64,000 nt of DNA, taken from the NCBI RefSeq assembly GCF_000151315.2, contig NW_011887292.1, positions 271,304-335,303 of the forward strand, in the 5' to 3' direction. Below, in pieces: positions 1 to 64,000 of the stretch. This DNA comes from Capsaspora owczarzaki ATCC 30864. Its lineage: Eukaryota > Opisthokonta > Filasterea. The notes beneath the pieces are model-generated. The model searched no databases and had not been told where the DNA came from. It was given only the letters and a program-made list of their open reading frames with translations. A program made the position numbers and the translations under genes. Each line of letters starts with the position of its first letter. Within the stretch, counting starts at the first letter, position 1.

Positions 1-799
1 GAAAGTCCCCTCGCCCCGTCGCGTGCGCTTTGAATATGTGATTCACGTTGTCGGTATGTCGATTGGCCAGTTTGTTTGGGCGAGGGAGGCGGGGGCAAGG
101 GGGTTGTTTGTTTTTGTTTGCTTCAGTTTGTGGTTTTTTTATCTGCACGGCGCTCACCTCTATTTTGTCCAACAATCCCATTCGCAATCCCACTTAAGGT
201 CCCAACATGAATCCTCAACGACCCCAGTGCCTGCACAACAACTACGAAAAAGGCTCGCAGCTGCTCAGTGCGACGTACCGTGCCATGTTTTCCACGTTTG
301 CCAAGCTGGCAAGTGTCTAACGGGGTTGTTTTTCGATTTCGAGATCAGAGGTTTGATCCCTTCTCTCTCTCTCTCTCTCTCTTTTTCCTTCCACCCTCGA
401 TCCCCTGTAACGTTCTCTTTCTCGTTCTCTTTCTGACTTGAAAATCGCTCATCGTCCACATGGCTGGCTGTTTTGTCCCTTTTTTAAAATGGTGACTTGT
501 TTTATGCGTTAAAAATTGACACTTTTTTTAATGTTGTGTTTTTAACTCATTCCTTGAAATCCAGATCCAGTTCATCGTTCACTGCGCTGCTCATCGCTTT
601 GCCTCCACAGCACACACACACACACTCAGACACACAACTCACACAACACTCAGACACTCGCATCTCGACGAACGGCCCGGCATTTTGGAAAGCTTTGCAC
701 AACAACAACAGAGTGCGACGTAACGACATAGATTTTGTTTCGCATTCAAAAACCACGTCAAACCGGGCTGTTGGAGAGAGGACGAGGTCTGTGCAAACA
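1..799. other. 5' flank of the urea transporter gene
   Basis: No supported gene. The stretch holds a short CT microsatellite near 363-382 and a CA-rich tract near 611-650, followed by the first convincing ATG at 800. The reading frame stays open back to 497, but that part is simple-sequence-rich and looks like 5' UTR. An open frame at 23-436 lacks recognisable protein features and was not called. Confidence 0.5.
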
Positions 800-3700
800 A
801 TGGCGACAGACACAGTGTCCACCATCTCAATGGAGCAGGACAGGAGCAGCTTGAGCGGGCAGAGCGTGAGCAGCAGTGGGAACGAGGGTGGAGCGACCCG
901 CGCGACAGCATCGGCGGTGGGTCGAGCCACAACAACTGCAACCCTTCGTCCAGCAGCAGCAGCAGGGAGCGAAGCCACGGCCACCCAGGCACGGACGAGA
1001 CACTCTGGGAACACCCAGGCACGCGCGGGCACGGGTCAGCCGGGGCTGGGCGCGCGCACGCTGGCGCTGCGAACTATTCGCGGGCCGAACGCGGGCGCAG
1101 GTGGGCGGACGCTCAAACTCACGCCGAGCAATAGCACTGGCAGCGCTGTGTCGGGAGCCTCGTCGGCATCAGGAAATGCAGCAGCAGCAGCAGCAGCAGG
1201 AAGCCCGCGAACAAAGCAGGAAATGGCTGCGTGGGGCGACTTCCACAAGACAATGAAGCGGACGACGGCGCTCGCAAACCACTCTGGGAACGATCTGCAG
1301 GCGTGGAACGGCTTTGCTGCGAACGACGTGCAGTACCTGCTCGCAGACCACGGCACAGAGCTCCATCGGAACAGCTTTGGTGGAGACGATCTGAATGCAG
1401 AACAGCTCGCTGCGTGGTCGGACTTTGGCAACACGAACAATGCGCAGCAATTCCTCGGACAGGCGGAGCGATCACCGTCGCTGCCAACGAGCGGGGACTT
1501 TCCCTTTGCTGGTGCTGGTGCTGGTGCTGGTGCTGCCACTGATGACTCTGCCAGCATGGATTCCAGTGATGCAAACCACGCGCTTCGGTCGAGCATCTTT
1601 GTGGGCAATGCAAACGCTCGAGGCCTTACATTGCGTGCGCCAGCGAAAACAATGCGCGGAGCATCGCCAATGTTCAAGCCTGCGCCAACCATTTTGGTAA
1701 CGACGACAACGGACGACCAGCCTCCGCTTTCACCATCCACATCCGAGGTGTCTGCCTTGTCCGGAAGTGTTCTTGTGACCGAACCGTTGCGTGCAAGCGC
1801 GATTGTGCCTGGCGCCTCGGTGGAAATTGAGCTGGCAGTGGAAGCCGAGCAGTCGCAAGCCCAAAGCGCTAGTGCTACCGCTGATGGCTCGGCGACCGGC
1901 TCAGCGCCACAAAGCATCACCGTGCCCGATGATGCGGTCACTGTTCGCGAATCGTCCTCGTACGCAACTGACGCAACGTTGGCTGTCACCGCCTCGGCAC
2001 CTTCTGTCATTGCTGCTGCAGCTGCTGCTGCAAACGGATTTGCGACAGTACGACTGCCATCGCGGCAGGTCAGCCAATCTATGGCGACGACCGACGCATC
2101 GGGACGCGTCGACTTGTTTGACATGCAGCAGGCCAAGTCCCAGGGCGAGGCAGCCTTGCATCTGGATGGCGATGAATTTGCCGCGACGGCCGACCTCCCC
2201 ATGCGGCATTTCGTCTCCACCGTCCTTGGAAAGGTGACGGGCACCATGCCTCAGTCTGCCAAGTGGTGCGATCGCTTCTGGTGGGCTCACTTTATTGACT
2301 CTTGCCTGCGCGGCTACGGTCAAATTCTGTTCATGAACAACCCCATTTCGGGGCTCTTCTTCCTCGCGGCAATCTTTGTCCACTCGCGCTACTATGGCGT
2401 GTGCTCCATCATTGGCGCGCTCTGCTCGACGGGAATCGCGTACTTTTTGTCGCTCAACCGCGCCTCCATCCGCTCTGGCCTGTTTGGCTTTAACGGTGTT
2501 CTGTGCGCCGTGGGTGTCGCCCTCTTTCAAAATGCCGACGTGGAAGGCTGGGACAACTGGCTGCTCTACATTCCAATCGTCATCATTCCGACCTTGTCGA
2601 CGCTCATTGTTGTTGTGATTGGTAACATTCTCGTGCGCCATTTCGGGCTGGCCACGTTCACGCTCCCATTCCATGCAGCGACGTGGATGTGGCTCCTCGG
2701 CAGCCAAGTGTACGCGTACTTTCCGTCGCAGGGTGCCGCCGCAGCTCCGTATCTTCAAGTACCGACGACTGGCGCCGATATTACTCCCATTTCCTACGAC
2801 ATTGCTTCCGTGTTCAAGGTGATTGGGTACAATATCGCGCAAGTTTTCTTCCTCGAAAATCACATCAGGTGAGTAGTGCTCAAGAGTGGTGGGGTGTCGT
2901 GCAACAACAGTTACACCGTTGTGTGTACCTTTTGTTGTTGTTTTTTTGTTTTTTTGTTTGTTTTATTTTTTTGTTTGTTTGTTTGGGTTTTTCTTCTTGT
3001 TTTTTGGCTCATTCTACATGACACTTCACAGTGGATACATTATTGTCGCGGGAACCGCAGTCTGCTCCCGGATTTCAGCAGTCATGTGCGTTTACGGCTC
3101 CATCCTTGCCATTCTGATGTCGCTTGCCCTCGGCGTTCCAGTTGGCCAATTCTATGCCGGCCTGTGGGGATTTAATCCTGTGATTGTGGCTGTCGCCATT
3201 GGCGGCATGTTCTACGTCCTGTCGGCTCGTGTGTTTGCGCTCTCTACGGCTGGTACCATCATGTCCGTGTTTGTGCACGGTGCTGTGAGCTCCATGCTCC
3301 GGCCCATCGGTTTGCCGGCGCTCACGTTTCCGTCTGCCGTCACAAGTCTTGCATTCTGCTTGATGGCCGGTGCCATTCCCGGCGCAGTGCCTGTTGAGCT
3401 GAGCCGCATGACCGTTCCCGAGGATCACCTCCGTCGCCAGCGGCTGGCTGAGCGTGTCTTGTCACGCTTTGCTGCTGTGCGGAGCGTTTCTCGGCAACTC
3501 AACAACGGAGCCTCCGCCCACGAGCAGCAGTTTCTCGAACAGTTGTTTGTACCGCTGCTCCTGTGTTGGGCAGCCGCGACGGGCGATGTTCAAACGGTAG
3601 CAGAGCTGATCGAGCTGGGCGCCGACCCGAATGTCGGCGACATGCACAGTGGCCGCACTTGTCTCCATCTTGCCGCGGCGGAGGGCCAGCTCGAAGTCGT

Positions 3701-5222
3701 GCGCTTTTTGATCAGTCGCGGCTCTCATGTCAACCAGGTGGATGTCCACGGCAACACTCCCTTGGACGATGCCATCGCGTCCCAGCAACCAGCCACTGTC
3801 GCATTGGCGCTGTGCCACAACGGTGGAGTGCACAATACGCCCGCCAGTCCGCAGGCCCGCACCCTGTGCGAGGAAGTGGCGCTCGGAGCTACCGACAAGG
3901 TGGCTCGACTGTTGCAGCTGGGCTACGACGTGAACGTCTGCGATCTGTACGACCAGCGAACTGCGCTGCACGTTGCCTGCAGCATGGGCCATCCGTCCTT
4001 GGTGATGGTTTTGCTGTCGTGCGGTGCAAGCATTTACAACAAGGACCGCTATGGCCAAACTCCAGTGGACAATGCTCGCACCTTTGGCCACGAGAAGCTG
4101 GCGACATGGGTGGCAGCGGAAGGCGAGCGGATTGCAGCCTCCAAGCGCCGGCCCATCCAGCGCGGTCGATCTACGCGACAGCTCAAGGTCGTCGCCGCTC
4201 CCGCCGCCGTTGAGCAGGATGAGAAGGCAGAGAGCATCGAGCTAATTGCCTTGCAAAAGTCGCGCAATCCTCAGTTCCAGCGCAAGGCAACCCTCGCCAC
4301 CATCGCCCCTGTCGATCAGAGCCACGGGGTCAAGACTAGCTCGAGCGAAGACGTCCATGAGGAAGAAGAGTTGGAGGTGCGTCCTGCGGTCTGCTCGCAA
4401 GAGCTGCTCACCTCCGACGACGAGCTGGCGTTCGCCGTGGACATTCTTCAGGCCCTGCTTTTGTCACAGGATGAGGTGGCTCTCAAGGCTCTTGGCCCAG
4501 CCCTGCTTTCAGCATCTGCGCTCTCGAATTCCACAGAATTCCTCACCATCATGCTCGAAATGGGTGTCAACCCCAACCTCTCCGACTATGACAAGACCAC
4601 GGCCCTCCACATGGCTGCCGGAGCCGGAAACCTGAACGCAGTCAAAGCCCTTATCTATTTCGGCGCGGACGTCAACGCCACCAACCGTTGGAACCAGACG
4701 CCGCTCGACCGCGCAGTGCTTTGCCATTGCACGCTCACCGAAGGAGTGCTTTCTCTGCTGCACGCCCAAGAGCGCCGCATCAACATGCACGAGTCCGCCG
4801 CTGCCTCTTCATCGCACACTCTGGAGCTGGTGCGCTTTTTAGTCGCCCGGGGTGCGGTTCTTGGCCTTGCGTCCCGTCCAATGTCCTTGGCGTCCGAGCT
4901 GTGCGACTTGGTGATGGTTGCCTCCGCCTCCTGCCGCTCGGATCCCCGTCATAGCGCCGAAACGCTCGAGCGCGCTCAGCAGGATCTGTCTCTGTGGACG
5001 ATTGCGGGAGCTGACCTCAGCGCTGCCGAGTATGATGGACGCACCTGCCTGCATTTGGCGTGTGCGGAGGGCCAGGCCAAACTCGTGGACGCGCTCCTCG
5101 TCGGTGGCGCCAATCCGCTTCTGCGCGATCGCTGGGGCCATACCCCCATCGACGAAGCTCGAGCCAACGGCCATGCTGCCATTGCTGCTCGACTTGATCA
5201 GCTCCAAGCGGCAGCAAAGTGA
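800..5222 (+). CDS. Urea transporter (SLC14/UT family) with C-terminal ankyrin repeats
   Basis: Two exons, 800-2868 and 3032-5222, with a GT-AG intron (GTGAGT donor) whose phases match, giving about 1419 aa. Residues 1 to about 485 are low-complexity (Ala/Thr/Ser/Gly). From about 489 to 813 lies a urea-transporter domain: the stretch RGYGQILFMNNPISGLFF and the later GFNGVLCAVGVALF and GFNPVIVAVAIGG are the twofold pseudo-repeated hallmarks of this channel family, which moves urea passively across membranes. The intron falls between the two halves of the transporter. From about residue 869 to the end there are several ankyrin repeats (for example GRTCLHLAAAEGQLEVVRFL, TALHVACSMGHPSLVMVLL, TCLHLACAEGQAKLVDALL). 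Classical UTs lack ankyrins, so this is a fusion; the repeats are presumably cytosolic and may regulate or localise the channel (inference). The start at 800 is the first good ATG before the acidic/Thr-rich N-terminus; an upstream start is possible. Confidence 0.88.
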
Positions 5223-5460
5223 GAAGGTGATTTTTGCGTTTGTTTGTGTGGGGTGTTGGTGCATGTACTAGTATGCTGTGTGTTGCTTTTTATTATTTTT
5301 CGATTTTCAACATTAAACCACTTTTCTGAGATGTGTGCTCAGTCTGTCTATTTTGGCTGGGGTTGTTTCTTTTTGTTCTTTCCTTTCATTTTTCTTTTCT
5401 TTTCTTTCTGCTCTTTTTCGTTGATTTGCTCTTTCGCCTTCTCACCTTCTCTTGTCCACA

Positions 5461-8400
5461 ATGAGCTCAATCGAACTCGAGACACCCGCACAGCTACCGC
5501 CATCGCCAACTGGCTTGGCCAGGCCGGTCGCGTCGGCCAAAAAAAACTCGCGCCTGAAAACGGTTATGCGAGTGATCAAGGCCAAGGCCGAGAACAAGCC
5601 GCTCAGCAGCTACACCTTTGCCGATGAGAACGAGGTAAGCGGAAATCGAGTGTATCTGCAGCTCCCACTCCGATTCAACCGATAGCAGTGATCCTACAGA
5701 CGCGGGTGGGGGGAGGCTGAAAGCTCTAAAATAACAAACGCAAAGTGAAACGGTTGAAAAAGCAAACGAGTCGTTTGAAAAAGCTCGCGCTTTTGCATAT
5801 GTGGCACAGCGTTTGGTTCCTTGATCAACTCTGCCCTGGTTCATGTCTGTAGCCACAAAGAGTAGTGCTCAGAAGCATTCAGCTACACGATATTGCATCC
5901 ACAGCAAGAGAGACTCGGAAGAAGGAGCGAATTAAAGTCAACAACCAAAACTGGTTTCGAAACAAACTGTTTCAGTTTCAAACGAATTCGTCTTTTTCCG
6001 TCGTGTTTTTCTTCTCCGTTTTGCCGACCCCGCTCGACTGCTATCTACTGCAGCACACGAGAACATGATCTCTCATACCCAACACTTCGCGCCAAGTTGA
6101 CCTGCCAACTCTCACTTGTGGTGATACTCAACCGACTTTTGCCAAACAGCCACCCAGCCCAAACGCCACACGCAAGAGCAACGGCACCCCGTCCAAGCAA
6201 GTCAAGATGAACTCGGGCACTCCCACCAAACTTCAGGCAGTTCCCCGATCGTCGGTCAAGAAGCGCGCCATGCAGCGATTTGCTCACACATTTGCCTCCC
6301 GCGCCCACACATCGCTGCAGCCAACAACGGCGGATGGATCGTCCACTACGTCTTCGTCCTCTACCACCGGCGCCTCCGAGCTGTCTCAACTGAGCAAGCT
6401 GTCTCGTCGCGTTGCCTCGAGTCGCCGCAAGCAGGTGCTCGGTTCCCAGATGAAAAACATGTGGGAGGGCGTTGTGACACTGCTCAAGACGGCTGTCGAC
6501 GCTGTCATGGAAGACGAACAGCTGGATCTCAACCCGGGCGATGCCAGCAAGGGTGGGTTTGCTCATGACGAGAGCGCCCTGGATCAAGTTGCATCCTCAC
6601 CGACCCTGTCTCAACACTCGCGATCCATGTCGTCCCGCGAGTCCAGCGCAAGCAACTCGCCAGCCGATGGCATTACGCGCATGATGACGCCGGCGAAACA
6701 GCAGCGCGTGGCTCGTCGCAAGGCCCTTCGCGAGTTTTACAGGCAGTCGCCAATGCTCAGCAAGGCACAACGGCAGTCTGGCACGTTCGAGGGTGCTTTC
6801 AGCCCCATTGGCTACATGTCTGGCTACTCGTCCTTTGGCACGGGTAACGAGCACTTGAGCACGACACCCACCCGTGGCGGTCTCTCGCATCGCCACTCTG
6901 CGCTGCTGGCCCTGCTCACCAAGCCTACGACCGAGTCAACTCCTACACAGCAAAAGGTCGCGGAAACCGTTGAAAGCACGCCAGTCAGTGAACAACCTGA
7001 GACGGCAGAGCCCTCCACCAACGACGCAGCTGTTGCCGTTGCCCCCGCCGCCGTGGCGTCGCCAGCCCCTCTCGCTGGAACCCCTTTGGCTCGCCGCCCT
7101 CGATTCCCTTCAGCCATGGCGGCATCTCCGTCGTTGGGTGCTACTCCGCTGAGCGGAAAACAACGCCGCGTCGAGTCCATCTTCCTGGAGTCGCCAGTGT
7201 TGGCAGCAAACGCCCAGCAAACGTTGGTGGCCGCGGGAATTGAGCGCATCACTACTCCTCGGACATCCCGCAGCTATTCTGGAGGCTCGCCGCTTGTGAT
7301 GCAGAACGGATCACCGTTGCCGTTGGCACCCCTCGTGCCGCTGCCCGAATCTCCAGCGCTCCAAATGCGGTCCTTGCCCGTGCACCGTCAGCTTCTCGAG
7401 GAGCTCGAGCAAAGCACTTCCATCGAAGAAAACAGCTCTGCTACAAGCGTGGCAGATCAAACGGAGGATGTCACACGTGAAGCTGCCTCTGCTGCTGCAG
7501 AAGGAGAAGAAGCAGCAGAAGAAGCAGCAGCAGCAGGTGCTTCACCGCCGCCGCCACCACCACCGCCGCCGCCGCCGCCGCCGCCGATGCCACCGATGAT
7601 GGCGGGAGGACAGCGCGCGTTTGCGTCTGGTTTGAACACCATTGCTATGCCAGCTCCCGGCTCCCGTCCCCCGTCGTGGTTGCTCAATCTCGCGGCCGCT
7701 ACCAACGGTGCCCAGGCGCCAGCCACCCCAAGCCTCGATCGCCAGTCCAGCCAAGACATGTTGTCCAATATGCAAAAGCGTCTTCGCGAGCGCATGCGCA
7801 CAAAGGTGGGCGTCGAGTCGTCTCCCTCTGCGGCCGACAAGACCGCGTCAGGCAGCTCCAACGGTGCTGCCCCGGCGACCGGCGGCATTGATCCCCGCAT
7901 GCGCCAGTGGGCTGAAATCCAGGCCAAGAGCAGGAAAATCACGGCAGCCAGCTTCCTCGAGCTTGCGGCCGCCAAGCGTGACGAGGTGGTGCAGCTCGTG
8001 CAGCGTGTGGAGCAGTTCGCCCCGCAGACGATTGAAGAGGTGGACGAAATGATTGAAGTCATCTCATCGGCGCCGCAGTGGTTTCCCGGCAGCTCCAAGG
8101 AGCTCAAGGCGACCTACAAGGAGTGGGAGCAGATGGAGCGCCGCGCAGAGATCATGGTCGAGTTTTCGCAAACCTGCCGATCCATCCAAGCCGCGTGTGA
8201 GAATGATACTTTTGCTGCCATTGACGACTCGTACCTCGACATGCCGACCGTGAATTCGATCGAGTTTGAGACGAGCAGCCAGCGCATCTGCGACGACTAT
8301 GCCAGCAAGTCTCGCACCTGGGCATCGGTTTTGGCAGATAACGCGCAGGCTTGGCGCCAAGCCAATCTGCCCGTCAACGACGAGCTGCTTGCGCGTGCCC

Positions 8401-9338
8401 GCACACACCTCGGCAAGCTTGCAATTTCTCTTATCGGACAGTGCCTTGCTCACGCGGGCTTTGACGACTCGATGGAGCGTGCTGCGCCACTCACGCAAGC
8501 TCAAGATCGCACGACCAATCGACTCAAGGAAAAGCTTGTCGCCGGCGTGCGTCTCGTGGAGCAGTGCATCCACTTGCAAACTTCGGAAGAGCGCGAAATG
8601 CTCACCGCAGCCGCCATCAACGCTGTCGTTCGTTTTATTTATGTGGCATGCGCCCAGGCATCTGGCTACAAGAGCCAAGCCAACCGTCAAGAGGTGCTTG
8701 ACCTGTTTGAAGGCATGCTGCGCATGTTCCAGACTCTCAAGTCCATTGACAAGATTAAGCCGGCGTCGTTCCTGCGCACCTTGCCCGCGATTTCCAGCGA
8801 TTCCAAGAAGGCAGACGCGCCCGTTGCCAACGCTAACGATGAGAACTGCGCCAACGTTCCGCCTCCGCCTCCTCCTCCGCAAGCCATGTCCGTCCCGTCA
8901 ACGCCATCGCGATCCCAAGCAATCAGCACCCTTGACACGAGTGTGATTGCAGACGGCAGCTCCGAGTCGCCCATCGCTGATGCGGAGGAGCTGCTCTGCT
9001 GCGCCATCTTTGACGCATGCAAGCTCTTGATGGAGCGCATTGTGGAGCGAGCACGCCCCACCCTGGTCACCGCTGCGGGTTGCTCGCCAAGCTCGTCGCC
9101 TTCGGCTGCCCGCCATCGTGGCCTCAAGGCCGGTGGTGGTCCGATGGTGGGCTCTCCTGCTATCAATGCAGGCGGAACGGCGGCGGGAAACAAATCCGTC
9201 ATGCTGTGGCTCATGTTTGGCTGCAAGTTTGTCAACAAGGCTCTCGAAATGATGGGACCCGAGCGATTCGACGACGAGCGCGTCTTGGGCTTGATTGATG
9301 CCCTTCAGCATCTTGAGGTGTCGCTGCCTGACATGTAA
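5461..9338 (+). CDS. Proline-rich protein of unknown function
   Basis: Two exons, 5461-5634 and 6150-9338, joined by a 515-nt GT-AG intron in phase 0; about 1120 aa. I do not recognise the family. The N-terminal third is basic and rich in Ser-Pro and Thr-Pro sites (candidate proline-directed kinase targets). Around nt 7546-7590 there is a run of about 14 prolines followed by MPPMMAGG, resembling the profilin-binding tracts of formin FH1 regions, and a second short proline run occurs near nt 8863-8880. Between them a helical, non-repetitive region (about nt 7890-8780) has conserved-looking Trp/Cys positions and could be a real fold. No FH2, WH2 or other catalytic motif is visible. The small first exon encodes a Lys-rich segment. 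A cytoskeletal role is only a guess from the poly-proline tract. Confidence 0.7.
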
Positions 9339-9689
9339 ATGTGTCGCGTTGAAAGAAAAAAAAGTGTGATGCCTCTTGTGGATTATCAAGGGGAAGTGTT
9401 GCAGTGTTGGTTGTTGTTTTGGTGTGTGTATTTGTTGTTCAATGACTATTATTTTGTTTTTCTGCAATTGTCCATGGAGCGTAGTAGTTCAACACCTCGC
9501 TGACAAACGGCCTGTCTCCGATATTCAGCAACTTGAAATCAAGCGACAAAAACAAAAGTCTCAAAAACGTGAACCAAGAAATTTCTGAACTGATTATCTC
9601 GTCACAAAAGAACAAAAAAATAAAACATCCAAAGTGTTGAAATTAAAAATGACAGGATCAATCCCCTGTGCGTTGGTGAAACACACACG
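9339..9689. other. Convergent intergenic spacer
   Basis: Lies between the 3' ends of the proline-rich gene (+) and the TBC1D22-like gene (-). AT-rich, with possible polyadenylation signals such as AATAAA-like strings near 9615-9625. No coding or RNA gene is evident. Confidence 0.4.
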
Positions 9690-12266
9690 TTAGTGCATTC
9701 CTGCACCATGAGGAAGTACGGCTCCTTTGGCAGGCGTCGCAGCTAGATGGCTTTGTGCGTTGTGGAATAACGACTTCCACATGAATGCCTCGGACAAGAG
9801 CAACTCCATCTCGTCGTTGGACCAATTGTTGGTGGGCAGAGACTGAAGGAACAGCATGACATCCTGAAGGCAATTGCAAGCAATCAAAACAGACGAAAAT
9901 GAGGACAACCAGTATCGAGCGAAACATCAACCTCAACGTTGCACGTTCAGACTTACTTGGAAATCAGTCTTGGAACGAAGGTCTTTCGAAAACTTGACCA
10001 AAAATGCCGCACAGACGTACAGGTGGAGCTGCGCAAAGTTATCTCCCTCGGCCTAGAGAACAAGTTCCAAAACAGACAACAACAAAGAAAGGTGATGTTG
10101 GGTGAGAGCCATGCCAACAAGGCTCAATGCACGCTGAAACTCCCCGTCCTTCACACATACCACATAAGTGTCCCACATCCGGACAACGCAACGGTGTGGA
10201 AGCTCGCGCATCAGTAAACAATTCATCCAACGGAAGCTGAACTGCAAGTACTGAATGTCGTGGCTCTGAAGAAAGTCGTTCAATGGCGCTGTGGGACGAA
10301 CCAAAACCTCATGAGCAAAAAGCAAGCAAAGCAGCCAATAAAGGACAAAAAGTGTGCCTGTACCATCCACTCTCGTCACAACTTCCTTCAGAAGCATGAC
10401 TTGTTTCTGAATTCCGACTTGAGCAAGCGTATAAAAATCTTGAATGTGATCAAGGAACTTGTTCAAGCACCAAAAGCAATCTGCCTCAATGACGTCTAGA
10501 GCTTCCTGCGGGAGAGACGAGATATCAAAGCTCTCGACATCGGCATCTGAAGAAAAGCACAACAAAAGTTCCAGACGCCTGTTAAGCACAAAAGCTTTAA
10601 GAGTTCGTTTGAGCAGAGATGTGGATTCGTACCTCCAACATGTGGCGTCAAGAAAACGGTGAAAAACGGCGTAACGAGATCATTCATGCCCTGGACATAG
10701 CCACTGGCAGGGTGGCGAATCGCCCAAATATACAGAATACGCTCAAGGATCTGTCGTCGCACATTCAGGATGCAAGATCAGCACATCGTCACATCACATG
10801 AAACGGCGGCAATGGCGAGAAATGAACAGCTGGACCAAGCGAGGCATACCTCTTGAACTTTTTCGCTCTGGAACAGGACAACATCGGGATTGGTTCGGGG
10901 CATGTCGATATGAATCTGCGGCAATGACGTTTGAATGAGAATGATAAATGCCAGGTCCATCTCTGCAGCACGTAATACACTCTGCCTGCAGCTCTACCTG
11001 TCGATACAAGGCTTGGTTGTTCTTTTTGCTTTGCTCGCTAAAGTAAAGCTGAACAAAGCCACGATATTCGTCTCGCTTGCGTTGGATAGTTTGAGCGCGC
11101 CGGTCGCTATTTGCAGGCAAGTAGCCCTGTTCCCAACGGAGAGAGGAAGTTACTCGAAATTATGAGCAACAGCTGCAACGAGGCCCGCACACAAACCGCA
11201 CAGGAACGAAAGAACGACATGGACGCACCGATAAGAGCTGCCAGGTGGTCGGCCGCACTTCAATCGGAATACCAGACCAACTTAGCTTTTTAAGCGCATC
11301 TGAGGTAATCAATGGACCGGAAAAAAAAACACCCAAATGAAATGAAACGAACACGTACACACTCCGGACATCCGCCAGCACACTCTTGCCATCATCCTTC
11401 CTTCGAAACCCCTCACCTAAATCAACATTGGGTGCCTCCAGCACTTTACGGAACTTTTCCAAGCGCCCGGCCTTTCGCTCGGCCGACAGCTCTGCCTGAC
11501 TTCCAGCAGATCCAGCCTTGCCTGGCGTTTGAGGAATGGGAGGCCTGTCGCTCGACTGCTGGCGTGAGATGGTCCCTCGCCCGTCCGACTCGGAGGCGGT
11601 CGTCGCAGGGCCAGAGGCATGAGGCTGGTTGCTACCAGGATTCGTGATCTGCGCGGGATTCGCTCGCGCAGTTGGCGTCGAGGGAATTGAGGGAGGCTTG
11701 CTGGCGGCTGCAGACGCTGAGGAGGAACTCGGGGTCGGTGGAGCTGCGCTGCCCGTGGATGCATTACCTCCTGCAGAGCCACCAGCAGCGGCACTAGCAG
11801 TCGCGAACGGCGGGTTGTTGCGAACTGCTCCGGGCGATGCAGGAGCGGCAGCATTGACGTGGCTTGGTGGAAACGTCGTGCTGGGTGACGGAGTCCGCGT
11901 TCCGGGCGTGTCAGCGCTCCAAGCTGCGTCCTGGAAGTCGTCGAAGGGCACTGCGGGCTTGGTGTTGCCCCTGCGCAGGCTGGCCGTGGCCCCGCTGACG
12001 GCGTGCAGCACAGACGCAAAGACGCCCGATGCGCCGCCGGACAGCCCAGTGCCAGTGCCCGAGCCGGAGCCGGAGCCAGAGCCGCCCAGCGAGCCGTTGC
12101 TTGAGCCGCTGGGTCCATTGCCGGACTGGCTGCCTGTCGCACCGGCGAGGCCGCCGCGATGCAGTGGCGGGAACTGGGCGCCGTAGACTGGCTTGCTCGC
12201 TCCTTCGTCGGCAGCAGCAGCAGACGCACCGGCCTTCCCGGGACGCGGGGATGACACGTCAGACAT
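9690..12266 (-). CDS. TBC1D22: TBC-domain Rab GTPase-activating protein, TBC1D22 type
   Basis: Nine exons on the minus strand (12266-11417, 11299-11229, 11126-10998, 10915-10850, 10750-10633, 10546-10364, 10288-10161, 10052-9957, 9863-9690); phases agree throughout, giving 604 aa. The first about 270 residues are Ser/Ala/Gly/Pro-rich. The rest matches TBC1D22 (yeast Gyp1 relatives): VDLDALKKLSWSGIP, the IHIDMPRTNP segment carrying the IxxDxxR catalytic arginine, IWAIRHPASGYVQGMNDLV carrying the YxQ glutamine, and QYLQFSFRWMNCLLMREL. Both dual-finger residues are present, so it should accelerate GTP hydrolysis on a Rab, in this family acting at Golgi or endosomal membranes. Introns are short (about 80-120 nt). 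The long reading-frame fragments on the plus strand here are shadows. Confidence 0.93.
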
Positions 12267-12651
12267 GGATGCGGGCGTGTTGAATGCGAGTCGGAGTGGA
12301 AATGGAGATCACGGGAGAGGGGGCCGCAGATTGGTTCAATCACAATGAAGGGAGATTGGCAATGGAATCACAGCGAAAAAAAAAAAAAAAAAAAAAAAAA
12401 ACTGGAGCAAAATTTTGAGAAAGCTGGATTGAATAAACGAGAATCAGAATGGATTGAGGTCGGGGCTGAACTACTGTACTCGAAAGGCGGGGAGGGGGGC
12501 AGGATGGGACGAGCAGGAATTTAATTGAGTCAAAGAAGAGCTCGACGACAGAGGGAATGAAAAGAACGAGAACAAACGGGCAGCTGGACATCAAAAATGG
12601 TCGTGTTTGTTTCATCTGAGATGATGATATCTAAAAGATTGCGATTGTCGA
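12267..12651. other. Spacer between TBC1D22-like and LRR genes
   Basis: Upstream region of the minus-strand TBC1D22-like gene and downstream of the LRR gene. Contains an A26 homopolymer at 12376-12401 and a G-rich patch near 12488-12500. No gene is seen. Confidence 0.4.
12376..12401. repeat. A26 homopolymer
   Basis: Uninterrupted run of 26 adenines in the spacer upstream of the TBC1D22-like gene. Exact length may be affected by sequencing slippage. Confidence 0.8.
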
Positions 12652-14401
12652 CTATATATAGCCCACATAAAGCGACTCGAAACGCACGTCTCGAGCATAC
12701 TCGCTGGGTCGAACGAGCACCTCCCATCCTTCGCGCATTTGTCGGATGTGAGGATTGTCCGCTGCCCGAATTGTCAGCAGCTGGATGGTCGAGCCGACGA
12801 CCGTTGGAATCACTGCTCCTTCGTATCGAACAGCACCTAGCTCGTCGCGAACAACCCAATGAATCGCGCTGTCCGAGCGCTTCCTCTCGCGGACGATTTG
12901 AATTGCCTTCACACGGATTGAGTCTCCAGTGGTGTTCTTGGGCACTGTGACTCTCAGAAACCACGTGGGGTTTGTTTCATGAAACCAGGCGCGTTCAGTT
13001 CGCTGCACGCCCGGCCAGTAGCAGGCTTCGTCCAAAATCCGCTCGGCAACTTCGTCTGGCAGTAATGGCAGGCAAGCAGACTGATTCTCCAGCTCTAGAC
13101 CGCGGGTTAGCAAGCCAAACACGGTCTGAGAGTCCTCGGCAGTTGTGAATCGTGGAATCATGGCAAGTGCAAGGGGGCTTATCTGAGGATTCTCGAAACT
13201 GTGCATCCGCCACCAAATTCCAAAATTCCACAGGATGATGATGCGCCGTTGGTGGACAGTATAGCCTCCGAACTCCTCCCTACATTTGAACAAGAAAAGA
13301 GCAACTGACCGAGTATCCTCCACAGTGGCGTTGACGTCCCATGCATCATAAACCGCCTCCATGCCAGCGTCCCCGATCGCGTTATGATTCAGTCTGTTTG
13401 CGAGCAGGATGACGAGTGAGAAAAATGGCCTGGTTCTCAATGCCCCAACAAAGCAGGCAGCCACAGCCACTTACTCGAGAAGCGTCAATGTGGTGTTCTC
13501 TTTGAGTGCTTCCGCTAGTGCGCGAGCGCCTGCATCCCCAATCTGATTCTGCTCCAAGCTATCCGACCCTCCACCAATTGAGCACCTTCAATGTCCACAG
13601 CATGCTGTATCCCTCATTCATCAGCATCAGCAACTGAGCGTTGACGTACTCGAGCCTGGTTACCGTCGTGTTCACCCTGAGTGCTTCAGCAAGCGATTGT
13701 GCACCATCATTGCCAATCTGATTTCTTTCCAAGCTGATTGTCCCCCTCGCCGCCCGTGAGCAACAGTAATCGGCTTCATAAATTCCTTGGCATCATCACC
13801 AGAGATCTGCTGGTCAACTCACCTGAGCGAGGTCAGCGTCTTGTTCACTTTGAGTGCTTCGGCAATGGCTCGCGTTCCTGCATCGCCAATCTGATTGTCG
13901 CCAAGGCTGGTTTGACTCCTCGGATTAGTGCGCATTCTCAAAGTGCACTGATGCCACTAGCACTGCAACTTGTGACAAGGCTTACAAGAGCTTCTGCAGA
14001 AACTTGTTCACAACGAGCGCTTCAGCAATCGCTCGAGCGCCGAGATCGCCAGTGTGATTTGCATTCAAACTGTCCACCCAAGTCAGTACTCTTGCAATTC
14101 GCATTTGCACTGAGCGAGCATGAAATTCACTCACCTGAGTTGAGTCAGTGTCGTGTTCACTCGGATTGCCTCAGCGATCGCGAGTGTCCCAACGTGGCCA
14201 ATCCGATTCTCGCCCAAACTGTCCATTGATCAGGATCAGCGAGCACTATCTCACCCCCCCCCGCTAGCATCCATAATACTGAGACGACTTACATGAGCTT
14301 GACCACCTTTTGGTTTTCTTTGAGCGCTTCGGCAATCGTTTCTGCTCCAGCATCGCCAATCTGCTCCCTCCACAAACTGCCGTTATTTTGTTAGCATGCG
14401 C

Positions 14402-14438
<37 letters not shown>

Positions 14439-14542
14439 TGCTTTGCTTTTCCCCATCAAAATGGATCTCTTTTCTCTTACCTGAGCAATCCAATCGCGTT
14501 ATTCTTGACTCGATCATACAACTCGCGCTGGATCAGAGTCAT
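12652..14542 (-). CDS. Leucine-rich-repeat (NLRC3/RNH-like) protein with one repeat per exon
   Basis: Minus strand, eight exons: 14542-14481, then six exons of exactly 84 nt (14376-14293, 14218-14135, 14069-13986, 13906-13823, 13733-13650, 13558-13475), then 13393-12652. Every junction is phase 2 and the total is 436 codons (435 aa). Each 84-nt exon encodes one 28-residue RNase-inhibitor-type LRR of pattern LxxNxIGDAGAxAIAEALKxNxTLTxL; a seventh repeat opens the last exon. Such repeats form a curved protein-binding solenoid. After the repeats comes about 210 residues with LPDEVAERILDEACYWPG and several Trp-containing beta-like segments; from memory this resembles a domain found in fungal proteins beginning LPxEI, but I cannot name it. 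No NACHT or other NTPase is present. The start at 14542 is the ATG just before the first repeat; the frame is open upstream (IHRFAWLCSSLTQADPK and so on), so an extra 5' exon is possible. Confidence 0.8.
14404..14437. repeat. T34 homopolymer in the first intron of the LRR gene
   Basis: About 34 thymines on the plus strand, inside the intron between the first and second exons of the minus-strand LRR gene (so an A-run in the transcript). Confidence 0.75.
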
Positions 14543-15018
14543 AGAGGCGATTGGCTTGGACTTGGCTTTGGGATCTGCCTGTGTCAGCGACGAGCACAGC
14601 CAAGCAAAACGGTGAATTCGTGACTTGGGACTGACTCTTCACACTCTTCCCACTCCTCGCTTCGCAACCAACCCCCCGATCTACATGTCATTCCCCTCAA
14701 GCTCCCCCAAGGATCACCCTGAGGCATCACTCGTTGAACGCTTCAGATTGCAAGCACCATGCAGATCACAACGAGCGCTGGGAGTTCAAGGCGTACCAGC
14801 AGTGCTGTCAAAAGCCAAGAGATGCTGGAAAAAAAAAAAAAAAAAAACGTGACTGGTGATGGACGACACTCGCTTCGTCCATGCGCTTTGTGGGTGCATC
14901 AGAGTGCGTTCGTAAAATGTAAAAATTTAAATTACAAGGCAGCTAGAATAACAAAATGACAAAACACACCCCGCTTCTTCTTCTTCTTCTTCTTCTTCTG
15001 CTTGATCGACGGAACAAC
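14543..15018. other. Spacer between LRR gene and MAP kinase kinase gene
   Basis: Upstream of the LRR gene and downstream of the kinase gene, both on the minus strand. Contains an A-run near 14830-14847 and a TTC repeat near 14974-15000 immediately after the kinase stop. It may hold an unrecognised 5' exon of the LRR gene; no separate gene is seen. Confidence 0.35.
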
Positions 15019-17489
15019 TCAAGGCCGGCTGCGTTGCGAGACCCATTCACCCAAGTCGAAAGCGGTGGCCTTGTGTTTGCGAATGAAGGGCGATCCCAAG
15101 AGTTGTTGCGCAGTTGGACGCTTTGAAGGTTCAGACTGAAACAAGCACAAAAACACATGAAAAATGAAATGAAGAGGAAAATGTGGTCCGCCACAATCAC
15201 CTTCCAAACAAAAAAAAAAAAACGCTGACTTACCAGTCGGCGCAGAACTGGACAAATTCGGGCGAAAATGTTGCTGAAGACAACGTTGGCGAGGGCTGCT
15301 CTACAATATGATAGAGCAATTCGAAAAACCGCACCGAACCGGACGCTTCCAAGTCAATCTGCTGCCGGTCTTCCTCGTTGTTGCCACTGGGCCGACTGCC
15401 GTCGTTGGCAGATGGCAGAGGGAATGGAAAATGGCCCAGGGCGAGCTCCATCATGGACAGCCCGAACGACCAGATATCGGACATGACCGAGTACGAATGC
15501 CCTCGAATTCGCTCTGGAGACATGTACGTGATGGTGCCCACCCAGGACACACAACTCGAAATGGAAGTGGCCAGATGCCCGCTCACCCCAAAGTCTGTAA
15601 TCTTGACTTGTCCCTGCCGGTTGATCAAAAGATTGGAGGGTTTGATGTCGCGATGAATAACGTGACGTTCCTTGTGCAGGTACACTAAGCCGTGAAGAAT
15701 CTGTCGAATCAAAACGTGGAGCGAGTCTCAATGTGAGTCAGTCATCATGGGGTGGAAAAGAAACGCGCAGGGGGGTTTGTTTTTTAACAAAAAAATCTTG
15801 TGATGCTCACACACCTGCTCGGCAACTTTGGCCAGCACCAGTTCCGGAATACCACCCTCTGCAGCCTCGGCGACGCTGTGCAGCGAACCGGCGTCCATGT
15901 ACTCGAGCGCGATGGAAATGGAGCCTTCATGGAAAAACGCTCCGTGAAATCGCACGACATACGGACAATTGGCCTCGTATAAGGTGCGCAATTCCAGCAG
16001 AATCTGCTTTCGGATTCTATCGGTGACATCTAATGGAATCACCTACGCGCGACAATCCGATTCAAACGCAGAAGAATTCAATGAGCAAAACCCAAATCGA
16101 AAAGTGAAACATTTGCAAAAGGGCCAAGGCCGCCTCGAGCCCCGTTTGCATGGCTTCAGAACAACACATCTCTACCACCAGAGCAACGGCCGTACCTTGA
16201 GCGCAATGGTCTGCCCTGAAGGACCATGAAGTGCACGGTGCACAGCGCCACCGCTTCCGCGACCAATAACGCCAACCACATCCAAATCCTCAAGTCTGAC
16301 CTCTGCCAAAGGGGGGCGGGTCGGTGGGATTGCTGGGCCTCGATTGGGCCCTGTTGGAGAGCTGGACGCACTGGTTTGAGTCAGACTGACATGCGAAGAA
16401 AGCCTGCTCTGAGCTGCCGAACCAGTGTAGTATCCGGTTTCTTCGATTGGAATGACACTGCTTCTTCGCCCCAATACCGATGGATCCCGGCCCTCGAGCT
16501 GGATGAGCGTGCGCGCAACATTGGCGGGAATGTTGGGATTGAAGCTGGAATAGCTCGAAATTGCAGGCGAATACGATTGCGCCGGCTCGTCTTCAACAAA
16601 CTCGTCATTGAGCTCATGCAGCAATCCATCAGACGAGGCACTGCGTGCAAGGGGGTGGTTGCTGACGGTGGCGGTTCGCGCAAGATTGGAGCCCGATCCG
16701 TGATAAGCGACACGAGTCAACGGAGCGCCGCTGGAGGCTCCTACGTCTTCGCCTAACGGCCGGCCACTCGAGGCGTCGTAGCTCATCGTTCGAGAATACT
16801 GGTGACCATGAGTCCTTTGTGCAGCGGATGTGTCTGCCAAAGCGGCTGCAGGGGAGTGGGATGCTGGTGCAGGAGCTCCAGATCCGGACTGGCGTAAGAG
16901 AGACGAAGACGAGGTAGATCTTGCACGAGTCACCGCAAGGTGTTGCAAGCTGGTGCGCAGCGACGACGTGCTTGTGCTCGAGTAGCTGTGGCGGTGGCCA
17001 TGAGCGACGTTGGGTGCAGGCGACAATGGTAACGATGAGCTGTGCGCTGGCGACTGCTGCGTGTTTGGCATGTCAAAGCAAAACTCGTCCGCCATGTCAT
17101 CATGGTACGTGTCACCAGGCGAGCCTGTGCTCGCGGGCAGGGCTTTGTCCGCAGAAGACGGAACTGGGTGGAGGTCTGACTGAGGGGCTGCTCCAAGCCG
17201 ACTGAAGCTATCCAAGGACGGGGAATTTGAGATGCCTATGAGGATGCAAAAGGCAGGTGAGGTTTCCATGGCACAGAACTCAAAATCAAAACCACAAAAA
17301 CACCAGAACAAAGCAGAAAACAAAAAAAAGCTGGAAGGGGAAAGGACGACTTGCCAGTGCTTGGAAGCGGTTCCAGCTCGAATTGCCCACTGAAAGTCGG
17401 TGTTCCGACTGCGTATGCCCCCGGCAGAGGATGGAGTCCACAAAATTCCGTATTGGCAAAAGGTGATCCAAGCATAGAAGTATCAGACA
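15019..17489 (-). CDS. MAP kinase kinase (MEK/MKK family)
   Basis: Minus-strand exons: 17489-17355, 17235-16196, 16042-15815, 15700-15234, 15135-15019. The first in-frame ATG is at 17475; an upstream exon could supply another start, even a split ATG. About 650 aa. The N-terminal about 310 residues are Ser/Ala-rich and disordered. The kinase domain shows the Gly-loop [13 protein letters not shown], the lysine in [16 protein letters not shown], and the activation segment [20 protein letters not shown] typical of dual-specificity MAP2Ks, which phosphorylate MAP kinases in the cytosol. Kinase subdomain XI ([18 protein letters not shown]) is in the last exon. Two oddities: the first intron has a GC-AG boundary (GCAAGT donor) that phase supports, and the last junction is off by one base with canonical GT-AG sites (see findings). 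Confidence 0.87.
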
Positions 17490-18067
17490 CTGGGGTAAGT
17501 CACACAAATTTCCACACTCAATACCCTAAAAACAAGCTGCTTTTGGAACGAAGAGATTGCTGAGTAAAAAAAACTCTTTTTTTTTTTTTGTTCCGCAACA
17601 CGAACGCGAAATAGCCGGATTATTGTCTGCTTGTCTTTGCGACTCATCCACATTGTGCTTGTAGGTATTGCGATGGCGTATCACGAACGGCATCTGCTGC
17701 TGAGCGCGGATCTATGACCGACCTTTCTCTGGCTCGAACGTGAAGCCATGCTTGGACACTGTGACGCCGCCTTCCTGGAACGTTCCTGAGGTCCTGTACA
17801 TTCCGCACCAATGACAGAGCGACACACGGGCAGAGCGTGGAAGTGAGCCTGGGACGTGTGACTTTGGTAACAGAAGAGACGTGCGCTCCAACCCAGATCG
17901 AAGCCGCCCAAGAACCCAAAGCCGCCTCCCCTCGGCTCAACAGCAGCCCAGAGCAGCACTGAAGCCTCGCAAACAGTGGAGTCAGATCGCAGTGAGAATG
18001 CGAGCTCGAGCTTGTGACGAACGAAGGCTTGTACTGACGCTTTTCGCATGACGCGACGATGCTCACA

Positions 18068-18281
18068 CACAACACACAATGCAAACCCGCTGCTTGGTGC
18101 TGCATTCTGGGGAGGGGTTTGGAAGGGGTTGATTTGTTGAAGAGAGCGATAGAGCGAGGTCGGGGTGAAGTCGTCGGGGGAAGTGGTGCTGTGCTTTTGC
18201 TGACAGGAGGAAGGGCGAAGGCAGGCTCTGCTCGCTCGTCGGAAGCTCAATCCGGGCCTTGAGCTTGGCCTTGTATGCCAT
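18068..18281 (-). other. Open segment, possible upstream exon of the kinase gene
   Basis: From an ATG at 18281 (minus strand) a frame begins MAYKAKLKARIELPTSE and runs about 70 residues before a stop at about 18063. Its composition is protein-like (basic start, then Pro/Ser-rich). No donor was found whose phase clearly joins the kinase exon at 17489, so it may be a separate small gene, an upstream ORF, or chance. Confidence 0.22.
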
Positions 18282-18350
18282 TTGGGATGTGTGGTGTGGA
18301 GCGAGAGGAAAGACACAGAGAGAGAACAAAAAAAGGGGGGGAAAAGGGAA

Positions 18351-18441
18351 GACTGAGAAAAGAGACTGAGAAAAGAGACTGAGAAAAGAGACTGAGAAAA
18401 GAGACTGAGAAAAGAGACTGAGAAAAGAGACTGAGAAAAGA
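18351..18441. repeat. Minisatellite, 7 copies of a 13-bp unit
   Basis: Seven perfect tandem copies of GACTGAGAAAAGA. The next unit is degenerate. It creates a spurious repetitive Leu/Phe/Ser open frame on the minus strand, which was not called as coding. Confidence 0.95.
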
Positions 18442-18759
18442 GTCTAAGAAACCGCAAGCAAGTAGCAGTCGGAGTGGGACACGAAAGAAAGCAGCTCTGA
18501 ATCGTTTCTCGTTTTTCCCTTTGGTTTGCCCTGCCCGCACTTGTCGTTTGGGGGGTCGGTCAGATCGGTTCGTTCTTTGCTCAAAAACCAACAGGCAAAA
18601 CCCTGGTCGCAAAAAGGCTAACGGACGTTTGTTTATTCAAAAGAAGCTGTATCTCAGTCGTCCTTCTTAGTCTGTGTGTCGACTCTGTTTGTTTTTAGAC
18701 TGCATTTTCACCATCTACGGTGATCGAATACTGCTGCTGCCCCTCCAAGATATCTCCTC

Positions 18760-20383
18760 ATGTTGACGAAAGGAATCAAGGCAATCTATACCAACCACCG
18801 CGTGTTCTCAGCCGCTGGGCAGCTCATGTTCCTCTGCGACGATCGCAAGCTCAACTGGTACCTCAAGCGCTCCTTGGCCGTCGTACGTCCAACCCAGCGA
18901 GTGGTTTTGCATCATGCTTCATCTTCGAGTTGATTCCAGTGAAATCAAAGCTTGGGAGGTTGTCAAGTTCTCAAAGTGACATTGTATTGGTGTGACAGGA
19001 GCTCAATCCCAACGTTGCCGAAGGTGACGAGGCCGCCGCTGCACGCCCGTTGCAGCCTGCCGCCTTGGAATCAAGTCCAGCAGCACTGCTCAATGCCACT
19101 GCCGCGGGAGCTGCTGCGGCCGGGACTGCCGGCCCGCGAGCGATTCGGCTCACATTCACTCCAAAGGGACTTGGTCGCGTCAACGATCCATTCTACCTGC
19201 AGGCCCTGCCAAACCGGTGTTTTGTGTGTGGCGCGTTCGATCGCCATGTAGCGCGCGCCGTCCGCGAAGCTGAAACACCGGCAGCGTCGCAGAGCGGTCT
19301 TGCCTCAGGGGACAACTCAGACCCGCCGCCAGCGACCATCTACCGCTGCCACGTCGTTCCGTCGCTGTACCGCCGTCATTTTCCACGCATCTACAAGTCT
19401 CATGCTGCACATGACGTTCTAAGGCTGTGCGGCGCTTGTATTCGACGGTTGGATCCCGTTCGCGCAGCAGTCATGAAACAGCTCGCCAAGGAGTTTGGCG
19501 TGCCCGTCGATGTAAGTTAGATACGTGGATGGCAAAAACTCGTGCAGATCAAATGAGGCAGAGACGTGGCGAGAAACAAGTTCGGGGACTCTGCTCATGA
19601 TTTGTTTTCGATCGATCCATTGTTGTTTATCAAATCACGCTTCTTCTCCTCGCTCTCCTGCGGCAGACCTCGCCACCGCTGACAGAATATGAACAGCGTG
19701 TCGAGCGCATTGCCCGACTGGGATCGGCTCTCAATGGTCACTCACACAACATGCCGCCGGCACGAGTTGAACTTTTGACGACGGAGCTGCTGGGTCATGT
19801 CGCCTTTACACAGCTTGCTGCAACCAAAGAAGGTGATGCGGATCTTCTGCCTTCATGGTGGTCAACATCGTCCGAAGTATTGGAACACCTGCAGCAAGTC
19901 GTGGATGTGGCCAATTCCATTTTGAGCAAAAGCAAATCGGCGCGCAAGGTTCGACTTCGTGACGGTCGCCGTGAACATCCTGAAGACGCTCGTGAGCGGT
20001 TGGGACGGAAGGCCGCTCGTGAAAAGGAGCTGGCCGACTCTACCGTTTCTGACGCGTCACGACCAAATCTGAGCAAAGGAGAAGGTGCACCGCACTCCGG
20101 TCGTCTGGATGGCGATAGTGGCAAGGACAATGGCGCCATCCGTGCCAATGATGACGACGACGATGACGATGACGATGACAACAACAACGACAATGATGAT
20201 GAGGATGATGATGATGATGATGATGATGAAGCGGATCATGGTCGTTTAGTTGTTGCTCGACTTTCGACCGATGCCGCTCTGCTCGACTTTGTTCGTCGAT
20301 GGCGTCGAGCATTCGTTCAGTCGTTGCGCCCACAGCACTTGCCAGCACACTGGTCGATCGATCGCAGTTTAGACATGCGGTGA
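18760..20383 (+). CDS. EXD2 C-terminal (HNH-like) domain protein lacking the exonuclease domain
   Basis: Three exons, 18760-18882, 18999-19511 and 19667-20383, all phase 0; 450 aa. It aligns by eye with the C-terminal half of animal EXD2: IYTNHRVFSAAGQLMFLCDD, then LNWYLKRSL, a Cys/His cluster (CFVCG, HVVPSLYRRHFP, KSHAAHDVLRLCGACI), KQLAKEFGVP, and near the end RWRRAFVQSLRPQHLPAHW. The Cys/His cluster looks like an HNH-type zinc-binding fold. The 3'-5' exonuclease (DnaQ-like) domain that makes up the N-terminal half of animal EXD2 is absent, and the preceding kinase gene is divergent, so it is not simply split off here. Residues about 350-385 form an Asp/Asn/Glu run encoded by GAT/GAC/AAC repeats. 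Function is unknown; nucleic-acid binding or cleavage is an inference from the fold. Confidence 0.85.
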
Positions 20384-20853
20384 TTGCGACTTTTTTTTTT
20401 TTTTTTTTTTTTTGGTTTTGTATTTTGATGAGGAGGAGCGGGTCAAGATCTCCGCGCTCGTTGATGATGGCAATGTCAACCCTTGTCTGTCTGACACGAG
20501 TCTTTTTAACTGCGACATTGTTTGGCAGTGATTCACAGTGCACCTACGATTGTTCAATCAGCAACTGCCGATTAAAGCTTCTTGCTGTTTTATTTTCCAA
20601 CCATCCCCGCCTCTTCCGCTCTGTCTGTACCCTAGTCCATATCAAACAAGTCCTCCTATGATGCGAGTACACTCACCGAGAGAACGAGAACGAACCTTCC
20701 ATTGGTTATTGGTTGTAGTTGGAGTACTTTTATTGGAGTACCGTGTTTTCTATTCTTCTGAATTTGTGTTTGGTTTGGTCTCAGTCTTTCTACCAGACTT
20801 TCCCTCTTCTCTCTCCACTTTCGCTCCCTTTTCCTTCCTTCCTTCCGCTCGCC
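20384..20853. other. Spacer between EXD2-like and HerA-like genes
   Basis: Tandem spacer with a T-run at about 20391-20414 close behind the stop codon and pyrimidine-rich sequence just before the next ATG at 20854. No gene is seen, although the downstream frame is open back to 20719. Confidence 0.4.
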
Positions 20854-23106
20854 ATGGTCCAAGTCGCTGCTGCTGCTGCTGCGTCGTCCGCCGAGCCGTC
20901 CGCCAGCCCTGCTGAGGTTGAAGCGCAGCGGCTCGCGACAATGTGCGCCAACGAGATCGTCGCACGTGGACTGGGGTTTCCCGCCTCCGCCATTGTCGTC
21001 CCGGCGTCAATCCCAAAGGACCTCTCAGCGCTGTTTGTCCAGCGCGTCGTCTACCTCATGAAGCAGAACGAGAAGCTGGCTGCGTCGACGGTCAATGGGG
21101 CAACCTTCTTCACTCCTGCTGCAATTCCCTCAGTCGCAGTCGCTCCTGCTGCTGCTGCTGCTAGTACTCCAGCGCAACCCCCGCCGCCGAAGCTCAACCT
21201 CGAGGCAATCGCACAGAAGCTCGCAAAGGAGTACATTGCACAAGTGCTCGCCGGGAAGGCGTTCCAGTCCAGTCAGATTGCCCCTCCGCCTTCGTTGTCT
21301 GAGCCGGAGCGAAAGAGCTTCCGGCTCCGTGTCATCTTCTTGATGCAAAGCGATGCACGCATCGCTCACACGCCGATGGGTGGAGCGTGCACCTTCTCGC
21401 CGAAGCCAGGCGCTGTCGCTCGAGCTGCTTCCGGTGCACCTTCCACTGTCACAGCCCCAACGTACAATGGCTCCTTCGCAGGGCCATCCGAAGTCCCACA
21501 GTCGCCCGCCAAGCCAGTCATGCCAGCCATGCCAGTCACGCCAGTCACGCCAGCTTCTGCAGGCAAAAAGGCGCGTCCAGCGATTGTGGTTGCCACGACA
21601 GACGCTTCTGTCGATGTCCGAACGTATGACGAGGTCATTCAACGCGGTGGCATCTATGAGGACGCTAGCAACGGCACAGAAGGTGTCGTGCCAAGCCACA
21701 ACGTATTCAACCCTTCGGCTGGCATGCTGCCCTCAGCGGGTCCCCCGCTCACGCTCGAACAAAAGCTGACTCGCCACTTCTTTGACTCTCCCGTGGCCGC
21801 GCCTTCGCAGAAGAAGATTGGCTTTGTGCTCGGAGACCGCATGAGCGCTCGCCAGCAGTTTGCCGAAGCGGCCTACCTCGGCATGCACCGGCCGAATCGC
21901 ACGGCGAACGACCAGGGCGAGAATGTCGACGAAACTCCCGAAGAAGGTGCCAATGAAATCTTTCTCAACACTCACGAGCCCTTTTGTCTCGTGGCAGTGG
22001 GCGTGCAGGGTGCTGGCAAGAGCCACACCATGTCGGTCGTTCTTGAAAATTGTCTCGTGCCGAATCCTCACCCCGCAGGTCGAGAGATTGTTCGGCTCAA
22101 CCGCCCCATGGCAGGGCTGGTTTTGCACTATGATCAGAATACTGCGAGCGTGTGCGAGGCGACCGGGTTGATTTCGCCCGATCCTTCTCTCCAAATCTCG
22201 GCGCTTCCTCGCGACAAGCTAGTAGTCCTCGTTTCCCCGAGCTACTACCACCAGCGTCGCAAGTTCTATGGCGCGTACTGCACGGTGAAGCCGCTCTTGT
22301 TCCGCTGGAGCACGCTCTCCGCCGATCACATCAAGAAGCTGATGCGCATCAAGGACACTGACAGCCAGCTTTACGTCTCTTCGATGTTGGACTTGCTGCG
22401 TCGTTATCAGCGCGATAACAAAACGCCTGACTTCCAAGGGTTTATGGAGCAGGTGCGCGAAAAGTGCCAGCTCCCAGGGCAAGGCGGTGCCCTCGAACAA
22501 CGCGCTTCGTTTTTGGAGGCCATGGTGGCCGAAAGCAGTTTAAACCAAGACCTACGCGCGAGTGGCGCAGATCTCTTGCAGTGCATTGCTCCCGGTAGCC
22601 TTGTGGTCGCTGATCTGACCGATCCGCTTCTGTCGCGGGACGAGGCGAACGGCATCTTCCAAGTGCTCACCGAGCAATTCCGCACGGCCCACGTCTCTGG
22701 CGGCAAGATTCTTGCGTTGGACGAGGCGCACAAGTTCATGAACGGTCTCTCGACGGACGGCCTCAGCAATGCCATTGTCGATGCGGCACGCCTGATGCGC
22801 CACGACGGCATGCGCGTGATTGTGTCGACGCAGTCGCCGAAGGCGCTTGCTCCCGAGCTGCTCGAGCTTGTATCGGTAGCAATGCTGCATCGCTTCCATT
22901 CGCACGACTGGCTGACCTATCTCGACGCCAAGCTGCCGCTCGGTGACTTGAAGTTTGAGCAAATTATGGATTTGCCGCCAGGCTCCGCCCAAGTGATTGT
23001 CAATCGTCATTTGATCGAGCAGGCCCAAGGCCAGCACCAACTTTGCGTGGCTGTTCGTCCTCGCATGACTGCTGATCGAGGCTCCTCTCGTGTCAACCGA
23101 GCATGA
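20854..23106 (+). CDS. HerA/FtsK-like P-loop ATPase
   Basis: Single exon, 750 aa from the ATG at 20854, which follows a pyrimidine tract. The C-terminal half is a P-loop NTPase: Walker A VGVQGAGKSHT at about residues 381-391, Walker B ILALDEAHKF at about 617-626, and a following STQSPKAL near 657, the order and style of HerA/FtsK-type ATPases (VixSQ or STQ motif after the DE). Related uncharacterised proteins occur in fungi (from memory). The N-terminal region carries a duplicated module of about 55 residues, copies at about 35-88 and 126-182, each ending Phe-(Leu/Met)...FTP or FSP, followed by a Pro/Ala linker. No membrane segment is evident. Function is unknown; motor activity on nucleic acid or protein is a family-level guess. 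Confidence 0.8.
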   Translation: MVQVAAAAAASSAEPSASPAEVEAQRLATMCANEIVARGLGFPASAIVVPASIPKDLSALFVQRVVYLMKQNEKLAASTVNGATFFTPAAIPSVAVAPAAAAASTPAQPPPPKLNLEAIAQKLAKEYIAQVLAGKAFQSSQIAPPPSLSEPERKSFRLRVIFLMQSDARIAHTPMGGACTFSPKPGAVARAASGAPSTVTAPTYNGSFAGPSEVPQSPAKPVMPAMPVTPVTPASAGKKARPAIVVATTDASVDVRTYDEVIQRGGIYEDASNGTEGVVPSHNVFNPSAGMLPSAGPPLTLEQKLTRHFFDSPVAAPSQKKIGFVLGDRMSARQQFAEAAYLGMHRPNRTANDQGENVDETPEEGANEIFLNTHEPFCLVAVGVQGAGKSHTMSVVLENCLVPNPHPAGREIVRLNRPMAGLVLHYDQNTASVCEATGLISPDPSLQISALPRDKLVVLVSPSYYHQRRKFYGAYCTVKPLLFRWSTLSADHIKKLMRIKDTDSQLYVSSMLDLLRRYQRDNKTPDFQGFMEQVREKCQLPGQGGALEQRASFLEAMVAESSLNQDLRASGADLLQCIAPGSLVVADLTDPLLSRDEANGIFQVLTEQFRTAHVSGGKILALDEAHKFMNGLSTDGLSNAIVDAARLMRHDGMRVIVSTQSPKALAPELLELVSVAMLHRFHSHDWLTYLDAKLPLGDLKFEQIMDLPPGSAQVIVNRHLIEQAQGQHQLCVAVRPRMTADRGSSRVNRA

Positions 23107-23382
23107 GGATGGCAGTTTGCTGCGATTTTTGTTTGGTTTCTTGTGTACAATCTTGTCTCCCCCCTCCCCTTCCCTCTGCGAATCCAATGTATGGATCCTC
23201 TCAATATATATTCTGTTCCATCCTGATCATATGGTGACGTTTTGAGTCTGAACCGCTCAGTCTTGTTTTTTTTTTTTTGTTGTTTTTTTTTTTTCTCAGT
23301 TCCTCGTCGTCGTCGTCGTCGTCCACTCAATCACAACGTTTCCAGCCCCAAACCCCATTATTGCCTTTCTGGCTTTGCATTC

Positions 23383-26300
23383 ATGATGAACACCACGTAC
23401 GCGATGCCGATGGACACGAGCGGCGACCACAGTGCCAGCGGCCAGAGCAATGGCTTGGAAGGGACGACCGCGCCCGGCGGCTTCAACGCCCACTCCCACT
23501 CTGCTGTCGCTGGATCTGCGTCTGGATCTGGGTTTGGATCTGGGTTTGGATCTGGCACGGGCGGTGGCTCTGGCGCAGTGGCACCGCCGCCGACCGAGAA
23601 GGAGCAGCAGCATGAGATCCTGCGCTCAATGTCCACGCCAGACGCCATCATGGAGTCCACTCTGCTCCCAAACATCAAGCAGTTGAGTCGTTGCGTTGTT
23701 GTTGTTCTGAGCGGGGAAACCTGCGCGCTGCTTTTTGATTTTTGAGCGGGAAGTCGCTGAAATTGGCGGGAAAATGCGAGATCTATGCAAATTCTCAATG
23801 CAATGCCACTGTCCATTGATTCGGGGGTTTGATGCAGGTACATGCGATTGCGAGGACCGCCCGCTGCTGTCGTCCGAGAATTGTCCGAGAACTACCAAGG
23901 ATTTGCGCAAATGTGCAACTTGCTCATGGACTGGCTCAAGCTTACAGGTAACAGCGCAATAACCCAGCGCTCGTTGATTGCTGGATTGGTCGTGCACGGC
24001 TTTTGAAAAAGCCAAGTGCAAACATTCACGCTGGAGCCCCCTTCGTCATCACGTCGAACGAATACTGCTGTGATGGTGGGAGAGGGGGCCAGTGTTTGAG
24101 TTCTGATCAAGCAATCTAACTCTGCAATTCGTTCTGGCTGTTGTGGTTGTTGTTGTCGTTGTCGTTGTTGATGCAGACATGCCGGAAGCTGAAATCCAGA
24201 CCCTGCTCGAATCGCAGCTGAAACAGTTCGCATTAAGCCGTTTCGATAGAGAATTGGTCGATACCAAGTTCACCGCTAGTTCGGTAACGGATTGCTATTA
24301 CAGTCGAATTGCACGCGCCTTCAGCGTATCATCAATTCCAATTCGGATGCTCATGGTTTTGCGCACTGTTGCTGTTCTCGCTTGTTGGGGGGAAATGCTG
24401 TTAGACTGCGCCTGTGTGGCTCGATATGATGATTTCGCATTCGTCCTGGCGCTCGCTCATCTACCAACTGTCTGAAGCACATTCTGAATCAGTGCTGTTG
24501 AACTATGCCATTAAGGTATGAAGCTACCTGAATTGGGTGACGCGACAGTCGCTTCCCTGAGCAGGTCACGGCTAACTCGACTCGACCGTGCCATTTGCGC
24601 ATTCCAGAAAATCTCGGATGCTGGTCATCAAGAAGAAATGGCCAGCGTAGCCACGGCTTCGACAGATGCTCTCGTATTTAGTCGAGTGCTTGTCTTTTCC
24701 GTCTTTAATTTTGTTCGCCAGGATGAAGATGCCATTAAAGAGGCTCTGCCAGACTTTGTGGTACGCCAGACCAGCCCCAGCCCGGATTGGTGCTCGGTTT
24801 TGCGTTGTTTTTGCCATGCCTAATAATGCCATGCCTAATGCCATTACTCAACGCGCCACGTTGGTGTGCATCTTGTCCCACAACACAGAAAACAGTCTGC
24901 CATGGCGAGCACACTTACCTCTACGCCCAAGCCCTGTTCCATGCGCTCAATCTTCGGCGCCTCTTTCAAGAGGTGCAGTTGTACGCAGTTGACACCAAAA
25001 ACGACAGCATTGCCCGTCACGTTGGGCTGGTGCTGAATGGCTCGCCCGCCTTTCCGCAAGTTACGTCTGCCGTCGCCTCCATGTTGAACGCAAAGAGCTG
25101 CACTCCTGGCGACATCAATACGCTGACAAAGTGCTACTGTCCGGCGGCGCCAGGCATGCCTTTACCCACCGCTGGCTCTCTCGCGGCCCCTACGATGGCT
25201 GCCGGCAATCCTCCCGTCGATCCTACCCTGATTCCACCAATCGAGCTGTTGCGGGATCCCGATCTCTTCTCAATCCTGATCAGCGCTCTGTTTGATCCGC
25301 GAAAACCCGTCAATCCTCAGCACCGTGGCAAATATTTGGCTATTTTGGCCTTTGCGGCCTCGGTGTACGACATCCCAACCGACTCGGCTGACGCCACCAA
25401 CGGTGGCTTGCCGATGGACCTTGAAACCGCTGTTCGAACAACCAGCTCGATTACTGGCAAGTCTGTGCGGCGTGTGCTCGACTTTTATGACGTGACGTAC
25501 GCCGCACTGGACGCTGCCCACACAATTTGCCACAAGCATTCCTCCAGCAGTGACTTGCAAGCCGACATGCGCGCGCTGTGTCCCCATCTCACATTCCCTG
25601 TTGTCGCCGCGTGTGTCTTGTACTGGATTGAGGTTGCGCTCATCAGCACCCATTTGCTAAGTAACTCTTTTACCACGTCGACGCCGCCATGGCACCTGGC
25701 CGTGCTGGACGAGATTGCTTTCCAACACTCGCTGCATCGTCCAAAGGTGTGTTAAAGTTTTTGGTTGTGCTTGCGGTGCTTGCACGAAGTGTTTTGCTGA
25801 TCGGTTGTTTGTTTGTTTTGTTTGTTGGTTTGTTTGTTTGTGTATGGGCAGGTATTTGCGTTACTGCAACAACTTTTTGCGGCCGAGTTTGATCTCGATG
25901 CCCTTGTCGAGCTCAGTCTGAAAAAGGCCATCTTTGATCGATGCATCTTTTTGTTGAGCTTGGACTATGTCATTCCAATTGTCAAGTTTGCTCGCGAGTG
26001 TCTGGTCTCGGACCGTGTTGATTTGTCTCTGATTCGACACTTTTCCAGCGAGGTAATTGTTTTTTTCGTTTTCATGGGTTGACTGAAGCGTGGGTCTGTT
26101 ACTGAACCAACCTGGTTGACAAAACCTCGTTGATGACACTCTGAATGTCCAGGTTGTCGAGATCGTTGATGCGCCGTACTCGAAGCAGTTCTTGGACGAG
26201 TTCTTGCCAATTGTTGTGGATCAGCGAGTTGTCGATGGCTTCAAGAAAGGAGATCAGACTGCGCCCTTTTCGCAGTTTTTCGGTACGAGAGCTCATAGGC

Positions 26301-26454
26301 TGACTTGCTTTTCGTCAAAAGAAAAACACACAATGCTCACTGTCGTTTTGTCGATTGCGTGACAGACTCTGTTGTCCATTCTGAACAGTTTTCTCACCTC
26401 TCAGAAGCTCTGCAAACAAGCGTGAAGGAGCGGCTAGAGGCCTGGCGTGTTTGA
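23383..26454 (+). CDS. NELFCD: Negative elongation factor C/D (TH1)
   Basis: Nine exons (23383-23681, 23838-23947, 24177-24283, 24405-24515, 24608-24760, 24889-25746, 25852-26052, 26153-26282, 26366-26454); all phases fit, 685 aa. Matches human NELF-C/D along its length: MSTPDAIMESTLLPNIKQY, ELSENYQGFAQMCNLLMDWL, TAPVWLDMMISHSSWRSLIY, KTVCHGEHTYLYAQAL, KYLAILAFAASVYD, HLAVLDEIAFQH and DVIPIVKFARECL-like segments. NELF binds RNA polymerase II with DSIF and holds it in promoter-proximal pausing; the C/D subunit bridges NELF-A and NELF-B in the nucleus. The first about 80 residues are a Gly/Ser-rich extension with a GSGFGSGFGSG repeat. Its 3' end converges on the FYVE coiled-coil gene 101 bp away. 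Confidence 0.95.
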
Positions 26455-26555
26455 ATCACCTTCCCCCTGAATTCTTGTGATGTTAATCGATAATGGCAGA
26501 AATCTTTTGATAACACGAACAAACAAACCAAGCTACAACATGTGCAGGAATAACG

Positions 26556-29500
26556 CTATTGTTGGGCAGGAGACTGCAGACCGGACGATCGCGAATCAAA
26601 TCGCTTGATCGTCCATGAGCTCACGCAACTCGTACAAACTTGTGCCAGGCCGGCAGAATTTGGCAGCTGCGTCATTTTGACGCACTGTCCGCAAAAGATT
26701 CGGCCGCATTGTCGGCAGTGGTGCTGCGAAACAACCAAGCACAAGAAAGGAAAAAAAAAACATAAAAAATTCAAAGTGAGACAGCGTTTTCAATACAGCA
26801 TCCCGCAACGTGAGCCGCAGAAGGGGGGAAAAAAATGAGCGCAGAGTTTCGTATCGAGCCTCAAAATCTTTCTGCGGGCATTTCCGCCCTCCTCGCCCCC
26901 CCCCCGCCAACTTCTCACACTCCATCTGCCGAGGAATGCGTCGTCTGCTGACCTTGCGACGCGTACCACTGAACGCTTGTTCGCAGTTTCGACAGGCATG
27001 CACGTCCTCATCCGTTTCCCATCGAATAGTGTTCTGCTGCTCGCGTTGGGACTCGAGCGCAATGGCAAGCCCCTTTGACTGTTGGACGAGCTCGCTTTGA
27101 ACGTACATGCTTTCGTCCAGCTTGACCCGTAAACGGCTCGCCTCTTGCTCGAGCTCCAGCTTGGCCTTCCGTTCCGCATCTAGCTCAGATTGGAGCATGA
27201 CAATCACCTCTCGGGACTTGGCTTTGGTGTTTCGCAGTAGCAGGTCCAACTCCTGGTGTAGCCTCTCGGCAGTCTCGCGGGCAGTCCGCTCGTCGGCCAG
27301 CTGTGATACGACGGTTGCGTCCTTTGCGAGCTGCACGGCGAGTCGTTCGATTTCTGCGCGCAGGTTCTGCTCCGACTGAGCGCGAGCCGATCGCTCAGCC
27401 ACGGCGCGCTCCTTGAGCAAGACGAGCTCCGATTTGGTTGCTTCGAGTACCTCGGCGGAGTGAGTGTCAGCCGGATTGGCCTGAGCGAGCCCTGCCATTC
27501 GCGCTTGCACCTCCTCGAGTTGAGCATTCAAGGAGACTATTTGTTGGGTTTTCTGCTGATTTTCCGACTGGGCTTCAAGGAGGCTCGTCTGTGTCGCGGC
27601 TAGCTTGGAGGACAAAATATCGAGTGAGCCCTTGAGCTCGGCGGTCAAGCTGGCATGACGCGCCGCATCCTCGTGCAAATCGGCAATGTCCTGGATCTGG
27701 AGCTGGATGCGCTGTTCGAGTGTGTGAATCAGAAGCTGTGGTTGTGCGTCTGTGGGTTGGGACAGTGCAAAGGACACAGACCCTGTCGGGACCAGATGGT
27801 CTAATCCTGGCGATGCTGGCGGGTGCGGGGATGCGCTGGCAGACGTCAACGCGCTGGTCGATGTGACAGAAACAGGCAAGGGTATGGCAGCAGGCGTAGA
27901 GCCAGCAGCGTCCGACTGAGCGCGCAGCAACAATGCATCCAGAACTTGCTGCTTTTGCTGCAACGCCTGATGCTTGTGCTCGAGCAGAGCTTTGCCGTCT
28001 TCTGCCGCTTTGACTGCGGCAGCCGTGAGCGCCTTGAAGGCTTCGATAGTGCTCTCCTGAGCAGTGATGCGCTCCTGAATTGTTTGCAAATGAGCTTGAA
28101 GCGCAGCTGCAGCGGCGAGATGGGCTGCTTCGGAAGTCTCCCGCGCCTGCCGGGCTTGTGTGAGTTCGTTTTGCAACGCACTCGTTTTCTCTTCGTGAGC
28201 CACGCGAGTGCTTTCCAGCAAAGCTTCGCTGACACCAAGGCGCTCCTCTTGCTGGGCGAGGGCTGTTTGGCTCGTCTGATACTCTGCGCGCAGCTCCTGG
28301 AGCTCAATTTCGCGCGCTTGACGCTCAGAGTGCAAATTCGTTGTCAGCTCGTTCAGCCGCTGACTCTCGGCATCAAAGTTCAGTTTGAGCGAGTTGAGCA
28401 TCATTTGCAGATCAGCGCTGTTCTGCTTTTCCAAAGCGAGCGCAGTCTGCAATTGCTGCGTCTCGGCATTGGATGCATTTAATGATTGTTGGAGATGCTG
28501 GGCGTGCATCTGCAGCTGGGTGTACTGTTGTTGTTGCTGTTGCTGCTGCTGTTGTTGTTGTTGTTGTTGCTGTTGCTGATACATGCCGTTCGCACCACCA
28601 TAGCTATTGTTGGGCGACGAAGAATAACTGGAATTCGGATAGCCGTAGGGCGACGCGTAAGATGACGACGTGCCGCCATCCGCGTTGATGGACAAGGGCC
28701 GCGTCGCGGGGCGCATGGGGCTGGACGTGTTTGTGTCAAAGTTGGTGCGATGAATCGGGGCCGACTCACTGTGGCTGAGGGGTGTGGAGGAGGCGTACGC
28801 TTGCTGAAGTTCGGTGCGCATGAGTCGCTCGCCTTCGAGTTCCGACATGAGGGATTGGATCTGGCTCTCGTACTGAGTGAACAATGCAGAGACTTGCTCC
28901 TCTGTGCCTCCTGCGTTCCCCCCGTCACGAGACGGACGAGATGTTCCATTCGCCTGTCGCGCATCGCGGGTTCGCTCCATGAGCGCATTTACCTGCTGTT
29001 GCAGCGACTGCGACTTGAGGCGCTCTTGATCCAGCTGCTGGCGGAGCAGAGGAACCAGAGCCGCCGCAGAAGAGGCGGAAGAGTCGTTGGAGCTGCCAGA
29101 GGGATCGAGCGGGGTTGGCTCGAGGAGCGAGGGCGTCATTGGCCGTGAATCTGACGCAGCGGCCCCGCCGGCCATGCTTGGCTGAACTGTCGCCACTGGC
29201 GATGGCGCCGAATCAAAGTCCAGCAGCAAGAGCTGGTCCACCGTCGCGTTGCTCGTAGCAGCACCTGATTTCGAGGGAGCAGGGGAAGCCCCGCCCGTTC
29301 GACGAGGAGGCGGGCCGTGAGACGCGCCGGTCGCAGCAGTGGGATTGACGCCAAACAGCGATCCAAACTTGAACGACGTTCCCGACGACGGCGACGGTGA
29401 GGGCGACGCTGCGCTGGTCGTCGTCTGGCTGTTGAGCAAGGCGCGGAGCTCGTCCGCGTCCCTACGCATCCTGTCTTGGACTGCGCGTGCCTCCTTGCGC

Positions 29501-29913
29501 TCGCGGTCCAGTGTGCCAGCGAGTGTGCGATTGTCCCGCGTGAGCTGCTCCTGCGTCTCGGACGCTGCGCGAATGACTTCCTGCAGGGACGCAATCTCGT
29601 CGTCTGCCGCGCGCTTGTCCCTCCGCAGCTGCTCGAGCTGTGCCGCCACGTCCGCAGCGCCCATCGTCATTGCGTGGCTGCCTCCATGCGCTTGAGCTTG
29701 AGCTTGTTGTTGGACTTGAGCTTGAGCTTGGTGGACTTGGGCGCGAGCGCTCTGCAGCTGGCCCAGCAATTCGCCCGTCCGCGCCTTCTCCTCGCTCAGC
29801 TGGCGCTCGAGGCCAATGTACATGTCGCGGAACTTTTTGCGTTGCATGCCAAAGTCGTTCTCCATCTGAGAGCGAGCCGCGCGCTCTGTCGCAAGCTGCT
29901 CTTCCAGCGACAT
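26556..29913 (-). CDS. Coiled-coil protein with C-terminal FYVE zinc finger
   Basis: Minus strand, two exons, 29913-26953 and 26723-26556, phase 0; 1042 aa. The start follows a long A-tract and begins MSLEEQLATERAARSQMEN. Nearly the whole length is predicted coiled coil (Glu/Gln/Leu heptads), interrupted by Ser/Pro-rich linkers and a polyglutamine run of about 18 residues. The C-terminus is a FYVE finger split by the intron: WETDEDVHACRNCEQAF, then RRK joined to HHCRQCGRIFCGQC and ending CTSC. The R(R/K)HHCR basic motif that contacts phosphatidylinositol 3-phosphate is intact across the junction (RRKHHCR). Architecture resembles EEA1/rabenosyn/RUFY-type endosomal tethers or Rab effectors; which one cannot be told. 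Expected on early endosomes. Confidence 0.9.
28527..28579 (-). repeat. Polyglutamine-encoding CAG/CAA repeat
   Basis: Mixed CAG and CAA codons within the FYVE coiled-coil gene encode roughly 18 glutamines. Mixed codons suggest selection on the amino-acid run or an older expansion. Confidence 0.85.
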
Positions 29914-29932
29914 TGTGTGTGTGTTTGGTTGC

Positions 29933-29983
<51 letters not shown>

Positions 29984-30572
29984 AGCGATGAAAAAAAAAA
30001 AAAAAAAAAAGAGCAGCGATGATGACGAGAAAGAAGAAGAAAAAAAAAAAGAAGAAGACTGAACAAAAGCGAGCAACTGAAACAGCAAAACGAGTTCAAA
30101 AAGGGGGTGCTTCAATACGCTCAATGGTCAAGGAGTTGAGATCTTGCGGTGGACGTCGTCGTGAAAGTAGATGCAGTACACACTCGGTTCAATGCGCTTC
30201 GGGGTTTCGAGGTCTTACGATTTTTGACATTGTAAAGATTCAAAAAAGACTCCAAGCTCAAAAGGTTTGACTTTGTGAGTAGATGCACATGAGGCTCACA
30301 GCTCGAGTGTTTCGATATTGTGAAAGTAGATATGCATGAATGAAATGGATGGGCGTTGCTAATTCTGGTCGGACGAGCGTCGTCTGAGCGGAAGCTTTTT
30401 GTAGCTTGAACATCTCGCTTGGAATAAACTCATCCATTCGCAGGCACCGGGGGTTGGCATGATACAGCCAAAGACATTGAATTTTATTCTTGTCTGAGAT
30501 CTTCAATTTGGAAAAGCAAGCAACGTTCAGTCAGTTTAGTTAGTTTCATCAGTCATACCAACAGAAGCACTC
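29914..30572. other. Divergent promoter region with long A-tracts
   Basis: Between the FYVE coiled-coil gene (-) and the transporter gene (+). Holds an A47 tract at 29933-29979 and an A20 tract at 29991-30010, each followed by the same GAGCAGCGATGA string, indicating a local duplication. No gene is seen. Confidence 0.5.
29933..30010. repeat. Duplicated long A-tracts
   Basis: A run of 47 adenines, then GAGCAGCGATG, then 20 adenines and again GAGCAGCGATGA. Lies immediately upstream of the minus-strand FYVE gene's ATG, so it would be a T-tract in that gene's leader. Confidence 0.85.
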
Positions 30573-32651
30573 ATGAATAGCAGTCATAGTCACAGCACTA
30601 GTCATACCAATAGCACAAGAGTCACTGTGCTGCGATGGGTGTCGCTCCTTGCGGGGTTTGCCATCATGGTGATGAGTGGGACGCTCTACGGCATCTCTGC
30701 GTACTCGCCCGAGATCAAGTCGCGCCTCAACTACACCGAGCCAGACATCAATCTGATCACATCCATCGCCGATGTCGGCCTGTAAGCAGAACAGACACAC
30801 AAGCAAAAAGTCCTCCCCTCCGCTCGCTCAAATCCGCCAATCCGCTGTCTGGGAGTTGGTCAATGCGAATCAAACACTACTGGTTCCAACCTCCGACGAC
30901 CACTCCCCACTCGCCCAACCCCGAAGCCCCCGCTGCCAATATGGACGTGTGCATGTGCTTGTGTGTGTGTGTGTTCGTGCACTGCGCAGTGGCTGCCCAG
31001 AGCCAAGCAAGATTCAACCACATGACACGTCCAGGCGCACAATTCTGCCAGCCATCACGACCAATTCCCCCCCCCCTCCGTCTCGCCTTCCTTCCGTTTG
31101 GTTTGGGACATCAGACGCTTGTTTGACACAAGCGAGATGGTTGCTTTGGAAAGTGAGACCGAAAAGCGCCTCAAGCTTGAACTTTGCTTGTTGATCACCA
31201 GACAACTGAACAATTTGGGAGTTTTTCGTTTTGGCAAAATCCGATCGCGGCGGGGAATTCACCAATGTCCGAATGTTGATTCGGCTTTTGGAGTCATTCA
31301 CCTGAAAACTGAAATTGGAGCATTGGGGGAAAGGGTGTGCGATTTGGAACAAAACGCTCGCGACAAACGCACTCAGATTTACTTTTGTTTGGTTTGGTCT
31401 GGCTCACTTTTGCTCTGATGGAATGGTAGATACGTTTCCATTCCTGCAGGTCTTGTTTATGACCGGTTTGGATTTCGAGTCGCGGCGAGCATTGGAGCGG
31501 TGATGATTGGGCTTGGATACCTGCTCATGTACATTGCCGTTTGGCAAGACTTGGCACCGAGCAAGGCGCCGCTGATGGGCGCTATTCTGGCCCTCGTTGG
31601 GCAAGGAGGCATCTTTGGAGTGATTGCTGCGATGGCTGCAAACGAGCGCAACTACCGGCCTCGAGACAAGGGCAAAGTGGCAGGCTTTTTGTTTGCCGGC
31701 TTTGGTTCTTCTGCAGCCATCTTCAGCGCAGTGTACAAGCTGGCATACCAAAACTCGGCAGATCTCGAAGGCTACTTTATCCTGCTTGCCTGCACAACAG
31801 CGGCCATCTGCCTCGTTTGTGGTCTGTTTCTCCTTCGACACCTCCCTCAAGACGAAATGTTGTACCCTTCCGATACGGAAAAGGACGGCAGCAAGGCGGC
31901 ATTGCTTGGAGACGAACGCCCCGTTCCAGGCTACTCGAACAACAAATCGGTCAATCCCTCAAGCATCCTGCTGGCGAGCGCAACACATGCTGATCTGCTC
32001 AAGCGACCCGACCTCACGCCGCTGGAAGTGCTACGAACCAAGCTGTTTGTGCTGATCTTCTCGGTGATTATGATTTCTGTGGGCGCCGCGCTGCTCTTCA
32101 TCAACAATCTCGGCTCCATCTACGAGGCGTACGGTGGGCAGCATGGCGAGTCCGGCAATCTCGTCATTGTCTTTTCAGTCCTCAACGTCGTGAGCCGCGT
32201 CATTTTTGGGTACCTCTCCGACCACTTTTCGCGGCATCTCTCTCGTGCCTCATTCCTCACGATGGCCGTCGTGATTGTAACGGGTGCTCAGCTGCTGCTT
32301 GCATGGAGCACGGTGGATTTGCTCTATCTGGCCGCTGTTTTGGTCGGACTGGCGGATGGCGGTATCTTTTCGCAGTACGCAGTGCTTGTCCGCGAAAGTT
32401 TCGGCGCCAAACACTATGGCACCAACTTTGGCCTCGCCACAATGGCAGCTGGAGTGGGCGTCTTTCTCTTTGGCCCAATGTCCGCTGCCTTGTACGATGA
32501 TAAAATCGTCGGCGACGGGAACAATTGCTACGGCGAAAGCTGCTATCAGACCTCGTTTTTTATTTCCGCTGGCTGCTGTGCATTTTCGTTGTTGTTGTGC
32601 GTGCAAATGATTCGCGAAACTCGAAAGATCCATCTGGAGCGTTGGATTTGA
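30573..32651 (+). CDS. Major facilitator superfamily transporter (nodulin-like/monocarboxylate type)
   Basis: Two exons, 30573-30781 and 31430-32651, separated by a 648-nt GT-AG intron; phases fit, 476 aa. About 12 hydrophobic segments. The first half has GTLYGISAYSPEIKSRL and, across the intron, GLYVSIPAGLVYDRFGFR, the loop 2-3 motif region typical of nodulin-like and Mch1-type MFS proteins; a second half repeats it as GYLSDHFSR. A hydrophilic central loop of about 70 residues separates the halves. The N-terminus is Ser/His/Thr-rich. Substrate cannot be assigned from sequence; related proteins move monocarboxylates or small organic ions. A Cys-rich loop (NNCYGESCYQ) lies before the last helix. 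Confidence 0.85.
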
Positions 32652-32770
32652 AAAAACAACAAAAAGGTTGTGCTCATCAAGTTCATGTACAGTAGAAATA
32701 CAAAGTTTAATGAATAGTACACGAATAAATCAATTCAACACACTACGAAAAAGGCTTTGGCGAAGAGTAC

Positions 32771-35700
32771 TCATTGCTCGGTGCAGTGGGGGGATTTCCA
32801 GGGTGGGAAGCAGCCACACGACCATGTAGGCGTCCCGGTCGAAGGCGCAAAAGCATGCTCGCAGACTCCCCGCGCCCGACCTCCACAAACCTGCAGCACG
32901 TACGGGCTCCACCGCTCGGCAAACAAGCCATTGGGTAGCCATGGCTTTCGTGCGCCATTCCAGTGAAGGAGAGCAGCATTGGAAGCATCGAGCTGCCAAG
33001 TGTCCATGTCCTCCTTCCACCCGAGGCCGTTGACATTCCACTTTGGATGGAACGGACCCCAGCGACCGTGCAGAATTAAGAGCATGATGGGCTGAGTTCC
33101 AAGAGACCACAGCTGCGACTGTGCTTGCTGCTTCATCCAGAACTCGGCCATGGTGGTCAGCTGCGCGGCACGCCAAGCAACAAAGTCAAGAATCATCACA
33201 CCAGCGTTAAAGGTGCCAGCAGATAAGTCCATCTTCTTTGCATTCTGCTGGCTGAACAAGGCATGGACGCGTTCGTTCGCAAAGATGGAGCCATAGGTGC
33301 TTGTGGCACGCTCAAGGGCCGCAAACGGTTTGCTTGTGGTGGTTAAAGTATTCCACAAGTCTGCAATATCTTGCTGCACAATCACGTCCACGTCCAAGTA
33401 GATGACGCGGTCAAGGGAGGTGAATGAGTCTGCCAAGTAGAATCGCGCATAGTTTGCTGGGCTGGCCAGGTTGCCAAACACCTGCTTGTTGTCGTACACC
33501 TTGATCAGGTTGATTTGGCGCGAAGTGAGCGAGAAGGCCGTGATCGTGATGCTGGCCTGGCTTTCGTCTTGGCGGAGACCAGCAGCAGTCCTAAAGCCAA
33601 CCATGGCTGGGTTGTCTTGGACTTGAATTCGAGCGTGAAGAGCCGTGCAAAATAGCTCTCGCGATATGGCGTCGACTGCATCGGGCGCTGCAACCAAGTG
33701 AATCTGCAGACGGCCTGGCTCGGCGGAATTGGACAGGATGGAGTTGATGAGCGGAACCAGTCCCGCGACGTGCTCCAAATCCGTTGTAATAATGACGTGG
33801 ATCGGAGAGCGGGCCTGTGTGGCATCGTTGTTGGCATTGTGGGCAGCAACTTTTTCTGAGCTCGTTGTTGCCGTCGGAGCCGCGAGTGGAAGAGGCACAG
33901 AGCAATCCGTTTCACTTCCTTGGCATTGGCAGTAAAACTGGTCTCGGCCTCGCCGGCGGCAAGGGGCGCCATTGGTACAATGGAGACCCACATGCTCGCA
34001 ATTAGATTGCGCTGGAGGAACATGACAACGGGGGCCGGGAAATTGTGCAACAGGTAAGCCATTCAGTCATTTCACAATCAAAACACAAAAAAAGTCCTAC
34101 CAATAGAGTAGGTGCCGTCCCTTGCTGAAAGGAAACCAAGCTCAAACTCTTGCTCCGAGCTCATCTTCCATTTGAGATATCCGTTGGTGTTAAACCCCTG
34201 ACAGTCGGGCGTCGAGTCACACAGGGCCATCAGCATGCCAGCCGCTGTAAATTTCAGAGCGTAGCGCAATAGCAGGTCACCGCCGGGCGAATCCATCTTT
34301 GGATGGAACTGATACTCGATTGGCTTGAGCGGTAGAGGCTCGCCATTGGACGCCCGCAGCGCTCGTATCCCCGCTGGCGGAAAGCAAAAGATGCCGTCTC
34401 CAACAAAGCCTGGTTTGCACCTGCATTTGAAAGCGCCATACTGGAGAAAGTCGCAAGTTGCATCCGGCGAGCACTGATGCAAGTCATAGTCGCAAGGGTT
34501 GATGGCTAAAAACAATTGTAGGGGGGCGGGATTGCGTTCGAGTGAGTCAACCAAGGGAGCAAAACATGCCAAGAAATCCAATCCAAATGAACGTTGATTT
34601 ACCTGCGACATAGGTACCCGTGCTTGTATCGCGAACGGGATCGACGGGTTGGGCAGCGGCAATATCGCCGAGCTGATGCTTTAAATAGCCATCGTGAGGG
34701 GTGAATGCCAAGCACTCATCGTACCGGTTGCACGCCTTGATTAGCTCGTCTGGTCGGTCAACTGCAAAATCAAGCAGTACCATGTCTGCGGACTGGGGAA
34801 AGAGCTTTTCAACCAGGACGAACGATTTGGTACTCAGGCCGTCCAAGAGGGGTAGAGAAACGCCTCTCGCTTGATCGAGAGCCACGAGATGAGCGCGATC
34901 CGACTCGATGCGAGCGCGCTTGGCGTCTGCGATCGTTGCTGCCATCATTTTCTCGCTCTTCTCCTGTTGCTTGGCGCGAGCGCTCTCCAGCTTGGCGATA
35001 AACTCGCCGACTGCGGGGGATGGTGTGACCCATTCCGTGGAGAGTGTTCGACGGTCTGCGCTGACGTGGTGGTACCACAGAAACCAGCGAACAAAGTCTT
35101 GCAAACCCGCGCGAAACGAGACGGCTGGCAAATATTCCAGCGTCATGATCAAGTCTTGCGTATCTGCGCACGTGCGTGCGAGCTCTCCACGCGGGAGTGG
35201 ACCGATGGTGATTTCGTCGTTCAACGACTTGCCTCCCAGTTGGTCCACGAGCTCTTGCGCGAGGAGGGCTGCAACGTCTCTCACCGACCTTGGTTGCCCA
35301 AAGCCGAGATTGATGACAGCGAAATCAATGTAATCGGCGTTCATTGCAAGCACGACAGCATTGGACACGTCCGAGATGTGAATAAAGTCTCGCTCGGGAA
35401 ACTCTGTGGTGCTGGCGCCGGCCTTGGCTCGGAGCGAGTGCAAGGTGACTTTGGAGCTCGAGGACAGAAATCCCCGCGCAAACGCAGAGAGTGCTGAGCT
35501 CGCATCGGCCCACGCACCAAACACAGAAAACAACCGGAGTCCAATCATCGGGATGCCGGTTGTTGCGTGGTAGCTCCAGGCAAGGACTTCTGCGCCCTTG
35601 CTTGTTGCCGAGTACATGCTATGAGGACGATCAACGCGCGCCCAGCTCGCTGAAGGACCACTAGAGGCGTCGTTTAGCCCATAAACGTCTGCTGAAGACG

Positions 35701-36678
35701 CAAATATTAGACGAGGAAGGCGGTGAACGTTGCTGCCAGAGTCAGGACTACTCGACAACGACTCTTTGGGATGCAGAAACATTTTCATTGTCTCCAGGAG
35801 CGAGACAAAGCAGTCGATATTGGCGCGTACTGTGACGTCAGTGTGGTTTGATGAATGGCGGCCTGCACGAGCATCGGCTAGATGGAGGACGTCGGTAAAG
35901 CGGTACCTGTCGAACAATCGCGCCAAAAATGGCCGGTTGCAAATGTCGCCATCGACCACAACAACTCCGTGCATCCTGGAGATATTGAATGCACGATCCT
36001 GCATCAGCGTGCGTGCATTCCACTTGTCCGAAACGGCAGGGTGGGCAAAATTGTCGATTGCAACAATCGTGTGTGCGTGCTTGTCACGCGCAAGCTGCGC
36101 GACCACATTCATCCCGACAAAGCCAGCTCCGCCAGTAACCAATATTGCGCGATCGTTTGGAGGTATCCGTGCCGGGATGTGATCGGAAAGCAGGTGGACG
36201 GGCTGAGCTTGCACCGGTGGAAGCAGCTCGGCTTCTTCCATGGCCTCGGCCTGGTCCCCGTCCGCCGCTGCTGCAGCTGCCGCATCCAGTCTTTGTTGTC
36301 TGAACAGCAGCTGGAGTCGCTGGCGTGGCGTCTGTCCGGTCGCACTGAGCTCGCTCTCTGTTTCAGAATGCATTCACCATTTGGGATTTGAGCTTTGCAG
36401 TGAATCACAGTTGCTCCCCCCCCCTCAAATCTGATCCGATCCGAGGCAACAAAGGCACTGCTCTCAATGTTGCCTATGTGTGTGAGAGCGTTGGTTTGAC
36501 GGCGATCTTGGATTGGCGGGCTCGTCCAGTGTTGGTCCCTGTGGAACTCCATTCCCGCCACAGTCAACTCACCTGAGATCAAACTGTAGCCGACCACGAT
36601 CAGCAGCAGTATTGCAGTAGCAGCTGTGAGCATGCAGATGCGCCGCGACCGCACGCACGAGGAGCCACGCGGGGGCAT
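32771..36678 (-). CDS. Fusion of UDP-glucuronate-4-epimerase-like SDR and GT8 glycosyltransferase, type II membrane protein
   Basis: Minus strand, four exons: 36678-36573, 36357-34603, 34505-34101, 34011-32771; all phases agree, 1168 aa. Residues about 16-34 form one hydrophobic segment after a basic start, a type II signal anchor. Residues about 100-420 are an NAD-dependent epimerase (extended SDR): AILVTGGAGFVG for the dinucleotide, FASSADVYG, and YSATSK with the catalytic Tyr and Lys, followed by GLRLFSVFG; the pattern is closest to UDP-glucuronate 4-epimerases. Then come a PAN/apple-like stretch (to about 615), an EGF module (CDYDLHQCSPDATC), a second similar stretch (CDSTPDCQGFNTNGYLK), a second EGF (CEHVGLHCTNGAPC), a GT8 domain (about 800-1110) with YLDVDVIVQQDIADLW containing the DxD metal site and HWNGARKPW, and a C-terminal EGF-like end. 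It should face the Golgi lumen. Making UDP-galacturonate and using it in the same polypeptide is a hypothesis. Confidence 0.88.
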
Positions 36679-36909
36679 GTTGAGCAGAGCTTTAGAATCA
36701 ACTGAAGATGCAATTGGCTCAGACCAATCCACAAAGCGCACGCGCACTCAAAACACAGATATAGAATGACTGAAAAACGTAGACTGTCTTGCAAAATTTA
36801 TGTGTTTGTTAATACAAGTTGAAATGGAGGATGCAGCACCAACATTGACAAGGATTCGTCCGCGATTGCTGTATTCGGCTACAAGGAGCATCTCCCCCCC
36901 CCCTCGAGG

Positions 36910-38797
36910 TCACTTGGGGACTCGATTGTAAATCAAATCAGCAGTACGGGCAACGGAAATCATTTCTGGCCCATCGTGCACGCGAACAATGTCGACACCC
37001 TGGTCGACGCAAGCGGTTACGGCGGCGGCGGTCGCCCAGCGTCGGTGCTCGGGTGTGTCGAGCTCGGGAGATTGCGCAGCCAATGCGAGAAACCGTTTGC
37101 GAGACGGACCGACGAGCGTGGGCAGCCCATCCATGCATTTGGCAAACTGGCGGAGCTGCGTCAAAAGTGGAAAGTTGTGCTCGCCTGCCTTTGCAAATCC
37201 AATACCCGGATCCACAATAATATTCCAGCGCCATACTCCCGCAAAGACGGCAGCAGCGACGCGTTCTCGCAACTCGTCGGCAATTTGCTCTGCAATCGGT
37301 CGATCATTGGAGTACGTTGCCAGACTCGTCATTGTACCGCTGTCACCTCGCATGTGCATCAGAACGATGGGCACCTGAAGTGCAGCAGCCGTATGTAGCA
37401 TCTCTTTGCTCATCGTCCCGGCTGACACGTCGTTGATAATGTGAGCACCTGCCTGAATGGCCGCTTTGGCTACGCTGGCACGGAATGTATCAATCGACAG
37501 TAGCACCGGAGTCTTGCCGCTGTGTGCCGCGAGGGACGTGATGACAGGTACAACTCGTCTTGACTCTTCTTCTTCCGACACGTACTCGGCATTTGGCCGG
37601 GTAGATTGGCCACCAATATCGAGAATAGCAGAGCCAGCTGCCAAAAGCGAGGTCGCGTGTGTCACAGCCAAATCTGGCTTGGTCCACTTGCCGCCATCCG
37701 AAAAGCTGTCAGGGGTGGTGTTGATAATACTCATAACGTGTGTTTGACGACCAAGCGGGAGCATGGTCGATCCGACAGGAAGCACGCGATACATTGCATC
37801 GGCTCGCGAAATCCCCTGTGTGCGTTGCTCCAGAGCCGAGCAGAGCTCTTGCACAGTCTTGCCGAGCACGGGGTGCACCAAATGTGGGGAGATGCTGGGC
37901 AGAGGACCAAAAAAGCAATGGGAAGAAAAGATCAGCACTCAAAACCATCATGAATCGCTTGTCACGAAAAACACAACACTTACTCGCATAAAGGCTTGAG
38001 CACAAAATCGCGCTCGGTTAACCGGGGATGCGGAACCTCCAGATGGTCACCGTCGCGAACAACATGCAACCCGTGCAGAATAATGTCAATATCGATCTCA
38101 CGCGGTCCGTTGCGGAATCGCGGTTGCCTTCCCAGATTTTGCTCGAGCTTCTTGACACGATCGAGCAATTCGTGCGGCGAGTGTAATGTGCGGATCTGAA
38201 GTTCCATTTCATCAAGTAAGACCAGTCATGAGTGTGCAGTTCATAAGCAATCCAAGTTGACTAGACTGTGCCCCATGCACACGAGCGGATGGCTCCAAGT
38301 TGGCAACTCTCTCAGTTGGTACAAACCTTGCAGACGGCGTTGAGAAATCTGGGCTGGTCTTCGACGTACTTTGGCGCTGTTTCATACAATGCAGATGTGA
38401 TCAATGGATGCTGACCACCTGCGTCGCTGTGGTCGTGGAGCGTTTGCTCAATGGCAAGCAGGGCACGCTTGATGTTGGCGTAGCGATCGCCGACGTTGGA
38501 GCCAAGCGCGAGAACCACGTCGTGGGAGCCCTGCGAGTCGCGGTACCTGCCGAGTTGCTGCCACAATGATGACGCAGCAGTAGCAGTAGCAGTGGCAGTG
38601 GCAGCGGCAGTGGCAGCCGAGGGCGCGGTGGTGGTCGAAGCGAAGAAGCGCTTCAGTGACTGACACGAGGCTCGGTCGGCGCCGCTGCGTCGCGCCAGAT
38701 CAATGGAAGGAGCACGCCATGCACGGTGGATGAGCAGCGTGGAAGCAGAGCGAGCGATGAGGTGGCAGAGTGCACCGTGGACCATGCGACCAGTCAT
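36910..38797 (-). CDS. Bifunctional HPPK-DHPS folate synthesis enzyme, probably mitochondrial
   Basis: Minus strand, three exons: 38797-38327, 38195-37984, 37894-36910; phases agree, 555 aa. The N-terminus MTGRMVHGALCHLIARSAS and following Arg/Ser/Ala-rich stretch looks like a mitochondrial presequence. Residues about 95-235 are 6-hydroxymethyl-7,8-dihydropterin pyrophosphokinase (VLALGSNVGDRYANI, RNGPREIDIDIILHG), and about 240-555 are dihydropteroate synthase (MSIINTTPDSFSDGGKW, DIGGQSTRPN, GAHIINDVSAG, LVGPSRKRFL). The two catalyse consecutive steps: pyrophosphorylation of the pterin, then condensation with p-aminobenzoate. No dihydroneopterin aldolase domain precedes HPPK, so the layout is like plants and apicomplexans and unlike fungal trifunctional enzymes. 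DHPS is the sulfonamide target in general. It points to de novo folate synthesis, which animals have lost. Confidence 0.93.
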
Positions 38798-39033
38798 CGA
38801 TTCGCACCAACTAACACGGAAACGGGACTGATCGCTTTGAGGCAACGCAATCGCAACGGAGCAATGTTCGTGTCATCATCTGGATCTGTGAGTCTAGCAA
38901 TGATGACATGGAACAGCATGGATCGTAAGAGCGTTCCATCGCCAGGCCAATGTGAAAGACTCGATCTCCTCAATGCTGAGTGAGTGTGATCAACACAGAG
39001 AGACGATCGAGTCAATATTGCTCATCCATTGAG

Positions 39034-40511
39034 ATGCGATTCAGTCGTCCTGCAACCAGTGCAATGTCGTTGGCTGCGAATGCTTCTTCAATCTCAGTCC
39101 CAGTCTCAATCTCAGTCTCAGTCTCAGTCCCACCAGTCCCAGCCATGACCACAACCCCCGGCACCAAGGGATCAACCGCCGGCCATCCGCCGCGCCATGT
39201 TGAATGGCAGCCACACGCGTCCGAGTTTGACAGCGAGACGAGGCGCTTGGTCGTCCGCGCTGCGAGTGACTGGCAAGCAGAGCACCACCAACTCGAGCAA
39301 CAACCGCAGCAGCAGTGGTCGTACTTGAACCGCAACGTGCCGTCTCGCGTGCAGCATGGTCCAATGTGAGTTTGGGCTGTCGAATCGTGAATCCATGTCG
39401 TTGTGGTCAAGTCGCCGCGAACGAAGCTCAATCCGTACGTGCTGAACATTCGTCGCGGACAACATTTCTGATTGATTTTGCCAACAGGTGCGGAATGGTA
39501 GCGCTCGGAATGGGAACATCATACTTGACAAGCAGTGCAAGCACATCGGCTCATGACAAGGCGCCAGACTCTCCAAGCTTGTTGCTAGCGGCGGCTGATC
39601 CTGCGCGACCGCCGCAAGTGGATGCCGACAGCTGGCGGATACTCACCCTGGCCAAGCAGCACAAGTACAGCGCGTATGGTGAAATGTTCTATGCAGAGTG
39701 GCTGGCGGAGCTGGCTTCCATGCAGCATGGTTCCGTTCAGGCGAAAGTGCTGACGCCCTTGACGTTAAGCGCCATTCTGCAAGAACTCGTAGCAGGCAAT
39801 CTGGTCCTCTTTCCGTGAGTAATTGTCTCAACGAAGAGCACCCTACGCAGCATTCAGAGTGAACCTGTAAGCCCGAGGGGGGCGGGGGTTGTTGACGGAT
39901 TGTGATACTCACCAACAAGGCGTTGAAACAGATATGACGCCGATCGCAATCACACTCCCTGTTTACGAAGCGGGCACAAGGCGCATTGGGCCATCTTGAC
40001 TGGTAACAAGATGATGATACTGTTGCAATGCAAACATAGGTCTCAGACCGTGATCCTCTGCTGACCTTTTGATTTAACCACTGTGTCTGTGCATTATTCA
40101 GGGTTTGCGGGCGTGCAAGTCTCACCAACTGCCGCATCTCCTGATCAAACCTCTCACGATGTGAAAGACGAGCCAATATGCGCCGACGAGTTGCTCAAAG
40201 GATGCACGATTCGCGTTCTAGACAATCAGCTACATTTTGTATCGAGCAACGCCGATAGTGCGCAGCTTGTGATGGAGGCCGAGTCCGTCCACTTTTTCCT
40301 GAGACAAGGGAAATCACGGCACCAAGCTTTATATCCAGCTGCCGCCATGCTAAAGAGTAATTGGAACATGGTTGAGCCCGATCCCGACCGCGCGTCCTTT
40401 GCGAATGGCCTCGCGTCTGCTGATGTGGCGAGTTATGTTGTTCCCGCGAATTTGGAAACTCTGCGCGATCGTGTCGTTGTGCTACGTGCTGTAGCACGAT
40501 CCGAGTCCTGA
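39034..40511 (+). CDS. ACTMAP: Actin maturation protease (ACTMAP, C19orf54 family)
   Basis: Four exons, 39034-39365, 39488-39814, 39932-40002 and 40102-40511; phases agree, 379 aa. Residues 1 to about 95 are Ser/Val/Pro-rich. The match to ACTMAP is clear: QHGPMCGMVALGMG with the catalytic cysteine at about residue 112 (codon just after the first intron), YSAYGEMF, LVAGNLVLFPYDADRNHTPC, SGHKAHWAILTG with the likely catalytic His, and FLRQGKSRHQAL. In animals this cysteine peptidase trims the acetylated N-terminal residue(s) from immature actin in the cytosol. It is divergent from the HPPK-DHPS gene with 236 bp between start codons. An in-frame ATG at 39064 is an alternative start. Confidence 0.9.
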
Positions 40512-40852
40512 CAAGAACACTTTAATTTCCTGCTCTAGATCGCATGACCTTTTCTCCCGCCAACTTTTGCTCACCGACCATGATCATCAATACCGAGAAC
40601 GAATCTGGAAAGAGTCGAAGCGAAACTGGCTTGCTTTGGGATGAGTCTGTCAGAGACACAGAGATGGGTTGCTGTGATGGACAGTCCATGTTGATTCAAA
40701 CCCTGTCGTATCATGAATGGACAATATTGAGAACTTTGGGAGGTGTGCGACATGGTTCCGATTAGCTGGCACATAGATCCAGCAAGTGTAGACATGAGGG
40801 AAGATGCCTGTTTGAATACTGAACTCTGTATTGAATGATCAACGCTCGACCA
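40512..40852. other. Convergent spacer, ACTMAP to SLX9
   Basis: Short convergent intergenic region between stop codons. No open frame or RNA gene is convincing; expected to hold both 3' UTRs. Confidence 0.4.
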
Positions 40853-42153
40853 TCAAGATTCCATTGCCTGTCGCGCTTTGGCTTTGCGCACAGTAGTGCT
40901 GGTAGATGCGCTCGATGTCCGCCCTGCGGGTTGAGCTGCAGCCCGACGTTGGGGTTGAGGTGGTTGAGGTGCGGGCGCTGCTGCTGCCTCCACGGCAGCC
41001 ATCGAGTTGGACACGTGCTGTTGGATTGCCCCAAACGGATTGGATTGGAAAGCAGGATGCTTGAGAACGGCAGACATTTTCTGGAGCTCGCGCAACCTGT
41101 CGAGTAATGGACGGCACATCCACAAAAGCGTCAGAAAAACAACAATCAAACTGCCCAATTCACACTAGTTTACAACACGATATCTCCTTTTGTAACCAAA
41201 AAAAAAAAAAAAGAACCAACTCCTTACGCTGTGAGGTTGCGTCCTTTCCGCGAGTTGACACGCTTGGTCGCATTCTGAACCAGCGCCTTGCCATCCCGTT
41301 GTTGGATGGACGAAGTTGCCGACAGCGCTGCGCCAACGCTCAACGAGGGCAATGCACCGTCTAACTCGTCCATCGTACCCATGACACCATGCGTCTTGAT
41401 GGTTTGAGATTTGCGCAAGTTGCGATGGCTGAGATTGAGCTCTGAGAAACGTTCATCCAAAATCAATCCCAACAAGTCAACGTCGGTCATTCGCCCAATC
41501 GCTTGTTTGCTTGTCAAGTCGCCAATTGCTTCAACACTACTCGACAGATGACGTACTTGCCATGAGTTGCTCGTGGCGCAACTGGCGCTTGCTCTGCTTG
41601 GAGAGCGGCAATCCGCCTCGTGCAGCGATCGCCGCCTGCTCGAGCGAGCTTGTCGCCGCGCCACGCGCCTGCTGCAGCTCCTTGATTTGCGCAAGTTGGA
41701 CGTTCTGCGCGTGCTCCTGGATGAGCATTGCGCTGGATGCGTTGGCCTGGATTGCAGCCGCTCGCAGCTGCTCGTTGTGTGGCTGTGCATTGACGAGCGA
41801 CTCGTTCATGACCTGAAATCAAACACAAGGCACCACAGTGAGGCTCTTGCTCCAGTGACCTTCTTCGCATAGTGTGCAAGCCCGCTTTGGCTGCACATTT
41901 GTTGGCCGAGTTTGGACCTCGGACTGACTCTCGTGGGGGTTGAGCACAGTCGCGCCCATGTGGAAACGCCGACTCGCGGTGAAGCGATCCTGCTGTTTTG
42001 AATGTGCCCCCCATTCAAACACAAACGAATCAAAAATCCACATACAATGGTCAGCTCAGCCATCATGGCGTCGTGGGCCGATGTCGATGCGTCGTCGTCG
42101 ACGCTCATCGCGGATTGTGCGTTTCGGCTTGTTCTTGCTCTGACTTTGCCCAT
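40853..42153 (-). CDS. SLX9: Ribosome biogenesis protein SLX9 (FAM207A family)
   Basis: Minus strand, four exons: 42153-42046, 41812-41557, 41501-41228, 41096-40853; phases agree, 293 aa. Starts MGKVRARTSR, like human FAM207A (MGKVRG...), has the Lys/Arg-rich SKQSKRQLRHEQLMAS, and ends with the conserved box MSAVLKHPAFQSNPFGAIQQHV, which corresponds to the C-terminal box of SLX9. In yeast, Slx9 joins 90S/pre-40S particles, helping 18S rRNA maturation and export. The C-terminal about 50 residues (Ala/Pro/Gln/Arg-rich) are an extension. Start codon is 176 bp from that of the divergent RPAIN gene. Confidence 0.85.
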
Positions 42154-42329
42154 TGCCTTTGTTTCGATCAAACGTCAGTCAATAAAAGAGTGAGGTTGTA
42201 ACAGATGAATCCATTTCCAATCCGTTTGATCGATGACTCGTCCGTGTTTCTGAGATTTTGTTTTCTGAGAGCAGTTCTCTTTTTTTGGGGTTTGACATTC
42301 CCGCCAAAACCTATCAAAAAACATCTCCA

Positions 42330-44110
42330 ATGTCTGCGCCAAAGCGCGCCAACCCAGGCTCAGTGCGTATCAAACTCACAAGTGCTCCATTGTGTTGTGG
42401 GCACTCGTTCTCCGCTGTGTCATGCTCAGAGGGCTCATGTTGGATTGGACGTATTTGCGTGTTTTGCTGCTTTGGCAGAACATTGCCAAATGGCAAAACC
42501 ACCGCAGCGGGCGCCCCGTCGACTCGATGGAAGCCTTCCGCCAGTCATTCACAGAGCGATGCAAGCAGAACTGGCAGGTGAGGCGGGTTGTGGGACACGC
42601 AGAGCATCAGGCTTTGGCGCTGTCGTTTTGCGCGCCAACTCGAGAACTCGAGTGATGACCTGCATGGTGGTGTCTCAGCCAAACGCCCATGAAACAGACT
42701 CATGATATTTTTTTTTTGCATTTGGCATGTCTGGACGTTGTTGCTCTGTTAGGCTGCGCGATCTCGATTTTTCAATCAACGAAGAGGGCTCGGTGACGAC
42801 TCCTCCGCCGAAAACGAGCGCACGTCCGAGGGAGCTCCCACAGAACAAGGCGATGGTCTTGATGCGTATTTGTACTCGTTCTTGCAATCCGAGCTGGCTT
42901 CGTATCGCGCAGGGGCAACCGCAGCACCTGGAACGGTCAGTCCAGTCATCCCATTTCCCTTGCCAGCCGCGGGTCTGGTTGGCCTGAACAAGGTGTGTGT
43001 ATGTGTTTTGTCTCATCTCGTGTGGCTTGCGACATTGGTCGTTGTCCTGCTATCGGCATACAGACGACTGTTGAAGCTTCGTCGGGACTAGCTTCAGCAA
43101 CCGCGATGCAACTCGGTACCGCAGACGAGTGCTTTGATAACTATGAGGCTGCTCTTGCTCAGTCGACGCGGAGCGCTGCTGAGAATGATGAAGACCGGGA
43201 CTACACGGACGACGAACGTGAAGAGATCATGCAGGAATTTATGCTTCAGGTCTTGCAGGAGCTCATCGAGCAAGGTACGCCGCACTCCATCCTTCGGTTG
43301 CAGCTTGTTTTGATTCCATGCCTTTTAGTAGTGCACGGTTCGACAAAGTCCAAAGCTTATCGTGAAAATGCTGCATTCTCTTGGATGCTCTCAATCACAG
43401 AACGCGAGCGAAATCTTGCCTTGTACGACGACTACGAAAAAGCTTTGCAGAGAGATGAAGCTCCACGACACTCTGCCGACATCGACAACGAGTTTGACGT
43501 TGAGGACGATGCAGAATCGGCCGCCTACTTTGAAGAAGCACTCCGGCAAGCCGACTCCACCGTCTGTCCCCTTTGTTGGCAGGGCCAATTATCGCAACGG
43601 ATGCAAGCCATCATGTGCAATCACTGTGGTTTTGCCATGGATACGCAGGTAAACTGCAGGATTGAGAAAACCAAAAACGGCTGCTTCTTTTTTGTTTTTC
43701 GGTTTGTGTTTCTCTCGTGGCTACAGTCCGGATATCTTCCGTTCAACGCACGCGCTGTGTTGAAATGATCTTGTTCTGGCTAATTTCGTGGGTGCGGCTC
43801 GGTCTTGATCTCATTCTGAATGTCACGATGGGTTGTCCTTTGTTCAGTTCGATAGCATCACCTTACCCCAACTTCAAGCCACTATCCATGAGCGACTTCA
43901 GGCACACAGGTACTGCTGCTTCATGGCTTGATGATACAGCTGTGCACTGCTCGGTCTGAACATTGCTTTGGCTTCAGTATTCGTGCTCACCGTTGCTGTT
44001 CGAATAGTGCTGCTTGTCCTCAGCGGCCCTTCTTCTCCTATCAAGCAAACGTCGCAGGGTCTTTGCTTCATCTAAGATGCAACTATTGTGATTGCTTTGA
44101 AGTTGTATAA
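42330..44110 (+). CDS. RPAIN: RPA-interacting protein (RPAIN)
   Basis: Seven exons, 42330-42362, 42479-42577, 42753-42992, 43064-43274, 43401-43648, 43848-43909 and 43978-44110; phases agree, 341 aa. The N-terminal block DSMEAFRQSFTERCKQNWQAARSRFFNQ matches the basic RPA-binding/import region of RPAIN; the middle EIMQEFMLQVLQELIEQERER then YDDYEKALQ, and the C-terminal zinc cluster (CPLCWQ, CNHCGF, a CC...C pair and LRCNYCDCF) match the rest. In animals RPAIN carries replication protein A into the nucleus. Two introns fall inside the zinc region. The first exon encodes only 11 residues, so its exact start is less certain than the rest. Confidence 0.85.
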
Positions 44111-44561
44111 ACGAAGAATTGTGCTTCATGTGTCAGTTTGGTGAATTTTCCAACTGCCTCCCGTTCCATTCGTGTTTCAGTCCCATACCTGAGAGACAGG
44201 CGTGCTTGCATTTTTTCATGTTCTTGGAAATATCATTTAAAGTCTATTTGCATGTTGAAGAGGCATGTGGTGCTTGGAAATCGTTGCGTGGCGCACGGAT
44301 TTCGGTTGTGGCGGATTTCGAGGTCGTGTTCTGCTTCGCCGCGCGAGTTTTCCATTGCGACATCAATCCAGAGCAAATTTTAGTGTGTGTTGAATTGATT
44401 GACGCCATGTGTGTTTGTATAGCTCGCAATGTCGTTTGTTCAACTCCATTGATGTTTAATCGAAACCCACAGAAAGAAGACCGCACTGTTGCCAAAAGCA
44501 CCACAAAGTTCTCACGCGTTCATCAATCTTGTAGACAGAAGCCCAAGGCTTATGGCAGCAA
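44111..44561. other. Spacer between RPAIN and the first tRNA gene
   Basis: T-rich. An open frame (44119-44571) crosses it but shows no recognisable protein and runs into the tRNA, so it was not called. Confidence 0.4.
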
Positions 44562-44634
44562 GGGCTTGTAGCTCATTTGGTAGAGCGCATCGTTAGCATC
44601 GATGAGGTCAGCGGTTCGACTCCGTTCAAGTCCA
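44562..44634 (+). tRNA. tRNA-Ala (anticodon AGC)
   Basis: 73-nt cloverleaf: acceptor GGGCTTG/CAAGTCC with discriminator A, D-stem GCTC/GAGC, anticodon stem CATCG/CGATG with loop TTAGCAT (anticodon AGC), T-stem CAGCGG region with TTCGACT loop. The acceptor has G3 opposite T70, the wobble pair that defines alanine tRNA. A T-run follows directly (polymerase III terminator). A B-box GGTTCGACTCC is present. Identical in sequence to the copy at 49557. Confidence 0.95.
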
Positions 44635-44641
44635 TTTTTTT
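44635..44641 (+). terminator. Pol III T-run after tRNA-Ala
   Basis: Thymine run immediately 3' of the tRNA, as expected for RNA polymerase III termination. Confidence 0.7.
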
Positions 44642-44849
44642 CTTTGGATTCCTGTTTTTTTTTTTTTCTTACCCTGCCTCTTTTCCACCTGTTCTTTCAC
44701 AACATCGCTCAAAAACTTTTGAACGGACTTGGTGATGGTTGATTTTTTTCGTTTTGCTGTACCAACGCACTGGACTGAGCGTCGTGACCAAAATCAAGAT
44801 TTTTTGACTTGTGCAACGAAGATTCACGGCTCGAATATGCTTTGCCCCG

Positions 44850-44928
44850 GCTCTGCAAATGCGTCGTCTAATGGTTAGGACGGAAGACTCTGAATCTTCA
44901 AATGACGGTTCGATCCCGTCCGTGAGCT
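44850..44928 (+). tRNA. tRNA-Gln(CTG)-like gene, copy 1, unusual acceptor stem
   Basis: D-stem GTCT/GGAC, anticodon stem GAAGA/TCTTC with loop CTCTGAA (anticodon CTG, glutamine), T-stem GACGG/CCGTC with loop TTCGATC, 3' acceptor strand CGTGAGC and discriminator T (as in human tRNA-Gln). Directly upstream of the D-arm the expected 5' acceptor strand is not contiguous: GCTC (44850-44853) and GCG (44861-44863) pair fully with the 3' strand only if seven bases between them (44854-44860) are looped or removed. Without that, pairs 1-3 are mismatched. A T-rich tract follows at about 44936. Confidence 0.7.
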
Positions 44929-45143
44929 CTCGCTTATTTTTTGCGTGTTGATACTACTTTTTTTTCTCCTCTTTCCCTTGCACGTTTGGTTTCCTTTTTT
45001 TTTTTTTGAATCCCATGTCACGCATTGCAACCTCCCGCGTTTTGTGGCCCACTTGCGTCAGGCAGGAAGGCTCCGTTCGCGCTGATCAGCTGGATTATCT
45101 TGCAATTCCGTCGCGTATCGACATCCTCTCCCATTTTGCCCAG

Positions 45144-45222
45144 GCTTGGCAATCGCGTCGTCTAATGGTTAGGACGGAAGACTCTGAATCTTCAAATGAC
45201 GGTTCGATCCCGTCCGTGAGCT
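45144..45222 (+). tRNA. tRNA-Gln(CTG)-like gene, copy 2, same unusual acceptor stem
   Basis: Same core as copy 1 from the D-arm to the discriminator. The 5' strand is GCTT (45144-45147) plus GCG (45155-45157), with seven bases (45148-45154, GGCAATC) between. Removing them restores a 7-bp stem against CGTGAGC (one T-G and one G-T wobble). The upstream 10 bases (TTTTGCCC.GG) are also shared with copy 1. Followed by a T-run near 45229-45237. Confidence 0.7.
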
Positions 45223-45630
45223 ACTCGCTTTTTTTTTTGTCATTTTGTGTCAAAAAATGCATGGCTTTTTTTTGTTGTTTCCGCTTTTTTCCCCCCCCCC
45301 GTGTCGAGCCGAGTTTCAGCGACGCTTGCACGTCCACACAGATCCATGACTGATTGTGTTACGCCGACCAGCATCGAGACTTTGATGCACGAGGAAAGTC
45401 GTGGCTTGGCTTGTTGAATTGTATAAAAATATTGTTTTTTGCTTTCCGGTTTTCGTTTTCTCCGCAACAATCCATCAGCCACGCGTGCAGGATTTTTCCT
45501 GTAGCACAATTCCACACTGCTATTCGTATCCACATGCAATGATGTGATGTGCCTGGGTCGAAGGTTGTGGAAACAAATTCAATGCCGCCAGTTTTAGAAT
45601 TGGCGATCGTTCTCTCTTCATTTGCAGCAA
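45223..45630. other. Spacer between tRNA-Gln-like copy 2 and the RPL35A gene
   Basis: T-rich, with a C-run near 45290-45300. Probably promoter and 5' UTR of the ribosomal-protein gene. Nothing else is recognised. Confidence 0.4.
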
Positions 45631-47161
45631 ATGACGCAGCCCATCCGGTACGAACTGTTCTTTCGCCTGGCAGCTGCGGGCCTCGCTCCTTGAACCGATG
45701 CCAATCAGCAGCATACGCTATTTGAGACCAGGGACAGCACTATGGGGGAGATTGGGGGGACTGGAGCGGCAACAATGCGGTGAGCGATGTCGTGAAAAGT
45801 GAATGAGACATGGGGGCTTTGGAGTGGCACTTGTAGTCCTGCCTGCGGACGACGCTTCACATGACGATGGCCAGTTGGCACTCGTTTGTGTGTTGTGTGT
45901 GCATCGGCAACACTCTGTGGGCTGATGTAGGGACTTGGGGACGGCGCACGGGACTGCAGCAACGGTTTTTCGGGTTTTGCCCTTGAAGCCCTCACTGCCC
46001 TTTTGCCTCTCGTCCTCTGGTCCCTCGGCTGGCACGTCTGGGCCTCCACAGACGCATGTCTGCACTGTATGCTATCAGCAGCCAATGCGAGCCGGGTCTT
46101 GGCTTGGCAGCAACGAAGGGAACAGAGTCGCATGCACCGAGACTGCTTTGTTCGCTCTCGTCTGCGTTTGCGCCCTCATCCTGTGCTTGCGCTGACGTCT
46201 TCCGGCCCCTAGCCTGCAAAATCCAATAAAGCATATAATTGAGTGCTGGATTGGCACGGAGGCTGGGCGCCAACTCGGCTGTGCGACGATGTAGCTCGGT
46301 TTGTTTGGCGATGCCACCGGCTTGAGCTGACTTTTTTTTTTTGCGATTTTTTTGAGTTTTTTTTTGAGTTTTTTTTTTTTTTACAACCGCCTCAATTCCT
46401 TTCGTTTCATTGCCACCCCTTCTTGTCCTCACTTTTCGCCTCTCGTCCTTTTGCTTGTTTTGCATTCTTGACGCAGACTTTACACCAAGGCCGTCGTCTC
46501 TGGCTTCAAGCGCAGCCAGCGCAACCAGGACCCCAACTCGTCGCTCCTCCGTCTTGAGGGCGTCTCCACCCGTGCTGACGCTACCCACTACCTTGGCAAG
46601 CGTGTCGCCTACGTCTACCGTGCCAAGCGCATCATCGACGGCAGCAACATCCGCGTCATCTGGGGCCGCATCACCCGCCCTCACGGCAACGTCGGCGGTG
46701 TCCGCGCTCAGTTCAAGTCGAACCTCCCCGCCAAGGCCTTCGGCGCTTCGGTCCGAGTTGTAAGTTTATCGCAGTTTGTTTGCAGCTTGGCGGTCTGTGG
46801 TTGGGCGAGAGAAAGAGAGAAAGCGAGAAAGAGAGAGAGAAAGTTAAAGCGAAATTGGAACGATCATACTCCTTCGTCCTGGTCGTGCAATGTTGTGGTC
46901 GATTGGGCTATTTCATGGCGCGCTTGCTCGAGGAATTGTGCGTTTGGTGGGAGGGGTGGTGGCTATTGCTCTCCTCCAAACGCGGAGTAGCATGTTGCGC
47001 CTTCACTATCTTTTCCAGTTCCCCCTCTCCTCCACTCATCCTCCAAAGCATCATTCACTGTCACTCTGCCTGTCACCGAGTTCACTCACCAACCCCGCCC
47101 TTGTTTTGCCCTCGTTCTTGTTTCAAACCATCCGCAGATGCTCTACCCCTCGCGCATCTAA
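45631..47161 (+). CDS. RPL35A: 60S ribosomal protein L35A (eL33)
   Basis: Three exons, 45631-45647, 46477-46759 and 47138-47161; phases agree, 107 aa. The 17-nt first exon encodes MTQPI and two bases of an Arg codon (donor GTACGA), then RLYTKAVVSGFKRSQRNQ, YLGKRVAYVYRAK, VIWGRITRPHGNVGGVRAQF and the 8-codon last exon MLYPSRI-stop, which is the universal eL33 C-terminus. It is a core protein of the large ribosomal subunit. The first intron is 829 nt and the second 378 nt, long for this window; ribosomal-protein introns often host snoRNAs, but I found no convincing C/D or H/ACA box set. Confidence 0.95.
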
Positions 47162-47487
47162 ACGACCTTGCAGCCTCCCCCGTGTCCCCAACTCGCCTGT
47201 GGGTGGAGATCCAATGTTCATATGTCGATTGCGCAATCTACAAGCGTTTGCCTAGCGTTGTGTGATTGTTGTGTGATTGTTGGTGGCCATATTGTTTGCG
47301 AGTACAATTTTTCTTGCTGCACGGCCTCCATTGATTTATTCGCTCTGTTCTTCAGCACGCCAAATTGTTACCAATGCTATTGCTGTGATGGAATTTCACT
47401 GCATGCATCACTGTAACTCGATTTTTATTCGCATGGCTGAAAATGGCTGAAATCCACTCTTTTCTCCAAAAACAACAAAAAACACAA
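47162..47487. other. Spacer between RPL35A and the papain-like protease
   Basis: Tandem intergenic spacer; T-rich, no gene seen. Confidence 0.4.
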
Positions 47488-49211
47488 ATGCGTGTTTCTG
47501 CGGGTTTGATTCTTGTTGCGTGTGTCGTTGCCGCGACCCTCGCCGAAGGTCTGTCCGTCTGTCTGTCTGTCTGTCTGCCTCCCATTCTTTTGCTGTTGCT
47601 GCTCTGTGTGTCGCATTGCTTGTTTGCCCCCCCCCCCAATGTCTTGTCCCTGCTTCACCTCGGCCGAAAGAGCGAAAGAATCAGCTTTTGAGTCCCTCAA
47701 TCAATTTTTTTATCGACTTATTGACACCTCCGAACGAGCTCACACATTGCAACTCACTCTGCTGCACTGCAACAACTGCTGCACCAACAACAACAGCGTC
47801 CACCTACGACGATTTCGTGGCGTTCAAGAAGCAGCACGACAAGCTGTACGCGTCCGCCGAAGCCGAAGCCAAGGCGTTCAAGAACTACCAGGCCAATTTG
47901 GAGCGCATCGTCGAGCTCAACCGCGCCAACCCTGGCACCACGTTCGGAATCACCCGCTTTGCCGACATGAGCCAGTCCGAGTTTGGCCACAAGATTCTGA
48001 TGGCTCCGCGCGCGCCCGTCGTGCACGAGGCCGCCCGCTACGCGCCGAAGCTCGATGTTCAGGACATTCCCGAGTCCTTTGACTGGCGCCAGCAGCTCGG
48101 TGGCGGCGCAGTGCGTCCCGTTGAGGACCAAGGCGACCTCGGCACCTGCTGGGCATTCAGCACCAAGGAGAACGTCGAAGGCCAGCAATTCCTCAAGCAC
48201 AACATTTCCATCACCCTGTCTGCCGAGCAGCTTGTCGAGTGCGATTACAACGACTGCTCGGGCTTTGGCGGCTGGCCCTACCTCAGCTACCAGTACATCA
48301 TGAAGAACTACGGCCTGATCAGCGACGACCAGCTGCCTTATTGCTCGGGTAAACCACTGGCAGCTTTTTGCGTGGTTCGTTGTGTTGTGCGATCTCGTTC
48401 GCGAGTGGCTGACTTTTTTTCCTTCTTCTTCTTCTTCTTTTGCTCTTGTTTGGCACCGAATTGACAACTAGGCCTCGCCTATGGCAAGCCTGGTTTCTGC
48501 TGGCCTTGCCTCGCCTCTCCTTGGAACTTTACCATGTGCGGCGACGAGAGCGACTACAACAACTCTTGCGACACCACTCGCCACTCCTGCGGGCTGGTGA
48601 CTCCCCAGAACGTGAAGGCCACTGTCATTGACTGGTTTGCTGTACGTTTTTGGGTCGTTGCTGTGGTTGTTGCTCTCTTCTATAGTCCTGTTCTTTTTTG
48701 TTGGCTTTTGGTTTTTTCTCGGAATTTGCCGAAACTGCAGCTCATTCGCTTGGTGCGGTCTGCTTGTGCTCCATTCCCCCCCCCATTTTCAAACACCAGG
48801 TCGAGAACAACGCCACCCAAATCCAGGCCCAGCTCATGACCACCGGTCCCCTCTCCGTGCTGTTGAACGCTGGCGAGCTCAGCCTCTACCACAGCGGCAT
48901 CTACTCGCCCATGATTTGCAACCCGGCCAACCTCGACCACGCCGTCCTGCTCGTCGGATGGGGTGTGTCTGGCAGCAAGCCGTACTGGATTATCAAGAAT
49001 TCGTGGGGTCCTACTTGGGGTCTGGATGGTGAGATTTGGCAGTCGTTGTTTTTCTTTTGTTTCGTGTTGCCGCAGTTCTGTCCTGACTTCTCTCGGCTTG
49101 TTGTGTTGACTTTTTTCAATTTTTTTTTTTTAAACAGGGTACTTCTGGATTGGTCGTGGCACCAACAAGTGTGGCATCGAATCCACCGTGACTTCGTCGA
49201 TTGTCTCTTAG
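47488..49211 (+). CDS. Papain-family (C1A) cysteine protease with inhibitor propeptide
   Basis: Five exons, 47488-47548, 47797-48348, 48472-48641, 48800-49028 and 49138-49211; phases agree, 361 aa. MRVSAGLILVACVVAATLA is a signal peptide. An I29-type propeptide follows (YDDFVAFKKQHDKLY, then ITRFADMSQSEF). The mature enzyme begins near PESFDWRQQ; catalytic elements are DQGDLGTCWAFST (Gln and Cys), LDHAVLLVGWG (His) and YWIIKNSWGPTWG (Asn). It should be a lysosomal or secreted endopeptidase of the cathepsin group. The usual Cys three residues before the active-site Cys (QGxCGSCW) is Leu here, and its usual partner in GCxGG is also missing (GFGGW), so one conserved disulfide has been lost as a pair. 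Confidence 0.93.
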
Positions 49212-49556
49212 TCGATCTGCTCGCTGTGCTTCACTGCACGTCCTTTTCCGCAAACGCCTGCGGTATTGCTCCAGTGGCGATTTTGGTCAATGTGTTTTCC
49301 CCTTGTTGAGGTCGTCGTTCGTTGCTTGAAGGCCTGAACTGAAATCAAAACCGTTGCATGGAAGTTGTCGCAGCTGTTGACGTTGAAATTGTAATTAGAG
49401 AGTACACGACCCATTCTAAAAAAAAAACCACCGAACTCGCATTGTTCGAACGTTCATCATTCAAGTGGATGGACGGATTTTCTGTTTGACTTTGCGATTT
49501 CTGTCGCCCAACGTGGCTGAACGAGGCTGCAACTGCCCAGGGTTGCACTCATCTAA
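49212..49556. other. Spacer before the second tRNA-Ala gene
   Basis: No gene or structured RNA seen; 3' UTR of the protease and tRNA upstream DNA. Confidence 0.4.
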
Positions 49557-49629
49557 GGGCTTGTAGCTCATTTGGTAGAGCGCATCGTTAGCATCGATGA
49601 GGTCAGCGGTTCGACTCCGTTCAAGTCCA
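49557..49629 (+). tRNA. tRNA-Ala (anticodon AGC), second copy
   Basis: Same 73-nt sequence as 44562-44634, including the G3-T70 wobble and discriminator A, followed by a T7 run. About 5 kb from the first copy, with two protein genes between; only a short AAGGGCTTG start and T-rich end are shared in the flanks. Confidence 0.95.
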
Positions 49630-49796
49630 TTTTTTTGCTTTGGATTCTTGTGGTTTTTTTTTTTTGATCGTTCCTACCAACTCCCGCTGACTCTCTCTCT
49701 CTCTCTCGCAACTTATCTTTCTCATATAGTCAATATTGTCGTGCACGATATTCATTCTCAGACCATCACCCCTCTCCACTCTTTGATTCTCAAGCG

Positions 49797-51674
49797 ATGC
49801 TCGCGTCTTCACGGCTCGCAGCGCAGCCGCTGTTGGCTCTTCGCAGCAGCGCCCGAAGGTACAAACCACCGAAAGAATCCGCTCACAGTCGATTTGACGA
49901 GTGTGCTTCTCAACGCAACCAGCGGACAGGACAAGTCAAGGGAGGGGTATCGGCGGGAGTGAGCGAGAGCAGAAGTGAAAAGCACGAGGCAAAGCGCTCA
50001 ATGCCTCGTCCCATCCCATCGTGCATCCGACGCGGGTGACCACCGACCAATGCCAGCTGTGGACTGTGCTAGTCTGCCTGCTTGATGGCACGAGACTTGC
50101 ATCCCGGCAGCTCTGAGCCGTCGATTGAGATTGCAGCAGAGAGAGAAACAAAAAAAAAAAGGACGAGATCCTCCTCATTTGCTTGTTCAACGCTCCCCTA
50201 CGCCCTTGAGCGAAAGGGGTGGTCATCGACTGACTAGCTTCATGTCGTGGCATTTGTAATCCAAACCCAGTCGCAAAAAGCCGAGCTCACTGGTGTGCAA
50301 TGTTGCTTTGACAGACTCCTGCATTCAAGCAACGCATCACAGACCACGACCACAAGCGCTGCTGCCGCTGCCGCTGCGGCTGTGACACCAAGTGCACATG
50401 CGCAACTCGATTCTGGAGATGCGATCGCCAAGGCATGGCTTGCGCGAGTGGCCGATGGCTCGTTCGCCCAATCGTCATCCGCTGCTTCAACCCTCGAAGA
50501 AGACCCCGTGGTGCAGGCCGTGCTGGACAACACGTATGCACCAGCACGCGACCAACACGCAGAGGCCACTTCGGAGACAGCGGGCTTCGAGCCGCTGACC
50601 AACACAACGCTCTCGCGGTTGCGACCACATCCGCACGTCAAGTACCCGTCGACGCTGTACGGCTCTGTGCGGCCACGCGCCGACAACGAAACGCTGCGCC
50701 AAGCCTTCTTCAAGCCGCGCGTGGATGCGCTGATGAAAACGCGCCAAGCGCAGGAGGAGGCCAAGGGCACGGCCGCGTCCTACACATACAACTCGCGCGT
50801 CGAGGCCTTGCGAGAGCAGGCTGCAATGCACGTCAAATTTGTCAGCGGCCGCAAGCGACAGGCCCCGCCACCGCTCACGTCGACCATGGATCTGATGCAC
50901 ACGATCGGCTCAGACCCCATCTTGCAAAAGCTGGTCAACTGCCTGATGGAGAGCGGCAAGAAGCGCGCGGCTCAAAAGATTCTCATCGACACGATGATTT
51001 TCCTAAAGATGCACTTTGTCGGAACCATTGTGCCCATGACGCGCCCTCTCATGTCCGCCACCGAGGCCCAAGCCGCCCGTCGTGCCATCTACGAGCAAGC
51101 AGCGTCAGCAGCAGCAGCATCGGCATCAGCAGCTGCGAGCGACGCGTCTGCTTCCCAATCGTCCAGCGCCCAGGCGAACGCCTTGGACTTGTTCTCGTTC
51201 GATGGTCTCCTTCCTTCCACCACCACCACCACCACCGCTGACAGTGTCTCGCAACCGACATTGAGCGTATCGTCAGACCTGGAAGGCGATCAGCCCAGTG
51301 CAGAGGTTGTTGCCGGCGCCGAGTTTGTCAGCGATTTTAAAACGCCGCTCGAATTCTTCTCCGTGCTCGACATGTTGCACGAGGCGATCGACAATGTCCG
51401 CCCGCTGATCGAGCTCAAGTCCACCAAGGTGGCAGCCTCGACATACCAAGTCCCATTCCCCATCCAGCCTGCTCGCCAGGTCTCGTTGGCGCTCAAGTGG
51501 ATTATCGACGCGGCCCGCAAGCGCGCAACCCACGGCCTCGCGCCTGCCCTGGCTCTCGAGATTTTCGATGCGTACAACCGACGCGGCACTACCATGAAGA
51601 AGAGGATGGACATGCATCGCATGGCCGAGGCCAACCGTGCCTATGCCCATTTCCGTTTGATGAAGCGAAAGTGA
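49797..51674 (+). CDS. MRPS7: Mitochondrial small-subunit ribosomal protein uS7m
   Basis: Two exons, 49797-49858 and 50315-51674; phase 2 junction fits, 473 aa. Exon 1 encodes MLASSRLAAQPLLALRSSAR, a textbook mitochondrial presequence. The uS7 core is recognised from DPILQKLVNCLMESGKKRAAQKI, PLEFFSVLDMLHEAIDNVRP, YQVPFPIQPARQVSLALKWI and FDAYNRRGTTMKKRMDMHRMAEANRAYAHFR, which bind the 3' domain of small-subunit rRNA. Two departures: an N-terminal extension of about 200 residues and an insertion of about 115 residues (about 245-360, Ala/Ser-rich) between core helices, where bacterial uS7 has a short loop. Confidence 0.92.
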
Positions 51675-51858
51675 ATGTGATTTTTTCTTTTTTTCTTCTA
51701 TTTGGAACAAAAAGACAAAGCTGTTTCTTTTTTGTTGTTTTTGTTTGTGCAATCGCAAGTACTTTTTTCGATCTAGGCATCAAACCATATGGGCTCAACT
51801 TGTTAGATCTAGATCATCTAGACCCAAACCACCTCAAACTTTGTCCAATCTGAATATC

Positions 51859-52185
51859 ATGCCTACCAAGCTAGAAGCACCAAATGGCACATTCTTCCAG
51901 GTACTCGTGCTCAAAATCCACAGCCGAGACAGAGCTCAGATTAACAAGCGTTTTGCAAAGCAAGTCGTCCGCTCAACGAGCATCGAGAATGCCGATAAAC
52001 TTTACAATTGGCCTTTTATTCTCAGAGCGACGTCTTCAAGATACAATACAGATGCTGAGAACGCATTGCAACACACGAAGGCGAGGTTGGCAGAGGGTGA
52101 ACGCTTGAAGATGGCTCAAGAAGCCAGAAACATGAAACGGCCCTACGGTGTCGTGCAGTTCAACAGGGCAGCCACAGAGCGCTGA
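51859..52185 (+). CDS. Small hypothetical protein, uncertain
   Basis: Open frame of 108 codons starting MPTKLEAPNGTFFQVLVL, rich in Lys/Arg/Ala/Asn towards the end (KARLAEGERLKMAQEARN). I do not recognise it. It is protein-like in composition, but its last 43 bases overlap the coding end of the minus-strand P-loop NTPase gene, and no intron or neighbour supports it. It could be a real small gene, an extra exon, or chance. Confidence 0.35.
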   Translation: MPTKLEAPNGTFFQVLVLKIHSRDRAQINKRFAKQVVRSTSIENADKLYNWPFILRATSSRYNTDAENALQHTKARLAEGERLKMAQEARNMKRPYGVVQFNRAATER

Positions 52186-53414
52186 ACGTGGCGCGAGTGA
52201 AGGGTGTACGTGTCGTTGGGATGGTAAGCGAGAATGTTGATGTTGGTGGCGAGGAGCTTTTTGGTGAGGTCTTTCCCCAGAGAGCGGTGCACGATGTTAA
52301 TGTGCAGAGCACCGTGAGTGAGATCGCAGAGTGACTTGTGAACGGCAGATGTTGCGTTGTGCATCTCGGAATAATCAATGACGTCTTGAAGGGAGTCTGC
52401 AGTTTGAATGGAGAGCTGAGTGGAGATCTGTTCCACAGTCTTGAACTGAAGGTCGTCTGCTAGATTGTTGAGCAGAATGAGACGCCCACCAGCAATCTCA
52501 GCGACCGCACGCTTGGCCAAATCCTCGTGGATGTCACGACGCACCAGATATGTGACAGCTTGTTGGTCGGTGAGATCACCCACTTCGACAACGCGAGCAC
52601 GAGTCATTGCTGACGATTCCTTGAGCGCGGGCAGATTCGAACCATCGCAGGTGACGAGAACAACATTGAGCAGCTGCTCGTCAGCAGCCGACTTGGCAAA
52701 TTTTTGAATCGCATGCAACAGTTCTGAACCCTGCTTGTCGATCTCGTCCACGGCATCGATGACGAGCGTGGCAACATGACCATGCTTGGCCTTGAACTGT
52801 GCGGCGACGTCCCGAAGACTGAGATCGAGTATCGCCCAGCTCTTGAACGGTTCTGCTGCCGATGTGACTTGCTCCATCTCCACACCACGGTCTTTGAAGT
52901 AGCCTGCCGTGAAGGTGAACTGGTTGAACTCGAACGCGAGAGACCCCGCCAGTCGTTTCGGCACATCAACGAGGAGCTCAGCGCCGACGATGTGGTAGAC
53001 AATGCCAGTGCGGTTGGGTCGGATGGCGTCGAGGACGGCGCTGGTCTTGCCGCAGCCTGTTTCGCCAACGACGACGGGGTAGCGCGTCACCTTGTTTGGG
53101 CGCAGCACCGCTTGAAGCATGGCCACAGCATCTGGGCGACTGACGTGGTATCCCTCAATGGGCGGGATCACGGAGCCGGCCTCGAAGCGAGCGAGCATGC
53201 GAGCTAGCACGATTTCGGGCGAGTGGGTCTTGGCGATCGTGTTCTTGTGGTCCAGCACGTGCTGAGCAACAAAAGCCGCCACAACCATAATGATGAATAT
53301 GGAGGAGACCGCGTTGGCGACCACGCCGCCGATGAAACCGAACACACCCCGAAAAGCTGGCTGCTGCTGAGCCGGGGCCGCAGCTGGAGCCGCCGCTGGA
53401 GCCGCAGCCGACAT
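52143..53414 (-). CDS. Membrane-anchored P-loop NTPase (AAA/STAND-like)
   Basis: Minus strand, single exon, 423 aa from the ATG at 53414. Residues 1-25 are Ala/Pro/Gln-rich; about 29-52 is a hydrophobic segment (FIGGVVANAVSSIFIIMVVAAF), a likely single membrane anchor. Walker A is GETGCGKT at about 117-124; a Walker B-like LVIDAVDEID lies near 220-230, followed by LNVVLVTCDGSN. The C-terminal about 130 residues are helical and look like a winged-helix or lid region. The style matches AAA+/STAND ATPases of the archaeal-ATPase type. The partner and membrane are unknown. Confidence 0.75.
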   Translation of the reverse strand: MSAAAPAAAPAAAPAQQQPAFRGVFGFIGGVVANAVSSIFIIMVVAAFVAQHVLDHKNTIAKTHSPEIVLARMLARFEAGSVIPPIEGYHVSRPDAVAMLQAVLRPNKVTRYPVVVGETGCGKTSAVLDAIRPNRTGIVYHIVGAELLVDVPKRLAGSLAFEFNQFTFTAGYFKDRGVEMEQVTSAAEPFKSWAILDLSLRDVAAQFKAKHGHVATLVIDAVDEIDKQGSELLHAIQKFAKSAADEQLLNVVLVTCDGSNLPALKESSAMTRARVVEVGDLTDQQAVTYLVRRDIHEDLAKRAVAEIAGGRLILLNNLADDLQFKTVEQISTQLSIQTADSLQDVIDYSEMHNATSAVHKSLCDLTHGALHINIVHRSLGKDLTKKLLATNINILAYHPNDTYTLHSRHVQRSVAALLNCTTP

Positions 53415-53581
53415 TTCGGGATAAAACAAGAAAAAACAAAAGAAGAAACTAAAAACTGCGCTGTCATCTTTCTCAGCTTTGGCAATCCATTGTCAACCCA
53501 TAATGAGTTGAATAAACCATCGTTCGATTTGTATTATTGTTCTTCCAAGACGTTCCTGATGATGCTGCATTGTGCCGCTTT

Positions 53582-53842
53582 TCAAAGCGGTCTGAGTGTT
53601 TCCGCAAAGCAAGTGGTTTTTCCAGAGCCCATTGGTGATTTGATGATGAGCATTGGAACATTGAGGTCGATTGACTTGATAATAGTGTCTCTCTTTTCGC
53701 TATCAGCGAGGTCGAGGTGCGTGTGGGATTTGTTCATCTTGGCGGTCATTGGTAAATAGCAAAATAGTGTCTTGGATGAAACCAATTTGTTCGACTTTTC
53801 CCACTTTGACGCCAGGTCATACCCCCCCCTTACACACAGCAT
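53582..53842 (-). pseudogene. Orphan P-loop fragment resembling origin-binding/DEAD-like helicases
   Basis: An open frame of about 85 codons (in-frame ATG near 53751) contains TIIKSIDLNVPMLIIKSPMGSGKTT, a Walker A motif of the SPMGSGKT style seen in origin-binding-protein and related superfamily-2 helicases. It stops 15 residues after the motif, so the rest of an ATPase is missing and no downstream exon with DEAD-like motifs is visible towards 53415. Either a decayed fragment of a helicase (possibly from a mobile or viral element) or chance. It sits in the divergent spacer between two active-looking genes. Confidence 0.35.
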
Positions 53843-56437
53843 GATTACCGAGACAATTCATGGTGATCGCGACGATGGACATGTCTACGCAGTCGTCATT
53901 CTCATCCTCCTCGTCATGTCCGGCTTGGTCCATTCGAGTCTCAGTGGCGCCACTCCTGGCCACGGTGCTGACTCGAATCTCAAGCCCAGGTCCGTCTCGT
54001 CTTCACCCTCATTCTTGGCATCAACGTCGCCATCATTGCCATCATCGCTGCAGCTGCCTCCGTCCGCAGAGTCCGCCGTCACAGCAGCAGCAGCAGTGGC
54101 CAATGGAGTCGGCTCGATTGGCAACGCGGCAACGAGCTCGACGACGCCAAAGAAGGCCGCATTCACCGGGTTTCGCCAGTCGCGCCCCATGAACGAAGGC
54201 CTCGCCATGCTCAATCCGTACCTGACCACCGATGTCGAGGACCGCGAGGAGGACAAGCGCCTGAACTTTCTTCAGAGGTGAGTGTGTGTGTGTCAGAATT
54301 GAAGCACAAAGTGACCGCCTTCTCGTCGTGTAGTATCTTGTGCTCTTGTGCTCTTGTGCTCTTTGTCTTGCTGATGTAGAGTAGAGTAGAGTAGTGGATG
54401 ACCGTTGAATGGAATGGGGGTTTCGATTGAGGTTTTTGCTGTGAAGTGAATTGAGTGGGGGGGGGTGGTGGGTTGACAGGTGGCGAACATCAGTCACGCA
54501 CACGCAGTCAACAATGTTTCGGTTATCAATCTCGAAGGTGTGCCCACTCAGACACAAATAGAACATGCTCTTAAGGGAGGGAGAGAGAGAGAGAATATCA
54601 CACTTAGATGGACAGAAAAAGAAAAAGAAAAAACTTTCAGAACAACAAGGAGCGTTCAGACCGACCGACTGACTGAGACAAATTTCCGAGCACTCACGAA
54701 CGCCGAATGGGACTTTTTTTTCTTGTTTGCTTTAGAATGATCATCTCCCCAAATCCGTCCGATCTGCGACTGCAGATTTTGCACCGGTTGCCAGAGCAGT
54801 GGGGCGTGGATGTCAAGCGCGTTGCACATTTGGAAATGACCACCTGGTACAATCCGCTCAGTATTCTGTCCACGCTGGTCAACGTGCTGGTCACATTGGC
54901 GATTGGCGAGCGCACGGATACACGGCCACTCTACGCACTCATGGACACGGTCGACACTTTGACCCAAGAGCTGCATGGGCTCAAGTCCGGTTCTGGCTTT
55001 GCGACTCCCCATCCTGCCACGCCCACGTCGACGGCCGCTGCCATTGGTGCGTCGGTCTCAGCCCTGGTCATGTCGTCTCCGATCGCCAGCCCCTCCACGC
55101 ATCATACTTCCTCCAGCAACGAGCATTCAGCGAGCGGTGCCTATGCGTCCAAGCGTCCGGCAAGTGTCGACACCACCGCGCCACCCACGCCGTCCATGCT
55201 GCCTCCTGGTCGCGACTTTAAACCGTGGCATTCGTACGACAGCCACGGCCAATCCGTCTTCACTCTTGATTTCGTCGCCGACACGGGCGACGGCTGGAAT
55301 TCCACCTTCACCATCGCGACCCTGCTGGCCCAGCCTCGCCTCGACGTATTGGATCCGAAGCACGGTTAGAGAGCACTGCTTCTGTTGGGATGGGTATCTT
55401 CTGTCATCGTTCCGTTTGCTTTGTGGCCGGATTGCTGACTGCCCCTTCTGATTACAGGCGAATACATCTGTCTTGAGCGCGGCAAAGTGCTCGTTCTTGG
55501 TGGCGATTTGTGCTATCCCGACCCGTCCCCTCAAAACTACAAGAGCCGGTTTGTCGAGCCGTTCAGACATGGTGAGCTCTCTGACCCTGGTTGTTCCGTC
55601 CTGCAAAAAACCTTGTTCCACATCAACCACCAAACCTTTCCAATGGTGTTCCTATTCTGATTTTGTTTTTGTTTGTTTTGTTGTTTTTGTTTGTTTTGTT
55701 GTTTTTGTTTGTTTTGTTGTTCTTGGTGTTGTACTACTTCGGGGGGGGGCGGGGGCGACTTTGATAGCGCTTTGGCCAGAAAAGGACTTTCGTTCTGGAT
55801 TTGACATTGAGCGGCGACACATCACCTCCTCCACGCATCCGCATGCTTTTGCCATCCCCGGAAATCACGATTGGTTGGACGGCCTGGTCGCCTTCCGTCG
55901 TGTCATGTGCAGCGGGCATCGACTCGGAGGTTGGGTCTTGCCACAACGCCGCAGCTACTTTGCGCTCCAACTTCCTGATGGCTGGTGGTTGTTTGGCATT
56001 GACGATCAGCTGACCTACGATATCGACGACGGCCAATTCCGTTACTTCCGAAACGTGGCTGCTCACATGGCGCCAACCGACCGTGTAATTGTGGTACGTA
56101 GCAAACGCAGGTTTTTGTTGTCTTTGCTGATTTTTCTCCTGCTGTTGACTGAATTCCCGTCAAAATCCCCATTTCTCCTCATGCTCTTCTTTTCGGATGT
56201 TGGACACAACCAGGCAATGCACCGTCCGTTTTGGATTTTGGATGGACACCCACGCGAAGTCTTGTCGGTCTTGTTCGACAAGGCGTTGGGTGACAAGCTC
56301 AAGTTAATCCTGGCCGGAGATTTGCACTTTTACAGTCGACACGAGCGTCAGGATGGCAAGATCAATATGATTGTTGCAGGGGGTGGAGGGTAAGCACGCG
56401 ATAGCGTTTTTTTTTTTTTTTTTTTTTGCATTTGCTT

Positions 56438-56479
<42 letters not shown>

Positions 56480-57814
56480 TGTTTGGATTGCGCTTACAAT
56501 TCCTTCCCCTTCCCCCCTACTTGAAAGCGCCTTTTTGCATCCTACCCACATGCTCGAGAAAACCGTGGCAGTGGAAAATACTTGCTCATTCCACAGCAAG
56601 TACGACTTGCGAAATGTCTTTCCGTCGGCCGCCATTTCGCGCAAACTTCGCCTTCAAGGCCTGCTGTTTTTGCCCAAGAACTATTCTTTCGGGCTCGTGA
56701 CGGCTGTTTTATACCTTTTCATGGTTGGTTTCTTGCCATGGACGCTGTGGGAGCCGCCGCACGTCCCAGCATCCGCCAAAGAACCTTCCGTTTCCTCGCA
56801 GCTGCCTCTACACATGCCGTTTTCTTCACCGTTCACGTTCTTTACCTTCTTGCTACAAGGCATTTTGTGGTCGTCACTTTCTTTTTCGCTTTTTCTCGTG
56901 CTCTGGGGTGGCCTGTCGTTCTTTGTGGACGTTGGCCATCGATCTCGGTTCTGGTCGGTGCTCATCGGCCTTTTGCATGTATCGGTGCATCTCTTCCTGG
57001 CCGGCGTGGGCCACTTTTACGCCTTCCAGTTTCTCATCCATCGCGATCCAGTTGTTGGCGCGGCAGCCAATGGCGGCGCGTCGACGTTTGCCGATTCGGC
57101 CGAAGCCAATCCGAATGAAGCCTTGCGGGCTGTCTTTTCAACCTTGGCAGACGTGAAGAGCTTGTCTCAAGCCGATCTCGAGTCGCTGTACCTGCAGCTC
57201 AGCACGTCTCTGAACGGCGCCGCTGCTGGCGCGCTAGGAGCTGTTCTGACGTCGTTCCGCGAGGCCTACGAGGCAACTGATCAGCAGCTCGAGATGCACA
57301 CCACCTCCCTGTTGTACAATAACGTGCCAATTCTGAGGACGCTGTTTGCGCGCGCTTTTGTCTGGATTGCCGGGATGATCTTCGGCCCGATCGTCCTTGG
57401 TCTGTACATGACAGCTGCGTCCTGGTGGTTTGACCGCCACAATGACGACTTGTTCGCTGCAACGCGCGTCGAAGACTACAAGAGCTTTGTTCGCATGAGG
57501 ATTGACACCATCAACCACACGTTGACTGTCTTTGTAAGTTTTTTTTTGTTGTTTTTTTCTGTTGAGCGGGGGGAGGATTTTCTCGCAATTTTTGAATGGG
57601 AGGAGGACTAACTTTATATCGACACGCTGCCATAACTTGTTACAACTTGCAGGGCATTGGCGTCGATAAAGTCAAGCGTGAATGGCCTGCTCTGCGCGGT
57701 CGCGGAAAGCTGGATGAAACTACCTCCCGCTCCTCCAATCCGCTGTGGTACACCCCGCAGCCAGTTGATTGTCATGTGGTTGACCAGTTGACAATCCGCA
57801 AATTTGACAACTGA
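53841..57814 (+). CDS. Transmembrane calcineurin-like metallophosphoesterase
   Basis: Seven exons, 53841-54277, 54736-55364, 55458-55571, 55768-56093, 56214-56389, 56528-57533 and 57653-57814; phases agree, 949 aa. A hydrophobic segment lies near residues 17-30 (AVVILILLVMSGLV). The phosphoesterase motifs are in order: LVLGGDLCYPDPS (about 370), AIPGNHDWLDG (about 422) and LILAGDLHFYSRHE (about 536), supplying Asp, Asn and His metal ligands for a two-metal hydrolase. A C-terminal portion of about 400 residues has four or five hydrophobic segments (FGLVTAVLYLFMVGFLPW, WSSLSFSLFLVLWGGLSFF and others). Substrate unknown; similar membrane proteins are seen in plants and bacteria (from memory). 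The intron 5 acceptor region carries two long T-runs. Confidence 0.85.
56410..56476. repeat. Two T homopolymers in an intron
   Basis: T-runs at about 56408-56427 and 56441-56476 in the intron between exons 5 and 6 of the phosphoesterase gene. Confidence 0.7.
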
Positions 57815-57947
57815 AAACGCTGTGTTCCAGAATTCCACGAGATTAAATTGCAAAGCTCACATTGACAACCCGTGCACACACCCAAATGCTCCACAACAAC
57901 ACAACAGCAGCACACATTATTCGAGCTTAGCCCCCCCCCCACACCGA

Positions 57948-60900
57948 TTAAATCTTGTCCAAACAACGCGCGACGAGCGCTGTCCAGCCGGTTTGATGGC
58001 TGGCTCCGATGCCACGACCGTCCAGCGCATCAAAGTACTCGTAGAAGAGCACCAAATCCTTCCAGTGAGGGTCGTTGGCGTACAGCGGGTTGTCACCGTG
58101 GCACGGGCGACGTCCGTTCTCGTCCGACACAAAGAGCGAAGTCAAGCGTCGCGACAGCTCCTGCGCCACTTGCTTGAGATTCATCATGTCACCAGACCCG
58201 GTTGGGCACTCGACCATCAAGTCCGAGCCGTAAAAGTAGTGGTACCGCTCGAGCGCTTCGATGAGAAGATAGTTGACGGGAAGCCAGATGGGGCCGCGCC
58301 AGTTTGAGTTGCCACCAAACAGATACGAGGTAGACTCGGCAGGGGCAAAGTCGACGCGGTGGACTTCGCCGCCAACGTTCAGCGTGAAGGGTGAGCGCTC
58401 GTGCACGCGCGACAAGGAGCGAATGCCATGAGGAGACAGGAATTCGTCTTCATCGAGCAAGACTTTGAGCACACGTTCCAGGCGCTCTCGCGATGGGATG
58501 GCCAGCAAGTGCACGCCCCCTTTCGCGTCGCAGGAGGTTTGGGATTCTTCCGAGTCCTTTGCGCCCTATAGCGCACAATTAGGAGTGCATCAAATATCAA
58601 ATCGTCTCACGGCTTGTCAATCATACTGCTTGCAGGGGAAGAGAATCCTCCGAGTCAACATCACCCGTCTACTTACATGGGACTGACGGGGAGTGAGGTA
58701 GGAAATGCTCTTGGCCAAGTCCTTGCGGTTGCGCAAAAACCAGTTCAGCCGTTTGGTGAATCCTTTCAGCTTGTCGAGCACACGGGGCTCAAGCACCAAG
58801 CAAGCGTAGAGGGGGATCAAGCCAACCATCGAGCGAATACGCAGGTGACTTTCACAGGAGTGTGTCTGCAGCTTGTCATAGTAGAAGCCGTCAGACTCGT
58901 CCCACAGGCCGGAGCCACCAAGGTGGTTCATGGCGTCAGTGATGGCTACAAAGTGCTCAAAGAACTTGGACGCAATGTCTTCAAAGGCGGGATTGTGCTG
59001 TGCAAGCTCGAGCGCCATGTCGAGCATTGTCACGCAGAAAAATGCCATCCAGGCCGTGCCATCCGCCTGTTGCAGCGATCCACCCGTCGGAAGCGGTTTG
59101 GAACGGTCAAAGACGCCTATCCACGGAGGAGAGAAAAACCAGTCCAAGAAAAGAGTTGAAAAAGTCAAACCAAAAGTCCAGGTACAAACACAACAATCCC
59201 CCCCCCCATGACAAAAGAATGCTCGATTACCAATGTTATCAAGACCCAAGAATCCACCAGAGAATACGTGGTTTCCATCCTTGTCTTTGCGGTTGACCCA
59301 CCAGTTGAAGTTGAGCATGAGTTTGACAAAGCAGCTGGTCAGGAAGTTGAGATCGCGACTGCCCTTGGTTCCCGACATTTTGTAGACGCGCCAGACGGCC
59401 CTGTTGGGATTGAAAGAGAATACCAAGAAAGAGTACAAGAAGGTTCCGAAGCAGTGTGAGATACAAGACCGTTCATCCCAGATTGCCAGACAATGCAATC
59501 AACTCTTCTGTTCGTACCACGCATGAACAGGGGGATTGACGTCGTCAAAGGCAAACTCGTAGGCGGGCAGCTGACCATTCGGATGCATGTACCACTCTCG
59601 AAGCATCAGGCTGAGCTGATGCTTGGCAAACTCTGGATCGATTTTGGCAAATGGAATCATGTGGAAGGCCAAATCCCAGCACGCAAACCACGGGTACTCC
59701 CTGCGCACACACACGGAAAAACAAGTATAAATTGCAAAATCAGAACATGGAATGAAAAACCCCCCCCACAACTTCGTCTTGGTGTCAATCGTTTCTCACC
59801 ATTTGTCGGGCATGGAGAGGACGTCGCGCGCAAAGAAATGCTGCCAATCATGGTTGCGACCATGCATGCGTTCTGAAGGCGGCGCCAGCATGTTGGGATC
59901 GCCTGTCAGCCAATCTCGCACAATGTAGTGGAAGAACTGCTTGGTCCACAGCAAGCCAGCGTACGCCTGACGAGCAATGAGCGCGTTGTCGTCGGACATG
60001 TCGGGCTTGAGCACGTGTTGCTGGTAGAACTCGTTGGCTTCATTGATGCGGCGGGCAAAAATCTCGTCAAATCCCTGACCAAACGGTGCCGACGAAGCTT
60101 GGGCGGTGGTGCCAAGCGCGCGCAGACGCAAGCGCAACACTTGCTGCTCGCCTGCGGGGACGTCCAACGCGTAGACGACTGCAGCCTTGGTGCCGACGTG
60201 CTTTGGGTTGACAGCGCCATGTTCGTTGTTGATCACGTAGCGGTGGAACGAGTCCTTGACGTAGGGCTTGTCGTTGGGCAGGTTCCACAGGCGCTCTGAA
60301 TTGCTAATGTTCTCCGTGAACAAGGTTTCTGGCAGAGCGCCGTTTGGACCAACATCAGCCTCCCATTCGAAGGGCTGGAGTGTCTCGTGCGTGGTCGTCA
60401 TGCGCACAAACTGGGGCGACGATGCGGATGACGGCTTGTCGTTTGACCCGCGAATGGTGGGCCGCATGGTGCAGCCTTCGTGCGTGCAGCCCCAGACCCA
60501 AGTGTTTCGAAACCACAGGGTGGGCAGCACGTGCAAGCGGGCAGCCTCGGGGCCGCGGTTGGTGACGGTGATTCTGATCAGAATGTCGTCCTCGGCTTCC
60601 TTGGCGTACTCGGCCTGGACGTCCCAGTATCTGCCATCGGCAAACACGCCCGCGTCTTCCAGTTCAAACTCGCGCTGATGCACGCCACGCCTGCGGTTCT
60701 GTTGCAAATGCAAGACGAAATTCGTGAGGAAACAACGGGGGAGTTTACAATTTCTGGATTGGCAACCAATGTTTTACCTCGTCGACCAGCTGGGAGTAAG
60801 GATACTCTCCTTGCGGATACTTGTACAGTGCCTTCATGTACGAGTGGGTTGGAGTTGAATCCAAGTAGTAGTAGCACTCCTTGACATCTTCGCCATGGTT

Positions 60901-61648
60901 GCCCTGTGAACACAAAGAGCCCCCACAATCAGCGTTGAGTGGCTAGTTCAGCACAAGATTCATTCAATCCGACACACATACATACCTCTGGGCCAGTGAG
61001 GCCGAACAGCCGCTCCTTGAGAATCGGATCCTTGCCATTCCACAGGGCGAGCGCAAAGCACAGCCGACACTCACGATCGGTGATTCCGAGCAAGCCATCC
61101 TCGCCCCAGCGGTACGCGCGCGATCTCGCATGATCATGGGGAAAGGACTTCCAGCAGTTGCCATCCGACGAGTAGTCCTCGCGCACCTTCCCGTTGTGCA
61201 CACCAACAAGGCAAGTGACATATGTACCAATGGAGACGAGACGTGATGAGATCTGGGTGAGTAACCATTATTTGATAGATAGAATGGGACGAATTCACAA
61301 GTTGAATCGCAGCAGCCAAAGGATTACCGTCGCCCACTGGCGCTCGGACAGGTACGGACCCCAGCGTTTCCAGTTGTGCGTACGCGCGGCGTCCTGGCGC
61401 AGACGGGTGATCTCGGGCGAGTGCGCATCGGCAGCGAGCAATGGCGACGCACGGCGATTTAAATGCGAAGAGGATGACGACGACGCTTGCTGCTGGACGG
61501 AGAGCGAATCGCCGTGCTGCTCCTCGTTGTCGTTGTCGTGGTCGTGGTCGTGCTGGCGTTCAGGCGCGGACGTGGCTGTCGGAGCAAACGACACGCGGTG
61601 CTGCTGCGGGTGGTGCGGGTGGTGGTCTGCTTGGTGATGGTTGCTCAT
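57948..61648 (-). CDS. Glycoside hydrolase family 63-like protein, probably cytosolic
   Basis: Minus strand, eight exons: 61648-61328, 61186-60986, 60903-60778, 60698-59800, 59700-59518, 59400-59231, 59116-58677, 58565-57948; phases agree, 985 aa. No signal peptide or membrane segment: the first about 85 residues are His/Ser/Asp-rich ([18 protein letters not shown]). The body matches GH63-type (alpha/alpha)6 proteins: [73 protein letters not shown] and [10 protein letters not shown]. The [10 protein letters not shown] and NWRGPIW segments are the acid/base and base regions of the inverting mechanism in this clan. Classical eukaryotic GH63 (glucosidase I) is an ER membrane protein; this one lacks that anchor and is more like bacterial GH63 homologues. 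Substrate (an alpha-glucosyl compound) is not determined. Confidence 0.87.
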
Positions 61649-62054
61649 GACTGAATCGGAGGGCGGGGAAGAAACGGGGCGGCGCGTCTTTCGGTTTCTG
61701 AGATTCGCAATCAAATCTCGGGGGAAGAAAACAAGAGACTGAGGTTTGGGAGAAAAAATCGGACTCACTGGATGCATCCAAACTCAGTACGCAATCGCAT
61801 TTGAAAGCGGATCAAGCGTTCAATAGGCGAGACGTTGCAAATTTGAGATTCGAGATTGCGTTGAGCGAGCGAGCGTCCCACAAACCCCGATGGACCTCGC
61901 TTCAGCAATCTCACGAAAACACAGCAGTACATCAGCAAACAAAAGCAAAGTAGCATCGAGATTGGAACTCCCCGACCGTAAACTCGACCCCATTTGTGAT
62001 GGGAGCTCAAAGATTCAAAGATTTGTACTGTAACATTGTACGCTTCGCTTCGTG
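61649..62054. other. Divergent spacer, GH63 to FYVE-RPEL
   Basis: Promoter region shared by two divergent genes. No additional gene or element is recognised. Confidence 0.4.

Positions 62055-64000
<1,946 letters not shown>

Follow-up and report, generated by a model that had tools for sequence, protein, structure and literature searches.

A Capsaspora owczarzaki gene joins a membrane anchor, a probably inactive epimerase domain and a GT8 glycosyltransferase domain

Results

A four-exon gene of Capsaspora owczarzaki, read on the minus strand from 36678 to 32771 of the window (the 64,000-nucleotide stretch of contig NW_011887292.1 that was analysed, from a genome assembly of 27.46 Mb in 29 contigs), was found to encode in one chain an anchor, an epimerase domain, an EGF module and a GT8 glycosyltransferase domain. 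The earlier note had proposed that this polypeptide performs two reactions, making UDP-galacturonate (UDP-GalA) from UDP-glucuronate (UDP-GlcA) and then transferring the sugar. The fusion itself is confirmed by the sequence. The double activity was not supported, since a catalytic Lys, an Arg and two Ser are replaced in the epimerase domain and an intact copy of the enzyme is encoded elsewhere in the genome. The explanation that we favour, and regard as likely, is that of a membrane-anchored GT8 transferase to which a dead epimerase-fold domain is joined.

Gene structure

When spliced in silico, the following four exons give a single open frame, 1168 codons long and closed by a stop.

36573 to 36678, minus strand: exon 1, start codon and signal anchor (splicing, hydropathy; GT donor directly after)
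34603 to 36357, minus strand: exon 2, stem, epimerase domain, long helix and copy 1 of a cysteine-pair repeat (about 585 open codons, coding-like usage)
34101 to 34505, minus strand: exon 3, EGF module and copy 2 of the cysteine-pair repeat (phase-1 intron on each side)
32771 to 34011, minus strand: exon 4, EGF-like cysteines, GT8 domain, cysteine-rich tail and stop (splicing, cysteine positions)

The three introns measure 215, 97 and 89 bp, in order; all are of the GT-AG type and all lie in phase 1, in agreement with the phase-consistent gene first described. Exon 3, which holds the EGF module, has a phase-1 intron at either end, the usual mark of a shuffled module. When intron 2 or intron 3 is retained in frame, early stops appear; with intron 1 retained the frame stays open, but the length of 215 bp produces a frame shift. 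Codon usage, computed per exon against a training set of 17 other long ORFs of the window, themselves putative genes, preferred the proposed frame in exons 2 to 4 and was uninformative for exon 1, which is too short. One frame in intron 1, and likewise one in intron 2, was weakly positive. The junction between exons 1 and 2 is the weakest; no clear pyrimidine tract is seen at its acceptor. Translation could also begin at an in-frame ATG, at 36373, to give an anchor-less form. Two polyadenylation-like hexamers, AATAAA and ATTAAA, were searched on the gene's strand between 32500 and 37000, and were present only at 32711 and 32564, both downstream of the stop. The neighbour on the same strand, a folate-synthesis gene, ends at 36910, and the other neighbour is a convergent transporter gene.

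Modules outside the two enzyme halves

Exon 1 encodes a basic start followed by hydrophobic residues at about 12 to 34, with a 19-residue hydropathy of 2.33 at residue 16. These features fit the signal anchor proposed earlier, in a type II orientation. Outside the two enzyme domains, the remaining chain contains the following elements.

34868 to 35017, minus strand: predicted long helix, residues 483-532, leading from the epimerase fold to the modules (helix 389-438 of the AlphaFold2 model)
34670 to 34744, minus strand: cysteine-pair repeat copy 1, residues 574-598, with C578, C584 and GYLK (internal alignment)
34384 to 34494, minus strand: EGF module, residues 625-661 (EGF_3 PF12947, 9e-9, 35.9 bits against a cut-off of 28.5)
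34162 to 34233, minus strand: cysteine-pair repeat copy 2, residues 712-735, with C716, C722 and GYLK (internal alignment)
33902 to 34000, minus strand: EGF-like six-cysteine stretch, residues 760-792 (cysteine positions; Pfam EGF 0.29, below cut-off)
32783 to 32887, minus strand: cysteine-rich C-terminal tail, residues 1131-1165, with an EGF-like cluster (five cysteines; DUF7949 0.012, below cut-off)

The EGF module thus stands as claimed, its EGF_3 match exceeding the gathering score, and profile searches of the two enzyme halves returned Epimerase and Glyco_transf_8, each over its cut-off. With Pfam E-values of 1.2e-31, 9e-9 and 1.8e-45 for Epimerase, EGF_3 and Glyco_transf_8, chance is excluded for all three. 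The PAN-like modules were not recovered. Neither cysteine-pair stretch matched any Pfam family at E up to 5, a search in which HMMER filters remove most matches above about 0.1, and a scan of the complete protein, with E up to 1, gave no PAN match; what is found instead is two stretches sharing a CxxxxxC...GYLK pattern. Because 19 of 2000 shuffles equalled or beat the score of this repeat, it is likely, yet modest. When exon 3 was compared with the organism's own genome, the best candidates extended no further than the EGF part and the few residues that follow it. The long helix has a pLDDT of about 65 to 80 over most of its length in the AlphaFold2 model.

Residues of the family's active site are replaced in the epimerase domain

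Sequence comparison places the epimerase domain nearest to UDP-glucuronate 4-epimerases, in line with the earlier note. In a structural alignment (VIA-align) it is about 28% identical to the Bacillus cereus enzyme (UGAepi, 6zl6). The PDB entry 5u4q is also among the closest by sequence; its label, dTDP-glucose 4,6-dehydratase, was set aside, as the aligned sequence appears to resemble the UDP-GlcA epimerase rows. Ranked by fold, the domain did not stand out as nearer to this family than to other epimerases (VIA-align, 39.7 at rank 5), and the fold model, being predicted from relatives that have this fold, is biased toward it. In the best tree the domain falls inside the UDP-GlcA 4-epimerase family, its nearest row being an enzyme encoded on contig C10 (support 95/85). 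It sits there on a long branch of 4.83, with AU p values of 0.233 and 0.25, so that its placement in the clade is statistically insecure. The domain is probably descended from the UDP-glucuronate 4-epimerase family.

The domain and the sites that matter for catalysis are the following.

35336 to 36145, minus strand: NAD-dependent epimerase domain, residues 107-376 (Pfam Epimerase 1.2e-31; structural match to about residue 465)
35687 to 35695, minus strand: Ser257-Ala258-Asp259, corresponding to Thr126-Ser127-Ser128 of the B. cereus enzyme (6zl6 alignment)
35600 to 35614, minus strand: YxxxK site, which reads Tyr284-Ser-Ala-Thr-Ser288, the catalytic Lys (Lys153 of 6zl6) being replaced by Ser
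35504 to 35506, minus strand: Asp320, which replaces the carboxylate-binding Arg (Arg185 of the B. cereus enzyme, 6zl6 alignment)

The Rossmann glycine motif TGxxGFxG, Asp137, Ser257 and Tyr284 are kept, and we take the retained Asp to be a residue of the NAD site. The Ser/Thr-Tyr-Lys triad is therefore incomplete, Ser257 and Tyr284 being present and the Lys replaced; a Lys is found at the adjoining position, 289. The set Ser127/Ser128/Arg185, with which UDP-GlcA 4-epimerases bind the carboxylate, is replaced at all three positions. To put these changes in context, the domain was compared with its 80 best relatives from prokaryote genomes, retrieved by two short patterns. Position 288, Ser here, is Lys in all 80, and position 320, Asp here, is Arg in all 80; neither pattern spans these two positions. 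Positions 258 and 259, here Ala and Asp, are each Ser in 79 of the 80, and one of the patterns spans them, allowing Ser or Ala at the first and Ser or Asp at the second.

Excerpts of PMC7984243 describe the SDR Tyr/Ser/Lys triad as universally conserved, report a loss of about 1.2 x 10^3-fold when the Tyr alone is changed, and assign the holding of the substrate carboxylate to Thr126, Ser127, Ser128 and the main chain of Thr178. The carboxylate of the product is held by Arg185, according to excerpts of PMC12338863. At the position matching Asp259, UDP-GlcA decarboxylases have a Glu (PMC7984243, in part), as does the UXS-like ORF of the Capsaspora genome itself.

An assembly or reading error behind the lost Lys was considered and rejected, several separate sites being changed in an intact frame; codons 288 and 320, each at least two base changes away from any Lys/Arg codon, would make a sequencing error further unlikely. 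An alignment slip at the YxxxK site was also rejected, the alignments being ungapped there. We conclude that the epimerase domain is very probably a pseudoenzyme, catalytically dead.

An intact epimerase elsewhere in the genome

Near 350 kb of contig C10 lies a multi-exon epimerase in which the YAATK, SSSVYG and GRPDMA motifs are intact, making it a separate candidate for the cell's production of UDP-GalA. The first fragment of this gene is preceded, in one open frame, by an anchor-like hydrophobic stretch. Six further SDR fragments from the genome were compared, the C10 enzyme included, and all of them keep the catalytic Lys; these six are part of 18 places with a Pfam Epimerase match. Of the 75 columns with conservation of at least 90%, the domain of the fusion keeps 48 (27 changed) and the C10 enzyme, taken as joined fragments, 67. 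A partial relative, L117, keeps 62, and the next poorest relative 63.

The GT8 domain and its donor

The C-terminal half matches the GT8 family with its motifs in place, including the DxD site that had been pointed out before.

32936 to 33799, minus strand: GT8 glycosyltransferase domain, residues 827-1114 (PF01501 Glyco_transf_8, 1.8e-45, 155.9 bits against a cut-off of 24.3)
33386 to 33394, minus strand: DxD metal site, Asp962-Val-Asp964 (read from the codons; aligns with the DxD of paralogues)
32939 to 32965, minus strand: C-terminal His and KPW motif, HWNGARKPW 1105-1113, with H1105 (HxxGxxKPW kept)

The FNAG loop at 1023 is also in place, and the domain is probably an active retaining transferase. 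It aligns over its full length, at 30-32%, with three paralogues of the same genome, located on C10 and C11, which by their motifs are presumably GLT8D-like. Against solved structures, the single sequence retrieved LgtC alone, and a profile retrieved LgtC, WbbM, GlyE, 3tzt and LARGE1 (7zvj). The bacterial relatives found are mostly UDP-Gal users, WbbM and GlyE among them according to excerpts of PMC10709319. These excerpts present human GLT8D1 as a weak UDP-Gal transferase which also hydrolyses several other UDP-sugars, UDP-GalA among them, and which was stabilised most by UDP-GlcA among the UDP-sugars tested; a machine-learning study, in the portion available (PMC7185993), predicted glucosyl specificity for it. 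The match of substrates between the two halves, suggested earlier on the basis of UDP-GalA, is thus unsupported, the relatives found being GLT8D-like or bacterial and mostly users of UDP-Gal. From these relatives, the donor is most likely UDP-Gal.

Mobile elements were also searched. In the viral collection, single-sequence scans with the epimerase, the GT8 domain and exon 3, and a scan with the GT8 alignment, gave no usable locus; one of these scans counted one relative, without a distinct locus. In plasmids and phages, tblastn with the GT8 domain returned weak bacterial matches alone (7 and 2 records).

Discussion

The likely reading of these data is a type II membrane protein, presumably located in the Golgi, whose lumenal part would comprise, in order, the epimerase-fold domain, the long helix, an EGF module flanked by the two cysteine-pair repeats, and the C-terminal GT8 domain. 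The dead domain would most likely aid folding, dimerisation or spacing, or otherwise act as a sensor binding NAD or a UDP-sugar. Epimerases of the SDR fold are usually dimers. Given this habit and the long helix after the domain, it is natural to suppose a part in structure or oligomerisation. That the pseudoenzyme recruits or regulates the GT8 domain, by binding NAD or a UDP-sugar or by pairing with a live UDP-GlcA 4-epimerase, is possible, and we hold it to be rather unlikely. In a special case of the favoured explanation, the dead domain tethers the intact C10 epimerase to the GT8 domain, giving channelling by two proteins. In the tree no row lies nearer to the domain than the C10 enzyme, the first fragment of which comes after an anchor-like stretch, and the helix and the dimeric habit of such epimerases are again in keeping; the donor of the GT8 domain is however probably not UDP-GalA and the tree placement is uncertain, and we consider the tether quite unlikely. 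Residual or altered chemistry is conceivable because Tyr284 and Ser257 are kept, Lys289 is adjacent and Asp259 matches the Glu of decarboxylases. An SDR domain with a remodelled site acting in an intact frame on other chemistry, such as decarboxylation or another substrate, is nevertheless unlikely: losing the Lys of the triad would be an unexpected route to a new substrate, the six other SDR fragments retain it, and 27 of the 75 near-invariant columns are altered.

The bifunctional enzyme, in which UDP-GalA made by the epimerase is channelled to the GT8 domain in the Golgi lumen, can call on a fusion that is real by sequence, on an epimerase domain nearest to the right family with glycine motif, Tyr and Ser kept, and on the hydrolysis of UDP-GalA by GLT8D1 (PMC10709319, in part). 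Against it stand the replaced Lys, Arg and two Ser, the separate intact gene and GT8 relatives among whose shown activities GalA transfer does not figure; it is very unlikely. Hardly likely at all is that the two halves belong to separate transcripts, as two genes or an artefact of the gene model. Reading exon 2 on into intron 2 does meet a stop, and an ATG in the frame of exon 3 lies upstream, overlapping exon 2. The two putative frames would however overlap with neither AATAAA nor ATTAAA between them, coding sequence lies on both sides of intron 2, a repeat is common to both sides, and all introns are in phase 1.

Compared with B. cereus UGAepi, the fusion is alike in its extended SDR fold, Rossmann motif and triad Tyr and Ser, and differs by the replaced Lys, Arg and two Ser and by the attached EGF and GT8 parts. 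Plant GAE is also a UDP-glucuronate 4-epimerase. With enzymes of the GLT8D1/GLT8D2 type it has in common the GT8 domain, DxD, FNAG loop and HWNGxxKPW, whereas the exons examined of its own paralogues have no epimerase or EGF part. LARGE1 joins a GT8 domain to a second transferase domain; both are multi-domain glycosylation proteins, with a transferase as the partner of GT8 in LARGE1 and an SDR domain in the fusion. The arrangement of anchor, sugar epimerase and galactosyltransferase-type enzyme in one chain is found in the engineered Mnn2p-Uge1-GalT protein, which is man-made and has a live UDP-Glc 4-epimerase and a beta-1,4-galactosyltransferase of another family (PMC8720083, in part). Excerpts of that paper give 11.5% digalactosylated glycans with the epimerase domain and 5.1% without it, at most a minor effect of the epimerase on other (hybrid-type) glycans, and the authors' suggestion that the benefit of the epimerase is in part non-catalytic. 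This parallel is an analogy and no evidence on the Capsaspora gene. A literature search by title and start of abstract, among open-licence papers, found no natural epimerase-GT8 fusion; novelty is provisional, and the fusion may be annotated elsewhere in eukaryotic databases.

The protein is best seen as a multidomain glycosyltransferase with a pseudoenzyme domain. Since residues decide function, the case also cautions against deducing a metabolic channel merely from the names of domains. If this reading is true, Capsaspora would hold a natural counterpart to a hand-built glyco-engineering fusion, with the epimerase switched off, and would thereby put to a sharp test whether the gain from linking a sugar-nucleotide enzyme with a transferase lies in the supply of substrate or in structural and regulatory effects.

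Genes near the fusion gene and elsewhere in the window

36910-38225, - strand: folate-synthesis gene, as HPPK and pterin-binding (DHPS) pieces
31419-32651, + strand: nodulin-like/NFD4 MFS transporter ORF
488-5219, + strand: urea transporter domain across two adjoining ORFs, then many ankyrin repeats

The folate-synthesis pieces are the immediate upstream neighbour of the fusion gene, and the MFS transporter ORF is convergent with its 3′ end, across a gap of about 120 bp. The urea transporter domain is split, with profile positions 1-178 in one ORF and 176-291 in the second, where the ankyrin repeats follow; this may be a transporter-ankyrin fusion.

GT8 genes on contigs C10 and C11 of the assembly

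G000:C11:702183-716568 (loci L003-L006), two per strand: four main GT8 matches, closely spaced
G000:C10:348500-374000 (loci L124, L125, L126): intact UDP-GlcA 4-epimerase gene, GT61-type ORF, Galactosyl_T/Fringe-type ORF, GT8 gene

Of the C11 matches, at least the first two look GLT8D-like, as does the GT8 gene of C10. The two genes and two ORFs of C10 all lie inside about 24 kb, and this region is a glycosylation gene neighbourhood.
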